DNA of 53,293 nucleotides from Candidatus Peribacteria bacterium RIFOXYB1_FULL_54_35 (lineage in GTDB: Bacteria; Patescibacteriota; Gracilibacteria; Peribacterales; Peribacteraceae): assembly GCA_001787755.1 (NCBI GenBank), contig MFYJ01000010.1, positions 1,277 through 54,569 of the forward strand, given 5' to 3'. Positions 1-53,293 of this stretch are shown here, piece after piece (within the stretch, counting starts at the first letter, position 1; the number at the start of each line of letters is the position of its first letter). The notes under the pieces are model-generated. The model worked only from the letters and a program-made list of their open reading frames with translations. It had not been told where the DNA came from and ran no database searches. Made by a program: the position numbers and the translations under genes.

Positions 1-841
1 TGGGACCGCTACTCGGACCGGAGCTGGGACCGCTACTCGGGCCGGAGCTGGGACCGCTACTCGGACCGGAGCTGGGACCGCTACTCGGGCCGGAGCTGGG
101 ACCGCTACTCGGACTACCGCTCGTTGAACCCCCGGACGAAGAACCCCCGGACGAAGAACCACCGGACGAAGAACCACCGGACGAAGAACCGCCGGAACTA
201 CTTCCTCCGCACAGACCTGCACATGAAGATTCGTCTCCAAACTCACACACACATGCTGCACAAGTATCTCCGCCGCATGCACAGGCACAGGCTCCGGTAC
301 AGTCATCTTCGGCGCAACATGCTGGTGAGCCAGCGTCGCAAGAACAGGGATCTTCCTCGCAAGGATCAGGGCAGGTATTACACTCACCGATACCATCGCA
401 ACACAAGCCCTGCGCCTCACATCCCCCGCCACACACATCTGTAGAACTATTCGAAACAGGATCTCCACAGCAGCGTGTCGCACCTGCTGGAGGATTCCCA
501 TAGTCCCATCCCTCAACGATATTTCCTGCATCATCCATGAAGCAAAAGGCGATTCCATCACAGAATCCAGGGATGCCGCCGGCACACCTCGGATCATATT
601 GCATCACTTCTTCCGTACAGAGGATACAGATGCCTCCAGCACAGTAAGGCCATCCGGCTCCGCATTCTGAGCCGTTTGGATCTGAACACGACGACGGGAT
701 TCCCTGAGCCAGCATCTGCACCCGTGCCTGCAGGTTGTCTTCCCGCTTTTCGTTGTGATACACAAGGAAGGCTGTGCATGTGAGAGCAGCGACGATAAAT
801 ACCACGCCAGGGAGCCAATGGTATTCTCGGTTGCGGAGCAT
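1..841 (-). CDS. Membrane-anchored Cys-rich protein with Ser/Gly-Pro repeats (3' end outside window)
   Basis: Read on the minus strand from the ATG at 841, the frame stays open to the window edge (280 codons). The first residues are MLRNREYHWLPG followed by a hydrophobic stretch (about 12-26, VVFIVAALTCTAFLVY), which is a signal anchor. Residues about 40-195 are very rich in cysteine (CCGD, CCAEDDC, CACACGG), as expected for a disulphide-bonded extracellular domain. From about residue 200 come five SSGG units and then repeats of PSSG up to the edge. No known family was recognised. The gene at the right edge of the window has the same architecture, so the two are probably paralogues. It is divergent from the DUF389 gene. 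A possible -10 (TATACT, 917-922) lies upstream but I see no convincing -35. The long overlapping plus-strand ORF at 124-444 is a shadow of the repeats. Confidence 0.8.
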   Translation of the reverse strand, partial: MLRNREYHWLPGVVFIVAALTCTAFLVYHNEKREDNLQARVQMLAQGIPSSCSDPNGSECGAGWPYCAGGICILCTEEVMQYDPRCAGGIPGFCDGIAFCFMDDAGNIVEGWDYGNPPAGATRCCGDPVSNSSTDVCGGGCEAQGLCCDGIGECNTCPDPCEEDPCSCDAGSPACCAEDDCTGACACACGGDTCAACVCEFGDESSCAGLCGGSSSGGSSSGGSSSGGSSSGGSSSGGSTSGSPSSGPSSGPSSGPSSGPSSGPSSGPSSGPSSGPSSGP

Positions 842-1006
842 GAAAGTATCTTGCCCCTCACCATACACTCTGTGGCATGTGGAGAGCAAAGTCACAAAAT
901 GCGTAACTATGGAAATAGTATACAATTTCATAACTGTCTGGAATGGGACTATATTTTGTCGCTTGCAGTGGCGCTGCGAAACTTGTCTGTGCTATAACTT
1001 GCCGTG

Positions 1007-1687
1007 ATGCGTTTCTTCAACCACCACAAAGAGAACATCCTCATCGCTTCCAGGCGTGAAAAGCACGATGCCGTCGTTCACCTCATAGATCAGGGGACGC
1101 TCGGGGGTGGGTACTACATGCTCCTTCTTCTTGCCATCCTCATCATTACACCAGGTCTTCTTTTAGAGAACGTGTCTGTGGTCATCGGCGGCATGATCCT
1201 TGCCCCGCTCATGGTACCGCTCCTTTCCCTCTCCCTTGCGCTGGTGGAGGGGAGCATGCAGGGGTTTCTCCGTGCCCTGAAGATCCTCATTGTATCCATC
1301 CTTATGACTCTAGGCACTTCTGCGCTTCTGACACTTTTTCTTGCACACACGTACAACGTGGTGATGTGGATTCCGGAGGAGATCAGCCCGGGCATCTACA
1401 TCTTCATAGCATTTTGCTCCGGTATCGCAGGTTCGTTTGCCTGGGTCAAGAAAGATCTCTCTGCCAGTATTGCTGGGGTGGCTGTGGCGGTTTCCCTGCT
1501 GCCGCCGCTCTGTGCGGCGGGTATAGGCTTGGCATTGTTGGAGCTCGATCTCGTACGGAATTCTCTCGTGCTCTTCGCAGCGAATCTTGTGGGTATTTGT
1601 ATGGCGGCCTTTCTCGTGTTCTGGACCCTGGGGTTTCCGGATTCTGCCAGAATAGAGGAGAAGGAGATCGAAAAAGTGGAGAGTTAA
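1007..1687 (+). CDS. DUF389 family integral membrane protein
   Basis: 226 residues with six or so hydrophobic helices. The pattern is typical of DUF389: a helix with PGLLLENVSVVIGGMILAPLM, where the small residues and the GGM-LAPLM signature are diagnostic, then a basic-acidic segment (WVKKDLSASIAG) followed by VSLLPPLCAAGIG. The family is widespread and functionally uncharacterised, with transport or stress roles suggested; I assign none. The ATG at 1007 is preceded by an in-frame GTG at 1004. A TATAAC box at 993-998 lies so close that the message would begin at about the start codon, so either could be used. The C-terminal tail (IEEKEIEKVES) is charged and cytosolic. The gene is single and runs convergently into the RNA-gene terminator at 1691-1743. 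Confidence 0.85.
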   Translation: MRFFNHHKENILIASRREKHDAVVHLIDQGTLGGGYYMLLLLAILIITPGLLLENVSVVIGGMILAPLMVPLLSLSLALVEGSMQGFLRALKILIVSILMTLGTSALLTLFLAHTYNVVMWIPEEISPGIYIFIAFCSGIAGSFAWVKKDLSASIAGVAVAVSLLPPLCAAGIGLALLELDLVRNSLVLFAANLVGICMAAFLVFWTLGFPDSARIEEKEIEKVES

Positions 1688-2183
1688 AAAACCGGGCATC
1701 TGCTCTCCAGTGACTCGCGATCACCAGGGAGCAGATGCCCGGTAGCACTCAACGGATAACTTCGAAGTTACCCAAAGAGTGGAAGCACAGCTGACCAGGC
1801 TGCATCCCCCTACCCTTTGACACGATACTGGGCGTGCCACCCTGTGTATCTTTGTGATAGCCCGAGTGCTCGGGCATCGGCTCTCCGTTTTACGCCTGGA
1901 GCGGGCTTTGTGTGTTTGTATTGTTATCCCATCCCGCCCAGCCCTTCGGCAATGCTCAGGGCGGGAGGAAGGGATCCTTCGGTGTGGTCTTGCACCGCAG
2001 GCAGGGAGGAGAGAGAAGTGACTGAAACACACGACTGAGAGACGTGCGCCTTGGACATAGTCCAAGGGAAGGACCATAACTACATGCGAATGAAGAGCCG
2101 GAGCCCCCCAGGCCATGCGACTTATGGCGTCACTTCTCACTGCTCCCTGCGTTGAGGAGAGGAGGAAGTTCTGAAAGAGCGAA
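1685..2183 (-). ncRNA. Probable structured non-coding RNA, about 500 nt, family unknown
   Basis: This 565-bp gap between DUF389 and gmk has no credible protein gene but has a good minus-strand promoter (2190-2218) and a strong minus-strand terminator (1691-1743). Between them the RNA is rich in self-complementarity. A long-range helix of 8 bp (GCAGGGAG/CTCCCTGC) continues, across a 4x4 internal loop, into 10 bp (GAGAAGTGAC/GTCACTTCTC). Local hairpins are GCCAT/ATGGC, CTTGGAC/GTCCAAG, TCCCGCCC/GGGCGGGA, GCCCGA/TCGGGC, GATAC/GTATC and GGGTAAC-TTCGAA-GTTATCC. I compared it by eye with RNase P, tmRNA, SRP and 6S RNA signatures and found none of their conserved cores. A short frame inside the RNA (about 11 codons ending CAG GCG TAA) could be coincidence. 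Confidence 0.65.
1691..1743 (-). terminator. Rho-independent terminator of the minus-strand RNA gene
   Basis: A perfect 15-bp stem (ACCGGGCATCTGCTC paired with GAGCAGATGCCCGGT) encloses a 23-nt loop. On the minus strand it is followed directly by a run of six T (plus-strand A-run 1686-1691). On the plus strand the stem has no T-run after it, so its orientation favours transcription from the right. It may also stop readthrough from DUF389. Confidence 0.85.
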
Positions 2184-2189
2184 CTTATT

Positions 2190-2218
2190 ATTGTACCACA
2201 CATGGTGGTAGCAGGCAA
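2190..2218 (-). promoter_or_regulatory. Sigma-70-type promoter of the RNA gene
   Basis: On the minus strand TTGCCT (2218-2213), a spacer of exactly 17 bp and TACAAT (2195-2190). The predicted start is near 2183. No start codon with a sensible reading frame follows, which supports a non-coding transcript. Confidence 0.65.
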
Positions 2219-2252
2219 TACTGCTCTCCGTTAGAATCTCCTCACCATCACC

Positions 2253-2834
2253 ATGGCAAAAGGCAAACTTGTGCTCATCATCGGCCCCAGCGGAGTGGGG
2301 AAGAGTGTCATTCTCCAGGCACTGCGCGAGAGGCATCCGGAATTCTATTTCCCCAAGTCCGCGACCACGAGGCCACGCAGAAAGGGGGAGGGGGATGACC
2401 TCTACTATTTTGTGACCGATGAGAAATTCGATGCTCTCGTTGAGGAACACAAGGTGCTTGAATGGGCGGTAGTGCACGGTGGAGCACGCTATGGCACTCT
2501 CGTGGAGGAAATTATTCCGCGCATAGAAGATGGGAAGGTGGTGGTGCGCGAGGTGGATGTGCAGGGTTTCGATAGCATCCGGAACCACCACTGCTTCCGC
2601 GGGGCAGGCGCACCCTACATCCTGGAATCTATTTTCATACTGCCTGAGAGCAAGGAACAGCTTCTGGAACACATTGCTGAGCGTGCTCCGATGGAGGGGC
2701 AGGAACTCAAGCGGCGCATTGCCAGCATGGAGAAGGAACTGACCTATGCAGAGGAGTGTTCAGCGAAGATTGTGAATAAGGAGGGGCAACTTGAGAGAAC
2801 TATTTCTCAGGTGGAGGGAGTACTGAAGAGTTAG
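2253..2834 (+). CDS. gmk: Guanylate kinase
   Basis: 193 residues, close to the usual 200. Guanylate kinase phosphorylates GMP to GDP with ATP in the cytosol. The Walker A loop GPSGVGKS lies at residues 11-18. The GMP-binding segment TTRPRRKGEGDDLYYFV follows at about 39-55 and matches the family pattern TTR-PR-GE-DG-DY-F. The lid/core stretch VVREVDVQGFDSIR fills the position of the usual LEID-QGA motif but reads REVDVQGF. The C-terminal helix contains ELTYAEECSAKIVN, like the typical Y-NYD--V-N. It is a single gene with no clear Shine-Dalgarno. A TAGAAT box shortly before the ATG suggests a very short leader. It is followed 63 bp later by the asparaginase-like gene, which has its own promoter. 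Confidence 0.93.
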   Translation: MAKGKLVLIIGPSGVGKSVILQALRERHPEFYFPKSATTRPRRKGEGDDLYYFVTDEKFDALVEEHKVLEWAVVHGGARYGTLVEEIIPRIEDGKVVVREVDVQGFDSIRNHHCFRGAGAPYILESIFILPESKEQLLEHIAERAPMEGQELKRRIASMEKELTYAEECSAKIVNKEGQLERTISQVEGVLKS

Positions 2835-2863
2835 TTTTGCTTTACATACCGGCAAAAACACAC

Positions 2864-2891
2864 TTGCGGGAATCACAGACTTGCGTAGAAT
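2864..2891 (+). promoter_or_regulatory. Promoter giving a leaderless asparaginase-like mRNA
   Basis: TTGCGG (2864-2869), 16-bp spacer, TAGAAT (2886-2891). The ATG at 2898 begins seven bases after the -10 box, exactly where transcription should start. Confidence 0.5.
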
Positions 2892-2897
2892 TCACAT

Positions 2898-3890
2898 ATG
2901 GCAAGACCAAGGATTGCGCTTCTCTATGTCGGCGGATCCATCGGCATGAAGGTCAACCAGAAGACAGGCCGCATAGAGCCCATTGAATCTCTGAATGAGA
3001 TCCACCGTTTCCTCCCGGAATTTCAGAAGGAAGTAGCCCTGAAGTTTTTTTCTATCACCAATGTTGGTTCTTCCGATATCACCCCCGAACATTGGATAGA
3101 TATTGCACAGGCAATCTATAAGCTCTACGACCACTTTGATGGTTTTGTGATTGTGCACGGGAGCAATACCATGAGTTACACGGCCAGCGCGCTCAGCTTT
3201 GCGCTGCAGGGTCTGAGCAAGCCGGTTGTGCTCACTGGGGCGCTGCTTCCCATAAACGATCTCACTGGTGACGGCCGCATGAACCTCATTTTTGCCATTC
3301 GTGCTGCGCAACTCGATCTTGCGGAAGTGTGCATCGTGGTAGGTCCCCATGTGTTTCGCGGGAACCGCGCCAAGAAAGTGGATCAGTCATTCCTCTCCAC
3401 CTTCGATAGCCCCAAAATCCCTCCGCTTGTCGATTTCAGTGTTGAAGTGGAATTGCACCCCCATCGCATCGTGAGGAGAAAGCGCACGCTCGAGTGCAAA
3501 CCGACATTCGATTCGGATGTTGTCATGCTCACACTCAATCCCGGTCTCTCACAGAAGTATTTTGATGCAGTGCTTGCGTCGAAACCTCACGGTGTCGTGC
3601 TCCAGGCTTACGGTCCCGGCATGTTGCCGCAAGATCTCTTCCCGTGGGTGCGTCGCGTGACGAAGACGGGTATTCCCATCGTCATCACCTCGCAATTGCT
3701 TCGTGGCAGAGTAGATCTGCACCGGTACAGGAAGCAGCTTGTACTGGAGCAGCTGGGTGTCATTTCCGGGAAAGATATGACGTTTGAATGTGCAATGGTC
3801 AAGCTCATGTGGGCCCTTACACAGACGAGCACCCCGCGCAGGTTACGCGAGCTCATGGAGAAGAATCTCGCAGGGGAACTGACGGAGTAG
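2898..3890 (+). CDS. L-asparaginase-like amidohydrolase with altered active-site motifs
   Basis: 330 residues, the usual type I asparaginase length, with the family landmarks in order: YVGGSIGM near the N-terminus (usual TGGTI), VIVHGSNTMSYTAS at about 85-97 (usual HGTDTM-YTA), VVLTGALLPINDLTGDGRMNL, then VFRGNRAKKV carrying the conserved lysine, and the C-terminal half with VVLQAYGPG (usual GTGNGN region). Known family members use two threonines, an aspartate and a lysine. Here the first Thr is Ser, the second Thr is Ser and the Asp is Asn. Ser can replace Thr as a nucleophile, but loss of the Asp suggests reduced or changed activity. GatD, the archaeal tRNA amidotransferase subunit, belongs to the same superfamily but also keeps the Asp. 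The gene is single and leaderless. Confidence 0.82.
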   Translation: MARPRIALLYVGGSIGMKVNQKTGRIEPIESLNEIHRFLPEFQKEVALKFFSITNVGSSDITPEHWIDIAQAIYKLYDHFDGFVIVHGSNTMSYTASALSFALQGLSKPVVLTGALLPINDLTGDGRMNLIFAIRAAQLDLAEVCIVVGPHVFRGNRAKKVDQSFLSTFDSPKIPPLVDFSVEVELHPHRIVRRKRTLECKPTFDSDVVMLTLNPGLSQKYFDAVLASKPHGVVLQAYGPGMLPQDLFPWVRRVTKTGIPIVITSQLLRGRVDLHRYRKQLVLEQLGVISGKDMTFECAMVKLMWALTQTSTPRRLRELMEKNLAGELTE

Positions 3891-3896
3891 CCGTTT

Positions 3897-3981
3897 GAAA
3901 GCTTTCAGCTTTCAGGAGATAGCTTTCAGTTCTTCTTTGGATTTTGGGTCTCCTGAAAGCTAGAAGCTATAAGCTGAAAGA
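3897..3981. repeat. Inverted-arm intergenic element, AGCTTTCAG word
   Basis: The left arm repeats the word AGCTTTCAG about three times. The right arm carries the complementary CTGAAAGCT word with AAGCTATAAGCTGAAAG. The two are separated by a T-rich centre (TTTGGATTTTGGGT). The arms pair as a long imperfect hairpin including TTTCAGGAGA/TCTCCTGAAA. It has the same organisation as the elements at 12443, 46339, 47769/48271, 49091 and 49800. Confidence 0.7.
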
Positions 3982-3997
3982 CGATGGGTGGCAGAAG

Positions 3998-4174
3998 CTA
4001 TTCCTCATCATCTTCTGTTTCTTTCTCATTGGCCTTCATCTCTCTTTCATGCTTCTCAAGCATCTTGCTTCCAATCACAGATCCTATGGCACCACCGATT
4101 ACTAGGCCTGTAATGATGCGCTTCAAAATCCGGTCGCATTTCTTCCCTTTTTTATGGCTGCGGAAAAATCCCAT
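3998..4174 (-). CDS. Small glycine-zipper (YtxH-like) protein, 58 aa
   Basis: This minus-strand frame encodes 58 residues. It starts MGFFRSHKKGKKCDRIL (basic), continues with a glycine-rich hydrophobic segment (ITGLVIGGAIGSVIGSKML, about 21-39) and ends with a charged tail (KHEREMKANEKETEDDEE). This layout of basic head, single glycine-zipper helix and acidic coiled tail is that of YtxH/glycine-zipper small membrane proteins, whose role is unknown. The overlapping plus-strand ORF of 65 codons is serine/phenylalanine-rich and reads like a shadow. It lies directly downstream of nothing obvious; the next minus-strand gene (phosphohexomutase) starts farther right and ends 44 bp downstream of this start, so the two could share a transcript. 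Confidence 0.6.
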   Translation of the reverse strand: MGFFRSHKKGKKCDRILKRIITGLVIGGAIGSVIGSKMLEKHEREMKANEKETEDDEE

Positions 4175-4217
4175 AGGTTGAAAGCATTTTAGCAGAAGAT
4201 GAAGGAAAAGCCGAAAG

Positions 4218-5603
4218 TTAGTCCAGTTTTACCTCAGGGTGTTTTCGCACCTCGTCAAGGACAATTTTCTCTATTTGAGCCAATTTTTCAGGACTTCTCG
4301 CTTCCAGACAGAAGGAAAGGCACGGGCTGGTATTGCTCTGCCGGATGCCGGCCCAGGCTCCATCACCAAAGTCAATGCGCGCTCCATCCATCGTTTCGAC
4401 GGGGTATTCTTTTTGGAAGTGTTCCGTGAGTTCCCGGATGACGCGTGTTTTGTGCGCATCCGGGCAGTATGGCCGCAGTTCGGGGGACTGATACACCTTG
4501 GGGAATGCAGCACAGAGCGCAGAGAGAGGTTTTTCTGAGTTACTGAGAATTTTCAGTATCCGCAGTGACGCAACCAGTGCATCGTCGTAGGTGAAGAAGC
4601 CTTCTCCGCAGAAGAAATGCCCCGACTGCTCTCCTCCGAGGAGTGCGGCATGTTCCCGCATGGCATGTTCCACGAAGGAGTGCCCCACTTTGCACATGAC
4701 TGGCTTTCCTCCCCACTTCTTTATTTCCGTCCACAGTGTTCCTGAATTGCTCACGGTGAACACCACGGGCTTCCCGGGATACCGGGAAAGGTGGTCATGC
4801 GCGAGGAGCAGCAACATCTCGTCTGCAGTGCGGACTACCCCCTGTTCGTCCACCACGCCCAGCCGGTCACCATCACCGTCGAAGCCGAAACCAATGGCGC
4901 ATCCATGTTGCACCACTGCTTTCTGCAAGTCTGCGAGCGTCTCGCGTTTACTCGGATCGGCCGGGTGGTTGGGGAATGTCCCATCCGGCTCAATGAAGAG
5001 TCCCGTGAGCCTGCAATGGAGCCTCTTAAATATCTCTGCGTAGACGGGTCCTGCAACACCATTGCCTGTATCTACAGCCACAGGCATTCCTTTCTTGAGC
5101 GGCCGAAAGAGCTTTTCGAGGAAGCGAAGGTACGGTGTCGCTGCATCGTACTCTTTTACAGATCCTTTTCCCTCCACGAGATTCCCTCCTTCTATCCGTT
5201 CCCGGAGCAACTGCAGGTCTTCTCCTGCATACGCATGTGCTTCCCGCACCTGCAACTTGATACCATTATCGTTGGAGGGATTATGACTTGCGGTCACCTG
5301 CACGCCTCCGTCGAGCTTCTTTTCGCAGATGGTGAAGTAGTTGAGGGGACTGGGGGTCTGCCCAATATGGAGAACACGGCATCCCGCCGAGGTGAGCCCT
5401 TCTATGAGTGCTCCTTCGAAATCCGGACTGTGTGTGCGTGCGTCGCGCCCGACGGCAACACTCGGATGCTTCTTGCTGTAGAGCTCTGTGAGTATGGAGC
5501 CGAATCCTTTGCCAATCAGCCTGTAGGCTTCTTTGTGCAGCTGGGTGCCGACCTTGCCGCGGATGTCGTAGGCTCGGAAGATGTGGGGATCGAGCAGGGG
5601 CAT
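4218..5603 (-). CDS. manB: Phosphomannomutase/phosphoglucomutase
   Basis: 461 residues, the normal length for bacterial alpha-D-phosphohexomutases, which interconvert hexose-6-phosphate and hexose-1-phosphate through a phosphoserine. Domain 1 starts with FRAYDIRGKVG. The phosphoserine loop is TASHNPSNDNGIK (about 103-115). The metal loop is GFDGDGDRLG (about 239-248). The sugar-binding loop is GGEQSGHFF (about 329-337). The C-terminal phosphate-binding part reads DGAWAGIRQSNTSP, like the usual RPSGTEP with Ser-Asn-Thr. All four catalytic loops are present. The sequence cannot separate PMM from PGM; many enzymes do both. Its neighbour on the opposite strand is a glucan phosphorylase that makes glucose-1-phosphate, so a PGM role is plausible. 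No Shine-Dalgarno is evident. Confidence 0.9.
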   Translation of the reverse strand: MPLLDPHIFRAYDIRGKVGTQLHKEAYRLIGKGFGSILTELYSKKHPSVAVGRDARTHSPDFEGALIEGLTSAGCRVLHIGQTPSPLNYFTICEKKLDGGVQVTASHNPSNDNGIKLQVREAHAYAGEDLQLLRERIEGGNLVEGKGSVKEYDAATPYLRFLEKLFRPLKKGMPVAVDTGNGVAGPVYAEIFKRLHCRLTGLFIEPDGTFPNHPADPSKRETLADLQKAVVQHGCAIGFGFDGDGDRLGVVDEQGVVRTADEMLLLLAHDHLSRYPGKPVVFTVSNSGTLWTEIKKWGGKPVMCKVGHSFVEHAMREHAALLGGEQSGHFFCGEGFFTYDDALVASLRILKILSNSEKPLSALCAAFPKVYQSPELRPYCPDAHKTRVIRELTEHFQKEYPVETMDGARIDFGDGAWAGIRQSNTSPCLSFCLEARSPEKLAQIEKIVLDEVRKHPEVKLD

Positions 5604-5660
5604 AGGGGAGCGAGAGCAGGGTACTGGTCTTAGGAGGCATTTTCAATGACTGCTCAGCAC

Positions 5661-5689
5661 TGGCTAAAATATTCAAATTATTGTATAAT
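5661..5689 (+). promoter_or_regulatory. Promoter of the glucan phosphorylase gene
   Basis: A perfect TATAAT (5684-5689) stands 17 bp after a weak TGGCTA (5661-5666). The predicted start at about 5697 lies upstream of the ATG at 5718 but downstream of the in-frame start at 5646, which fixes the shorter protein. Confidence 0.55.
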
Positions 5690-5717
5690 ATCTATAGAGT
5701 ACACAGAAACTCTCCAC

Positions 5718-7379
5718 ATGAAGAAAAACCTCAAAGTCGCATATTTCTCCATGGAGATTGGCATCCGGAGTGAAATGCCCACGTACGCCGGAGGACTGGG
5801 GATGCTCGCAGGGGACATCATGCGGTCCTGCGCAGATATGGGCCTGAACGCCGCGTGCATCACCATGTGCTGGCAGCACGGGTACATGAAGCAGAAGATC
5901 TACCCGGATGGATCGCAGAGCTACGCAGACCGGCAATGGAATCCGGCAGATTTCATGAAGAGGGTCGACGAGACAATTACAGTGACTGTGGAGGGGAGAG
6001 ACGTCAAAGTGGGGGCGTGGATGTACGAGTTAGAAGGGATGGAAAAGACAGTTCCCGTCTTCTTTCTCGATACGAATATCGAGGGGAACCAGCCGGGCGA
6101 CCGCGAAATCACCAAATACCTGTACGGTGGGGATGGTGCCATGCGTCTCAAGCAGGAGGTTGTGCTGGGTATCGGAGGAGTGCGGATGCTCCGTGCGCTC
6201 GGCTATGAACATGTCGGTACGTATCACATGAACGAAGGCCATGCGGCATTACTCACACTGGAATTGCTCCGTGAGCGTGGGTACGAAGACAGCGCGGTGC
6301 GGCCGAACTGCGCATTCACTACGCACACTCCGGTAAAGGCAGGTCACGATGTGTTCGACTACGGTCTCGCGCACTATGTAGTGGGAGATATGCTGCCATG
6401 GCATATCCAGAAGCTGGCAGGGCAGGACAGCCTCTCCATGACTCTCCTTGCCATACATCTCAGCCGCTACACGCACGGTGTTTCCAAGATTCACGGTGAA
6501 GTCTCGCAGGCGATGTTTCCCGGAGAGACGATTGATCACATCACCAATGGCGTGCATCACCTGACATGGTCGAGTCCGGAGATAAAGGAACTACTCGATA
6601 AACATGCTCCGGGCTGGAGGGGAGATCCTTCTGTTCTCTCGGATCTGAAATGCGATGACATTCCCGACAAAGAAGTCTGGGATGCGCACCAGGCGGCAAA
6701 GAAGCGACTCATGGAAGAAGTGAACAAGCATACAGCGTTCGATTTCGATATGGACATGCTCACCATTGCGAGTGCCCGGCGCGTGGTTCCGTACAAGCGG
6801 CCCGAGCTCATCTACAACAACCTCGAACGCCTGAAGGAGGTGGCTCACGGCCAGGTGCAAATCATCCACGCGGGGAATGCGCATCCCTCCGATGTTTTCT
6901 CCCAGGGTGTCATCCAGCGCATGGTGCAGCGTTCAAGTTCACTCAAGGACCACGTGAAAATCGTCTACCTTGAGAACTACAATCCGGATATCGCGCGGCT
7001 GCTCATTTCCGGTGCCGATGTCTGGCTCAATACTCCAACGCGGCTGCACGAGGCGTCCGGAACTTCCGGCATGAAAGCCTGTCTGAACGGAGTACTGAAC
7101 CTCTCGACGCTGGATGGATGGTGGATAGAGGGCTACAGCATGGACCCGGAGAGTGGCTGGCGCATTGGTTCCATGGCGAGTGCGGCGGACGTAGAAACGC
7201 ACCGGGCAGTCGATGCAGAGGATCTCTACACGCAGCTGCAGTACGAGGTGGTTCCTGAGTACTACTACAAAGACCGCACGCGCTGGATTCGCCGCATGAA
7301 GCGTGCCATTCGTCTCGTTGGCTTCTTCAATACCCACCGGTGCGTGAAGGAGTACATGGAGAAAGCGTGGGTGGAGTGA
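5718..7379 (+). CDS. glgP: Alpha-glucan (glycogen/starch) phosphorylase, short type
   Basis: 553 residues from the ATG at 5718. The alignment with relatives starts here (KKNLKVAYFSMEIG) and the promoter excludes the upstream start. The protein belongs to GT35 and is much shorter than E. coli GlgP (about 800), as in the TIGR02094 group. It releases glucose-1-phosphate from alpha-1,4-glucans with pyridoxal phosphate. Visible landmarks are AYFSMEIGIRSEMPTYAGGLG at the N-terminus, YHMNEGHAALL, FTTHTPVKAGHD, DHITNGVHHLTW, RRVVPYKRPELI, and EASGTSGMKACLNGVLNLS, in which the lysine is the PLP-binding residue (canonical GTGNMK). DGWWIEGY follows. The product can feed the divergent phosphohexomutase. 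A 15-bp hairpin follows directly. Confidence 0.92.
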   Translation: MKKNLKVAYFSMEIGIRSEMPTYAGGLGMLAGDIMRSCADMGLNAACITMCWQHGYMKQKIYPDGSQSYADRQWNPADFMKRVDETITVTVEGRDVKVGAWMYELEGMEKTVPVFFLDTNIEGNQPGDREITKYLYGGDGAMRLKQEVVLGIGGVRMLRALGYEHVGTYHMNEGHAALLTLELLRERGYEDSAVRPNCAFTTHTPVKAGHDVFDYGLAHYVVGDMLPWHIQKLAGQDSLSMTLLAIHLSRYTHGVSKIHGEVSQAMFPGETIDHITNGVHHLTWSSPEIKELLDKHAPGWRGDPSVLSDLKCDDIPDKEVWDAHQAAKKRLMEEVNKHTAFDFDMDMLTIASARRVVPYKRPELIYNNLERLKEVAHGQVQIIHAGNAHPSDVFSQGVIQRMVQRSSSLKDHVKIVYLENYNPDIARLLISGADVWLNTPTRLHEASGTSGMKACLNGVLNLSTLDGWWIEGYSMDPESGWRIGSMASAADVETHRAVDAEDLYTQLQYEVVPEYYYKDRTRWIRRMKRAIRLVGFFNTHRCVKEYMEKAWVE

Positions 7380-7381
7380 AG

Positions 7382-7414
7382 CATGGAAGGAAAACCTACG
7401 GTTTTCCTTCCATG
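7382..7414 (+). terminator. Stem-loop after glgP
   Basis: A perfect 15-bp stem (CATGGAAGGAAAACC/GGTTTTCCTTCCATG) with a 3-nt loop starts three bases after the stop codon. There is no clear T-run, so it may act as an mRNA 3'-end stabiliser as much as a terminator. A second small hairpin (AGGCAAGC/GCTTGCCT) lies near 7447-7465. Confidence 0.55.
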
Positions 7415-7554
7415 AGCCATCCTTTCCCTTATTAGGTGGCGCTCCAGGCAAGCGGAGCTTGCCTTCGCGCACTTGTTTATTTTCCAGAAAGCTACGAGCA
7501 AAAGCTGAAAGCTCATATCTGGCCCTTGACCAATCTCAATCCTACAATGGCACT

Positions 7555-8364
7555 ATGCCCTCAGCTTTCCAGATCGTCGGCATTCTCAACGTCACTCCGG
7601 ATTCCTACTTCGACGGGGGGAAGTTCAATGCACTCGAAGCCGCAGTGCGGCGGGCAGGGGAAATGCTGGAGGAAGGAGCGGATATCATAGAAATCGGCGG
7701 AGAGTCCACCGGACCGGGATCCAAAAATGTGGTCCTGGAAGAAGAGCAGGCACGGACAGTTGGCGTCATCAGGGCAGTACGGAAGGCGTATCCACATGCG
7801 CAGGTTTCCATCGATACGTATAAAGCAGCTATTGCCGCCGAAGCTATCAGTGCCGGAGTGATGATGGTAAATGATGTGACAGCGGGGAGGGGGGACCCGA
7901 AGATGCTTTCGGTCATTGAAAAGAGTGCTGTGCAGTATGTGCTTATGTATGCCAAAGACAATTCTCCAAGAACGACGGTTCGGGAAACACAGTACGATGA
8001 TGTTGTTGCGACAGTGAAGAAGTTTCTCCGTGAGCGGAAGGAAGCGGCAGTGCAGGCAGGCATCGCAGAAGACCACATCATTCTCGATCCTGGCATGGGG
8101 CACTTCGTTTCCAGTGATCCGAAGTATTCTTACGAAATACTCAGGAGGCTCTCTGAGTTCTGTGATCTTGGTTCTCCTCTCTTGGTCAGTCCCTCACGAA
8201 AATCCTTTCTCGCTGGCAGCGAGAACCTCCCTGCCGGGGAGCGTCTTCCTGGCACCATTGCTGCATCCGCTATTGCTGTTTTGAATGGTGCAGCCTACAT
8301 CCGCACGCATGATGTCCTCCCGGTTCGGCGTGCTTGTGAGGTTGCGCAGCGTATCGGCTCTTAG
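7555..8364 (+). CDS. folP: Dihydropteroate synthase
   Basis: 269 residues. The enzyme joins 6-hydroxymethyl-dihydropterin diphosphate and p-aminobenzoate in folate synthesis. The TIM-barrel signatures are in place: VGILNVTPDSYFDGGKF at the start (canonical GILNVTPDSF-DGG), IIEIGGESTGPGS (canonical DIGGESTRPG, with Arg changed to Gly), VSIDTYKAAIAAEAI, VNDVTAG, ILDPGMGHF (canonical DPGIGF) and SPSRKSFL (canonical G-SRKSF). I take the ATG at 7555 because all homology starts there and because TACAAT at 7543-7548 puts the transcription start on that ATG. Longer upstream frames are unsupported. The stop overlaps the stop of the convergent pilin-like gene by three bases. No other folate gene lies in the window. 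Confidence 0.9.
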   Translation: MPSAFQIVGILNVTPDSYFDGGKFNALEAAVRRAGEMLEEGADIIEIGGESTGPGSKNVVLEEEQARTVGVIRAVRKAYPHAQVSIDTYKAAIAAEAISAGVMMVNDVTAGRGDPKMLSVIEKSAVQYVLMYAKDNSPRTTVRETQYDDVVATVKKFLRERKEAAVQAGIAEDHIILDPGMGHFVSSDPKYSYEILRRLSEFCDLGSPLLVSPSRKSFLAGSENLPAGERLPGTIAASAIAVLNGAAYIRTHDVLPVRRACEVAQRIGS

Positions 8365-9260
8365 AAGCCGGATGCAACTTGTGTGAAGACGAACGCCAGT
8401 CCGTAGCTGATCAGGATGACGGCCATGCCGAGCAGCACGCGGAGAATCATGTTCTTGGAGCGCGTTGCCACTTCCTGGTCACCTTTATTGATGACGAGAA
8501 TGATGCCCGCAATGACAATGACAACCACGCCTGCGAGTGCCATGAATGCAACAACTTTCGTTGTGACATCCACCACCGTATCCACGATGCCCTGCGCATC
8601 ATTTGTGCCGGCCGAAATACCGCTTACGTCTTCTACAGTACTACCGATCGAGCGGGTAATCGCGAGCTTGGCGACAATAATAATAATGCCCGCACAGATG
8701 GAGAAAATAGTCCTTCGGATGTTGGCGATGCCCTGATCTGTTCCAAACGTGACCACGGCTCGGATGCCGCTGATGATGATCATGAGGACGGCAATGACGA
8801 GGAGCGGTTCTTCTATGTAGTCTACGATGCCCAAAATTTCCTGAGAGAGAGTGCTTGCCCCTGCAGATCCAGACAGGTTGCCGGTTTGTACATACGCATT
8901 CCTGATAGGTTCTACGAGATTGATGAGAACGAGTGCTATCACGGCTGCCAAGAGTGTCCGTTTCGCAGTGCTGACCTGGTTTTCGTCCTGTGAGAGAACA
9001 AGTATGAAGCCGGCGATAATGATGATAAGCACTGCCACAATATCCACAAGCAGCCGAAGACCGCTCATAGATGCAAACACCACAGTCCCAATATCATCTC
9101 CACATACCCCTCCGGCACAGACATTGGACGAGAGCCCTGCTCCAGCCCCCACATCTGTGACTGCGCCGCCCGGGTCAGGCAGATACTGCGCCAGCGCTGT
9201 ATTTGCGATGAGGAGCAGAACGATGCTGAGTATGGCCAGTGGCAGGAAGGAATAGCGCAT
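8361..9260 (-). CDS. Secreted/membrane protein with two VirB2-like (T4SS pilin) modules
   Basis: 299 residues. A signal peptide (MRYSFLPLAILSIVLLLIANTALA) is followed by a short extracellular part with CAGGVCGDD and then three pairs of hydrophobic helices. Each pair has a polar basic turn: the first reads LSQDENQVSTAKRTLLAA, the second FGTDQGIANIRRTIFSI and the third KGDQEVATRSKNMILRV. Two long helices joined by a short charged loop resemble the VirB2/TrbC pilin hairpin, and CPR genomes carry many such T4SS-pilin-family genes. The family link is by pattern, not alignment. It is the second gene of a two-gene minus-strand unit, four bases after the related upstream gene. Role in DNA uptake, conjugation or other secretion is unproven; no VirB4/VirB6 is in view. 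Confidence 0.65.
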   Translation of the reverse strand: MRYSFLPLAILSIVLLLIANTALAQYLPDPGGAVTDVGAGAGLSSNVCAGGVCGDDIGTVVFASMSGLRLLVDIVAVLIIIIAGFILVLSQDENQVSTAKRTLLAAVIALVLINLVEPIRNAYVQTGNLSGSAGASTLSQEILGIVDYIEEPLLVIAVLMIIISGIRAVVTFGTDQGIANIRRTIFSICAGIIIIVAKLAITRSIGSTVEDVSGISAGTNDAQGIVDTVVDVTTKVVAFMALAGVVVIVIAGIILVINKGDQEVATRSKNMILRVLLGMAVILISYGLAFVFTQVASGF

Positions 9261-9264
9261 GCTA

Positions 9265-10095
9265 TTACGTGAAGAGGGTGGTGATGCCGAAGGCGGTAAT
9301 GATCACTGCCAGTGCGACAACACAGGTAATTACGAGCTTCTTGGCGCGTTCTTTCAGGCTTTCCTCGACGGAAACGATGAGCATGATGCCTGAGACAATG
9401 AGGCCGATGACTACAATGGCGCCGAAGATCGTGAGGGCGAACCGTGCAATACCGAATGCTTCGGCGATAACCGGTGCAGTGGTCTTCGTGACGTAGAACG
9501 CATCCACAATAGTACTTGCGAGTATGACGAATGCTGCGCCGATCATGCCGTGCAGCAGGCGCTTGCGTGCTTTGTCTATGTCACCGTCCTCGAAGGCGAC
9601 AATGAGCCGAATACCCTGTATGACAATGTTGAGCAGCACGACAGTGGCGAGCAGTGCCTTGAAGAACACGATGACGTTGAGGATTACTGTGTTGAATGGT
9701 GCTTCATCTACGAGATTTCCAGTCGGGCTTGTGAATGTATCGGAAAAGAGGAATGCTCCTCCTACGATGATCGAGCCGGCCAGGGCATGCGCATATGCCA
9801 TTTTCACTTCGCTGACTGTGCTTTCATTGTGGCTCCCGACGAGCAATTTAATGCCGTAGAAGATGAGCATGGCAATCAGGAGGCCGCCGAAGATCACGCT
9901 CCTGGCCCCTTTTGGTCCGGAAATGAGGTTTGTGATGTACGGTATGGGATCCGAGGAGTTATAGCAGCCAACTCCACCTACCCCCACAACCGGGCAGGGA
10001 TCGGCGTAGATGTTGCTAAAGTCAATCTGTGCGAGTGCTCCTGCTGGCACCAGAAGTGCTGCAGCAATGCCTGCGAGAATGGCAAAATGTCGCAT
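9265..10095 (-). CDS. Secreted/membrane protein with VirB2-like (T4SS pilin) modules
   Basis: 276 residues. A signal peptide ends at ALA-QID (about residue 22) and a short region with two or three cysteines (DPCPVVGVGGVGCYN) follows. Helix pairs separated by basic loops then repeat: GSHNESTVSEVKMAYAHAL, FEDGDIDKARKRLLHGM, VEESLKERAKKLVIT. The layout matches the downstream neighbour, so the pair arose by duplication, and each protein itself contains several copies of the helix-loop-helix unit. It heads a two-gene transcript on the minus strand. By family it is predicted as a pilin-like or channel-forming component in the cytoplasmic membrane. Confidence 0.65.
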   Translation of the reverse strand: MRHFAILAGIAAALLVPAGALAQIDFSNIYADPCPVVGVGGVGCYNSSDPIPYITNLISGPKGARSVIFGGLLIAMLIFYGIKLLVGSHNESTVSEVKMAYAHALAGSIIVGGAFLFSDTFTSPTGNLVDEAPFNTVILNVIVFFKALLATVVLLNIVIQGIRLIVAFEDGDIDKARKRLLHGMIGAAFVILASTIVDAFYVTKTTAPVIAEAFGIARFALTIFGAIVVIGLIVSGIMLIVSVEESLKERAKKLVITCVVALAVIITAFGITTLFT

Positions 10096-10251
10096 AAATC
10101 ACATTATTATAGCAGAATTCCGGCTCTGAGCCAATATGAGGGATTGGCAGGTTCTTCAATATCCCTTCGGTGATCCTCTGGGAAGCCAGGGCCCTGAAGG
10201 CTGAGAAACTTCACATTGGGGGAAATGGAAAGCAGAAATCCACTCACTTCA

Positions 10252-10279
10252 TTGAAGTTTTACGGTTTCTCCTTATCAT
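10252..10279 (+). promoter_or_regulatory. Promoter giving a leaderless mRNA for the BI-1 protein
   Basis: TTGAAG (10252-10257), 16-bp spacer, TATCAT (10274-10279). The ATG at 10286 is seven bases beyond the -10 box, at the expected transcription start. Confidence 0.55.
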
Positions 10280-10285
10280 GAAGAC

Positions 10286-10981
10286 ATGGAACAACCTTAC
10301 TCTCCGGTCCAAAGCCGGCCCATTGCCATCAGCCAGTCCACGGAAGCCCAGGTCTATGGGCTCTTTGCCGTTGCCATGGCGCTCACTGTGCTCGGTGTCT
10401 TCATTGGGATGCAGTATGCTCCCGTGCTTCTAACCACAGGGCTTCATTTCTTCTTCCTGTTCGCAGAGCTCGGGCTCATTTTCACTGCAGGCCTGTGGAT
10501 GAATAAATCGCCTCTGAACTATCTCCTCTTCGGTCTTTTCCCCCTCATTTCCGGGTTCACCATTACGCCGTACATTCTCTCTGTGCTCACAGGCTATGCG
10601 AATGGGGGAAGCATTCTGCTCAATGCACTTTCCGCAACAGGCTTCATGGCGGCGTCTGCAGCGGTGTTTGCGAAGACAACGAAGTGGAACCTCGGCGTTA
10701 TGGGCAAGGCGCTGTTCCTTGCACTCATTGGGCTCATTCTCGTTGGCCTCCTACAGATTTTTGTTCCTTCCCTGCAGACGAGTCAGTTTGAACTCATGCT
10801 CTCAGGTGTTGGTGTGGTGATTTTTGCTCTCTTCATGGCGTATGACCTGCAGCGCATTGAACATCTTGGGAAGATGGGCGCGCATCCTATGATGCTTGCA
10901 CTCAGTCTCTATCTCGATATCTTCAACCTCTTCCTCTACATCCTCCGGTTCATGATTGCGCTCTCCGGCGACAGACGCTAA
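10286..10981 (+). CDS. Bax inhibitor-1 / YccA family membrane protein
   Basis: 231 residues with seven predicted transmembrane helices after a short polar N-terminus (MEQPYSPVQSRP). The hallmark of the family is at the C-terminus: FALFMAYDLQRIEH, where the Asp is part of the pH-sensing pair, and ALSLYLDIFNLFLYILR, which holds the second Asp. ALSATGFMAASAAVFA is the usual central helix. Structural work on bacterial BI-1 (BsYetJ) describes a pH-gated calcium leak; in other bacteria YccA modulates FtsH. I can only say it is a family member. It is transcribed alone from its own promoter; the next gene also has its own. Confidence 0.88.
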   Translation: MEQPYSPVQSRPIAISQSTEAQVYGLFAVAMALTVLGVFIGMQYAPVLLTTGLHFFFLFAELGLIFTAGLWMNKSPLNYLLFGLFPLISGFTITPYILSVLTGYANGGSILLNALSATGFMAASAAVFAKTTKWNLGVMGKALFLALIGLILVGLLQIFVPSLQTSQFELMLSGVGVVIFALFMAYDLQRIEHLGKMGAHPMMLALSLYLDIFNLFLYILRFMIALSGDRR

Positions 10982-10996
10982 AAGAGCGGCTTTTCT

Positions 10997-11025
10997 TTGA
11001 CCAGGGTACGGGTTTTCCGTAGGAT
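10997..11025 (+). promoter_or_regulatory. Promoter of the bL32-like/nusB/rnc region
   Basis: TTGACC (10997-11002), 17-bp spacer, TAGGAT (11020-11025). The start codon at 11037 is 12 bases past the -10 box, so the leader is at most about five nucleotides. Confidence 0.5.
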
Positions 11026-11036
11026 TCCCCCACACT

Positions 11037-11222
11037 ATGACAAAGCGACCTACACCCAAGAAACGGCGTGAAAAGAGCAGAGGGAGAACACAGTATGCTG
11101 TGTACGAGCAGAAGCAGCTTCGCAAGCTGGAGAATAGGCGGAATTCGCCGTATGCAGTTGCAGCAGAGCCCAAGGGTAAGGAAGAGAAGCTGCTTAAGGG
11201 CATTACAAGAATCAAAGCGTAG
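11037..11222 (+). CDS. rpmF: Small basic protein, probably ribosomal protein bL32
   Basis: 61 residues, strongly basic. The start MTKRPTPKKRREKSRGRTQ resembles the bL32 N-terminus (VPKRKTSKSR-R-RR) with Pro-Lys-Lys-Arg and Lys-Ser-Arg in the same spacing. The zinc-ribbon cysteines that many bL32 proteins carry are absent, as in the cysteine-free forms of the family. The context supports the call: bL32 genes often sit next to rnc, and here nusB and rnc follow on the same strand. I cannot exclude another small RNA-binding protein. It has its own near-leaderless promoter. Confidence 0.5.
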   Translation: MTKRPTPKKRREKSRGRTQYAVYEQKQLRKLENRRNSPYAVAAEPKGKEEKLLKGITRIKA

Positions 11223-11308
11223 CTTTGATGAATTGATAATCGATTATTGTTAATGGATACTATTTGCAGCATTCAGCTACTTCACAGCCCGTTCCTCTCA
11301 TTCTCACC

Positions 11309-11713
11309 ATGGCTCGCAAAAGACACCTCTCGCGCATTGCAGTGATGCAGGTACTCTTTGAACGCGAGAACCATGAACTCGATATTGAGAAGGCCCTGAT
11401 CCGCGATGCGCGGGAGTTAGGTGACATTGATGAGTCATTTGCCGTCTCACTTCTTGCCGGAGTAATGGGAAAGGAGCAGAAACTTAAGGAGATTGTGCAG
11501 GCCGATGCTCCGCAGTGGTCCCTTGACCGTATGGATCCCATTTCGCGATGTACATTGCTCATGGCGGCCTATGAACTGGTATTCGGAAATGATGCTCCTC
11601 CTGCAGTTGTCATGAACGAAGCGATAGAGATTGCCAAGGAGTATGGGACGGAAGAGAGCGGGAAATTCGTCAATGGTGTTCTCAATGCCATTGCCCACCG
11701 GAAGAAGAAGTAG
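11309..11713 (+). CDS. nusB: Transcription antitermination factor NusB
   Basis: 134 residues from the ATG at 11309. A TTG-initiated extension of 15 residues in the same frame has no family support. NusB binds boxA RNA together with S10 (NusE) in antitermination complexes on rRNA operons. The all-helical fold shows RIAVMQVLFERE at the N-terminus (canonical R--A-QALY), DRMDPISRCTLLMAAYELVF (canonical ---ER-IL--A-YEL) and VVMNEAIEIAKEYGTEESGKFVNGVLNAI (canonical V-INEAVELAK-F---S--FVNGVLD). Its partner S10 is encoded about 1.2 kb away on the other strand. It lies between the bL32-like gene and rnc. A TACTAT box at 11258-11263 may start a 40-nt leader. Confidence 0.93.
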   Translation: MARKRHLSRIAVMQVLFERENHELDIEKALIRDARELGDIDESFAVSLLAGVMGKEQKLKEIVQADAPQWSLDRMDPISRCTLLMAAYELVFGNDAPPAVVMNEAIEIAKEYGTEESGKFVNGVLNAIAHRKKK

Positions 11714-11746
11714 AGCTCATCCTCTGTCTGTCCTATACTGCCACCA

Positions 11747-12439
11747 ATGCCACAGCCTGCATCCTTTGTTCTCCTTGAGAAGGCCATCGGTATCCGCTTC
11801 CGTAGTAAGGAATATCTTGTGCGTGCACTCACACACCGCAGTGCCCTCAGGCAAAGCAGGAGCAACGGCCACAATGAGCGGCTGGAGTTTCTGGGTGATG
11901 CGGTTCTCGAGCTCGTTGCGACGGAATACCTCTACCGTTTCAGCGAGAAATCGGAAGGGGAATTAACAAGTTGGCGCTCTGCGCTGGTGAAGGGGGAACA
12001 CCTGGCTACAGTTGCACGGGAGCTCAAGCTGGGGAGCTTTCTCTACATGAGCAGAGGAGAAGAAGCCAGTGGCGGTCGTGAGAAACCTTCTACCCTCGCG
12101 AATGCCTTGGAAGCGCTCATTGGAGCTATGTACGTGGATCAGGGTTTTGAGAAGGCTGCAGCATTCTGCAAGGATTTTATCCTTGTCCGTCTGCAGGAGT
12201 TACTTGCGCAGGGGAAGCACAGGGACGATAAGAGTTTTTTCCAGGAGAAGTCGCAGGAGCAGTTTGGCGTTACTCCGCACTACGAGGTAGTGGAGGAATC
12301 CGGTCCTGATCACGACAAGCAGTTTGTCTGTGCGGTATTCATTGGGGAAGAGAAGATTGCAGAGGGGGAGGGCAACAGCAAACAACGTGCCGAACAGGAG
12401 GCCGCGAAGGCCGGTGTGAAGAAGAAAGGGTGGGAATGA
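11747..12439 (+). CDS. rnc: Ribonuclease III
   Basis: 230 residues, the standard length. It cleaves double-stranded RNA in rRNA and mRNA maturation. The endonuclease domain (about 1-155) has the signature NERLEFLGDAVLELVATEYLY with the catalytic Glu and Asp, ALTHRSA upstream, and NALEALIGAMYVDQG carrying the second metal-binding Asp/Glu set. The double-stranded RNA-binding domain (about 160-230) shows KSFFQEKSQEQFGVTPHYEV and GEGNSKQRAEQEAAKAG. TATACT at 11734-11739 places the transcription start next to the ATG, so it may also be expressed as a leaderless message in addition to readthrough from nusB, 33 bp upstream. The stop codon is TGA. Confidence 0.95.
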   Translation: MPQPASFVLLEKAIGIRFRSKEYLVRALTHRSALRQSRSNGHNERLEFLGDAVLELVATEYLYRFSEKSEGELTSWRSALVKGEHLATVARELKLGSFLYMSRGEEASGGREKPSTLANALEALIGAMYVDQGFEKAAAFCKDFILVRLQELLAQGKHRDDKSFFQEKSQEQFGVTPHYEVVEESGPDHDKQFVCAVFIGEEKIAEGEGNSKQRAEQEAAKAGVKKKGWE

Positions 12440-12442
12440 GCT

Positions 12443-12543
12443 TGATAGCTCATTAGCTTCATTAGCTGATTAGCTTCACAAGGAAAGTAACAAGATATCA
12501 GATCCAAACTCCAAATCCCTAATGAAGCTAATGAAGCTATACA
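12443..12543. repeat. Inverted-arm intergenic element, GCTTCATTA word
   Basis: It lies between the convergent rnc and rpsJ. The left arm is built from ATTAGCTTC and TTAGCTGATTAGC words. The right arm (about 12518-12540) carries CTAATGAAG words complementary to it. The reverse complement of its centre (GGGATTTGGAGTTTGGATCTGATATC) is closely similar to the right half of the element at 46339-46600, so these two are homologous copies. Confidence 0.7.
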
Positions 12544-12556
12544 CCTAACAAGCTGG

Positions 12557-13093
12557 TTACGTCATCTTAATCTCAATATCCACCCCGGAAGGCAGGCTCA
12601 AGTTCTGCAGGCTCTCGATAGTCTTAAAGGTGGTTTCTTTAAGGTCAATCAGGCGGCGATGCGTGCGCATCTCGAACTGGTCACGCGCATCTTTGTGCAC
12701 AAACGTTGAGCGGTTCACTGTGAATTTGCGGATTTTTGTAGGAAGGGGGATAGGGCCATGAATAACAGCTCCGGTACGTTCTGCGGTATCGACAATCTTC
12801 CCGACGGCTTCATCAAGTACGATATGGTCAAATGCACTCAGACGAATGCGAATAGATGGGACTTTCTGCTCCTTCTTCTTGTCGGCCGTAGCCTTGCTTG
12901 CCGGCCGTAGCTTCAGCGAAGGCTGGGCGGAGGCTGATGGTGTGGCTTTTCCCGCTGACTCCTTTGGAGATTCCTCCTTTTTCTTCGGTTCTGGCTTCTT
13001 TACTATCTTGGGAGATGGTTTCTTCTTCTTGTCGGCCGTAGTCCGCGCCAAGCGGACGGAGGCTGACGGTGCAGATTTCTTCACGGGAGTCAT
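12557..13093 (-). CDS. rpsJ: Ribosomal protein uS10 with a long basic N-terminal extension
   Basis: 178 residues against the usual 100-105. The C-terminal 100 are a clear S10: [40 protein letters not shown] with the conserved PIPLPTK loop, [19 protein letters not shown] and [11 protein letters not shown]. The first 75 residues are almost only Lys, Pro, Ala, Ser and Glu ([20 protein letters not shown], then [14 protein letters not shown]) and should be disordered. The segment KATADKKK occurs twice with a matching DNA repeat (TTCTTCTTGTCGGCCGTAG). S10 also acts as NusE with NusB. It follows tuf on the minus strand; the rest of the S10 operon is not here. An attenuator-like hairpin separates it from tuf. 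Confidence 0.92.
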
Positions 13094-13123
13094 TGTGCGG
13101 AGAGGGGAAAGAGCGGGGAGAAG

Positions 13124-13145
13124 AAGGGGCGGGAACCGCCCCCTT
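13124..13145 (-). terminator. Hairpin between tuf and rpsJ
   Basis: A GC-rich stem of seven pairs (GGGGCGG/CCGCCCC) lies eight bases after the tuf stop. The minus-strand tail is pyrimidine-rich (CTTCTTCTCC) but not a true T-run. It could be a partial terminator that lowers rpsJ relative to tuf, or a processing site. Confidence 0.45.
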
Positions 13146-13153
13146 TCATATGC

Positions 13154-14335
13154 TTACTGGAGAATCTTGGTCACAACGCCGGCTCCGACGGTGCGGCCGC
13201 CTTCGCGGATGGCAAAACGCGTTCCTTCGTCGAGTGCGATTGGAGCACCGAGAGTCACGACGAATTTCACTTTGTCGCCCGGCATGACCATTTCGACATT
13301 GTCAGGCAGTTCCACTGTTCCTGTCACGTCTGTGGTGCGGATGTAGAACTGTGGCTTGTACCCCTTGAAGAACGGAGTGTGACGTCCGCCTTCCTCTTTG
13401 GTGAGAATGTACACCTCAGAATCAAACTTGGTGTGAGGAGTGATGGAGCCTTTGGTGGCGATCACCTGCCCACGCTCGATTTCCTCGCGCTCAACTCCGC
13501 GGAGGAGCAGGCCCACGTTGTCTCCGGCGATACCCTCATCCAGCATTTTGTGGAACATTTCCACACCGGTGACAACCACCTTGCGCGTCTCCCGGATGCC
13601 GATGATCTCTACTTCATCGTTCACCTTTACTTTGCCCTGATCTATACGACCGGTAGCGACTGTCCCGCGCCCCTTGATAGAGAACACGTCCTCAACGGAC
13701 ATGAGGAACGGCTTGTCGACTTCTCGCTTTGGTACAGGGATGTACTCATCGAGGGTGTCGAGGAGTTCCTTGATCTTCTTCACCTGCTCAGGGTCACCCT
13801 CAAGGGCTTTGAGAGCGGATCCCTTGATAATGGGGGTCTTATCCCCAGGGAAATCGTACTTATTGAGGAGTTCGCGGATTTCCACTTCCACGAGATCAAG
13901 AAGCTCAGGGTCGGTGACCATGTCCACCTTGTTCAGGAACACGACGATATACGGCACGTTCACCTGGCGGGCGAGCAGAATGTGTTCACGTGTCTGCGGC
14001 ATAGGGCCGTCTGCAGCGGAAACGACAAGAATGGCTGCGTCCATCTGAGCGGCGCCAGTGATCATGTTTTTCACGTAGTCCGCGTGTCCAGGACAGTCAA
14101 CGTGTGCGTAGTGACGTTTTGCTGATTCGTACTCCACGTGGGAAGTAGCGATGGTAATACCGCGCTCGCGCTCTTCCGGAGCGTTGTCGATCTGGTCGAA
14201 GCCCTTCTTCTCCGATTCCGGAGAGAAGTTCAATGAGAGAGCGGCTGTCAGCGTGGTTTTTCCGTGGTCAACGTGACCGATAGTTCCGACATTGATATGT
14301 GGCTTGCTGCGGTCGAACTTCTTCTGGTCTGCCAT
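13154..14335 (-). CDS. tuf: Translation elongation factor Tu
   Basis: 393 residues from the ATG at 14335, the normal length; the ten-residue upstream extension is not conserved. EF-Tu is the GTPase that delivers aminoacyl-tRNA to the ribosome. Switch and nucleotide motifs are intact: GHVDHGKTT (P-loop, residue 19 on), RERGITI (switch I), [15 protein letters not shown] (G3), NKVDM (G4) and GSALKAL (G5). Domain 2 has RGTVATGRI and domain 3 has [13 protein letters not shown] and PGDKVKFVV. In place of the usual I--VLA linker after GKTTLTAA it reads [13 protein letters not shown]. tuf followed by rpsJ is the ancestral order of the str and S10 operons, but fusA is not upstream; a glycosyltransferase is divergent there. 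Confidence 0.97.
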
Positions 14336-14472
14336 GCGAAAAAGGAGAAAGGAAACTAAATTCAAAAGAGAGAATAGACTCTCTTAGCCGCGAAAGTCTA
14401 GAAATATCTGCAAAAAGAGTCAATACATATTGCGGCAATAACGCTGTCTGGTTCTCTGTTCTTGGCATTGGA

Positions 14473-15804
14473 GTGGATGGCGAAAGATGCTGTACCATTC
14501 TTTCCATAGCGCAAGAAAGAAGCAGAGACGGCCCTGAGAACCTGTATAAGTGGTGTTGCTACGCCATTGTGGCTTCCGCTCTTCTTCCTTCTCTCATTAT
14601 ATTTTGCTTTCTGCAAGCTGATGCTCCTCTCCCAAGCGTGGTACAGGAAATGCGCCTGTCTCCGTATTACCCGCTCCGTTTTTCTCTGGATGGACAGCGA
14701 GGAGTAGACCTCTATCACACATTTATTTTTGCAGAGGCGTGGTCGGATGGTTTTTCCCCCTACGGCCCCATACCCGATAGGTATTTTCAGAATTACCAAT
14801 GGGATCGTACGCCTGTACATCCCCCTTTTACGTACTTTGTGTATCGCATGTTAGTCCCTCTGGGTTTCCCGGCAGTGAGAACTATCCACACCATTGCAAA
14901 ATTAGCGCTGTTCTTCCTTTCGGCAGCCGCTGTGCTCTGGTCTTTGAGGGCGGAAAAGGTCCTTCTGCCAACTTTACTTGCGATTCTTTGTTGTATTTTT
15001 CTGTCGCCAACAGGGCTCTCGGAGCTTGAGAGGGGACAGTCGGAACTCTTTATTGCAGCTTCGTTCATGCTTGTGTTTGCCGCGGTGTTTCGTGACCGGG
15101 CATTGTGGCTTATTCTTGCGGGCATCGCTGCTTCGCTCAAAATATCGTCTCTGCTCTTTCTTGGTCCTTTCGTCTTCCTTGCGTTTGCAGTGAATAGAGA
15201 ACGGTTTGGACGCATGATTTTTGTTATTGCAGTGGTGTTCTTTTCCCTGCTCCTCTTTTTTCCGTTTCTGTCTGGATTTGCTCGTTCCATTCTTGTCGGG
15301 GATTTGCTTGTGGGTGGTGCAGACGGGAATCAATACGCTGATGGCGTGAGTTTTGCGCTCCTGTTTCCTTACTATATCGGGAAGAGCATCATCATCGCCT
15401 CTACAATGTTTTTTCTGGGAATATTCCTTTCCATTCGCGGAAGGGAACAGAGGACAGAATCATTTCTCCGGGCTTCTTTCCCCCTTGCAGTCATGCTCAT
15501 ACTGCAGGCCATAGGATTCCGGACGCTCTCATGGGAGTACAAGAGCGTGGAAATTCTTGCCCTGCTCCCGGGGCTCTACCTTTGGCTGAGGGAAGCACAC
15601 GTGTCTCTGTGGTATCAGCGTGTGGTTGCATCTTCCTACGGAGTACTGCTCATGGTTGTTTCCCATTTGTTCCCTTTCAAAAGCGGCATTCTTTTTGCAG
15701 AATATGCTGATATGGCTCGGGTGTATTTCATAGCATCCTGCCTGTTTTCATTCCTTGCACTTGTAGGAATATTGTCGGGGCGCACACGCGCTGCCAAAGT
15801 GTAG
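14473..15804 (+). CDS. Polytopic glycosyltransferase, GT87/DUF2029-like (copy 1)
   Basis: About 443 residues with roughly ten membrane helices. The start is uncertain. The frame is open far upstream (to 14299), but similarity to the next gene begins at DGPENLYKWCC, and the GTG at 14473 is the nearest plausible start. Motifs shared with copy 2 are LYHTFIFAEAWSDGFSPY, where the acidic loop after helix 1 is the likely catalytic site, PPFTYFVYRMLVPLGFP, LSPTGLSELERGQSELF, GIAASLKISSLLFLGPF and ALLPGLYLWL. This layout (D/E in the first loop, a G-L--L--GQ motif before a middle helix) is typical of DUF2029 (GT87) polyprenyl-phosphate-sugar-dependent transferases such as mycobacterial mannosyltransferases. 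Substrate unknown; a role in envelope glycans is inferred. Confidence 0.68.
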   Translation: MDGERCCTILSIAQERSRDGPENLYKWCCYAIVASALLPSLIIFCFLQADAPLPSVVQEMRLSPYYPLRFSLDGQRGVDLYHTFIFAEAWSDGFSPYGPIPDRYFQNYQWDRTPVHPPFTYFVYRMLVPLGFPAVRTIHTIAKLALFFLSAAAVLWSLRAEKVLLPTLLAILCCIFLSPTGLSELERGQSELFIAASFMLVFAAVFRDRALWLILAGIAASLKISSLLFLGPFVFLAFAVNRERFGRMIFVIAVVFFSLLLFFPFLSGFARSILVGDLLVGGADGNQYADGVSFALLFPYYIGKSIIIASTMFFLGIFLSIRGREQRTESFLRASFPLAVMLILQAIGFRTLSWEYKSVEILALLPGLYLWLREAHVSLWYQRVVASSYGVLLMVVSHLFPFKSGILFAEYADMARVYFIASCLFSFLALVGILSGRTRAAKV

Positions 15805-15817
15805 TACGATTGCAGGC

Positions 15818-17122
15818 ATGAAGTTGCACGGATGGAGAAGCCCAAAAGGTCTGTACCTGTGCTGCTGCAATACCATTGCGGCGATGGCACTTATTCCTCC
15901 GCTCATTGTGTTGTGCTATGGGATTCTGAGTTCAGAGACACCGGCGGTGGTGCAGAATATGTGGGTATTCCCATACTATGAACCGACGATTGTGGAGGAT
16001 GGCATGGTCGGTCCAGATCTCTACCAGCGTTTCCTTTCATCGGCAGCGTGGGCGGACGGTTTTTCGCCCTACAAAGATGTGCCGGCGAAATACATTTTTG
16101 CCAGACAGAATGCCCCTTTCTATCCACCGGTGACGTATTGGATGTACAGTAAACTCGTGCCACTTGGGTACAGAGTGGTGTATGCCGTGCACATGGTCGT
16201 GAAGATCGTGGTTTTCCTCGCAGTGGTGGGTTGGGTGCTGTGGGTTGCCAGGGCGAAGCCGCTCATTCCTCCGACAGTGTTTGCCATCCTCTCCTGCATT
16301 CTTCTCTCTCCCGTGGGGAAGTCTGAGATCCTGCAGGGGCAGTTCGAATTATTTGTTGCGGCAGCATACGCACTGGTCTATGCGATGCTGTTTTATCGTC
16401 CGAGGGTGTGGGTCCCTGTCGCGGGATTCCTGGCTTCGATCAAAGTATCCTCGCTCACATTCATTGCGCCATTCTCTCTCGTTGTCCTCTTGGCAGACAG
16501 AAGGCGCTCGGTGGGTGCCGTGAGCGTCCTCGCAGTGATGCTGGGGATACTGGTTCTCTTCTTCCCCTATCTCCTTGATTTCTCCCGTCACATCGTTGCG
16601 CATGAGTTCGTGCGGACGGAACTTTACTATGATCGAGTGCCTTACAGCTATGGCATCAGTTTTTTCCAAATACTGCCTTACTATGTTGGGAAGGGAATCA
16701 TCCTTCTCAGTGTGGCAATTGTTCTGATCGTCCTCTGCAGAGGGGATTCTCGTCACAGGGCAGAGGCGTTTCTGGCGGCCTCATTTCCTTTTGCGGTGAT
16801 GCTCATGTTGGAGGGAGCGGGGTTTGGGACGCGCTCTTATGCATACAAGGGTGTTACCTTCCTTGCGCTCCTGCCGGGATTGTATCTCTGGCTGGAAGCG
16901 AAATTGATTCCGACATGGTTTCAACGTCTTGTCACAGTCCTCTTCACAGTGCTCATTGCCTGTCTGCTGAACCTCTATCCGTTGAGGCCTTCTGTGCTCC
17001 TTGGAAACCGAACGGATCTGGTGTGGGTCTACCTGTACGCATCCGGCCTGTTCTTCGTGCTCACTCTGATGGCCATGCGGCTCCGGTCGGATGATGATTC
17101 CACCTACAGCAGAAATCCATGA
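15818..17122 (+). CDS. Polytopic glycosyltransferase, GT87/DUF2029-like (copy 2)
   Basis: 434 residues with about ten membrane helices, a tandem paralogue of the preceding gene 13 bp upstream. Landmarks are LYQRFLSSAAWADGFSPYKD after the first helix, PPVTYWMYSKLVPLGY, LSPVGKSEILQGQFELF, GFLASIKVSSLTFIAPF, and LLPGLYLWLEAKLIPTWFQR near the end. TACGAT at 15805-15810 lies seven bases before the ATG, so a separate leaderless start is possible besides transcription through copy 1. Its stop overlaps the ATG of mutY (ATGA), which suggests translational coupling. Copies 1 and 2 differ most in the external loops, so they may use different acceptors. The lipid-linked sugar donor is inferred from the family only. 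Confidence 0.72.
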   Translation: MKLHGWRSPKGLYLCCCNTIAAMALIPPLIVLCYGILSSETPAVVQNMWVFPYYEPTIVEDGMVGPDLYQRFLSSAAWADGFSPYKDVPAKYIFARQNAPFYPPVTYWMYSKLVPLGYRVVYAVHMVVKIVVFLAVVGWVLWVARAKPLIPPTVFAILSCILLSPVGKSEILQGQFELFVAAAYALVYAMLFYRPRVWVPVAGFLASIKVSSLTFIAPFSLVVLLADRRRSVGAVSVLAVMLGILVLFFPYLLDFSRHIVAHEFVRTELYYDRVPYSYGISFFQILPYYVGKGIILLSVAIVLIVLCRGDSRHRAEAFLAASFPFAVMLMLEGAGFGTRSYAYKGVTFLALLPGLYLWLEAKLIPTWFQRLVTVLFTVLIACLLNLYPLRPSVLLGNRTDLVWVYLYASGLFFVLTLMAMRLRSDDDSTYSRNP

Positions 17123-18078
17123 GGCGCCAGGAGCACATAGAGGCATTCGTGGAAGAACTGTGGTCTTGGTTTACAGGACATAAGCGCGTTCTCCCGTGGC
17201 GGGATTTGAATATTGCGGATGATACGGAGCGTGCATACCGCATCCTCGTTTCCGAGATCATGTTGCAGCAGACGCAGGTTTCCCGCGTTGAGAGCGTGTT
17301 TCCCGTGTTTCTGGAGGAATTTCCTTCTCTCCGGGATCTGGCGTCTGCATCGAACAGGGAAGTGCTCATTGCGTGGCGGGGCATGGGCTACAACGCGCGT
17401 GCTCTACGGTTGCGGGACATTGCCGGAAGTATCTGTAAGGAGCATGGAGGTGTTTTCCCGCAGGAGATGAATGATCTCCAGTCCCTCAAGGGAATTGGCC
17501 ACTACACGGCAGCAGCCGTCCGAAATTTTGCGTTCCTTCTTTCTACCCCCTGTCTCGATACCAATATCCGACGCATTATTCATCGTACGTTTGTGGGGCC
17601 GGAATGTCCCGACGGAACATGGAGCAAAGGAGATGATTATCTTCTGGGGATAGCAGCGCAGGCTCTTACAGAAGCATTGAGGAATTCCCGGTATACAACT
17701 GCAGACTGGCATGCTGCTCTGATGGATTTCGGCTCTCTTGTCTGCACGAAGACACATCCCAGATGGGATATCTGTCCTCTCACGCGGAGAGGTATCTGCA
17801 AAGCGGCTTATAAAGTGAGTCATGGAAGGAAGAAGGCGAAGGAAGAGCCGGGACGTCTTGTGGGATCGACATTTGTTCCCAATCGCATTTTCCGCGGGAG
17901 GATTATTGAAGAATTGAGGGATGAGCCCCGGGGATTACCTCAGGAGGAAATTGGCAGGAGAATCTGCGCTGACTGGTCTCCACGGCATCACAGGAAATGG
18001 TTGGGAGGGCTCCTCAAAAAGCTCAACGAAGATCAGTTGATCATTCAATCAGGTTCCAATTACGCGTTGTATCAGTGA
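17119..18078 (+). CDS. mutY: A/G-specific adenine DNA glycosylase (MutY-like)
   Basis: 319 residues. MutY removes adenine opposite 8-oxoguanine. The N-terminal glycosylase domain is intact: LPWRDLNIADDTERAYRILVSEIMLQQTQV with the catalytic Glu in SEIMLQQT, helix-hairpin-helix LKGIGHYTAAAV, and the catalytic Asp in CLDTNIRRIIHR. The iron-sulphur loop is irregular: it reads CTKTHPRWDICPLTRRGIC, so the first and third cysteines match C-x6-C-x2-C-x5-C, the second position is Trp and the last cysteine is displaced by two. The usual C-terminal NUDIX-like domain that recognises 8-oxoG is absent; instead about 75 residues (RGRIIEELRDEP...WLGGLLKKLNEDQLI) look like a winged-helix module, as in some actinobacterial MutY. 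The start overlaps the upstream stop by four bases. Confidence 0.88.
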   Translation: MRRQEHIEAFVEELWSWFTGHKRVLPWRDLNIADDTERAYRILVSEIMLQQTQVSRVESVFPVFLEEFPSLRDLASASNREVLIAWRGMGYNARALRLRDIAGSICKEHGGVFPQEMNDLQSLKGIGHYTAAAVRNFAFLLSTPCLDTNIRRIIHRTFVGPECPDGTWSKGDDYLLGIAAQALTEALRNSRYTTADWHAALMDFGSLVCTKTHPRWDICPLTRRGICKAAYKVSHGRKKAKEEPGRLVGSTFVPNRIFRGRIIEELRDEPRGLPQEEIGRRICADWSPRHHRKWLGGLLKKLNEDQLIIQSGSNYALYQ

Positions 18079-18091
18079 TGCAGAGTACGGT

Positions 18092-21000
18092 CTACCGACA
18101 GCGCCCCTGATCACAACCGTTCGAACAGAAGAACGGGCCGCTTGCCACGTATGTCCTTTCGTGGCAGAAGAACTCTTCTATGTTGGATGGGTCACGACAG
18201 TAGTCCGTTCTGGATACGGATCCCTTGGTGGTGGTACCGGTGACATTGCCGACTATGCCGCCGTCGCTGTCGTAGCAGTTCTCGTACATGCATGTGGAAT
18301 GGCAGCCGTCCCCGTACATGTTGTTCCCGTCGTCACATTCTTCCCACGGCGAATCCGTGATTCCGTCACCACACCTTGGTGTTCTGCAGTTGTTGCGGCA
18401 GCTGTCGGAGTTATTGGAGTTTCCGTCGTCACACTGTTCGCCAAGCCATGGCTGATGGATGCCATTACCGCAGATTTCAAAGAGGCAGAACTGGTCGCAG
18501 CCGTCTCCGCTCTGTGAGTTAGAGTCATCGCAATTCTCGTATCCCTGAATAATGCCGTCTCCGCAGATTGGGCGTCTGCAGTTATTGGTACATCCGTCGT
18601 TGTGTACGGTGTTTCCGTCATCACACTCCTCTCCGAGCCATGGCTGGTGAATGCCATTGCCGCATACTTCGGTGAGGCAGAAGTTATCACAACCGTCTCC
18701 TATGATTATGTTGTGGTCGTCGCACATTTCGTAGAGGCCCGGCTGTATGTACCCGTCGCCGCACGTTGCTCTCTTGCAGAGGTTCGTGCAGTTGTCTTCG
18801 TTCACGTAGTTTGCGTCATCGCACTCTTCTCCGAGGTGTGGCTGGGCGAAACCGTTTCCACAGACTTCATCGAGACAGAAATGGTCGCAGCCATCTCCAA
18901 ATATGAGGTTGCCATCGTCGCATATCTCCACTCCATTAAAGAGCCAGCCATCGCCGCAGACGTTCAGTCTGCAGTCAATAAGGCAGAAATCATTATTGGA
19001 AATGTTGCCGTCATCACACCATTCTCGCTGGAAGTTCGGATCGAATCCTTTGTAGTGAAATCCGTCTCCGCAGTATGCCCATTTGCAGTTATTACCCGTA
19101 ACGCACTCGTCATAGTCCTCGGAATCGCCGTCATCACACTGCTCTCTGTCCGGCTTGAGGTATCCGTCGCCGCAGCGTGCCTGTCGGCAGAATGCCGGGC
19201 ATTCGTCTGATGTGTCGAGGTTTCCGTCATCGCACTGCTCAAGAACGAAATTCACGATCCCGTCGTTGCAGATATTGAGTGTGCAGTTATTCAGACAGAT
19301 GTCGTTGTTCGAGTTATTCATATCGTCGCATTCCTCCGTGTTTTGGTTGGAGAAGCCGTCTCCGCAGAAGGGGAACATGCAGAACGTGGTGCAGTTGTCG
19401 TTATTGATGGTGTTCCCATCATCGCATTGCTCTCCTTGTTCAAGGATTCCATTGCCGCATCTCCTGTTGCCTCCGCCTGACCCGGAACCACCGCCAGATC
19501 CACTCCCGCCTCCCGAGCTCGAGCCGCCACCAGACCCAGATCCCCCGGACCCGGAACCACCTGATCCCGATCCTCCGGACCCGCTACCTCCCGATCCGGA
19601 ACCACCTGAGCCGCTACCTCCTGAACCAGATCCCCCGGACCCACTACCTCCCGAACCTGATCCTCCCGATCCAGAACCACCTGATCCACTTCCACCAGAT
19701 CCTGATCCACCGGAACCCGAACCACCTGATCCAGATCCTCCTGAACCAGAGCCTCCTGAACCTGAACCACCAGACCCAGATCCTCCTGAACCTGATCCTC
19801 CCGATCCAGAACCACCTGATCCACTACCTCCCGATCCCGAGCCACCTGATCCGCTACCTCCCGAACCTGATCCTCCCGATCCAGAACCACCTGATCCAGA
19901 TCCGCCCGAACCAGAGCCTCCTGAACCTGAACCACCAGACCCAGATCCCCCGGACCCGGAGCCACCTGATCCCGATCCTCCGGATCCGCTACCTCCTGAC
20001 CCTGAACCACCTGATCCAGAACCGCCTGATCCCGATCCACCCGAACCAGATCCTCCTGACCCGGAGCCACCTGATCCGCTACCTCCTGATCCAGATCCTC
20101 CTGACCCGGAGCCACCTGATCCGCTACCTCCTGAACCAGATCCACCCGAACCAGATCCTCCTGATCCCGATCCTCCGGAACCGCTACCTCCGGACCCAGA
20201 GCCACCTGATCCAGAACCGCCAGATCCACTACCTCCAGAACCAGATCCTCCTGAACCCGAACCACCAGACCCAGATCCACCAGAACCACTCCCTCCGGAC
20301 CCAGAACCACCTGAGCCGCTACCTCCTGAACCTGATCCTCCAGAACCAGATCCTCCTGAACCTGAACCACCTGATCCAGATCCACCAGAACCACTCCCGC
20401 CTCCGGAACTCGATCCACTCCCTCCTCCCGAACCAGATCCACCGGATCCGCTGCCACCCGATCCCGATCCACTGTCGTTTCCTGAGCCGTCTGATCCTCC
20501 GGTTCCATCCCCGCCTGCCGATTCGCTGCCAGATGCATCCGGGGCCGCAGCCCGCAAATCATCGATGGTGATCAATATTGCAGTTGGCGAGGGGAAAGGA
20601 GTGACAAAATCGAATGGTGTGGCAACAACGGTGCCGAGTTCTTTGAAGAGGAGAATCTGGTAAATTGCCCAGGCGACTTCATCACGTGTCATGAGTCCGG
20701 CCGGGAAGAGCCGTTCCTGGTCATAGAGGAAGAGGTTGTACTTTTCGGCGATACCGGCATAACGCGCAAACCACTCTTTCGGCGGGACATCTTTGTAGCT
20801 GTAGGGGATATTCTGTTCTAATGCGAAAGCGTTCGTCAGCATCTTCAAAAATTCCGCACGGTTTATCGTAAGTGCAGGTCCGAATGTCCCATCAGGGTAC
20901 CCGTGCATCAGTCCGTGCTGTACCGCACTCAATGCAAATTTCTCGTACCAGGATTTCGCTTCGATATCCGGGAAATGTTTATTGTTTTTGAGATCCAATA

Positions 21001-21298
21001 CTTCATATTTTGCTGCCAGAAGCAGCATTTTTGCGGCCTCTACCCGCTGTACCGATAGGTAGCCGCGGAATGTACCGTCCGGGTAACCGTCTATCACTCC
21101 GTTGCGCTGAAGATAGAGAGCAGCAATGCCTTCGTAGCTGAACGGATTAATATCCGACAGTGTTTTTGCAGTTGTTGCATTCTCCCGTGCGCGGCTCACT
21201 GTCACTATGGTGAGCACCGTCAGGATCGCCCCCACCGCAAGCATGTGTGCGAGAGGAAGGTACCTATGTTTGGCCTGATCTGAAACGGTGCGGGCCAT
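18092..21298 (-). CDS. S-layer-anchored protein: three SLH domains, GSG-repeat stalk, twelve DUF4215 repeats
   Basis: 1068 residues. A signal anchor (about 13-35, YLPLAHMLAVGAILTVLTIV) is followed by three SLH domains at about 52-105, 108-170 and 172-228, two with the hallmark GYPDGTF (VIDGYPDGTF, LMHGYPDGTF) and one degenerate. SLH domains tether proteins to secondary cell-wall polymer. Residues about 250-610 are almost pure (GSGGS)n. The last 450 residues hold twelve DUF4215/Myxococcus-type Cys repeats, each starting CGDG or CGNG and containing E-CDDGN----D-C---C. A last segment with CHERTY and CSNGCDQGRC ends the protein. It should be a wall-bound projecting protein with a disulphide-rich head, possibly an adhesin. 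Its start lies eight bases after the stop of the next gene upstream, so the two form an operon. It is convergent with mutY (13-bp gap). Confidence 0.9.
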   Translation of the reverse strand: MARTVSDQAKHRYLPLAHMLAVGAILTVLTIVTVSRARENATTAKTLSDINPFSYEGIAALYLQRNGVIDGYPDGTFRGYLSVQRVEAAKMLLLAAKYEVLDLKNNKHFPDIEAKSWYEKFALSAVQHGLMHGYPDGTFGPALTINRAEFLKMLTNAFALEQNIPYSYKDVPPKEWFARYAGIAEKYNLFLYDQERLFPAGLMTRDEVAWAIYQILLFKELGTVVATPFDFVTPFPSPTAILITIDDLRAAAPDASGSESAGGDGTGGSDGSGNDSGSGSGGSGSGGSGSGGGSGSSSGGGSGSGGSGSGGSGSGGSGSGGSGSGGSGSGGSGSGGSGSGGSGSGGSGSGGSGSGGSGSGGSGSGGSGSGGSGSGGSGSGGSGSGGSGSGGSGSGGSGSGGSGSGGSGSGGSGSGGSGSGGSGSGGSGSGGSGSGGSGSGGSGSGGSGSGGSGSGGSGSGGSGSGGSGSGGSGSGGSGSGGSGSGGSGSGGSGSGGSGSGGSGSGGSGSGGSGSGGSGSGGSGSGGSGSGGSGSGGSGSGGSGSGGSGSGGSGSGGSGSGGSGSGGSGSGGSGSGGSGSGGSGSGGSGSGGGSSSGGGSGSGGGSGSGGGNRRCGNGILEQGEQCDDGNTINNDNCTTFCMFPFCGDGFSNQNTEECDDMNNSNNDICLNNCTLNICNDGIVNFVLEQCDDGNLDTSDECPAFCRQARCGDGYLKPDREQCDDGDSEDYDECVTGNNCKWAYCGDGFHYKGFDPNFQREWCDDGNISNNDFCLIDCRLNVCGDGWLFNGVEICDDGNLIFGDGCDHFCLDEVCGNGFAQPHLGEECDDANYVNEDNCTNLCKRATCGDGYIQPGLYEMCDDHNIIIGDGCDNFCLTEVCGNGIHQPWLGEECDDGNTVHNDGCTNNCRRPICGDGIIQGYENCDDSNSQSGDGCDQFCLFEICGNGIHQPWLGEQCDDGNSNNSDSCRNNCRTPRCGDGITDSPWEECDDGNNMYGDGCHSTCMYENCYDSDGGIVGNVTGTTTKGSVSRTDYCRDPSNIEEFFCHERTYVASGPFFCSNGCDQGRCR
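19480..20510 (-). repeat. Coding low-complexity tract (GSGGS)n
   Basis: About 1 kb of degenerate 15-bp units encodes Gly-Ser-Gly-Gly-Ser inside the SLH protein. Synonymous codons vary (GGA, GGT, GGC, GGG; TCA, TCC, TCT, AGT, AGC), so the peptide is kept while the DNA has diverged. In the opposite frame it gives a spurious Pro/Asp/Glu ORF. Confidence 0.85.
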
Positions 21299-21306
21299 GT
21301 GCGAAC

Positions 21307-22449
21307 CTATGTAGTTGTGTCTGCGCTGGTATCTTTCTCGTCCATGGCTGCGAGTGCTTTTTCCAGTCGTTCAGATTTCTGCTGAGGTCCGCTCGCTATG
21401 TTCTGAGGGGGCGGGGGCGCATCTGTGCTCACAGTGGCAGATTTCTTCTTCCTGAGGAGCATGATGAATGCAAACACAATACCGACGACGATTGCAGCTA
21501 CCCCAATGAGAATTGTGCTCAGACTCAAACCGCCTTTCTCTTCAGGGGCGGCGGGTGCTGTTGCTTGTTCTTCTTCCGTTGGCGGGGTTTCTGCTGGTTC
21601 CTCCGGGGTCTCTTCTCCCGCCGCTCCTTCCTGCCCGGAGATGAGTGCTTCCTGCTCTTCCAGGAGTTGCTGCAGAACCGGATCCTCTGTGACTGGTGTG
21701 CCCAGCTGTTGCGTCGTTGCACCTCCCTCATCTTCCTGGTTCACGACTTTCCCTTTTCGGAACAGGGCACGCTCTGACGAAGATGTTTCGGCAAATGCAC
21801 CTATTTCTTCGATCTGCCTGAACAGGTCTTCCTGGTTAGAGTCTGCAGAGGATGTTCCTGCGGTTTGCTCGCCTGCAAGAGGATTTCCCATTTGGCCGTC
21901 GGCCGGTGCGGCTTCTGAAGAAACGGCAGGCGGTGGCGGGGGTGGAGGAGGCGGGGGAGGTGGAGGTGGAGGTGGGGGAGCGTAACGTGCTCTTCCTGCC
22001 GCTACAGACTGCATGAGTCTTGCATCCTTCTGCGCGAGGTACTGGAAGGGATCCGGTATATTCACACGGAATACGAATGCAATTGTATTTTTTTGCAGGT
22101 ATGTGACGAAGAAAAATCCTGATTCGGGAACGTAGTACATTTGTTCCTGTACATTTGGATCTATGATGAGCTCAGGATCATTCACGTATCCCACTGGTTG
22201 CCATGGGCCGAGGAAAGCACACCGTGGATCAAGAATATCCTGCATCATTCCTTCGTAGGTCCACTGGAGATTGTAGATGTCATCAACTGCCACGAGCTTC
22301 CCAAATTCAGTCTTCTTGTCCTGGCAGCTGGCGGAAACCCAGTTGAACGGTGGCATAAACTGAGCGGTGGCCGTATGCATTACCTGCAGCCCTGCGATGG
22401 CTGAGACCACCAAGAGACCCAGTATTTTTATGGATGGACGAGTAAACAT
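21307..22449 (-). CDS. Type I membrane protein with polyproline tract
   Basis: 380 residues from the ATG at 22449. The upstream in-frame ATG at 22494 would lie at or before the promoter. A signal peptide (FTRPSIKILGLLVVSAIAGLQV, cleavage near TATAQF) precedes an external domain of about 130 residues with two cysteines and many aromatic residues (NLQWTYEGMMQDILDP, YYVPESGFFFVTYLQK). Then come an uninterrupted run of 17 prolines (about 160-176), an acidic Ala/Glu/Gln stretch and a C-terminal membrane helix (LSTILIGVAAIVVGIVFAFIMLL) followed by RKKK and a 45-residue cytosolic tail. No LPxTG motif is present. I recognise no family. It is the first gene of a transcript with the SLH protein, so a joint role at the cell surface is likely. 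Confidence 0.75.
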   Translation of the reverse strand: MFTRPSIKILGLLVVSAIAGLQVMHTATAQFMPPFNWVSASCQDKKTEFGKLVAVDDIYNLQWTYEGMMQDILDPRCAFLGPWQPVGYVNDPELIIDPNVQEQMYYVPESGFFFVTYLQKNTIAFVFRVNIPDPFQYLAQKDARLMQSVAAGRARYAPPPPPPPPPPPPPPPPPAVSSEAAPADGQMGNPLAGEQTAGTSSADSNQEDLFRQIEEIGAFAETSSSERALFRKGKVVNQEDEGGATTQQLGTPVTEDPVLQQLLEEQEALISGQEGAAGEETPEEPAETPPTEEEQATAPAAPEEKGGLSLSTILIGVAAIVVGIVFAFIMLLRKKKSATVSTDAPPPPQNIASGPQQKSERLEKALAAMDEKDTSADTTT

Positions 22450-22482
22450 AGCAGTGAGGGGAATTTGTGTTTGTATCGAAGA

Positions 22483-22511
22483 ATTATAGCTCAAATCGCC
22501 AAATTTCTCAA
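22483..22511 (-). promoter_or_regulatory. Promoter of the polyproline/SLH operon
   Basis: On the minus strand TTGAGA (22511-22506), 17-bp spacer, TATAAT (22488-22483). The predicted start is near 22476, about 27 nt before the ATG at 22449. Confidence 0.7.
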
Positions 22512-22513
22512 GA

Positions 22514-22536
22514 GGGCCGGCTCAGGGAGCCGGCCC
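22514..22536 (-). terminator. Terminator-like hairpin after the RNase Y gene
   Basis: A perfect nine-base-pair GC stem (GGGCCGGCT/AGCCGGCCC) with a 5-nt loop lies 23 bp after the rny stop and just before the next promoter. The tail is TCTTG, so the U-run is weak. Confidence 0.55.
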
Positions 22537-22559
22537 GTACAGGCAAAATAGCGCAAAAT

Positions 22560-24116
22560 TCAGGTGGCGGAGGCCTCTATGCGTCTTTCCCTGATAACAT
22601 TGACCTTAATGACGCCGGGGTAGGTAAGTTCATCTTCCACCTTTTTGGCAATGTCCTTTGCCATTTTCTCCTGTCCGAGATCGTCGACTTTTGCCGTATC
22701 CACATAGATGCGGATCTCACGGCCGGCGGAAATCGCAAAGGCTCGTTCCACACCTGGGAAGCTCTTTGCGAGCTCTTCCAGCTCCTTGAGGCGCTGGATG
22801 TAGGCTTCCATGGACTCGCGGCGGGAGCCCGGCCGTGCGCCGGAAATGGCATCTGCTGCAGCAACAATGAACGCTTCGGGTGATTCCATAGGAATATCTT
22901 CATGGTGTGCTGCTATACAGTGCACCACTTCCGGCCGTACCTTGAAGCGCTTGCAGATTTCCACGCCGATTTCCACATGTGTACCGGATACCTCGTGGTC
23001 GAGGGCTTTTCCGATGTCGTGGAGGAGACATCCTTCTGCAACTATCTGCTCATCTGCCCCAATTTCCTGGGCAAGCATGCGCCCGATGTGTGCCATTTCC
23101 ACGGAGTGCTTGAGAATATTCTGGCCGTAGCTCGTGCGGAAGCGGAGGCGGCCGATGATCTTGAGGAGATCCTGAGGGTAGTTCTTTATGCCGAGCTCAT
23201 CCGTCGCACGCTTGCCGAATTCCAGCATCATTTTGCCGACTTCCTGCTTCATTTTGGTCACGACTTCCTCAATGCGTGCCGGTTGGATGCGTCCGTCCTT
23301 AATAAGTTTTTCCATGGCGAGTTTGGCCACGTACCGGCGTGCGAGATCGTATCCCGAGATCACGATGGCGCCGGGAGTGTCATCGATGATGATATCTACC
23401 CCGGTCATCTTCTCGAATGCGATGATATTGCGCCCCTCCTTCCCGATGATTTTCCCTTTCACATCATCGGAAGGAAGCTGCACGATGGTGGCGGTAGACT
23501 CGGTGGCTACCTCGGAGGCATAGCGTTGCATGGCTTCTGCAAGCAGATTTTTTGCCTCATCCTCATACTCCTCCTGCAGGTGCTGCTTCTGGAGCTTGAT
23601 CTGCGATGCGAAGTACCCGGAAAACTCATGTTCGAGCTCCCCGGAGAGTTGTTTCTTTGCTTCCTCCTCCGAGAGCTTGGCTACCTGCTCGAGCGCTGTG
23701 CGGTGCTGCTGGCTTGCTGCTGAGAGCTCCGTTTTCAGCTTACTCACATCATCCTGCTGCGATTGCAGGTTGTTGCGCTGGCGCTCTATGTCGCGCACTT
23801 TCTCATCCAGGCTCTTCTCCTTCTCTTCCAGGCGGCCTTCCATTTTTTCCAGTCTGGTCTCCATCTCGCTTGCCTGCAGCTTTGCCTCGCTCAGAATTTC
23901 TCTGGCCTGTGCCCTGGCTTCGGCTTCGGCAGTTTTTGCCTGGTTTTTTATCTGTACTATCTGGTTTTCTAGTTTCGAGAGCGCATGTTCTTTCTCATTG
24001 ATCTCTGCCTGGAGGCTTGCAGAAATCTTCTTGCCCTTCGAGAACCAGAACCAGCCTGTGAGGAGTCCCAGAAACACTCCGGCGAGGAGTGCAAGAAAGA
24101 CGATGGTGTATTCCAT
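22560..24116 (-). CDS. rny: Ribonuclease Y
   Basis: 518 residues, the standard length. RNase Y is the membrane-bound endoribonuclease that starts mRNA decay in many bacteria without RNase E. An N-terminal membrane helix (about 3-24, with ALLAGVFLGLLTGWFWF) is followed by a long coiled coil (about 30-200, rich in Glu, Lys, Gln and Ala). The KH domain (about 212-265) has VQLPSDDVKGKIIGKEGRNI with the GKEG loop. The HD domain (about 335-430) has HSVEMAHIGRMLAQEIG and the metal-binding LLHDIGKALDHE. The end reads YPGVIKVNVIRERRIEA, typical for the family. It is followed by a hairpin and separated from the surface-protein operon by that operon's own promoter. Confidence 0.96.
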   Translation of the reverse strand: MEYTIVFLALLAGVFLGLLTGWFWFSKGKKISASLQAEINEKEHALSKLENQIVQIKNQAKTAEAEARAQAREILSEAKLQASEMETRLEKMEGRLEEKEKSLDEKVRDIERQRNNLQSQQDDVSKLKTELSAASQQHRTALEQVAKLSEEEAKKQLSGELEHEFSGYFASQIKLQKQHLQEEYEDEAKNLLAEAMQRYASEVATESTATIVQLPSDDVKGKIIGKEGRNIIAFEKMTGVDIIIDDTPGAIVISGYDLARRYVAKLAMEKLIKDGRIQPARIEEVVTKMKQEVGKMMLEFGKRATDELGIKNYPQDLLKIIGRLRFRTSYGQNILKHSVEMAHIGRMLAQEIGADEQIVAEGCLLHDIGKALDHEVSGTHVEIGVEICKRFKVRPEVVHCIAAHHEDIPMESPEAFIVAAADAISGARPGSRRESMEAYIQRLKELEELAKSFPGVERAFAISAGREIRIYVDTAKVDDLGQEKMAKDIAKKVEDELTYPGVIKVNVIRERRIEASAT

Positions 24117-24456
24117 AGGAACATTGGGGTCAGAAGTGAAAAAAGCACCTCTGAGACACCCTCTCGGTTACCTGATCCGGCCGATGTTATTCACTGGAGA
24201 AACGGAAGTTCGAGTGAAGAAAATGGTCATTATCAAGTGTTCAGTAACATGTGAGAGAGTACTCAAGTGCAGTACTGTTATCATCGTACACTGTTTTGCC
24301 CCCCGGTGCGAGGAGGGGGAAGAGCTTTTCTACAAGCCAAACTCACGAAGGTAAGAGCAAAAGAAGAGTTGACAGAGGTTTGGAATATTTCATCAGAAGA
24401 TGTTGAAAAAACTCAGGGACCTTCTCGCTCTCATGACGTAAGGAATCGCTGGCTCC
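24117..24456. other. Gap without a recognised gene
   Basis: This 340-bp stretch lies upstream of rny. I see no credible reading frame, no stable terminator and only weak promoter-like boxes (TTGACA at about 24370 lacks a matching -10). It should hold the rny promoter and the 3' end of the small minus-strand gene at 24457. Confidence 0.5.
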
Positions 24457-24657
24457 TCAGCGCCACTTGCCACCATCCAATCGCATTCTTGCCTGTTGCT
24501 GCACCAGCTTCTGCAGCTCGCCCACGGCGAAGTCCTGCGCGAGATCGGATGGCTGGACTCGCACTTCTCCTTCCGTTCCATCGAGTCTTTTGAGGACGAG
24601 TGTGTCGGTTCCCTCCAGATGGTCAACGAAGTGGGTATCTGTTGTTTCTCCAGTCAT
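24457..24657 (-). CDS. Small hypothetical protein, 66 aa
   Basis: This minus-strand frame has a natural protein composition (MTGETTDTHFVDHLEG, then LVLKRLDGTEGEVRVQPSDL, ending QKLVQQQARMRLDGGKWR): acidic first half, beta-like centre and amphipathic helix near the end. No family was recognised. The overlapping minus-strand frame at 24393-24626 and the 5' extension of the plus-strand gene look like shadows, being Trp/Ser/Cys-rich. It would be divergent from the lamin-tail gene. A single cytosolic domain is likely. Confidence 0.45.
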   Translation of the reverse strand: MTGETTDTHFVDHLEGTDTLVLKRLDGTEGEVRVQPSDLAQDFAVGELQKLVQQQARMRLDGGKWR

Positions 24658-24837
24658 AGTGGGGCGGGGAAAGAAGGGGGGAATTCTCTGCCCCCTCCCG
24701 TTCCCTTGTCAAACGATTGGGTTCTTACAGGGGGTAGAACGGGTTTTTTGTGGTGCGGGAGCGGCATCATCACCTCTCAGCGTGGGATTTTTCTCAGGTC
24801 TCTGGAGGGGAATAGTGTCTGCTGTTGTACTGGATGG

Positions 24838-27800
24838 GTGTCCCGGTGCCTCTCTTTTCTCTCCGGTATCTGGTTTTTGCTGCTGCCTGTCATGGCGTCC
24901 GCACACGTCGTGATCAGCGAAGTGATGTGGATGGGATCAGATCTCAGTACGGCAGATGAATGGGTGGAGTTGACCTACGTCCAGACAGGATCAGGTGCAT
25001 TTGACGTACAGACACTCGATGGATGGGTGCTCACTGTTCTGAATAGTAAGGGGGAGGAGAAAACACTCTTCACATTTCCTGCAGGCACAAATATTAGCTC
25101 CGGCCAGTATGTGCTCGTTGGTAATTATGATGCGGCGCACTCACGGCTCGCAGTCGAACCGGATTTCACAACTGTGTCTATGACGCTGCCGAATACGAAA
25201 CTGCTGCTCCGCCTGTACGACGCAAGCGGTGCGATGATCGATGTTGTGGATGATGGTGTGGGAGAACCGTTTGCCGGGGAGAATGCATCGGGATCCGGGT
25301 CGAAACGCAGCATGGAACGCCTCGTTCTTTCCGGGCCCGGGGATAAGAAGGAGAATTGGGCTTCTGCAAGCACTTTTCTCGGGTTCGATGACGGTGCATC
25401 CCTCTTCGGGACACCGGGATTTCCGAATGGAATAGGATCAACGGAAGACGTCATTGCTCCTGCGGAAGCATCGGATTTTACGGCATTCATTCTCAGCGGC
25501 ACTCTTATCAGCCAGTGGATACCAAGTGAGTCACTCGATGTCGCACAACAGGAAATTTTTGTCTCTCCTTTCATCGGATCAGGCCGCATTCTCCTCCCTG
25601 CATCTGCAACAGGGTGGAGTATATTCGTGAGCAGCGGAGAGACATTTGAACTCCGTCTTGTTTCCATTGATCGTTCCGGCAATATCTCAGGTGGTGTCAC
25701 AACGATTGCGGAGATCAGAGAGGAGGATCCTCCCGACGATGGTCCGGAAGAGGGGAGTGGCATGTTCATTCATCCCGGTGTGTACATTACAGAGGTACTC
25801 GCAAATCCCATGGGAGCGGATGACAACGAGTGGATAGAGATCGGAAATCTCGGGACAGGATCGGTGGACATTGCCGGTTGGGTACTGGATGAAGGAAACT
25901 CACTGGATACGTTCATTATTTCCGCGGAGCATGCGGGGAGCGGTGCCTGGGTGCCAGAGACAGGGATCAGTTTTGTTTTCCATCCGGGGGAGCATGTTTC
26001 CTTCCGCAAGTCTGTGAGCGGCCTTCCGCTCGGGAATCAGGGGGAACTTCTCAGTCTCATGAGTGGGGGCATTGTCATAGATTCCTGGGCCTATCCCGAG
26101 ACGGCGGAAGAGGTGAGTTATGGACGCGATCCTGTTGATCCGGCGATCTTCCGTGCATTCTGCCGGCCGACGGAGGGGGTACCGAACACGGCTGAGATGC
26201 TCGATCCTTTCATAGCGATCCAGTCCGGGGAAACACAGGGGGTAGGCAAAGTCAGCATGAACCTCAGTGCGGAGGTGCAGACGGGGTCGCTCGCGTCTGC
26301 GACATGCAGCTGGATCTACGGTGACGGGTTTGCAAGCGAGAGCTGCAACCCGCCGTCACACAGTTTTGCGCAGCCGGGGAAGTATACAGTGCAGCTTACT
26401 GTTCAGACGTTCTGCGGGGATGTGATCGCTCGCGAACTCGCGGTGGAAGTGTTTGCGGTTGCTCCGAAAGCGAAGAAGAAGCAACAGGAGAGTATTCCCG
26501 CCACCCAGCCGGAGGAGCTCTGCACTCCGGCGTTTTCTCCGGATGTCATCATCAGCGAGTTCCTCCCAAATCCGTATGGTGAGGAAGAAGAAGGGGAGTG
26601 GGTGGAGCTTCAGAATATTGGCAGCGAGACGATATCGCTCTGCGGATGGTTGTTCGATGACGGGGAGGGCGGCAGCAAGCCCTATTCTTTAGGGGAGGAG
26701 TCTATCACACCGGGGCAGTATCTCCTGCTTCCGCGCAGTCAGACGAAGGTTGCTCTGAATAACGATGTGGATGCGGTGCGGCTGTTTTCTGGGTCGGGAA
26801 ATCTTGTTGCTGAGGTGACGTATGTGAAAGGCATGGAGGGGGAGGCTATGGGACTGCGTGGGGACGGACTCTTCGTCTGGACGCCGTATCCCACGCCGGG
26901 TGAGCCGAATAGATTCCGAGGTGCGGAGAGGAGGTTCCCGGGAGACAGGGTCATTGTGTCTGCAGCACTTCCGAATCCTGTGGGGAAGGATGAGGAAGGG
27001 GAGTGGGTCGAACTCGCAAATGTGAGTGATGAGCCGTTCACTCTGGACGGATGGTTCCTCGATAACAGAGAGGGGGGCAGTGTGCCGTTCATGCTCAGTA
27101 GCATCACATTCCTTCCGGATGCAATTCGCCGGTTTCCCATTCAGGAGACCGGACTCAAACTCACGAATACCTCCGATGTCGCACGGCTCCTCGACCCGGA
27201 TGGCTACGTTGTCTCCATCCTTGGGTGGACTGAAGCAGTGGAGGGACGCATCTACCGTCCGCCGGTTCTTCATGGCGAGCGCGTTCCCGCACGCGTTACA
27301 AATGTCGTCGATGGAGACACGGTGGACATCGTCCTCACAGATATCGACCACCTTGACCGCGTTCCAGATGCGCTCCGGAGGCAGTGGCTCGGTATTCAGC
27401 CACAGAAAAATCCTTCCATCCGTGTCCGTCTCATCGGCATAGATACACCAGAGACGGTGCATCCGAGTAAACCGGTGGAAGAGTTCGGAACGCAGGCGTC
27501 GGAATTCACAAGAGCCCTTCTCCTTGGCAAAAACGTGGAACTGGAATTTGATGCGGAGCTCTATGATAAGTACGAGCGCCTGCTGGCGTATGTCTTTACC
27601 GAAGACGACACCATGGTACAGGCGGAGCTGCTGCGCCGCGGACTCGCGTACGCATATCTGCGGTTCCCGTTTGCGCGGCGTGATGAATTCATTGCCTATG
27701 AAGTGGAGGCGCGACAGGCACAGCTTGGTCTCTGGAGCAACGGTGCTGCCCGGGAGATTATCGATCTCCTGCAGCAGGGGATTGAGGAAGAAGTGATCAT

Positions 27801-28734
27801 GGAGGAGATTGGCCTTTCACTCTCGGTGGATCCTCCCTCCGGGATAGTGGAGTCCGGCACGCTCGTGACCTTCACAGCATCGTTTGATGCGAATGTGTAC
27901 TTCTCAATGAACTCCGGAGCATACATGCTGCTCTCCGGATCATTCGTTGTTACGGAGGATATAGTGCTGAAGGCGTACGCGGAGAATGCTCTCGGCACCG
28001 GCGCAGTACGATCGGAGATCGTAGAGGCGTGGTACGCGCTCAGGCGTGAGGCATACAGGCAGGAAGTGATCTTCTCCGAGGTCTATCCTTCTCCCGTCTC
28101 TTCCGGATCGAAGCTTCAAACAGAAGAATGGGTGGAAATTGCGAACACCACGGACCACGATGTTTCTCTCGCCGGGTGGATCTTCGATGACGCACTGGAA
28201 GGCGGCAGTAAACCGCAAGTGCTCACTGTCGATGCGGTTGTTCCTGCCGCCGGCCAACTGGTTCTCACCGGTGCGCAGATAGGAGTGAGCCTGAACAATG
28301 ATGGGGATGAGGTGTGGCTCTTTTCCCCGGACAGCAGTATTGCCATCGGAGTCCACTATCCGAAGGTGAAGAAGGGGAGCGCGTATGCACTTGTGGCTTC
28401 TTCCTGGTGCTTCACCGACACTCCCACTCCTTATGAACAAAATATTTGTTCAGAAATCATCCCGATCAGGAAAGTCAGAAAACAACCGAAAGCGGAGAAG
28501 GCAACGAAGAAGACCACATCAAAAAAATCTCAGCCCCGAAGTGGATTCCTTTGGGAGCGCTACCGCAACGTTGTCGCAACCGGAACAGGGGAGAGCGCTC
28601 TGTACCCGGCTGTCTGGCAGCAGCTCAAGCCCCTGGAGAAAGATCCGGTTCCGCTGAAGAAAACATCAGGAGATACAGAAGTACTTATCATCGTGCTAAT
28701 GATCCTGCCGGCGCTTCGGCTGCTCACCATGTAG
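24838..28734 (+). CDS. Secreted multi-domain protein: five lamin-tail domains, PKD domain, thermonuclease
   Basis: 1298 residues from the GTG at 24838, chosen because it yields a clean signal peptide (SRCLSFLSGIWFLLLPVMASA). The frame is open back to 24496 without signal-like sequence. Domains in order: lamin-tail (LTD) at about 22-170, 315-435, 570-690, 704-810 and 1077-1200, each with ISE---NP-G and EW-E--N ... L-GW; a PKD-like domain at about 460-545 (SWIYGDG, PGKYTVQLTV); a staphylococcal-nuclease domain at about 817-965 with all catalytic positions (VVDGDTVDI, VRLIGIDTPET, DKYERLLAYVF); a beta-sandwich at about 993-1062. The C-terminus has a Lys-rich part and a weak hydrophobic helix. 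LTD plus nuclease suggests an extracellular DNA- or RNA-degrading enzyme, perhaps for scavenging nucleotides. Followed by a GIY-YIG gene two bases later. Confidence 0.88.
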   Translation: MSRCLSFLSGIWFLLLPVMASAHVVISEVMWMGSDLSTADEWVELTYVQTGSGAFDVQTLDGWVLTVLNSKGEEKTLFTFPAGTNISSGQYVLVGNYDAAHSRLAVEPDFTTVSMTLPNTKLLLRLYDASGAMIDVVDDGVGEPFAGENASGSGSKRSMERLVLSGPGDKKENWASASTFLGFDDGASLFGTPGFPNGIGSTEDVIAPAEASDFTAFILSGTLISQWIPSESLDVAQQEIFVSPFIGSGRILLPASATGWSIFVSSGETFELRLVSIDRSGNISGGVTTIAEIREEDPPDDGPEEGSGMFIHPGVYITEVLANPMGADDNEWIEIGNLGTGSVDIAGWVLDEGNSLDTFIISAEHAGSGAWVPETGISFVFHPGEHVSFRKSVSGLPLGNQGELLSLMSGGIVIDSWAYPETAEEVSYGRDPVDPAIFRAFCRPTEGVPNTAEMLDPFIAIQSGETQGVGKVSMNLSAEVQTGSLASATCSWIYGDGFASESCNPPSHSFAQPGKYTVQLTVQTFCGDVIARELAVEVFAVAPKAKKKQQESIPATQPEELCTPAFSPDVIISEFLPNPYGEEEEGEWVELQNIGSETISLCGWLFDDGEGGSKPYSLGEESITPGQYLLLPRSQTKVALNNDVDAVRLFSGSGNLVAEVTYVKGMEGEAMGLRGDGLFVWTPYPTPGEPNRFRGAERRFPGDRVIVSAALPNPVGKDEEGEWVELANVSDEPFTLDGWFLDNREGGSVPFMLSSITFLPDAIRRFPIQETGLKLTNTSDVARLLDPDGYVVSILGWTEAVEGRIYRPPVLHGERVPARVTNVVDGDTVDIVLTDIDHLDRVPDALRRQWLGIQPQKNPSIRVRLIGIDTPETVHPSKPVEEFGTQASEFTRALLLGKNVELEFDAELYDKYERLLAYVFTEDDTMVQAELLRRGLAYAYLRFPFARRDEFIAYEVEARQAQLGLWSNGAAREIIDLLQQGIEEEVIMEEIGLSLSVDPPSGIVESGTLVTFTASFDANVYFSMNSGAYMLLSGSFVVTEDIVLKAYAENALGTGAVRSEIVEAWYALRREAYRQEVIFSEVYPSPVSSGSKLQTEEWVEIANTTDHDVSLAGWIFDDALEGGSKPQVLTVDAVVPAAGQLVLTGAQIGVSLNNDGDEVWLFSPDSSIAIGVHYPKVKKGSAYALVASSWCFTDTPTPYEQNICSEIIPIRKVRKQPKAEKATKKTTSKKSQPRSGFLWERYRNVVATGTGESALYPAVWQQLKPLEKDPVPLKKTSGDTEVLIIVLMILPALRLLTM

Positions 28735-28736
28735 GT

Positions 28737-29111
28737 ATGGATGAGTACTATGTGTACATACTTCGGTGCAGCGACGGGAGCTACTACACGGGAGTCACGA
28801 GTGACCTTGAAACGCGTATAGCACAGCACCATGCAGGGATGTTTCCGGCTTGTTATACATACAAAAGGAGGCCGCTCAAACTTGTTCTCCTCGAGGAATT
28901 CCCAAGTCCCTATGATGCGATCGCGCGCGAGAAGCAGGTAAAGAGGTGGAGCAGAAGGAAGAAAGAAGCACTGGTACAGGGGCGCGAAAAAGCTTTGCTC
29001 GCGTATGCCAGATGCCAGAATGAAACACACTGCTCTTATTATTCTTTATTACCAATTGCACATACAAAAATACGAATATATCACGTCATGGTGAGCGGAG
29101 CCGAACCATGA
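28737..29111 (+). CDS. GIY-YIG family endonuclease-like protein
   Basis: 124 residues. The start reads DEYYVYILRCSDGSYYTGVTS, the GIY-YIG core in its YVYIL---DGS-YTG form, followed by DLETRIAQHHAG with the catalytic Arg region and a conserved Glu in VLLEEFPSPYDAIAREKQVKRWSR. This is the small UPF0213/YhbQ-type single-domain family, for which nuclease activity is known in some members only. The gene starts two bases after the stop of the lamin-tail/thermonuclease gene, so the two are co-transcribed. The last 12 or so residues (IYHVMVSGAEP) and the stop codon come from the REP-like sequence that begins near 29085, so the natural C-terminus was probably replaced by that insertion. Confidence 0.85.
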   Translation: MDEYYVYILRCSDGSYYTGVTSDLETRIAQHHAGMFPACYTYKRRPLKLVLLEEFPSPYDAIAREKQVKRWSRRKKEALVQGREKALLAYARCQNETHCSYYSLLPIAHTKIRIYHVMVSGAEP

Positions 29112-29243
29112 AGTGATGAGGCCCCTCGGCTCCGCTCGGGATGACGTGCGAAAATAGCTCGGGATGACGTGTTCTCAAGACAGCTCGGGATGACGTGGCA
29201 GTGCTTGTCCTGAGCGAATCGAAGGGTATCGAAGGGTGGCGTG
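29085..29243. repeat. REP-like repeat cluster (GTCAT-GAGC-CGAA type)
   Basis: An inverted pair (CACGTCATGGTGAGCGGAGCC against GGCTCCGCTCGGGATGACGTG) is followed by two more copies of GCTCGGGATGACGTG and then CCTGAGCGAATCGAAGGG. The same words recur at 32126, 39583, 41052 and 46415. Confidence 0.75.
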
Positions 29244-29317
29244 TTTCAGCTCAGGGTAATATGTATGTGGGACACGGTGAAAAGGAGTTCAGATCTCCTT
29301 TTGATGCTGTTCTTTTA

Positions 29318-29749
29318 TTACGGCTTTTTCTTCAGGCTCTGCCGGATCGCATTCGCCTGCGACTGCTCGTCCTCGCGGACGGCGCCTTCCACTTCGTGCT
29401 CTGTCTCTTTCTCCGCGTGATCGCACTCCCGGTGGAAGTCCGCGACGGCTGCACCCACTTCCTGCTCATGCTCGGCGGCAATGCGCTCCGCGTCCGGTGC
29501 AATTTTGTGCCACTCCTCGGTGTACTGCGCCTCCGTGTTGGTGATTGCTTCGCTTAAGTTATGGATGTGCCCGTCCAGGCGGCGCACCTCGTTCTCGAAG
29601 ATGGTGGCGAGTTCCTCCTGCATCTCGGGGGTGAATTCGCCCTTCATAATCCGCTCGATGTAACTCTTCTGCTCTTCCGGAGAAATTGTTTTTGAGCGCA
29701 GGATCATTTCTATGAGTTCTTCCGCAAGATTGAGTTCAGTGGTGGCCAT
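29318..29749 (-). CDS. Hypothetical helical/coiled-coil protein, 143 aa
   Basis: An entirely charged, helix-forming sequence without membrane segment. It starts ATTELNLAEELIEMILRSKT, has ISPEEQKSYIERIMKGEFTPEMQEEL, and ends with a Glu/His-rich helix (AEHEQEVGAAVADFHREC, EKETEHEVEGAV) and RQSLKKKP. One cysteine. No family recognised. It lies 21 bp downstream of the 478-residue coiled-coil gene on the same strand, so the two should form one transcript from the promoter at 31234-31262. A scaffold or partner role for its neighbour is inferred from position only. Confidence 0.75.
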   Translation of the reverse strand: MATTELNLAEELIEMILRSKTISPEEQKSYIERIMKGEFTPEMQEELATIFENEVRRLDGHIHNLSEAITNTEAQYTEEWHKIAPDAERIAAEHEQEVGAAVADFHRECDHAEKETEHEVEGAVREDEQSQANAIRQSLKKKP

Positions 29750-29770
29750 AGTAGTGTGGGGTGGAGGGGA

Positions 29771-31207
29771 TTACGCTGCCTGCAGGTAGAGGACGGTGGG
29801 ATCTCTCCTCATGGGCATTCTGGCGTCGTCGGGGAGCTTGAGCGCATATCCTTTGCTCTTCGTGTAGCGGTCTTTCTGGTGCCAGACTCGCTTGTCCTTC
29901 TGGCTCACTGCGGCGTATCCGCCATCCGGCGAGCGGAGAATGAGGAATTCCTTATCGCTTGAGCCGACAGTCTGTCTGCCTGCTGTGGTGAAGAAGTACG
30001 CTCTTCCATCCGGTGCCATGATGGCGACGCGCGAACCGATGGGGAGCTTTTCCAGGACTTCGAGACGTTTATCAAGATCGGAGACATTCAGGCTCTTCTC
30101 CGCTTCAATGATTTGCGTGGAGTAGTGGAACGCGAGTGCCTGCTGGCGCTCTTCCTCCTGCTTCCTCGCCTCGGGATCCTTCCGGTACTTCCACCATTTT
30201 GCGAGGCGTGCGTATGCCCGGCCACGCAAACTGCTCGGTGGGAGCTCCATGGCGAGTTCATCTGCGGCAGCAAGGAACACGTCGCGCTTTGCCTCATCTT
30301 TCACACCTTCTTTGATGGCATCTTTCAGAGGTTTCGGATTGCCGCCCACTGCTTCCAGGATGAGCTGGGTGATATTCAGCTTGCTGAAGTACCCTGCGTT
30401 TTCCTCTATGAGGAGCTTCCGGAGTTCGTCATCACGCTTTTTGATTTTTTCTACCTGGTCCCGTTCCGGAGTGTTTCGGGCGCGCTCTTCCTCCTCCGCA
30501 TACAGCTTCTCGAGGCGATCAATCATCTTTTCTATCTGTGCAATTTCGCCTGCATAGACATCATTCTTCCCTCTGTGGAGAGTGGTGACCAGCTGCTCGA
30601 AGCGTGCACGCTCTTCCTTGTATACCTCCAGTTGCGCTTTGTACGCGTTGATGTACGTGCGGAGTTGCAAGCACTTCTGTTCCAGGAAGATGAACTCTGA
30701 TCCGGTTCTCTTCGTACCCTCGGCTATGCGCTGCAGAGCGGTGTTCCGGGATTGCATCATGCTCTCATTCCTTTTGTCCACTGCCTTGCTCGCGATGTTG
30801 TCGAAGACGTCCGAGAGGTTCTCTTCCTCCGTCTTCTTTCTCATCACGATGAGATTGGCGATCCTTCCCAGAATGCCGGGCTTCTTCCGCTCTTCGAGGC
30901 TTTTCTCCACTGCTTCTATTTGCCTGGATGTCCCTTCACTTATGTGTGTGAGTATTCCTGCGTGTATGCGTTCGTCTCCTGTTTTTCCCGCTTCTTCTTC
31001 GAAGGCGGCAATTGCCTGCTCGGCAAGGTTCCCCGGTGTTCTGGGAGTGCGATTCTTCGCTTCGCTTGTTTTCTCTTCCTTTCTCCCGAAATCGGGGATG
31101 GTACTTGCTTCCAGTGGCTCGGGGTCATTTGTTGCTGAGCTTTCGCTTCTAGCGGAGAGCAGCCGTTTCTCACGTTCCAACGGGGAGAAGTCTTGTGGGC
31201 GCAGCAT
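29771..31207 (-). CDS. Hypothetical coiled-coil protein, 478 aa
   Basis: 478 residues. The N-terminal 75 are polar and disorder-like. Residues about 80-340 are coiled coil with heptads rich in Glu, Lys, Arg and Leu (VEKSLEERKKPGILGRIANL, QLEVYKEERARFEQLVTTL, RDQVEKIKKRDDELRKLL). A basic stretch (ARLAKWWKYRKDPEARKQEEE) follows. The C-terminal 100 residues look like a compact beta domain (GSRVAIMAPDGRAYFFTTAG, EFLILRSPDGGYAAVSQ). No signal peptide. No family recognised. It is the first gene of a two-gene minus-strand unit with a good promoter and stands at the left end of the orphan block. Confidence 0.8.
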   Translation of the reverse strand: MLRPQDFSPLEREKRLLSARSESSATNDPEPLEASTIPDFGRKEEKTSEAKNRTPRTPGNLAEQAIAAFEEEAGKTGDERIHAGILTHISEGTSRQIEAVEKSLEERKKPGILGRIANLIVMRKKTEEENLSDVFDNIASKAVDKRNESMMQSRNTALQRIAEGTKRTGSEFIFLEQKCLQLRTYINAYKAQLEVYKEERARFEQLVTTLHRGKNDVYAGEIAQIEKMIDRLEKLYAEEEERARNTPERDQVEKIKKRDDELRKLLIEENAGYFSKLNITQLILEAVGGNPKPLKDAIKEGVKDEAKRDVFLAAADELAMELPPSSLRGRAYARLAKWWKYRKDPEARKQEEERQQALAFHYSTQIIEAEKSLNVSDLDKRLEVLEKLPIGSRVAIMAPDGRAYFFTTAGRQTVGSSDKEFLILRSPDGGYAAVSQKDKRVWHQKDRYTKSKGYALKLPDDARMPMRRDPTVLYLQAA

Positions 31208-31233
31208 AGTGTTTCTTTGGATATTTCATGTGT

Positions 31234-31262
31234 ATTTTACCATAAATTCGAATTTATAACAA
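31234..31262 (-). promoter_or_regulatory. Promoter of the coiled-coil gene pair
   Basis: On the minus strand TTGTTA (31262-31257), exactly 17 bp, TAAAAT (31239-31234). The predicted start near 31227 gives a 20-nt leader. The spacer contains the palindrome AAATTCGAATTT. Confidence 0.7.
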
Positions 31263-31305
31263 CTATGGATGGAGGCCGTTGGGAAGAGAAGAATTCGATA
31301 TTATT

Positions 31306-31334
31306 TTTACAAATAAAGAGAAATGTTGTATAAT
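31306..31334 (+). promoter_or_regulatory. Strong divergent promoter
   Basis: TTTACA (31306-31311), exactly 17 bp, perfect TATAAT (31329-31334). It drives the gene at 31424 through an 80-nt leader that contains a small CCGC-GCAA-GCGG hairpin just before the ribosome-binding site. Confidence 0.75.
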
Positions 31335-31423
31335 AATAGTTAGGCAGGTCATTGGAACCATCGCTCGGAAGTTTGGACCACGTTTCACTTGTTTTTCCGC
31401 GCAAGCGGAGGAAGGAAAGTCCC

Positions 31424-32014
31424 ATGTCCGCGTTGCTCATCGCTGGTTTGCTGTGTGTCATCCTCTACGGTGTCTTCAAGAACCGGGACATCAAGAGCGA
31501 CAAGGGTAGCTTTGCAGGGGAAATCCTCTGGATCGCTATCCTCTCGGTCTTGCTCGGTGCTTACGTCGCCATCAACCCTCATGTTCTCCCCGGACTGACC
31601 TGGGCGAACGAGAAGTATGGCAAGGCGGAGTACGAAGGCATTAGTGTGGGCACTGGCAAAGTTGTTGGAACGGGCACTTCGGTGTCCGTGAGCGCCAGCG
31701 CCGGCGGCTCGTCCGCTCAGGCGCAGGCCACTGTTGTGTCCCTGACCCCCTCGAAGGAGGGGATCAAGCTGATGGATCAGTATTATGGGAAGATCGTCCG
31801 GGAGGGACGCAAGCTGAAGAGTTTCGAGAATCTCGGGGGCGCCTGGTACTGGTGCGTGGTGGACCCCTCGGTCAGCCCCACGGCTGGCCAGGACGTCGTA
31901 GGGGGTGTGTACGAGGTGACGGATCCGTCCGTCACTTCCGTAACCGTCTTCTGCGCACGGAAGGTCAACGGGGTGTATGAGTTCGGCGACCGCCGGACTT
32001 TTCCCCTCAGGTGA
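31424..32014 (+). CDS. Small membrane-anchored hypothetical protein, 196 aa
   Basis: I use the ATG at 31424 because a strong ribosome-binding site (GGAGGAAGGA) stands just before it. Two hydrophobic helices lie close together (SALLIAGLLCVILYGVF and EILWIAILSVLLGAYVAI) and then comes an external or cytosolic part with a Ser/Ala/Gly-rich linker (GTGTSVSVSASAGGSSAQAQA) and a compact C-terminal domain with two cysteines (WYWCVVDP, VTVFCARK). No family recognised. Codons end in G or C far more than in neighbouring housekeeping genes, and the signal set (consensus promoter, leader, strong Shine-Dalgarno, terminator) differs too, which may point to acquisition from another lineage or to high expression. 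Confidence 0.75.
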   Translation: MSALLIAGLLCVILYGVFKNRDIKSDKGSFAGEILWIAILSVLLGAYVAINPHVLPGLTWANEKYGKAEYEGISVGTGKVVGTGTSVSVSASAGGSSAQAQATVVSLTPSKEGIKLMDQYYGKIVREGRKLKSFENLGGAWYWCVVDPSVSPTAGQDVVGGVYEVTDPSVTSVTVFCARKVNGVYEFGDRRTFPLR

Positions 32015-32067
32015 TCTTCGTCGCATCCGCATCCGCCCGTCGCTCCGTCGTCAGACCTGCCTAGAAG

Positions 32068-32103
32068 CGAGCAGGTGGCCACCATACCATCTGCTCGTTT
32101 TCG
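32068..32103 (+). terminator. Rho-independent terminator
   Basis: A stem CGAGCAG/CTGCTCG (extended inward by a TGG/CCA helix) is followed by GTTTTCG. It lies 54 bp after the stop of the 196-residue gene. Confidence 0.65.
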
Positions 32104-32125
32104 TATGCGCGGAAAAGGATTGTAC

Positions 32126-32240
32126 ATATAGCATGTCACTCTGAGTGCCGCCGCCTCCGTCCCTCGATACATCCCTCGTCCTCGCTTACGCTCGGACTCG
32201 GGACACTCGGGATGACACGGGGCGGCGGTGTGTCGAAGGG
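32126..32240. repeat. REP-like repeat cluster
   Basis: Degenerate copies of TGTCACTCTGAGTG, CGGACTCGGGACACTCGGGATGAC and TGTCGAAGGGTGACA are arranged as inverted repeats between the terminators of two convergent genes. With the flanking terminators it fills the gap 32015-32323; no gene is seen there. Confidence 0.65.
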
Positions 32241-32270
32241 TGACAAAAGAGGATTTGGCAGGCACGCGAA

Positions 32271-32302
32271 TACGGGCGGGAGACGCAAGTCTCTCGCCCG
32301 TA
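32271..32302 (-). terminator. Terminator-like hairpin of the 234-residue membrane protein gene
   Basis: A 14-bp stem (TACGGGCGGGAGAC/GTCTCTCGCCCGTA, one G-T pair) with a GCAA tetraloop lies 21 bp after the stop of the minus-strand gene. The T-run is weak (ATTCGCG). Confidence 0.6.
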
Positions 32303-32323
32303 CTCATGCAGCGGAATGCGGTG

Positions 32324-33028
32324 CTAGGTTGGGGTACCCGGCGGAGCCGGATCTAGTTCATGCGTTGGGGTCGCCTCGGCGTACGTGTCGAGGCGTTCAT
32401 CGAGTTTGGAACCCCACCCCACGGCGATGCCGAGGTTCTCGATCTTGCCGGTAGTGGCGTTCACCGCGTACACGCGGACGCCACCGAACGTGAGCAGATA
32501 GTCGAGCATGTCGTCGAGCAATGCCCTTGCAGGCTGTGCTCTCGTGTTCCGGTAGTACTGCGGACCCCGGAAGATCCGTGCGCGCTCGATCTGGCCGAAG
32601 GTGGCCTGGAATTTCCTGGATGAGACAAGCACATCCAGAATCATCCAGACGTACCCGACCAGCAAACCCCAGGAGATCAGCCTCTGGAGGTCGTAGCTGA
32701 TAAGCAGATTTTGCGCGTTGATCCACTTCCGGAAGTCTGCGAACACACTCAAGTGATGTTCGGCTCCGTACCACATGGTGCCGAAGAATGCCGCGATGAG
32801 TCCGAGAAAGATCATCACGGCGGTGGACCTCCCGAAGTCCATCCCGCATGCAATGCATGTGAGGATGAGCGTTCCGGCCCAGAACATCGCGGCGGTGTGG
32901 TTCGTGAAGACGTCAGGATTTGCTTTCTGAAGGTCCGGGAGAACCACGCCGACCAGGATAATGGGCCAGAACACGACGAACTCGGGGAATGTCCAGAACG
33001 TTGTGTGACGGGGGACTGTCGTAGGCAT
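32324..33028 (-). CDS. Hypothetical polytopic membrane protein, 234 aa
   Basis: A perfect AGGAGG lies six bases before the ATG at 33028, which fixes the start. The first 150 residues contain about four membrane helices (FPEFVVFWPIILVGVVL, AAMFWAGTLILTCIACGM, AVMIFLGLIAAFFGTMWYG, LISWGLLVGYVWMILDVLV). The C-terminal 85 residues are cytosolic, with FGQIERARIFRGPQYYRN, a small beta-like part (GGVRVYAVNATTGKIENLG) and a Pro-rich tail. No family recognised. Trp and Phe content is high. It is divergent from the 217-residue gene, with which it shares the dyad 33137-33162, so the two are probably regulated together. It ends at a terminator hairpin. Confidence 0.78.
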   Translation of the reverse strand: MPTTVPRHTTFWTFPEFVVFWPIILVGVVLPDLQKANPDVFTNHTAAMFWAGTLILTCIACGMDFGRSTAVMIFLGLIAAFFGTMWYGAEHHLSVFADFRKWINAQNLLISYDLQRLISWGLLVGYVWMILDVLVSSRKFQATFGQIERARIFRGPQYYRNTRAQPARALLDDMLDYLLTFGGVRVYAVNATTGKIENLGIAVGWGSKLDERLDTYAEATPTHELDPAPPGTPT

Positions 33029-33110
33029 TTGTTGCCTCCTTTCGGTTGTTTCGCACCTTTTTTCCGCTGCTGAGAAGGATCACAAAAAGGCTCTGCCCTT
33101 TTGGATAATT

Positions 33111-33185
33111 AATATAGTAGTACAAATTATTAATTAGTCAATGTACGGAACAGTACATTGACAAAACACATTATTATACTAAAAT
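33111..33185. promoter_or_regulatory. Divergent promoters sharing a perfect 10+10 bp dyad (operator candidate)
   Basis: GTCAATGTAC (33137-33146), a 6-bp centre and GTACATTGAC (33153-33162) form a perfect inverted repeat. Each arm overlaps a -35 box: plus strand TTGACA (33158-33163), 16 bp, TAAAAT (33180-33185); minus strand TTGACT (33141-33136), 16 bp, TACTAT (33119-33114). The geometry is symmetrical. A dimeric repressor or activator binding here would control both genes. Confidence 0.72.
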
Positions 33186-33264
33186 AGTAGTTAGCTCCTT
33201 CACTTCTTCAGTCGCTACAGATTTGTGTTTCGTGAACCATTTTCAGAGAAAGCTGAGGTACACT

Positions 33265-33918
33265 ATGGCAATCCGGAACCCCTTTTCTGGACTCGTTTGG
33301 GACAAGCAGAAGACTTTGATCAGCGTCATCGTGGCGCTGGCCATCGTCTGCATCCTCCTGCTCGTCTTTCGGGGCGGCAACAAGGAACAGGCCGGCACGC
33401 CTGTGCCGGATGCGCAGACGCCGCCGTCGGCGACCCAGCCGGCCGTGCAGCCGACGCTCGTCCAGGATCTCGAGACTGTCGCCGGGTACTTCCCCGGCAT
33501 GCAGGTGAATACGGCTTCCGTGCCGTACACCTGCGTGGTCAAGGTCGACGTGCTGAACGAGGCGTCACGGAAGACGATCGAGACCGGTGCCAAGGAGGAA
33601 CTCGGTCGGGATGGGGTGAAGGTCAAGGAGGTCAAACTCCAGGAACTCACCATCGTCCTGTCCGAGGCCAAGGACCGGCTCACGGGGTTTATTGCCCGCG
33701 TGATCGGAACCTTGGAGGATGATAACCCCCTCGCTGCGACCGACGTGTACGTGGGGGATGGGTCATGGACGGCCCAGCGCTCTGCTGAGTTCGCTCGGCA
33801 GTTGCGGCAGAACGTCGAAAGCAACCCCCTCTACAGCCTTCAGGCTGGTGGTGGGGGCCACCGGGTGCGTTTGGAGATCAACATCCCGCACCACCGCCCG
33901 GTGGAGAACAACGACTGA
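33265..33918 (+). CDS. Membrane-anchored hypothetical protein, 217 aa
   Basis: I take the ATG at 33265: GAGGT lies five bases upstream and the frame before it is not protein-like. A short cytosolic head (AIRNPFSGLVWDKQKTL) precedes one membrane helix (ISVIVALAIVCILLLVF) and a Pro/Thr/Gln-rich linker (GTPVPDAQTPPSATQPAVQP). The C-terminal 150 residues form a mixed alpha/beta domain outside the membrane (TCVVKVDVLNEASRKTIETG, VKVKEVKLQELTIVLSEAK, VRLEINIPHH). Domain family unknown; one cysteine only. Codon third positions are mostly G or C (GTC, GAC, CTC, ATC), unlike gmk or rnc. It is divergent from the 234-residue membrane protein and is followed by a very strong terminator. Confidence 0.78.
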   Translation: MAIRNPFSGLVWDKQKTLISVIVALAIVCILLLVFRGGNKEQAGTPVPDAQTPPSATQPAVQPTLVQDLETVAGYFPGMQVNTASVPYTCVVKVDVLNEASRKTIETGAKEELGRDGVKVKEVKLQELTIVLSEAKDRLTGFIARVIGTLEDDNPLAATDVYVGDGSWTAQRSAEFARQLRQNVESNPLYSLQAGGGGHRVRLEINIPHHRPVENND

Positions 33919-33955
33919 ATCAACACGCGCTTCTCTGCGGGAGAGCAGCGCATCG

Positions 33956-34007
33956 AAAGACCCCGGCTTTCACTACGTGTGAAGGAGCCGGCTGGGGTCT
34001 TTTTTTA
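33956..34007 (+). terminator. Strong Rho-independent terminator
   Basis: AAAGACCCC pairs with GGGGTCTTT, with an inner GGCT/AGCC helix and a TTTTTTT tail ending one base before the stop codon of the convergent 1409-residue gene. Confidence 0.9.
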
Positions 34008-37000
34008 TTAGGGAAGCGGATCTGTGCGTCCGCTTCTCCTTCCCTTGTTCTCCATCCACTTGAAGTAGAGCTGGTGGATTTGCTCTGCACTCAGGGTACT
34101 CAAGCGGGTGGCAGGCGAGCTGGCAATGAGGCTTGGCTGCACGTTGCTGGAGTTTAAGTTCAGTCCGTACTCAATGTGCCCAGGTGTTGTTGTGCTCTCA
34201 CGGAATTCAATGCGGTGTGGTTCCCCGAATGCATCCTGTCCGCTTTTCAGTTTTTCAAGAAGTGAGGGAATGTCGGTGACCTCGGGGGCAGGCGTGAGCG
34301 CAGGTTCGCCGGGAATGGGGGTGGTACCCCCGGGCACTTCCGTAGTCTCTCCGGGTACTGGCGTCACTGTTCCGGGTGCTGGGGTGACCACATCTGGGAC
34401 TGGTGTCGTTGCGGGCGGCGCAGGTGTCACAGTCTCTGGCACCGGCGTCACGGTTCCCGCAGGGGGTGTCACTTCCTCTGGCACCGGAGTCACTGCACCG
34501 GGCGTCGGTGTGACTATGTCAGGTACCGGTGTCACAGCTCCGGGTGTTGGCGTGACTATGTCAGGTACCGGTGTCACAGCTCCGGGTGTTGGCGTGACCA
34601 TGTCAGGTACCGGTGTCACAGCTCCGGGTGTTGGCGTGACCACATCTGGGACCGGTGTCACAGGCCCCGGTGTCACGATATCTGGCGCAGGTGTTACTGC
34701 TCCCGGCGCAGGTGTCACAGTCTCTGGCACCGGCGTCACGGTTCCCGCAGGGGGTGTCACTTCCTCTGGCACCGGAGTCACTGCACCGGGCGTCGGTGTG
34801 ACTATGTCAGGTATCGGTGTCACAGCTCCGGGTGTTGGCGTAACCACATCTGGAACCGGCGTCGTGGCACTCGGAGGAATCGTGGTTGCCTCAGGGACTG
34901 GCGTCGTGGCACTCGGAGGAATCGTGGTTGCCTCAGGGACTGGCGTCGTTGCACTCGGAGGAATCGTGGTTGCCTCAGGGACTGGCGTCGTTGCACTCGG
35001 AGGTGTCGTGGTTGCTTCTGGAACCGGTGTCGTTGTCCCCGGAGGTGTCGTGGTTGCTTCTGGAACCGGTGTCGTTGTCCCCGGAGGTGTCGTGGTTGCT
35101 TCTGGAACCGGTGTCGTTGCACTCGGAGGTGTCGTGGTTGCTTCTGGAACCGGTGTCGTGGCTGCCGGTATTGGAGTGATAGAATCCGGCACCGGATTTT
35201 TGAGGTGGCTGCTGAGAAGCTTGTGGTCCTTCCCCCGTAGCTTCATGAGTTGGATCATGAGTTTAGCAAGTTCATAACCATGTCCCGGGTTCCCTGGCTT
35301 CGGTGGCTGGAGCCAGATTTTTTCTTTCGCAAGCTCTTCAACATGCTCTTCAATTTTCTTCTGTATTGCATCCAGCCTCTCTTCCAGCACTCTCTTCCTG
35401 TCCGGGTCCGTTTCGTTCTCCCAGAGGATGAACCACGCCCTTGCGATCTTCGTGAGGTTTGTGAGTCCCTCTTTATATGTCTCGCTTCGCAGCGCGGGTA
35501 TGCCCTCCGGCAGATTCTCGAATTTGATTGCATTATCCAGTATGTCTGCCATTTCGAACGCACCCTCTTCTCCCGCGCCTCGGTTGCGCTGATTGGTCCC
35601 AATATAATTAATGGTGAAGGCGAAGAGCTGGTCGAACTCCCTGAGCAGATTATTTTCTTCATTCGGTGTGATGATGCGTTCTTTGGGATCTGTAATGAGC
35701 GTGTGGATTCCGCTTGCACGGTGCTCGGTGAGCATGGCGAGCACGATGGCGTTCGCCATGCGCTGTGCGAGGTACTGCTCCATGTTGGCGATGCGCTTGT
35801 CTTTGTCCGGGAGGCCGAAGATCTGCTTCAGGAACGCTTCGCTCTGGTCGCCGAGCGCACCGTCGATTTTCGCGCGCAGGGAAGGATTGAGCTTATCGCT
35901 TGTGCGCAGCAGGCTGAAGAAGCGCTGGTACGTGCCTATGCGTTCGCGCAGGGCGGTGAATCCCGTTTCGTTGTTACTGCGCACTTTGCCTGCGAGCCGC
36001 TGTGCGAGGATCGCATCCACGTTGCCGAGCGTCTCTATTTCGCCAAAGTTGCTCGAGAGGCTCGTGGCCCGCTGGAAGAAGCTGAGGATTGAACCGAGAA
36101 TGGTTTTGCTGTCTTTGCCCTGCGTCAGGCGGTCTATCTTGTCGCCGTTCAGAGGGAGCTGCTCCGCATCCAGCGTGCTGACGAGAATGGCATACTTCAG
36201 CCGTTCTGCTGCAGTGAGCAGTTCATGCAGTGGGAGGCTCTTATTCTCCCGGATCGTCCGGAATTTCACTTTAAGAACGTCTGAGGCGCTTTCGTCTATG
36301 AGGCCGAGGGTTTGCATGTTTCCGATGCTTTCCAGTATCTCAAGGTCGAGGAGACCATCTTCTTTCGTTATCTCCTCACGGGAGGTGAGGGAGAGTTCGT
36401 ATTCGCCGAGGCTGCTCAGGAGAGTGCGTTCCTTTTTCCTGTTTTCCGTGTCCAAAGGTTTGTCATCGATGCTGTCTGCGTTGTCGAAGCGCGGTTCCGC
36501 TGCTTCGGGTTTCTTACTCTCGAATTCCTGGATGATTTCGAGGAAGCTCCGGTTACCGTACTTGCGCCTGGCGCTGTCGCGGCCGAGCATCACCAGGTTC
36601 ATGTACTCGTTGAAGCTGGTCATGCCGCCCGGGATATTCCGGAAGTCCTGGGGAGTGCGCACCACAATGTTTTTGTCCATTGCCGCTTCTTTCGCATTCT
36701 CGAGCCTCTGCGCGACGTCCGGGCGCTCCTTGGCTCCAAGCAGGTACATCACGTGCGCCATGGCTCCGCTCACCTCCTCGTTGTTCTCCTGTATGCCCTT
36801 CAGGGCCAGGCTGCGGTCGATCCCGTAACGGCGCGATACTTCAGAGATCTCCCGGTTAAGGTTGGTGCCCTCGCTGGCATTCAGCGACATGGCACCTGTG
36901 CGGGGGACTATGCTCAGGCCGGTGGCTATGGAGTCCATCCGCACCTGTGCGAGTGCCGCGAACGACTGGGCGATGGGGTAGATGGAAAGGTTCTGCTCCT

Positions 37001-38237
37001 TCAGGAAGTCCTGCATCACGCTCAGTGCCTGTATGTCGGATTGCGGTGCGAGGATGCCGACCTTTTCCAGGCCTGCCCGGATGGGCTTGCCGGCGAAGCC
37101 GACGAAATCCTGTGTGAATTTACCCATCGTGTTGAGCGGCTGCTTGTCTCCTACGATGAGGCGGCGGTAAAGGTACACGCCGCCGATCGTGATGGGAATG
37201 CCACGGACAAGCCAGCTCTCGGATTTGAGCATCTTGTAGGTCACGAAACTGGCGAGTGCGACGGCAAAAAACTTTTCCTTCCCGCTCATATTGTGGAAGT
37301 TGTCCACGAACGTGCGGTTCCGCTGCCGGATCTGCTCCTGCACCTCGCGCTTGTTGAGTTTGTTCATTTCTTCCGCAGACTGGTGGGATTGGGCTTTCTC
37401 TTCCTCCTCCTGTGCGCGAGCCATGGGTGCCAGGCGTTCCCGGAGATCGCGGTTGGTGAGAACACCGAGGCGCAGTGCCGCTTTGAACCGTGAAGGTGGG
37501 AGGCGGTCCACCAGGAGATCTGCGTTCTCAATGATGTTTCTGTCTGCGTTATTGCCGAGGCTCTTCACTGCCTGCTTGTAGTCTTCCATTGCCACAGCAA
37601 GGTTATCCTCACGCTCTCTGTAGCGCCGGATGAGCACGGAGCGGGCGATGTTGCTTGCATTGTCGTAGATGTCCCTGCTGTCCTCGCGGACTTCCTTTCC
37701 AATGAGCATCTTCTGCACGGTGAGCATGATGTCCATCTGGCGTTCCGTGATGTTGATGGGTTCCCCTCTCGTCGCATCCAGGTACTGGTCGAACGTGTGA
37801 TTGGGATCGGAGAATGTCTGGAATGCGGGATCTTCGAAAATGTGTCCGTATTCTTCCCGGATGTCATCCGGAATGAGTTCGCGCATGAACCGCACGAACT
37901 CCTGCTTCCGCAGCTCCGGCTCCATATCCAGGAGCACCTGGCGCGGGCCGAATTCCTGCTGCGGATTCAGGCGGTAGCGCTGTGCGGTGAAGATGTCCGG
38001 GAGGTTGAAAGCTTCTATCCACGTCTTTTCGCTGCGCATGTTCGCCATAGTTTGTGCATTGGTGCCGATGGCATCGCGGAAGCGGTGCACCATGTCATCC
38101 AGAAAATCTTTCATCCCGCGTCCGATCATGCCGCCGAACCGCTCAAGGTCTCCCGGCTGCTCCGCGGCGGTCACGCGGCAGAGCCTGCGTTCGCGCTCAG
38201 AGGGGGAGTGGCCGGAATGGGAGCGGTTTGTGTGCAT
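34008..38237 (-). CDS. Giant hypothetical protein, 1409 aa, with Thr/Pro/Val repeat region
   Basis: Residues 1-330 are helical and charged (RGMKDFLDDMVHRFRDAIG, ELRKQEFVRFMRELIPDDI). A membrane hairpin follows at about 330-375 (KFFAVALASFVTYKML, IPITIGGVYLYRRLIVG). Residues 380-1010 are helical, with coiled-coil stretches such as RVLEERLDAIQKKIEEHVEEL. From about 1018 to 1320 the chain is a 12-13-residue repeat: TTPVPEATTTPPSA in the first part, changing to VTPVPDIVTPTPGA. The last 90 residues (SLLEKLKSGQDAFGEPHR ... QIHQLYFKWMENKGRR) look folded again. No signal peptide and no known family. The start overlaps the stop of the next upstream gene (TAATG), so the two are translationally coupled and probably act together. 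Confidence 0.82.
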   Translation of the reverse strand: MHTNRSHSGHSPSERERRLCRVTAAEQPGDLERFGGMIGRGMKDFLDDMVHRFRDAIGTNAQTMANMRSEKTWIEAFNLPDIFTAQRYRLNPQQEFGPRQVLLDMEPELRKQEFVRFMRELIPDDIREEYGHIFEDPAFQTFSDPNHTFDQYLDATRGEPINITERQMDIMLTVQKMLIGKEVREDSRDIYDNASNIARSVLIRRYREREDNLAVAMEDYKQAVKSLGNNADRNIIENADLLVDRLPPSRFKAALRLGVLTNRDLRERLAPMARAQEEEEKAQSHQSAEEMNKLNKREVQEQIRQRNRTFVDNFHNMSGKEKFFAVALASFVTYKMLKSESWLVRGIPITIGGVYLYRRLIVGDKQPLNTMGKFTQDFVGFAGKPIRAGLEKVGILAPQSDIQALSVMQDFLKEQNLSIYPIAQSFAALAQVRMDSIATGLSIVPRTGAMSLNASEGTNLNREISEVSRRYGIDRSLALKGIQENNEEVSGAMAHVMYLLGAKERPDVAQRLENAKEAAMDKNIVVRTPQDFRNIPGGMTSFNEYMNLVMLGRDSARRKYGNRSFLEIIQEFESKKPEAAEPRFDNADSIDDKPLDTENRKKERTLLSSLGEYELSLTSREEITKEDGLLDLEILESIGNMQTLGLIDESASDVLKVKFRTIRENKSLPLHELLTAAERLKYAILVSTLDAEQLPLNGDKIDRLTQGKDSKTILGSILSFFQRATSLSSNFGEIETLGNVDAILAQRLAGKVRSNNETGFTALRERIGTYQRFFSLLRTSDKLNPSLRAKIDGALGDQSEAFLKQIFGLPDKDKRIANMEQYLAQRMANAIVLAMLTEHRASGIHTLITDPKERIITPNEENNLLREFDQLFAFTINYIGTNQRNRGAGEEGAFEMADILDNAIKFENLPEGIPALRSETYKEGLTNLTKIARAWFILWENETDPDRKRVLEERLDAIQKKIEEHVEELAKEKIWLQPPKPGNPGHGYELAKLMIQLMKLRGKDHKLLSSHLKNPVPDSITPIPAATTPVPEATTTPPSATTPVPEATTTPPGTTTPVPEATTTPPGTTTPVPEATTTPPSATTPVPEATTIPPSATTPVPEATTIPPSATTPVPEATTIPPSATTPVPDVVTPTPGAVTPIPDIVTPTPGAVTPVPEEVTPPAGTVTPVPETVTPAPGAVTPAPDIVTPGPVTPVPDVVTPTPGAVTPVPDMVTPTPGAVTPVPDIVTPTPGAVTPVPDIVTPTPGAVTPVPEEVTPPAGTVTPVPETVTPAPPATTPVPDVVTPAPGTVTPVPGETTEVPGGTTPIPGEPALTPAPEVTDIPSLLEKLKSGQDAFGEPHRIEFRESTTTPGHIEYGLNLNSSNVQPSLIASSPATRLSTLSAEQIHQLYFKWMENKGRRSGRTDPLP
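34290..35200 (-). repeat. Coding repeat (Thr-Pro-Val-Pro units)
   Basis: About 0.9 kb of 36-39-bp units in the 1409-residue gene. The right part (toward 35200) encodes TTPVPEATTTPP units that are almost identical at DNA level, the left part TPVPDIVTPTPGA units. Recent unit duplications are visible as identical 39-bp copies (for example 34868-35000). The opposite strand has a spurious 389-codon ORF. Confidence 0.85.
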
Positions 38238-39475
38238 TATTCACCATCTGTGGCAAGTTTGGCGCCGCCGCCCGATTTCTTCCGCTTGGAGAGGTGGTAT
38301 CCGTAGATGGCACCGATGGCAGTGGCAATAGGCACTGCCCAGGGGCCGAGTACGCTCGCACCTGCGCCGCCGGCCAGCGCGTACCCGAGTGCGGAAGTGC
38401 CGATCCCTGCTGCTGCGCCACCGCCAATGCCGCCGACTGCGAGGTGTTTGAAATTCCGGAATGGCCAGCTCGCTATGTCCTTGAGACCGCCGAGTTTCTT
38501 GCCAATGCCCGCAACGAATCCTGCAGCACGGCCCGTGAGGAAGCCAAGCGGTTCCGGAATGATACGGAACGGCAGTCGCACCGCACCGGTGACGAGCTTC
38601 ATACCCTCGCGGATGGGGTACCAGGTACGCGCCAGAATGTTCTGGGTATTCTCCATCTGTTGGATGCGTTCGAGAGTGTCCTTGGCATTCGGACTGTGCG
38701 GATTGCTGAGGTAGAAGTTCTTCAGTGTATGGATGCGGTACTTGCCGAGCATCCACAGGCCGAGCACCGGAGTGGCGAGTCCTATGACCCAGGGATTTGC
38801 GAGGAACGAGAGCTGCGAGGGTGCCCCCGCCTGTGTGAGCAGGCTGGAAATGCCGTTGGATGCGGCATTCAGGCCTCCTCCAATGAGCGAGGCGAACTTT
38901 CCGAGCACCGGGATGTTTGCGAGCTTTGCGGCGTTCATGCCAGCAGCCACACTCCCGCCGACGACGCCGGAAGTGACAATGGCATTCACTGCTGCGCTCT
39001 GCGGTCTCTTACTCAGTTCCAGCCCGTGAGCGGAGGGTGTCTCTCCCCGGCCGGTCTCCGCTGCCGGTGTGGCGGAAGTGGCGGCAGGCTGCCGTGTGGG
39101 ATCATTTCTCTGTGTGTCCTGTGCCTCCTCTCTCGGTGTGTTCCTGGTTTCAGTGCCCCGCTCGTTTCTGCCTTCGGTTCCTGCAGTTGTCATTCGGTCT
39201 CTCGTGCGGTTAGGTGAGGGATGGGTTGCATCCTGAAAGCCCTGTTCCCCTCTGGCCTGTGCAGCAGCTCCCATTGCCTGTTGGTTGATGTCCTCTCTTC
39301 TGCGGTGCAGGTTCTGTGCAACGGCATCCTGTGCCGCATTTGCCCCCGTCTCTGGTTGTTGTTCCTGGTCTTCCCCTGGCCGTCCGTTTACGAACACGAG
39401 CCGTCTCTCCCGGGGAGAAACGTCTGCCTCGTTGTGGCAGTGCCCAAGTTCCGTGAACGGATTGTGTGTATCCAT
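38237..39475 (-). CDS. Hypothetical Gly/Ala-rich membrane protein, 412 aa
   Basis: I use the ATG at 39475 (DTHNPFTELGHCHNEAD), since the longer frame would begin upstream of the promoter. Residues 1-160 are polar and disorder-like, rich in Arg, Glu, Thr, Asn and Gln. The rest has several Gly/Ala-rich hydrophobic segments: AIVTSGVVGGSVAAGMNAA, ANPWVIGLATPVLGLWMLG, FLTGRAAGFVAGIGKKLGG and a long C-terminal one (GGIGGGAAAGIGTSALGYAL ... AVPIATAIGAIYGYHL) ending KRKKSGGGAK. Such glycine-zipper segments are common in membrane-inserting or pore-like proteins; function here unknown. It is the first gene of a two-gene operon; its stop overlaps the start of the giant gene by one base. Confidence 0.78.
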   Translation of the reverse strand: MDTHNPFTELGHCHNEADVSPRERRLVFVNGRPGEDQEQQPETGANAAQDAVAQNLHRRREDINQQAMGAAAQARGEQGFQDATHPSPNRTRDRMTTAGTEGRNERGTETRNTPREEAQDTQRNDPTRQPAATSATPAAETGRGETPSAHGLELSKRPQSAAVNAIVTSGVVGGSVAAGMNAAKLANIPVLGKFASLIGGGLNAASNGISSLLTQAGAPSQLSFLANPWVIGLATPVLGLWMLGKYRIHTLKNFYLSNPHSPNAKDTLERIQQMENTQNILARTWYPIREGMKLVTGAVRLPFRIIPEPLGFLTGRAAGFVAGIGKKLGGLKDIASWPFRNFKHLAVGGIGGGAAAGIGTSALGYALAGGAGASVLGPWAVPIATAIGAIYGYHLSKRKKSGGGAKLATDGE

Positions 39476-39514
39476 GAGAAGAACGCTCTTTATGTGAGTG
39501 TAAAAATTCCCTTC

Positions 39515-39543
39515 ATTATAGAGCAAAAACGGTATTTTGCCAA
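39515..39543 (-). promoter_or_regulatory. Promoter of the two-gene giant-protein operon
   Basis: On the minus strand TTGGCA (39543-39538), exactly 17 bp, perfect TATAAT (39520-39515). Predicted start about 39508; leader about 33 nt. Confidence 0.78.
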
Positions 39544-39582
39544 GTGACAAATGTCTGTAGGGAAAAGCATCCCTGTCAGCTG

Positions 39583-39640
39583 TCATCCCGAGCTGTCTTC
39601 CTGAGCGAAGCCGAAGGACGAGGGGTGTTTCTGTCCATTT
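39583..39640. repeat. REP-like repeat
   Basis: One copy of TGTCATCCCGAGC followed by TCCTGAGCGAAGCCGAAGG and ACGAGGGGTG, the same words as at 29085. It lies between the promoter of the giant-protein operon and the terminator of the secreted protein gene. Confidence 0.6.
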
Positions 39641-39742
39641 GAGTCAGAAACACACGCACGCAAAAATGCGCAGAGGGGGAGCAGTGCGCATCTTGATTCG
39701 GGTTAGAGGAAAGGTCACTTTGAAAGCGACGAAGACGGGTTT

Positions 39743-39762
39743 GGGGCCCTGCGAAGGGCCCC
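39743..39762 (-). terminator. Hairpin after the secreted WYR-repeat protein gene
   Basis: A perfect 8-bp stem GGGGCCCT/AGGGCCCC with a 4-nt loop, nine bases after the stop codon on the minus strand. No T-run follows. Confidence 0.5.
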
Positions 39763-39771
39763 GGAGGACCC

Positions 39772-40692
39772 TTACGGGTCCATGAAGACCGTCGTTCCAT
39801 CGCTCCAGGTAGTGGTGAACGTCATGCGGCCTTGGGCATCGCGCCCAAAGACACCCTGTAGCTGCGCCGGCGAGTGTTTCATCGCCGGGCCGGAGATGCG
39901 TTGCCACCGTCGACCTTGCTGGTCGACGAAGTAGGTTCCGCACCGCCAGCATCGGGCGCTGAGAGTGTCCATCTGCTGCTGCTGGCACGGAGGCCGGCTG
40001 CAGCCGCCACAGTTCACGTTCACAATCTGAGTCACGGAGGCCTCCTGCCTCTGGCTCTGCTCACGCCTCGCGGCGATGAGCTCGGCCAGCAGAGCACGGT
40101 TCTCAGCGAAGGCGGCCATGGCAGCCACCTCGCTGACCGGATGCACATCCACCGACATGCGCGATTGGTACAAGTAGTTGTTGGCCATGATCACGGCCGG
40201 GGACTGGGCCCCATCCGTGTAGGCGCGGTACTGTACGTCGCGGTCGCGGAAGTGCTGGTCGTACGATCTTGAATCGGTCGCAGTCAGCGTGTGCTGGCTG
40301 CTGTCCCGATACCGCAGGTCGTACTGTCGGCTGTCGGTTGTTGTCGTTGTCCGTGTCCGTTGACTGTCGGTTGGTCTGCCTGCCGCGCGTCGCAGGGTAC
40401 TCGGGGAGTACGCCTGCTCTTCGACAGGCACAAACTTGTCGTACTGTGCAGCCACGACCGAACGGGCGGTTTCCGGGATTTCGCTCAGCAGCACGGGTCG
40501 AAACGTGCTATCGCCGCTGGGGCGACGCAGAATCTCACCGTCTTGCCGGATGCGGTACCAGACTCCGCAGATCGTCGTCGCCGCTGACGTGCACTGCACG
40601 CCATCCGGCGACACACCGTTCTGCCAGCCGACCGCGGACGCGTTGCCCGCGAGACACACGAACACAACGAGAGAGAGCGCGAGGCTTCTCAT
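39772..40692 (-). CDS. Secreted protein with WYR-DG repeats, 306 aa
   Basis: A typical signal peptide (MRSLALSLVVFVCLAGNASA, cleavage before VGW) and a strong Shine-Dalgarno (GGAAGGAGA) before the ATG. The mature protein has an N-terminal unit GVWYRIRQDGEILRRPSG, a Ser/Thr/Arg/Asp/Tyr-rich central stretch (TTTTTDSRQYDLRYRDSSQ), a helical part (EVAAMAAFAENRALLAELIAARREQSQRQ), a four-to-five-cysteine cluster (VNCGGCSRPPCQQQ, RCWRCG) and C-terminal units (CGTYFVDQQGRRWQRISG, TTWSDGTTVFM). The WYR--DG-ILR unit is also present three times in the 869-residue transglutaminase-like protein. High G/C at third positions. It is expressed from a near-consensus promoter through a long structured leader. 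Function unknown; possibly a wall protein or substrate of that enzyme (inference). Confidence 0.82.
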   Translation of the reverse strand: MRSLALSLVVFVCLAGNASAVGWQNGVSPDGVQCTSAATTICGVWYRIRQDGEILRRPSGDSTFRPVLLSEIPETARSVVAAQYDKFVPVEEQAYSPSTLRRAAGRPTDSQRTRTTTTTDSRQYDLRYRDSSQHTLTATDSRSYDQHFRDRDVQYRAYTDGAQSPAVIMANNYLYQSRMSVDVHPVSEVAAMAAFAENRALLAELIAARREQSQRQEASVTQIVNVNCGGCSRPPCQQQQMDTLSARCWRCGTYFVDQQGRRWQRISGPAMKHSPAQLQGVFGRDAQGRMTFTTTWSDGTTVFMDP

Positions 40693-40735
40693 GATTGGAT
40701 CTCCTTCCTTCGAGACTGAATCGAGTAGTCACTTA

Positions 40736-40936
40736 CTCACCCCTCTACGACATCCCCCTTCCAAATCACGTGCTCCCCAGCCGCGATCTCTAAGAGGGAA
40801 ATGTTGGTGAGGAGTCGTCAGATACCTGCCGAAGTTCCCGAGAGCAGAGCCCCCGGGCAGCAGGTACCCCTTCGAAAAGGGGATGCGTAGAGTGGTTTTT
40901 TTGCGGGGAATTTCCCGCAAAAACGGTGCTGTTAAG
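40736..40936 (-). promoter_or_regulatory. Structured 5' leader RNA (candidate cis-regulatory RNA)
   Basis: The transcript from the promoter at 40956-40984 has about 257 nt before the ATG at 40692. A 14-bp helix with one bulge (CTCTACG-CATCCCC with GGGGATG-CGTAGAG) closes a domain of about 180 nt. Inside are CCCCTTTTCGAAGGGG, an arm TACCTGC/GCAGGTA around CCCG/CGGG, and more stems. Upstream lies a TTTTTGCGGG/CCCGCAAAAA hairpin, and just before the ribosome-binding site a GAGTA/TACTC hairpin. The two short ORFs across it lack ribosome-binding sites. It matches no riboswitch class that I know. Confidence 0.6.
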
Positions 40937-40955
40937 GACCGCGGTTCTATCGTAT

Positions 40956-40984
40956 ATTATATAATTATTTAAAGATTTAGTCAA
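40956..40984 (-). promoter_or_regulatory. Near-consensus promoter of the secreted protein
   Basis: On the minus strand TTGACT (40984-40979), exactly 17 bp of AT-rich spacer, perfect TATAAT (40961-40956). Predicted start about 40949. Confidence 0.82.
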
Positions 40985-41024
40985 TTACTTGGGACGTGAT
41001 TTCGGACGGAGGGGGAGGGTCTAA

Positions 41025-41159
41025 AATGGTGACTATCCCTTGAGGGATATACGCAAATAGCGGTGTCACCCTGAGCCTGACGAAGGGCGACACCGCGTGA
41101 TGGTTCGACAGGCTCACCATGACACGCGGTGTTTACTAGCTGTGAGGGGATAGTCACCT
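41025..41159. repeat. Composite element: outer inverted arms around a REP-like hairpin pair
   Basis: The outer arms GGTGACTATCCCT (41026 on) and AGGGGATAGTCACC (to 41158) are inverted. Inside, GCGGTGTC and GACACCGC enclose CCTGAGCCTGACGAAGG, and a second half (TGGTTCGACAGGCTCACCATGACACG) is an inverted version of the first. It lies in the gap 40985-41171 between two divergent promoters. Confidence 0.75.
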
Positions 41160-41171
41160 CCAGAATGGTAC

Positions 41172-41200
41172 TTGCAAATCTATATAAAATGTTGTACTAT
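41172..41200 (+). promoter_or_regulatory. Promoter of the 41257-46338 gene group
   Basis: TTGCAA (41172-41177), exactly 17 bp, TACTAT (41195-41200). The predicted start near 41207 lies after the GTG at 41203 and before the ATG at 41257, which decides the start of the first gene. Confidence 0.65.
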
Positions 41201-41256
41201 GTGTGAGTCACCAGGTGAAAAGGGTGCAAAACCAAATAAATATCTATTCAGTCAAC

Positions 41257-41595
41257 ATGCCGAAAGAAGCTACAACTGGCGCAAAAACCGAAAGCCGCAA
41301 AATGGCCGAGCAGATCTATGACATGATCATGGGTGCCATAGAGCAGGACCTCCTGCTTGGGAACATCCCCGGCCTGGACGCGAAGTACGCTCATGAGAAT
41401 AGCGAAGAGCACAAGGCGCGCATGAAGAGGTACAAGGAGGCGTACAAGAAGTTCGACGCAGAGCTTGCGGGGTTCATGGGCAGGATTAAGAACGAGACGC
41501 GCATGAGCAAGCGCTCGTCTCTGCGCAAGAAGGAGCAGAAAGCCCGCAGGGCAGAGGAGCAGGAACTGGAGAATCTCGAAGCAGCTTTCCAATAA
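41257..41595 (+). CDS. Hypothetical basic helical protein, 112 aa
   Basis: 112 residues from the ATG at 41257. Nearly all helix-forming and charged: PKEATTGAKTESRKMAEQIYD, then HENSEEHKARMKRYKEAYKKF, then MSKRSSLRKKEQKARRAEEQ and LENLEAAFQ at the end. Basic overall, no cysteine, no membrane helix, no recognised family. A nucleic-acid-binding or scaffold role is possible but not shown. It is the first of three plus-strand genes (112, 663 and 869 residues) that are probably co-transcribed; the spacer to the next gene is 54 bp. Confidence 0.72.
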   Translation: MPKEATTGAKTESRKMAEQIYDMIMGAIEQDLLLGNIPGLDAKYAHENSEEHKARMKRYKEAYKKFDAELAGFMGRIKNETRMSKRSSLRKKEQKARRAEEQELENLEAAFQ

Positions 41596-41649
41596 TTTTT
41601 CTTTTTTTCTCTCGCAATACCTACTCCTCATTCCTTTCCCCCTCATTCT

Positions 41650-43641
41650 ATGGAGCATGTACGTACATTCTTATTCCCGGAGGCATTCTCGAATAAAGAG
41701 AATCGTTTCCTCTTCGGTACAGGAGCAGAAACGCCTGAAATTCCTGAAGATGATCAAGAGATTGATCCCGGCACGCGGACTGGTGAAGCTGTCCAGTCAG
41801 TGGATGATCTCTACAGTAATCTCACGCCGGAGCAGAAGCGGGAATTGTATGAGAGGCTCAGAACAGAGTTTGAGACTGAGGAAGAGGAGCCGCCCGTGAA
41901 TGAACCTGCAACAGCGGCAGAGAACGGTGCAGAACCGCTTGCAGATGAATCTGCGGAGGGGCAGACCGACGTGCTCACGGATGATCTGAGGCAAGCACTC
42001 GATGACGTAGGAGGGCAGGCAGCGCAAGATCTCAGAAATGCGCTGGAGATGGGTAATGCCGAGGATGCAGAAACCGCTCGTGCAACGTTGGAAACGGCAT
42101 TGCAGAACGCGCTTGATATTGGATTGGCTACCACTGTAGAGCAGGTTGCTGCCTGGGTGAAGGAGCAATTCCCGACGTTCGAAAGTGTTGCGTTCGATGA
42201 AGGCACACTCACGATTCCTGGAGTTCCCGCTGGGGATGCTGCTGCGGGTGAGGGTCAGAAACCGGCTGAGAAGCCGGCTGCTGCTCCTGCTCCCATGCCA
42301 GCTCCTGAGAAGCCGAAGGCAGAAGGAGCGGGTGCTGGGAAGAAGGGTGCAGAGAAAGCTCCCGAACTCACAGAAGCGCAGAAGAAGGCGGTGGAGTATG
42401 TGGAAGCACAGATGCCGCTACTGGAAAGCACTGCGAAGAGGAATATGCAGGACTTCCAGGGGGCTCTCGATCAGCTCAAAGAGCAAATCAAGGCTCTCCC
42501 AAAGGAGAAGGCCGATGAGATCAGGGGGAAGCTGAACAGGGCTCTCGGAGAGAACACTCCTCCGCGGGAAATTAAGGTGGAGCAGGATGGAACGTGGAAG
42601 GTGGTGGAGAAGGCGAAAGAAGGCGGTGCCAAGGGTGTTCCTGCTGCGGAGACCAAGGACAAGGAGAAGACGCTCATCGAAGAGATCAAGGCAATGTTTG
42701 CGGAGCTTATCAGGTATCTGAATAAGATTCTCAAGGGGCAGGAAACTCTCATCACGAGAGCCGGCAAGGACCGTCAGGCAGCCGGTGAGAAAAAGCCACT
42801 GCCAACAGATGTGGGAACTGCAAGAGAAGAAGCAGCAGCGAAGAGGAGAGCAGAACGCAGGCAGGCTCGCCTGACAGCGGGACAGAAGAAGAAAGAGGAT
42901 GCAGCTGAGGCTGCGGTCGGTGCTGAGCGCGTGAAACTGGAACAGGCCCAGCGGCAAGCTGCGGCAGCGGGGACCGAGAACGACCCGAAGGTGAAGGCAA
43001 AAATTGAATCCTTGCAGGCGCGTGCGGAGGAAGCTGAAAGGCGTCTTACAGAAGAGCGGACCCGCACGACACAATTGCAGACCGAGAACGAGTTCTTGAT
43101 GCAGTATGCGGAGGATGCCGATAACTACGCGGCATTCCTGGAAAACTTTACATTCACCACTACCCAGGAACTTCAGCGTCAACTTGATGCGAGGGGTATC
43201 CGGGGTCAGGTGCAGCAGACAGAGGACGCTTCGCATGTTGCAGTGACTGGTGTGCAGCAGGTAGATGCCCGGAGAATTGTCCAAGCTTGCCAGGCGCAGG
43301 AAGGGAGAAAAGTAGCTGTACAGCAAGTGCCTGAGGGCAACGGAAATGTGACTCTGAACTTCAACTTCGGGCTTGCTCTTGGAAGCCGCCTCATCCAGCA
43401 GATAGGCGGCACGGGCAACCAGGCACAGCAGGTAGAGGCGAGGATCCCGGTGCCTGAACCAGAGGTGGAAGAAACTCCTGGAGAGGTTCCTGATGAGGAA
43501 GTACCTGAAGAAGAGAAACCAGCGGTGAAACCTCAACCAGAAGTGGTGCCGACACCTGAGCCGGAAGAGGAGAAAGTTACCGATGAAGGTGTAACTGGTG
43601 AGGAAACTGGTGCGGAGGAATTCGATCCATTCGCGCGGTAA
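41650..43641 (+). CDS. Hypothetical acidic coiled-coil protein, 663 aa
   Basis: 663 residues, no signal peptide or membrane helix. An acidic N-terminal third (EDDQEIDPGTRTGEAVQ, EFETEEEEPPVNEPATAAEN) with a small predicted fold around DDLRQALDDVGGQAAQDLRNAL is followed by an Ala/Pro/Lys linker (EKPAAAPAPMPAPEKPKAEG), a helical part (LESTAKRNMQDFQGALDQL), a basic coiled coil at about 380-500 (EEAAAKRRAERRQARLTAGQ, RAEEAERRLTEERTRTTQLQ), a compact segment (TTQELQRQLDARGIRGQVQ ... NVTLNFNFGLALGSRLIQQIG) and an acidic Pro/Glu tail. The coiled-coil and tail composition is like the 478- and 1409-residue proteins of the same block. Function unknown. Middle gene of a three-gene unit. Confidence 0.8.
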   Translation: MEHVRTFLFPEAFSNKENRFLFGTGAETPEIPEDDQEIDPGTRTGEAVQSVDDLYSNLTPEQKRELYERLRTEFETEEEEPPVNEPATAAENGAEPLADESAEGQTDVLTDDLRQALDDVGGQAAQDLRNALEMGNAEDAETARATLETALQNALDIGLATTVEQVAAWVKEQFPTFESVAFDEGTLTIPGVPAGDAAAGEGQKPAEKPAAAPAPMPAPEKPKAEGAGAGKKGAEKAPELTEAQKKAVEYVEAQMPLLESTAKRNMQDFQGALDQLKEQIKALPKEKADEIRGKLNRALGENTPPREIKVEQDGTWKVVEKAKEGGAKGVPAAETKDKEKTLIEEIKAMFAELIRYLNKILKGQETLITRAGKDRQAAGEKKPLPTDVGTAREEAAAKRRAERRQARLTAGQKKKEDAAEAAVGAERVKLEQAQRQAAAAGTENDPKVKAKIESLQARAEEAERRLTEERTRTTQLQTENEFLMQYAEDADNYAAFLENFTFTTTQELQRQLDARGIRGQVQQTEDASHVAVTGVQQVDARRIVQACQAQEGRKVAVQQVPEGNGNVTLNFNFGLALGSRLIQQIGGTGNQAQQVEARIPVPEPEVEETPGEVPDEEVPEEEKPAVKPQPEVVPTPEPEEEKVTDEGVTGEETGAEEFDPFAR

Positions 43642-43647
43642 ACCACA

Positions 43648-43698
43648 GAACCCGGATCATGCCAGAGGAACCTTGGGTCCCCACAGTGGTCCGGGTTC
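43648..43698 (+). terminator. Inverted repeat between the 663- and 869-residue genes
   Basis: GAACCCGGA pairs with TCCGGGTTC, and an overlapping alternative pairs GAGGAACC with GGTTCCTC, followed by TTCC. The two stems exclude each other, as in an attenuator, but there is no T-run. Either an intra-operon attenuator or an mRNA-processing site. Confidence 0.4.
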
Positions 43699-43728
43699 CT
43701 CTTCCATACACACTGCAATCTCGTCCCA

Positions 43729-46338
43729 ATGTCGACTCCCGAGAACAGCACCGGCCGTGAGAGAGTACCGGTGAGCGCGGACTTGAGTCCGCGGGCGGAG
43801 TCTGAACGCGAGGTACGCCGTGTAGAAGATGAGATACAATCAACGGGTGTGGATCGTGTGCGGGAGGGCATGGGACAGGTGGAGTGGCAGGGGGGTGCGA
43901 AGAACGGGAAGCAGTACCAGTCTGCGCAGGTGGAAGGGAATTGGTACAGGGTGTACGAAGACGGCCAAATCTTACGTTCTGAGGGGGGAAAGTATGTGAG
44001 GGTTCCTGCGGCAGAGCGCGGCTCGCTTCCGGGAGCAGTGCAGCAGAAGATTGAGAGCATGGGTCCCCGCTGGCAGCCGGGAGAGCGCGACGGGGTGCGG
44101 TACCTTGCGGCAAGGGTGGATGGCCGTATGCATCGTCTCTACGAGGATGGTCGTGTGTTCCGGCAGGAGGGGCGCACGCTCAAGTTAGTCTCAGCTGAGC
44201 AGGTGAATACATTGCCTGCTGCAGTGAGGCAGAAAATTGAGTTTCTGGAGTCGCGCTGGCAGAAGGGGGAGGAGAACGGCGTGCGTTACGTGCAGATCAA
44301 TCTCCCCGGAGGACAGACGTACCGCATCAATGAGAGGGGGCAGGTACTCCTCCGCGAACAGAGCGGAGCATTTGGCTATGTGTCTGCGGATGTGCATTTG
44401 CCTGCAGTAGTGCAGGGGAAACTGAGCGGCATTGAGCAGTATGCGCAGAGGAAGCGTGCCGAACGCCTCAGTGGTTTGGAAGGCGAAGATCTCAACCGCG
44501 AGCTGGATCTGGAGGCAGCAGGGAAAACGCTCAATGAATTGCGCAGTGTTCGCGTGGAGTTCGCCGGGAGAGCTGAGCAGATCGCTGGGTGGCCGGCGAC
44601 TGGGCAGGAATTCTTTTGTCTGCTCTCACGCCTGAGTGTCCGGCCGGATAGGTACGATGAGTATGTGCAGAATGTCCGTCGCAGTGCGGACAACATGGGC
44701 AGGGTTCTTGGAGAACAGTACGGGCCCCGGTGGCAGGGTGCGATGGTGTGGAACAGTATGCTCGGGAGGCTGGAGAGTGAAGCGGCAACCGGTTCGCCGT
44801 TCGCGGGGGAGCGGGTCGTGGCACTCGCGACCGGAGCACTCCGGCAGGCGGCGGGCCACGAGCGGCGCGATGCGAGAACCGGTCATGAGCGCTTCTGGAC
44901 ATTCGCGGATGCGGCAAACCAGCAGGCAGTGCAGGTGCTGCGCAGAGAAGATGTTCCGGAAGCTGCACGGTACGGTGTCTACGAGTACGCGAATGCGGGG
45001 GGAGTGACCACGGACTACCACGCTGTGGATGGAGGCGTCCGTTTCAGGAAATCCCCGGGAGCCGTGCAGACGTTTGATGATGGCGGCAGTACGCGGCCTT
45101 CCACTGTGACTGTGCTTGGGAGTGGTGCAGAGATACGGTGCACAGAGACTGCAGATCCCCGTTCACGCATTGTCACGCAGCAGCTCGGCAGGGGCAGCTA
45201 TGTGCTCGACAGACTCGGCGGCGCTCCCGTGGGGAACTTCAGGGATTTCCGTGCAAAGGTTGAGGCAGGGCAGATCCGTGTGAATCCCGGCAAAGACATT
45301 CGTGAGGAGTACGCGGACTACATTACGAGGAATCTTCGTTCTCCGCAGGCGATAGCCAATTTTGTATCGCGTTTTGCTGCACTTGGTTCTTCCATTCAGA
45401 GGAGTGATGCTGTTGTGGACTGGCAGAGTGACTTCGGGGGAGCAGATGAGCAGCATCCGCTCGTCACGCTCGAGAGGGGGGAGGGAGACTGCGAAGATTT
45501 TGCGCTGCTCTTCCAGTATCTCCTGAAGAAAGCCGGTACGAATTCCATGGCAGTGCGGCTCGCGAGCAATCATTTCGGCAGTGTGCATTTTGAGGAGCGG
45601 TATGTGGAGAGGAATGGCCGCATGGAGAAGCGATATGATTTCGTACTGCTCGATAACGTCAGTGGATACATCAATTCGAAGGAGCGGATACCGGACGGGT
45701 TCGCGACTCCCGAGGAAGCGCTGCGGAGGGTTTCCCATGCAGACATGAGTTCCTTTGCAGAAAAGTACCGTGCGATGTACGGGCATTTGGAGAGCAGGGA
45801 TCCTTCTTCTCTCATAGACGCAGAACGCCCGAAGGTACAGTATCTGCGTGAAATGCGTGAAACACAGCGCAACGGTGGCGGAGTGGAAGTTCTTCATCCT
45901 CCTGCAAGGGTATTGGCAATCGGGGATCCCAGCAGGGCGCAGGGGCGCTCAGGGTATCTCGCATACCGTTCAGATTTCTCGCCGTATGTACAGAGGGATA
46001 ACGATGCCCGCCAGCGCGAGAGGCGCAGTGTTGCCTCAGCACGTGCTTCCCGGGTGGAAGCGCGTCCTCTTGAACAGTCCCCCTCAGCAACGCCGCGCGT
46101 ACAGGAGAGGGCATTGGATACTCCGCGCATTCAAAGTGAGCTCGCGAAGATGCAGGAGGTGCAGCAGTACGCAAGGAATCAGTGGGTCACTCTGAGAAAC
46201 GGTGCACCAGGGTACCAGTATTTCATGGATACACAGGGGCACTTGTTCGCATCGAGGGAACCCAGCAACCCCGTGGCCGGCTTCCAGTACTTAAACGTGC
46301 AGAACAACTACACGTGGGAGCAGAGCAATTACAGCTAG
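43729..46338 (+). CDS. Transglutaminase-like protein with three N-terminal WYR-DG repeats
   Basis: 869 residues, no signal peptide. Residues about 48-235 hold three repeats of about 60 residues, each W-----NG--Y------G--YR-YEDG-ILR-E---V and ending in LP-AV--KIE (for example NWYRVYEDGQILRSEGGKY and MHRLYEDGRVFRQEGRTLK). Then a helical region. A transglutaminase/cysteine-protease-like core lies at about 530-660: EGDCEDFALLFQYLLKKAG with Cys588, GSVHFEERYV with His620 (His615 is an alternative) and FVLLDN with Asp642, in the Cys-His-Asp order of that superfamily. The C-terminus has a last repeat-like unit (YQYFMDTQGHLFASREP). In this superfamily such proteins cross-link or cleave peptides. Substrate unknown; the secreted protein at 39772 shares the repeat. 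Last gene of its unit. Confidence 0.82.
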   Translation: MSTPENSTGRERVPVSADLSPRAESEREVRRVEDEIQSTGVDRVREGMGQVEWQGGAKNGKQYQSAQVEGNWYRVYEDGQILRSEGGKYVRVPAAERGSLPGAVQQKIESMGPRWQPGERDGVRYLAARVDGRMHRLYEDGRVFRQEGRTLKLVSAEQVNTLPAAVRQKIEFLESRWQKGEENGVRYVQINLPGGQTYRINERGQVLLREQSGAFGYVSADVHLPAVVQGKLSGIEQYAQRKRAERLSGLEGEDLNRELDLEAAGKTLNELRSVRVEFAGRAEQIAGWPATGQEFFCLLSRLSVRPDRYDEYVQNVRRSADNMGRVLGEQYGPRWQGAMVWNSMLGRLESEAATGSPFAGERVVALATGALRQAAGHERRDARTGHERFWTFADAANQQAVQVLRREDVPEAARYGVYEYANAGGVTTDYHAVDGGVRFRKSPGAVQTFDDGGSTRPSTVTVLGSGAEIRCTETADPRSRIVTQQLGRGSYVLDRLGGAPVGNFRDFRAKVEAGQIRVNPGKDIREEYADYITRNLRSPQAIANFVSRFAALGSSIQRSDAVVDWQSDFGGADEQHPLVTLERGEGDCEDFALLFQYLLKKAGTNSMAVRLASNHFGSVHFEERYVERNGRMEKRYDFVLLDNVSGYINSKERIPDGFATPEEALRRVSHADMSSFAEKYRAMYGHLESRDPSSLIDAERPKVQYLREMRETQRNGGGVEVLHPPARVLAIGDPSRAQGRSGYLAYRSDFSPYVQRDNDARQRERRSVASARASRVEARPLEQSPSATPRVQERALDTPRIQSELAKMQEVQQYARNQWVTLRNGAPGYQYFMDTQGHLFASREPSNPVAGFQYLNVQNNYTWEQSNYS

Positions 46339-46604
46339 TTATGAGGCTTATAGCTTCGTTAGCTGCATTAGCTTCATTAGGTTGTGTTCACATATCCGTT
46401 TTTTGCACATACAAGCAATGTCACCCTGAGCTCGTCGAAGGGCGACATTGCTTGTCTATGGTTCGACGGGCTCACCATGACACGCTTTTATTCATTATGA
46501 ATACAGGTGAATATATGAATATGTGAGCACCACCTAGGGATTTAGGTTTTGGATTTGATGCTTTGATATTTTCCTCATGAAGCTAATGCAGCTATAAGGC
46601 TATC
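46339..46604. repeat. Inverted-arm element with REP-like hairpin inside
   Basis: The outer arms are GCTTATAGCTTCGTTAGCTGC (46348 on) and CATGAAGCTAATGCAGCTATAAG (to about 46602). Inside (46415-46487) is a perfect 12-bp hairpin ACAAGCAATGTC/GACATTGCTTGT around ACCCTGAGCTCGTCGAAGG, followed by the half-copy TGGTTCGACGGGCTCACCATGACACG. It has the same composite layout as 41025-41159 and a centre (GGGATTTAGGTTTTGGATTTGAT) homologous to the element at 12443. This fills the 324-bp gap before carA; no gene is seen. Confidence 0.75.
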
Positions 46605-46662
46605 TTCCTTGGCATTCTCCTGGCACCCTGTTTTCTTCTCCTGTACGCTGCCTCTGATCTCA

Positions 46663-47766
46663 ATGGCGTCCCTCACCCTACAAGACGGAACTGTATTCGA
46701 AGGAGAGTCCTTCGGTGCGGCAGTTGATTCAGACGGGGAGGTTGTTTTCAATACGGGGATGGCCGGGTACACAGAGAGCCTCACGGATCCCAGTTACCGG
46801 GGGCAGATCCTCGTGTTCACCTATCCGCTTATCGGGAACTACGGGGTGCCGAGCGCGGAGCGCAACGAGTGGGGTTTTGCGAAGAATTTCGAGAGCGAGA
46901 GCATTCATGTGCGGGGTGTGGTTGTTGCCCAGGTGAGTGAGGCATACAGCCATCAGGCTGCGGTGAGCTCGCTTGGGAACTGGCTGGAGCACCACAAGAT
47001 CCCGGGGATCACCGGAGTGGATACGAGGGCTCTCACCAAAAAACTGCGTGAGCATGGGGTGATGCTTGGCAGAATCGCCCAAAGCGATTCTGCAGCGGTT
47101 AGCGGTAAGCGATTAGCAGTTAGCATCGAGGATCCGAACGCGCAGAATCTTGTAGCAGAAGTGAGCTGTAAAGAGGTGAAAACATACGAACCTGCAGGCG
47201 CAGATGAGGATACGCCGACTGTTGCTGCATTCGACTGTGGCATGAAGAACAACATTTTCCGGAGCTTCCTCAAGAGGGGAGTGCGCGTGCACCGCCTGCC
47301 GTGGAATTTCGATCTCGCTGCGAGTGATCTTCCGTACGATGCAGTTTTTGTAAGCAATGGTCCGGGAGATCCCAAACAGTGCAAGGCAACCATCGAGCAG
47401 ATGCGGAAAGCAATCGGGAAGGGCATCACAACGTTCGGCATCTGCCTGGGCAACCAGCTCCTTGCACTCGCCATCGGCGGCGATACCTACAAGCTCAAGT
47501 ACGGGCATCGCGGAGTGAACCAGCCGTGTCTGGAAGAGGGGACACAGAGGTGCATTATCACCTCGCAGAATCACGGGTTTGCCGTGGCAGAGAAGCTTCC
47601 CAAGGGGTGGAAGCCGTGGTTCCGCAACGCAAACGACCAGACCATCGAGGGCATTCGCTATGAGTCAGGGAAGTTCTTCGCCGTGCAGTTCCATCCCGAA
47701 GCAACTCCCGGGCCGGAAGATGCGAACTATTTGTTTGATGAGTTTGTGACCATGATGAGGAAGTAG
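46663..47766 (+). CDS. carA: Carbamoyl-phosphate synthase small (glutaminase) subunit
   Basis: 367 residues from the ATG at 46663 (ASLTLQDGTVFEGESFG); the 18-residue upstream extension is not conserved. CarA hydrolyses glutamine and passes ammonia to CarB for carbamoyl phosphate, used for pyrimidines and arginine. The N-terminal CPS domain shows VVFNTGMAGYTESLTDPSYRGQI and PLIGNYGV. The class I amidotransferase triad is intact: TFGICLGNQLLALA with the nucleophilic Cys at about 261, and VQFHPEATPGPEDA with His and Glu. GLN-binding GVDTRALTK and SNGPGDP are present. The usual GICLGHQ reads GICLGNQ. A short variable linker (about 143-155, AAVSGKRLAVS) comes from a tandem DNA word (47095-47124). 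carB is not adjacent, which is unusual. Confidence 0.94.
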   Translation: MASLTLQDGTVFEGESFGAAVDSDGEVVFNTGMAGYTESLTDPSYRGQILVFTYPLIGNYGVPSAERNEWGFAKNFESESIHVRGVVVAQVSEAYSHQAAVSSLGNWLEHHKIPGITGVDTRALTKKLREHGVMLGRIAQSDSAAVSGKRLAVSIEDPNAQNLVAEVSCKEVKTYEPAGADEDTPTVAAFDCGMKNNIFRSFLKRGVRVHRLPWNFDLAASDLPYDAVFVSNGPGDPKQCKATIEQMRKAIGKGITTFGICLGNQLLALAIGGDTYKLKYGHRGVNQPCLEEGTQRCIITSQNHGFAVAEKLPKGWKPWFRNANDQTIEGIRYESGKFFAVQFHPEATPGPEDANYLFDEFVTMMRK

Positions 47767-47768
47767 AG

Positions 47769-47801
47769 GAATCAGAAGAAACAGAGGAAACAGAAGAGTG
47801 T
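47769..47801. repeat. Left inverted arm flanking the four-helix-bundle gene
   Basis: The arm reads as repeated AGAAACAG and AGGAAACAG words. Its inverted counterpart is at 48271-48306. The pair shares GTCAGAGGAAACAGAAG-like sequence with several mismatches. Confidence 0.65.
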
Positions 47802-47916
47802 TCTACAGGGAGATAGAACGGGGTGTTGCGGGTGTGTGAGCTGAATTCTATGTGTCATACAGACAGAGATGATATGCTGCTCCCCAGAGCAATACGCATC
47901 GTGTTATTTTGGGACA

Positions 47917-48273
47917 ATGAATATACGTCCCTATCAACAACTCATTGCATGGAAAGAGGCGCATACTCTCTGTCTCCGGATTTACTCAATAACAAGGCAT
48001 TTCCCCTCACACGAGCTCTTTCAGCTGGTTTCCCAGATGCGTAGGTCCGCCTACGGCGTTCCCATGAATATTGCCGAAGGCAATAGCAAGAGATCAGCCA
48101 AAGAGAAGGCACACTTTTTTGCATGCGCCATTGCTTCGTTGGAAGAGCTTCATTACCAGTGTGTACTTGGAAAAGATTTGCGCTATCTTTCGGACAGAGA
48201 ATTTTCGGAAGTGGATGATCTCATTATGAGAGTGAGCTATCTCATCACAAAGCTGAGGTCATCCATCCTCTAA
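47917..48273 (+). CDS. Four-helix-bundle protein (S23 / 23S rRNA intervening-sequence family)
   Basis: 118 residues from the ATG at 47917. The sequence shows the TIGR02436/PF05635 pattern: IRPYQQLIAWKEAHTLCLRIY at the start (canonical F--L-VW--A--L---IY), FPSHELFQLVSQMRRSAYGVPMNIAEG (canonical FP--E---L--QIRRAA-SIP-NIAEG), and a last helix VDDLIMRVSYLITKL. Family members occur inside 23S rRNA insertions in Leptospira and Coxiella and elsewhere as stand-alone genes next to diversity-generating elements; biochemical role unknown. Here it stands alone between carA and an oxidoreductase, and inverted repeats of about 33 bp flank it on both sides, which suggests that gene plus arms moved as one cassette. 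Confidence 0.9.
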   Translation: MNIRPYQQLIAWKEAHTLCLRIYSITRHFPSHELFQLVSQMRRSAYGVPMNIAEGNSKRSAKEKAHFFACAIASLEELHYQCVLGKDLRYLSDREFSEVDDLIMRVSYLITKLRSSIL

Positions 48274-48306
48274 TTCCTCTGTTTCTTCTGTTTCCTCTGA
48301 CTCTTC
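48271..48306. repeat. Right inverted arm flanking the four-helix-bundle gene
   Basis: TTCCTCTGTTTCTTCTG and TTTCCTCTGACTCTTC words, inverse of 47769-47801. The arm starts within the last codons of the four-helix gene and ends at the stop of the convergent oxidoreductase gene. Confidence 0.65.
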
Positions 48307-49021
48307 AAATAAATCCCTCCACATGCAGACTCTCCTTTGGTATCCCCCACGTTCTGGTGCAGAGGTCCTTCAGTTCATCCGTCATCGCGGGGCTCCCGCA
48401 GACGTAGATATGCTTCTTTGTGAGATCTTTTATGATTTGCAGAGCGATATCCTGCACGTGGCCTTTGTGTCCTTTCCATGCGCCGGTGGGTTTGCTGAGG
48501 ACTGGGTGGAAGGAGAAAGAGGAGTGCTCTGAAGCAAGTTTTTCGAATTCTTCCATCCAGAAGAGATCTTCGGCAAAACGGTTGCCAAACACGAGGTCCA
48601 TGGGGCGTGTGTTTCCAGAATGCAGAGCTTCCAAAACATGTGAGCGGAAGGGCGCGACTCCCGTGCTGGTACAGAGGAAGAGAAATTCACTCTTCTCTTC
48701 ATCATCAAGGAGGAAGCGTCCGAAGGGTCCCTGCATGCGCACGGTGTCACCCTCGGAGAGAGATTCCTCCACCCATCTGCTCGCTCTGCCGCCTGCAATG
48801 TGTTTCACAATGAAGAGGAGGTCTTCTTCGTGCGGAGCCGATGCTATGGAATATGCGCGGGTCTGGATGTCTTCGGGGTTCTCCACAAGGGGAACATCGA
48901 ACAGAACGAATTGCCCTGCTTTGTACGAGAAGTCAGTGGGTTTCCTGAAACGCATCTCGTACACATCCTGTGCTATGAGCGCATTTTTCGTGCAAGTGAT
49001 GTGGAATGCGGGCGTGGACAT
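48305..49021 (-). CDS. Ferredoxin-NADP reductase-like flavin oxidoreductase
   Basis: 238 residues from the ATG at 49021 (STPAFHITCTKNALIAQDVYE); the upstream extension is not conserved. FAD domain: KAGQFVLFDVP followed by RAYSIASAP (the R-Y-S flavin motif) and GRASRWVEE (phosphate-binding). NAD(P) domain: FLCTSTGVAPFRS (canonical GTG-AP--S), LVFGNRFAEDLFW and YVCGSPAMTDELK (canonical CGP--M). There is no 2Fe-2S domain, so electrons probably go to a separate carrier such as ferredoxin, a flavodoxin or a partner oxygenase. HMP-type and phenol-type reductases share these motifs, so the partner cannot be named. Single gene, convergent with the four-helix gene. Confidence 0.87.
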   Translation of the reverse strand: MSTPAFHITCTKNALIAQDVYEMRFRKPTDFSYKAGQFVLFDVPLVENPEDIQTRAYSIASAPHEEDLLFIVKHIAGGRASRWVEESLSEGDTVRMQGPFGRFLLDDEEKSEFLFLCTSTGVAPFRSHVLEALHSGNTRPMDLVFGNRFAEDLFWMEEFEKLASEHSSFSFHPVLSKPTGAWKGHKGHVQDIALQIIKDLTKKHIYVCGSPAMTDELKDLCTRTWGIPKESLHVEGFI

Positions 49022-49090
49022 ACGGGGCAGAGGATAGTGTGAAGACACACGATTACAAGGACAAAACATTTCTGGGTGTTGTTTGTTCTT

Positions 49091-49146
49091 TTCCTCGTTG
49101 GCTCGTTTCAAACGAGTAACGAGTGAACGAGCAAATGAGCTAACGA
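49091..49146. repeat. Inverted-arm element, AACGAG word
   Basis: CTCGTT and GGCTCGTTTC are followed at once by AAACGAGTAACGAGTGAACGAG, so repeated AACGAG words pair with CTCGTT words. It is short and lies in the gap between the purN and oxidoreductase genes. Confidence 0.6.
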
Positions 49147-49171
49147 TATTGCGCGTTCATAAGAGGCACAA

Positions 49172-49789
49172 TCACGAAGAGGGGAGAATCAGTTCCCCCG
49201 TGTGGATTTTCTGGAGCACGCGGGGGTACCACTCTTTCTCCAGTGCCTGCACACGGCCCTGCAATGTTTCCGGCGTGTCATCCGGAAGAACTGAACAAGT
49301 TTTTTGTTCAAGGATTGGGCCTGTGTCTACGCCTTCGTCCATCAGATGGATGGAGATGCCGGACTCAGAATCTCCGGCTGCAAGGACTGCTTCATGCACA
49401 TGTGTGCCGTACATGCCTCTGCCTCCGTAGTATGGGAGCAGAGCAGGGTGGATATTGATGATGCGGTTGCGCCACTGCTGTATGAACCACGGACTGAAGA
49501 TGAACATCCATCCCAGGGCGGCGATCACCTTCGGCTCGTCCCGGTCTCTGCCAAAGAGCTCGAGGATGCTCTCATGCAGGCGCCGGTCGTATGCTTCGCG
49601 GCTCTCTCCCTTCTGTTTCCCGACGATGGAAACAGGCACGTTCGCTGCTTTTGCTTTTTGTATGCACAGACGGTCCGGGCTATCGGTCACGAGTCCTTTG
49701 CATGCTGCCTGCAGACTGCCGTCGGCAATACGGTCGAGCACCGCCTGGAAGGTGGTGCCGCGGGAGGAGGAGAGGACTACGAATTGCAT
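49172..49789 (-). CDS. purN: Phosphoribosylglycinamide formyltransferase
   Basis: 205 residues, the usual length of PurN, which transfers a formyl group from 10-formyl-tetrahydrofolate to GAR, step three of purine synthesis. The N-terminal phosphate loop reads VVLSSSRGTTFQAVLD (canonical S--GSN-QAI). The catalytic part is well kept: RIINIHPALLPYYGGRGMYG with the Asn-His pair, HEAVLAAGDSESGISIHLMDEGVDTGPIL with the catalytic Asp. In most PurN this is H----SLLP-F-G, so the motif is slightly altered (GGRGMYG). It needs a folate cofactor, which fits with folP in the same window. Single gene, no other pur genes nearby. Confidence 0.9.
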   Translation of the reverse strand: MQFVVLSSSRGTTFQAVLDRIADGSLQAACKGLVTDSPDRLCIQKAKAANVPVSIVGKQKGESREAYDRRLHESILELFGRDRDEPKVIAALGWMFIFSPWFIQQWRNRIINIHPALLPYYGGRGMYGTHVHEAVLAAGDSESGISIHLMDEGVDTGPILEQKTCSVLPDDTPETLQGRVQALEKEWYPRVLQKIHTGELILPSS

Positions 49790-49799
49790 GGGGAAGAGT

Positions 49800-49912
49800 A
49801 ATAGGGATGAGAATATTAGGAACGGGAATGCTCGAATGTAGCTTCTTTGCAGTTTGACCTCTCAGGTGATTTGAGAATCTTTCTCATCTCTAATATTCTA
49901 ATCCCTATTACT
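49800..49912. repeat. Inverted-arm element, TAATAGGGAT word
   Basis: TAATAGGGATGAGAATATTAG (49800 on) and CTAATATTCTAATCCCTATTA (to 49912) are near-perfect inverted arms around a 70-bp centre that contains TTTGCAGTTTGACCTC and a GAGAATCTTTCTC hairpin. It occupies the whole spacer between the cofE-like stop and the purN start. Confidence 0.75.
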
Positions 49913-49913
49913 C

Positions 49914-50714
49914 TCAGAACAATCCCCGAAACAAATCCTCCTCCCTTGCGATCCCCGGCACCCAACCGCAGAAGTCTGTGAGGGAGAGCCCGTGATCACG
50001 TATGAGCACGGCGGGTACAGACTGGTCAGCATTTCCCATGAGGAAGTTCGCAGCTGTTGCGAGCTGGTCGGCAATGGCTTCGTGTGTCATGGTGAGTTCG
50101 TGCCCGAAGATGTCCTTTCTCCCTATCTGGCTCAGCAGCGGTTCAATGCCGCAAACCGTGAGAGCGAAGGCGGTGACGCCGAGTCTCCGCGGGCGGCAGC
50201 AGGAATCTGTGAGGATGACTGCAATACGTTTGCCTGTTTCCGATTCCAGATCCCTCCGGAGTTTGGAGACAGTTGCGACAGGGTCTTTCGGCCAGCCGAC
50301 TGCGTACCCCTTCTCCACATTGGAGGTATCAAGCCCGGCATTCACTGCAAAGATCGTGCCTTCCTCAAGTCCATCCGGTTTGAGCTCACAGAGCATGGCC
50401 TTGGGGCAGCTTCCGATCACGGTGCCGTGCATCCTGCGCGTCTCATTGAGCACGGCCTGACGGAATGCCGGTGACCGTCCGCAGCGCTTGGCCCACTGCT
50501 CAGCCTCGGGACTCACAGCGAGTTGTGAGAGATCAATGGCATGTCCCTCCGTTACTGCGCATGCTTTGGAGGAAACAACGAGGATATCCCCCTGTTCAAT
50601 ATCTGAGTGCTCCGCGAGCACCGCAGAGAGCGAGGTCCCTTTTTTGAGTGTGCCGGTGCGTATTGCCTGGAGGAACATCTGCGGGGAGAATACGGTTTTT
50701 GGCCGGGAAAACAA
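49914..50714 (-). CDS. CofE-like gamma-glutamyl ligase (coenzyme F420-0:L-glutamate ligase family)
   Basis: 266 residues from a TTG at 50714, or 254 from the ATG at 50678. I prefer the TTG, because CofE proteins normally begin with a K-R-F-P strand (KTVFSPQMF here). Family landmarks are GDILVVSSKACAVTEG, VNAGLDTSNVEKG, ILTDSCCRPRRLGVTAFAL (canonical DT-GRP-R-G---VAIG, with Gly changed to Cys), GRKDIFGHEL (canonical D-YGREL), THEAIADQLATAANFLMG and VPAVLIRD. CofE adds glutamates to F420-0 in actinobacteria and archaea. No other F420 gene or F420-dependent enzyme is visible, so the true acceptor may be another metabolite. Single minus-strand gene divergent from the right-edge surface protein. 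Confidence 0.85.
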   Translation of the reverse strand: MFSRPKTVFSPQMFLQAIRTGTLKKGTSLSAVLAEHSDIEQGDILVVSSKACAVTEGHAIDLSQLAVSPEAEQWAKRCGRSPAFRQAVLNETRRMHGTVIGSCPKAMLCELKPDGLEEGTIFAVNAGLDTSNVEKGYAVGWPKDPVATVSKLRRDLESETGKRIAVILTDSCCRPRRLGVTAFALTVCGIEPLLSQIGRKDIFGHELTMTHEAIADQLATAANFLMGNADQSVPAVLIRDHGLSLTDFCGWVPGIAREEDLFRGLF

Positions 50715-50805
50715 CTAGCAGCACATAATGTTTTTAGTATTATGCACCACATGACTTTAGCGCTGTGGATATTGCAGAGTGTATGTTGAGAAGCCAGATA
50801 TTCGT

Positions 50806-53293
50806 ATGATGAGCAGCAAGAGAAAAATTGTTTGGCTTTCGCTCACGGTACTTGGTGCCGTCGCTCTCAGCACGGCCATTTTTGCTACTCGGTACATCGA
50901 ACAGAAAAAAGATCTTCAGGGACAGACACTTGCGCTGGGTGATCCCTGCGAGACAGATCCCGCTTTGTGTGATCCATGCATGACAGATCCCAGTCTCTGT
51001 GATCCGTGCATGGGACTTGATCCTTGTGAACAATGCAAATGCCAGAATGCGGCTTTGGAAGGTTTTTATTGTGATGTTTGTGAATCGGTGTGCTGGGAAT
51101 GCGTAGATCCCTGCGAAGATGTGGAATGCGGTTTCTGTGAATACTGTATGATGGGGTTCTGCGAGCCACTGGGGGGAGGATGTATGACTGATGCGGATTG
51201 CGCCGGACCGTGTGAGTATTGCTCTTATGCTGAATGTCCTTATGCTTGTAAGTCCGATCCTACATGTGATCCCTGCGACGAGATGCCAGAGCTGTGTTGT
51301 ACGATGTGTGATGACGGGCTCACTATGTGCTGTGACGGTTTGGTCTGTGTCCAAAAAGAAGGAGAAGCAGAGTGTGACTGGTCCGGGACGCCAGATGAAG
51401 ATGGAAATCCGACGCAAATGTGTTGGCCCAATTATTATTATGAGTGTGAAGCCGGTGGTTCTTCGTCCGGTGGTTCTTCGTCCGGTGGTTCGAGTTCAGG
51501 TCCCAGCACGGGTCCGGGTCCAAGCACGGGTCCGGGTCCAAGCACGGGTCCGGGTCCAAGCACGGGTCCGGGTCCAAGCACGGGTCCGGGTCCCAGCTCT
51601 GGCTCTACTTCTGGCTCTACGTCTGGTTCTACGTCTGGTTCTACGTCCGGTTCCACCTCCGGCGGAAGTTCCGGTGGTTCCTCAGGAGGTTCTTCTGGCA
51701 GCAGTTCCGGTGGTTCTTCCTCTGGCGGTAGCTCCTCCGGTGGTTCTTCCGGTGGGAGTTCCGGTGGTTCCTCAGGAGGTTCTTCCGGTGGGAGTTCCGG
51801 TGGTTCCTCAGGAGGTTCTTCGGGCGGGAGTTCCGGTGGTTCTTCAGGAGGTTCCTCAGGTGGGAGTTCCGGTGGTTCCTCAGGAGGTTCTTCGGGCGGG
51901 AGTTCCGGTGGTTCTTCAGGAGGTTCCTCAGGTGGCTCTTCAGGAGGTAGTTCAGGAGGGTCTTCCGGTGGTTCCTCAGGTGGCTCTTCAGGAGGTTCTT
52001 CAGGCGGATCTTCCGGTGGGAGTTCCGGCGGTTCTTCAGGAGGTTCTTCGGGCGGGAGCTCAGGCGGTTCTTCGGGTGGTTCTTCGGGCGGGAGTTCCGG
52101 CGGTTCTTCGGGTGGTTCTTCCGGTGGCAGCTCCGGTGGTGGCTCTTCAGGAGGTGGTTCTTCCGGTGGCAGCTCCGGTGGTGGCTCTTCAGGAGGTGGT
52201 TCCTCTGGCGGCGGTAGCTCCGGTGGTGGCTCTTCAGGAGGTGGCTCTTCAGGAGGTGGATCTTCCGGTGGTGGATCTTCCGGTGGTGGCTCTTCCGGTG
52301 GTGGCTCTTCCGGTGGTGGCTCTTCAGGAGGTGGTTCCTCTGGCGGCGGTAGCTCCGGTGGTGGCTCTTCAGGCGGTGGCTCTTCGGGCGGTGGATCTTC
52401 CGGTGGTGGATCTTCCGGTGGTGGTTCCTCTGGTGGTGGTTCCTCTGGTGGTGGTTCCTCTGGTGGTGGATCTTCAGGCGGTGGATCTTCAGGCGGTGGC
52501 TCCTCGGGAGGTGGTAGTTCAGGAGGTGGTTCCTCTGGTGGTGGATCTTCCGGTGGTGGCAGCTCCGGTGGTTCTTCCGTTTCCTCATCGTTCTCCTTCT
52601 CCTTCTCCTTCTCGTTCTCCTTCTCCTTCTCGTTCTCCTTCTCCGACTCCTTCCCATCGTCGGGCCAGAGTTCCGGCCAGTCCTCTGGTCAGTCCTCCTC
52701 TTTCTCGTTCTCCTTCTCCGACTCCTTCCCATCCTCCGGCCAATCCTCTGGTTTCTCTTCCGGTCAGTCCTCCTCTTTCTCGTTCTCCTTCTCCGACTCC
52801 TTCCCATCCTCCGGCCAATCCTCTGGTTTCTCTTCCGGTCAGTCCTCTTTCTCGTTCTCCTTCTCCGACTCCTTCCCATCCTCCGGACAATCCTCTGGTT
52901 TCTCTTCCGGTCAGTCCTCTTTCTCGTTCTCCTTCTCCGACTCCTTCCCATCCTCCGGACAATCCTCTGGTTTCTCTTCCGGCCAATCCTCCTCTTTCTC
53001 GTTCTCTTTCTCCGACTCCTTCTCGTCTTCCGGACATTCCGATTCCTTCTCGTCCTCGTCCTCTTCCTTCTCCTTCTCCGACTCCTTCCCATCCTCCGGT
53101 CAGTCTTCCGGGCAGTCCTCCTCTTTCTCGTTCTCCTTCTCCGACTCCTTCCCATCCTCTGGCCAGTCTTCCGGCCAGAGTTCCGGACAATCTTCCGGTC
53201 AGTCCTCCTTCTCGTTCTCCTGGCCTTCTTCAGGCTTCAGCTCAGGGCAATCTTCCGGCTTCTCTTCTGGCATGAGTTCCGGCCAGTCTTCCT
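50806..53293 (+). CDS. Giant Cys-rich secreted protein with Ser/Gly and alternating Ser-Phe repeats (3' end outside window)
   Basis: The frame is open from the ATG at 50806 (a second ATG at 50809) to the window edge, 829 codons. A basic start (MMSSKRKIVW) and a hydrophobic helix (LSLTVLGAVALSTAIFA) form a signal anchor. Residues about 45-215 hold over thirty cysteines (DPCMTDPSLCDPC, CDVCESVCWECVDPC, CCTMCDDGLTMCC). Then SSSGG units, five PSTGPG units, STSGS units, and a tract of about 300 residues of SSGG and SSGGG. From residue about 590 the composition changes to SFSFSF runs alternating with SDSFPSSGQSSGFSSGQSS, repeated about eight times. No known family. The architecture parallels the left-edge gene. 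GATATT at 50797-50802 places the transcription start at the ATG. A projecting, possibly fibre- or amyloid-forming surface protein is inferred. Confidence 0.85.
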   Translation, partial: MMSSKRKIVWLSLTVLGAVALSTAIFATRYIEQKKDLQGQTLALGDPCETDPALCDPCMTDPSLCDPCMGLDPCEQCKCQNAALEGFYCDVCESVCWECVDPCEDVECGFCEYCMMGFCEPLGGGCMTDADCAGPCEYCSYAECPYACKSDPTCDPCDEMPELCCTMCDDGLTMCCDGLVCVQKEGEAECDWSGTPDEDGNPTQMCWPNYYYECEAGGSSSGGSSSGGSSSGPSTGPGPSTGPGPSTGPGPSTGPGPSTGPGPSSGSTSGSTSGSTSGSTSGSTSGGSSGGSSGGSSGSSSGGSSSGGSSSGGSSGGSSGGSSGGSSGGSSGGSSGGSSGGSSGGSSGGSSGGSSGGSSGGSSGGSSGGSSGGSSGGSSGGSSGGSSGGSSGGSSGGSSGGSSGGSSGGSSGGSSGGSSGGSSGGSSGGSSGGSSGGSSGGSSGGGSSGGGSSGGSSGGGSSGGGSSGGGSSGGGSSGGGSSGGGSSGGGSSGGGSSGGGSSGGGSSGGGSSGGGSSGGGSSGGGSSGGGSSGGGSSGGGSSGGGSSGGGSSGGGSSGGGSSGGGSSGGGSSGGGSSGGGSSGGGSSGGSSVSSSFSFSFSFSFSFSFSFSFSDSFPSSGQSSGQSSGQSSSFSFSFSDSFPSSGQSSGFSSGQSSSFSFSFSDSFPSSGQSSGFSSGQSSFSFSFSDSFPSSGQSSGFSSGQSSFSFSFSDSFPSSGQSSGFSSGQSSSFSFSFSDSFSSSGHSDSFSSSSSSFSFSDSFPSSGQSSGQSSSFSFSFSDSFPSSGQSSGQSSGQSSGQSSFSFSWPSSGFSSGQSSGFSSGMSSGQSS
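51450..53293 (+). repeat. Coding low-complexity tract (SGG, then SF / SSGQ)
   Basis: Four repeat classes follow one another: SSGG and PSTGPG (51450-51600), SSGG (51660-52135), SSGGG (52135-52570) and Ser-Phe/DSFPSSGQ (52575-53293). The last class has units of about 96-114 bp, nearly identical at DNA level (from about 52690 on), which implies recent duplication. Both other frames and the minus strand give long spurious ORFs. Confidence 0.85.

Follow-up and report, generated by a model that had tools for sequence, protein, structure and literature searches.

A conserved non-coding RNA gene of the Peribacteraceae, with a boxA-like leader and a likely structural role

What occupies the DNA between a DUF389 gene (PF04087) and the guanylate kinase gene gmk (PF00625) in Candidatus Peribacteria bacterium RIFOXYB1_FULL_54_35? 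In the window (the whole 53,293-nucleotide stretch of contig MFYJ01000010.1 that was analysed), a sequence-only reading had placed here, at 1685-2218 on the minus strand, an RNA gene of ~500 nt that carries no annotation, with a promoter TTGCCT-N17-TACAAT, a hairpin followed by six T, a two-part long-range helix, at least six further hairpins and no protein frame. DUF389, gmk and an asparaginase gene (PF00710) flank or follow the region; the RNA gene is divergent from gmk, with only ~35 bp between its -35 box and the gmk start codon, and convergent with DUF389. No same-strand gene lies directly downstream; thus, the RNA is not the leader of another gene. Its ends are marked by the following features:

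2190..2218, minus strand: sigma70-type promoter TTGCCT-N17-TACAAT with an extended TG before the -10 box (sequence; layout of -10 and boxA in homologues)
1686..2185, minus strand: inferred transcript of ~500 nt, a single non-coding RNA gene (promoter and terminator ends, fold z-score, homologues with conserved ends)
2170..2183, minus strand: boxA-like element TTCGCTCTTTCAGA with which the transcript opens; consensus in the family TTTGYTCTTTNAAA (alignment; scoring of -10 plus boxA)
1744..1781, minus strand: extra hairpin 5' of the terminator, absent from some relatives (fold, alignment)
1686..1743, minus strand: intrinsic terminator, a GC-rich hairpin (1743-1692) followed by T6 (1691-1686) (fold; kept in relatives)

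The 5' end of the transcript is inferred from the position of the -10 box. The minus strand folds at -243.2 kcal/mol, compared with -184.2 +/- 6.0 for shuffled sequences (z -9.8; none of 100 shuffles as good), and the plus strand folds less well (z -4.6). The promoter (2218-2190, with the extended TG in addition) and the hairpin with its six T are confirmed, and so is the RNA gene itself insofar as the region is non-coding and conserved; there are no transcript data. The absence of a protein frame fails as worded: an open frame of 165 aa with a TTG start runs from 2218 to 1721 on the same strand. It is rejected as a gene, however: its start lies within the promoter, no Pfam family matches it, and the nearest relative has it split into several frames with stops; no conserved ORF spans the RNA region. 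That 2218-1685 is a conserved non-coding RNA gene is well supported, although its transcription has not been shown.

How widely is this gene kept? The relatives of its gmk place the genome in Candidatus Peribacteraceae. Pieces of the RNA were recovered by BLASTN in 10 other Peribacteraceae genomes, and inspection upstream of gmk in 60 genomes of the family revealed the same divergent layout in nearly all that have enough sequence. Covariance model R1, which represents the 3' core, matched 45 family genomes in a 288-genome sample of the class, at one place each, and found two marginal places outside the family in the same sample; a refined model (R2) added a few further family genomes and gave no strong match when run on 20 other members of the class. 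The RNA is thus present at about one copy per genome through most of the Peribacteraceae, with no convincing copy elsewhere in the class. In two genomes, G065 and G067, the RNA with its promoter and boxA does not adjoin gmk, lying 2 kb off or on another contig; the RNA is thus an independent gene. About one-fifth of the family MAGs yielded no gmk at the cut-off used (E <= 1e-25), and most of these, including a single-contig genome, yielded no RNA. Conversely, the majority of family genomes in which the RNA is missing are without gmk too, as expected if that stretch is unassembled. Five genomes that are 96-98% complete (G030, G001, G023, G061, and G086) yielded neither gmk nor a convincing RNA; G030, which is a single contig, is the least comfortable case.

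The element closest to the transcription start had escaped the sequence-only reading, as had the closing helix and the pseudoknot described below. The boxA begins 6-7 nt after the -10 box in the family, and this arrangement scores at least 17 of 20 in 43 of the 47 homologues compared, versus 0.6% of shuffles; no second site of this kind was found in the genome. The boxA of E. coli rrn operons is TGCTCTTTAACA; the 16S leader of the genome studied here offers only a weak candidate (GGCTCCTTCAC). Two features expected of a boxA-led untranslated transcript are met: the element stands at a fixed place after the promoter, and NusB is encoded in the genome, by a gene on the same contig (window ~11240-11716, plus strand; phmmer E 2e-20). 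The probes were the NusB proteins of E. coli and B. subtilis, and only the strong match was used. A small 5' hairpin (AAGUUC..GAACUU) surrounds boxA here and is not common to relatives. A function for this boxA is inferred from sequence alone, in the absence of data on NusB/S10 binding or Rho resistance.

Downstream of boxA, the RNA is organized around two long-range helices and a compact 3' domain, listed from 5' to 3':

2155..2168, minus strand: P1 5' strand, a pyrimidine-rich leader that pairs with A' and closes the whole RNA (swap test)
2129..2150, minus strand: P2 5' arm GCAGGGAGCAGTGAGAAGTGAC, containing strand A, GCAGGGAG (alignment, pairing, A:B swap test)
2023..2128, minus strand: domain enclosed by P2, two to three hairpins that vary among relatives (fold, alignment)
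2001..2022, minus strand: P2 3' arm GTCACTTCTCTCTCCTCCCTGC, containing strand B, CTCCCTGC (alignment, pairing)
1978..2000, minus strand: K1 hairpin, loop GACCA (1989-1985), probably in kissing contact with K2 (loop complementarity, both sides changing in relatives)
1909..1919, minus strand: CN1, unpaired ACAAACACACA motif (conserved in almost all homologues)
1860..1904, minus strand: hairpin region with conserved GCCGAUGCCCGAGCACUCGGGC, absent from some relatives (fold, alignment)
1843..1857, minus strand: CN2, second ACAAACA-type motif, here ACAAAGATACACA (alignment)
1818..1842, minus strand: H-type pseudoknot, S1 GGG/CCC (1842-1840 / 1832-1830) and S2 UGGCACG/CGUGUCA (1839-1833 / 1824-1818) (homologues, covariation)
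1806..1818, minus strand: A' strand AAAGGGUAGGGGG (family AAGGGUAGGGAG; AGGGAG strand), the P1 3' strand, also complementary to B (swap tests)
1785..1803, minus strand: K2 hairpin GCAGCCUGGUCAGCUGUGC, its loop UGGUC complementary to the K1 loop (loop complementarity)

This comparative anatomy rests on an alignment of 47 homologues, with swap tests also run on 31 non-redundant sequences; the alignment anchors were placed partly by hand, and shared ancestry is not fully removed from the pair statistics. The leader and A' pair across ~370 nt, and the two strands differ between relatives while remaining partners: CUCUCUACCC:GGGUAGGGAG in L026, CUCCCUGUCC:GGACAGGGAG in L052, and CUACACCUC:GAGGUGUAG in L072. 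Native leader:A' pairs outperform swapped ones (p=0.0002 for the 47 and for the 31 non-redundant sequences), by 2.5 kcal/mol in the non-redundant set; the pairing is absent in some lineages. The two-part helix claimed by the sequence-only reading also stands, as P2: 2150-2129 pairs with 2022-2001, and A:B passes the same test (p=0.0002, 31 sequences). Negative controls behave as they should for leader:A (p=0.71) and leader:pk5 (p=0.66); a third control, in which a non-partner stretch was set against A' (mid:A'), still gave p=0.007, so values near 0.01 carry little weight alone. By this measure, A' has two partners: native A':B also beats swapped (p=0.0002). Since P1 together with P2 excludes A':B within one molecule, the RNA may switch between folds or contact another copy of itself; this is an inference from complementarity.

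The pseudoknot, just 5' of A', is present in 31 of the 47 homologues versus 4.8% of shuffles, with many compensatory changes. Its covariation score of 0.322 exceeds those of column-shuffled alignments (0.176; none of 500 as high) and of slid ones (at most 0.145), and swapping its halves between the 31 non-redundant sequences is penalized (p=0.0002). Peribacteraceae homologues show compensatory changes in swap tests and in the covariation score alike. The K1 and K2 loops change together (UGACCA:UGGUCA, CGACUA:UAGUCG, GCCAAC:GUUGGC, and GUGGCU:AGCCGC), and the two hairpins are jointly absent in five homologues (L020, L023, L027, L039, and L057); the automatic swap test gives p=0.0096, a value of the kind that is weak by itself, and a kissing contact is probable rather than proven. 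Two unpaired ACAAACACACA motifs per RNA are nearly invariant among the 47 homologues; other intergenic copies of the ACAAACA motif share no common context.

Could this be a familiar RNA in disguise? The sequence-only reading had looked for the cores of RNase P RNA, tmRNA, SRP RNA and 6S RNA without finding them, had suggested either a structured RNA specific to the lineage or a known RNA that has diverged strongly, and had proposed an Infernal search with all Rfam models. That search (Rfam 15) finds no family at gathering thresholds in the window, and only meaningless matches in the RNA region at E up to 10: the absence of the four cores holds, and the first alternative is the one supported. 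RNase P RNA (class A, RF00010), like the Peribacteraceae RNA, is structured, occurs in a single copy, spans 350-500 nt and has long-range pairings, but the Peribacteraceae RNA lacks a gathering-score match to the model, and the genome's own copy is a separate gene (contig C11, position 169490; 123 bits). Similarly, tmRNA (RF00023) is of comparable size and has a pseudoknot, but neither a tRNA-like domain nor a model match is found in the Peribacteraceae RNA (ARAGORN and Rfam negative), and the true tmRNA is encoded elsewhere (contig C13, position 51890; 101 bits). The RNA does not match the 6S RNA model (RF00013); a sub-threshold 6S candidate (30 bits, E 1.6e-4), which may be this lineage's own divergent 6S RNA, lies in an intergenic region at C11:109339-109493 (L146). 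The only opening for a divergent known RNA is SRP RNA (RF00169), which is undetected in the genome and in 40 Peribacteraceae genomes. Yet the RNA meets neither expectation for it (that it matches the model and that the genome encodes an Ffh partner): the SRP54 GTPase domain (Ffh/FtsY) is below the cut-off in 40 of 40 Peribacteraceae genomes and above it in 14 of 14 control genomes. Many CPR bacteria are known to lack SRP subunits (PMC8080830), and the whole family must target membrane proteins without a recognisable SRP. Because the GTPase and SRP RNA are both undetectable family-wide, the Peribacteraceae RNA is unlikely to be an SRP RNA in disguise; a motif at C11:3993 that resembles the S domain was rejected as an SRP RNA on the same ground and for want of an Rfam match. 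A very divergent RNase P, tmRNA, SRP or 6S RNA is all but excluded. The own-genome searches left out the final 478 bases of contig C9. A phage or plasmid element was also considered and rejected: searches of phages, plasmids, and E. coli genomes returned nothing for the RNA, and homology of 17 pattern matches in viral contigs is not supported by model R2.

If the RNA is not a known one, might it act through its neighbour, its fragments, or base-pairing with mRNAs? As a cis-acting partner of gmk, it would be a divergent or antisense transcript with an interfering promoter, or a folded gmk 5' region. This reading draws on the divergent position beside gmk in most of the family and on the proximity of the -35 box to the gmk start codon, but it is very unlikely: folding is much stronger on the minus strand than on the plus strand, the conserved elements are the promoter, boxA, and pseudoknot of the minus strand, located hundreds of bases away from gmk, and in G065 and G067 the gene stands away from gmk altogether. 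A second possibility is that the transcript is a precursor, with P2 serving as an RNase III site and one released domain being active. A 20-bp domain-enclosing helix behind a boxA leader, inside a leader-trailer-like helix, does recall rRNA processing (PMC10250234); however, conserved co-varying elements (P1, the pseudoknot, K1/K2) flank the supposed cut on both sides, so no single fragment holds the conserved core, and this explanation appears unlikely. A third possibility is a trans-acting antisense regulator whose unpaired ACAAACACACA stretches would be mRNA seeds. The motif occurs twice, unpaired and nearly invariant, but the genome shows no enrichment of its complement TGTGTTTGT (14 sites versus 12.8 +/- 4.7 for permuted words) or of the complement of ACAAACACA, none of the 14 sites lies just upstream of a same-strand start, and so large a fold is unusual for a seed-type sRNA; this reading, too, is very unlikely. 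A structural RNA is thus preferred over a gmk regulator, a processed precursor, and an antisense sRNA.

What, then, would such a structural RNA do? The reading favored here, likely though with its function inferred and no transcript data behind it, is a stand-alone, trans-acting structural RNA, either a scaffold or a homo-oligomer, made under boxA/NusB antitermination. Sequence and comparison support the outline: the gene has its own promoter, a boxA of the kind found in rRNA operon leaders comes first, the closed, multi-domain fold comprises P1, P2, the pseudoknot, the probable kissing loop, and two unpaired ACAAACA linkers, and a terminator of its own ends the RNA. By analogy with pre-16S rRNA, boxA would load NusB and S10 onto RNA polymerase, protecting the untranslated RNA from Rho and chaperoning its distant pairings; the polymerase carrying NusB/S10 may then hold the leader until A', synthesized ~370 nt later, anneals to it and thereby completes the closed fold, in the manner of pre-rRNA leader-trailer helices. 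The remaining steps are the least certain: the folded RNA may be a housekeeping scaffold that binds a protein at its ACAAACA/pseudoknot face, for which there are no binding data, or it may self-assemble as OLE, ROOL, and GOLLD do; the A':B complementarity could represent a two-fold switch or a contact between two molecules. A housekeeping or scaffold role is inferred solely from conservation, copy number, and structure. A bolder version, no more than possible, is that of an unknown housekeeping RNA needed by all Peribacteraceae, perhaps at the heart of a new particle or assembling from RNA alone, and switching folds (leader:A' plus A:B versus A':B) during boxA-controlled transcription.

The closest parallels are partial. 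In E. coli pre-16S rRNA, boxA and the leader and trailer have described roles, and the leader-trailer helix is essential (PMC10250234, PMC4807359); the Peribacteraceae RNA is similar in that it is untranslated, carries its boxA close to the 5' end and next has a leader strand whose pairing partner lies far downstream (PMC10250234, PMC4807359), but it contains no rRNA, its closing helix is only ~10 bp, it has its own terminator, and its boxA begins very near the transcription start. The large ornate RNAs OLE, ROOL, and GOLLD display kissing loops and long-range helices (PMC12286853). The Peribacteraceae RNA is likewise large, non-coding, and elaborately folded; it is set apart by its boxA, by the helix in which leader and A' close the RNA, by its 3' pseudoknot, and by its place beside gmk on a cellular chromosome. 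No homology to these RNAs is found, as no Rfam covariance model matches; an RNA-only homo-oligomer remains a possibility inferred without oligomer data. The RNA is best viewed as a new family among the large ornate bacterial RNAs, themselves a loose class; since no function is known for it, claiming a new category would exceed the data. No prior description was found in the open-access literature searched, which is weak evidence of absence. Large structured non-coding RNAs are rare, and known classes have opened new biology; that nearly an entire reduced-genome family (~60 genera sampled) without a detectable SRP appears to have kept this one suggests an important role. If the proposed model is true, an rRNA-style boxA and closing helix would serve a non-ribosomal RNA.

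Two other features of the neighbourhood were recorded. At the window edge, an open-ended frame of 310 aa (2-931, minus strand) contains Cys-rich stretches and ends in a long SSGG/SSGP repeat tract; it likely encodes a secreted low-complexity protein. After the asparaginase gene, at 3896-3985, lie short AGCTTTCAG repeats in direct and inverted orientation.
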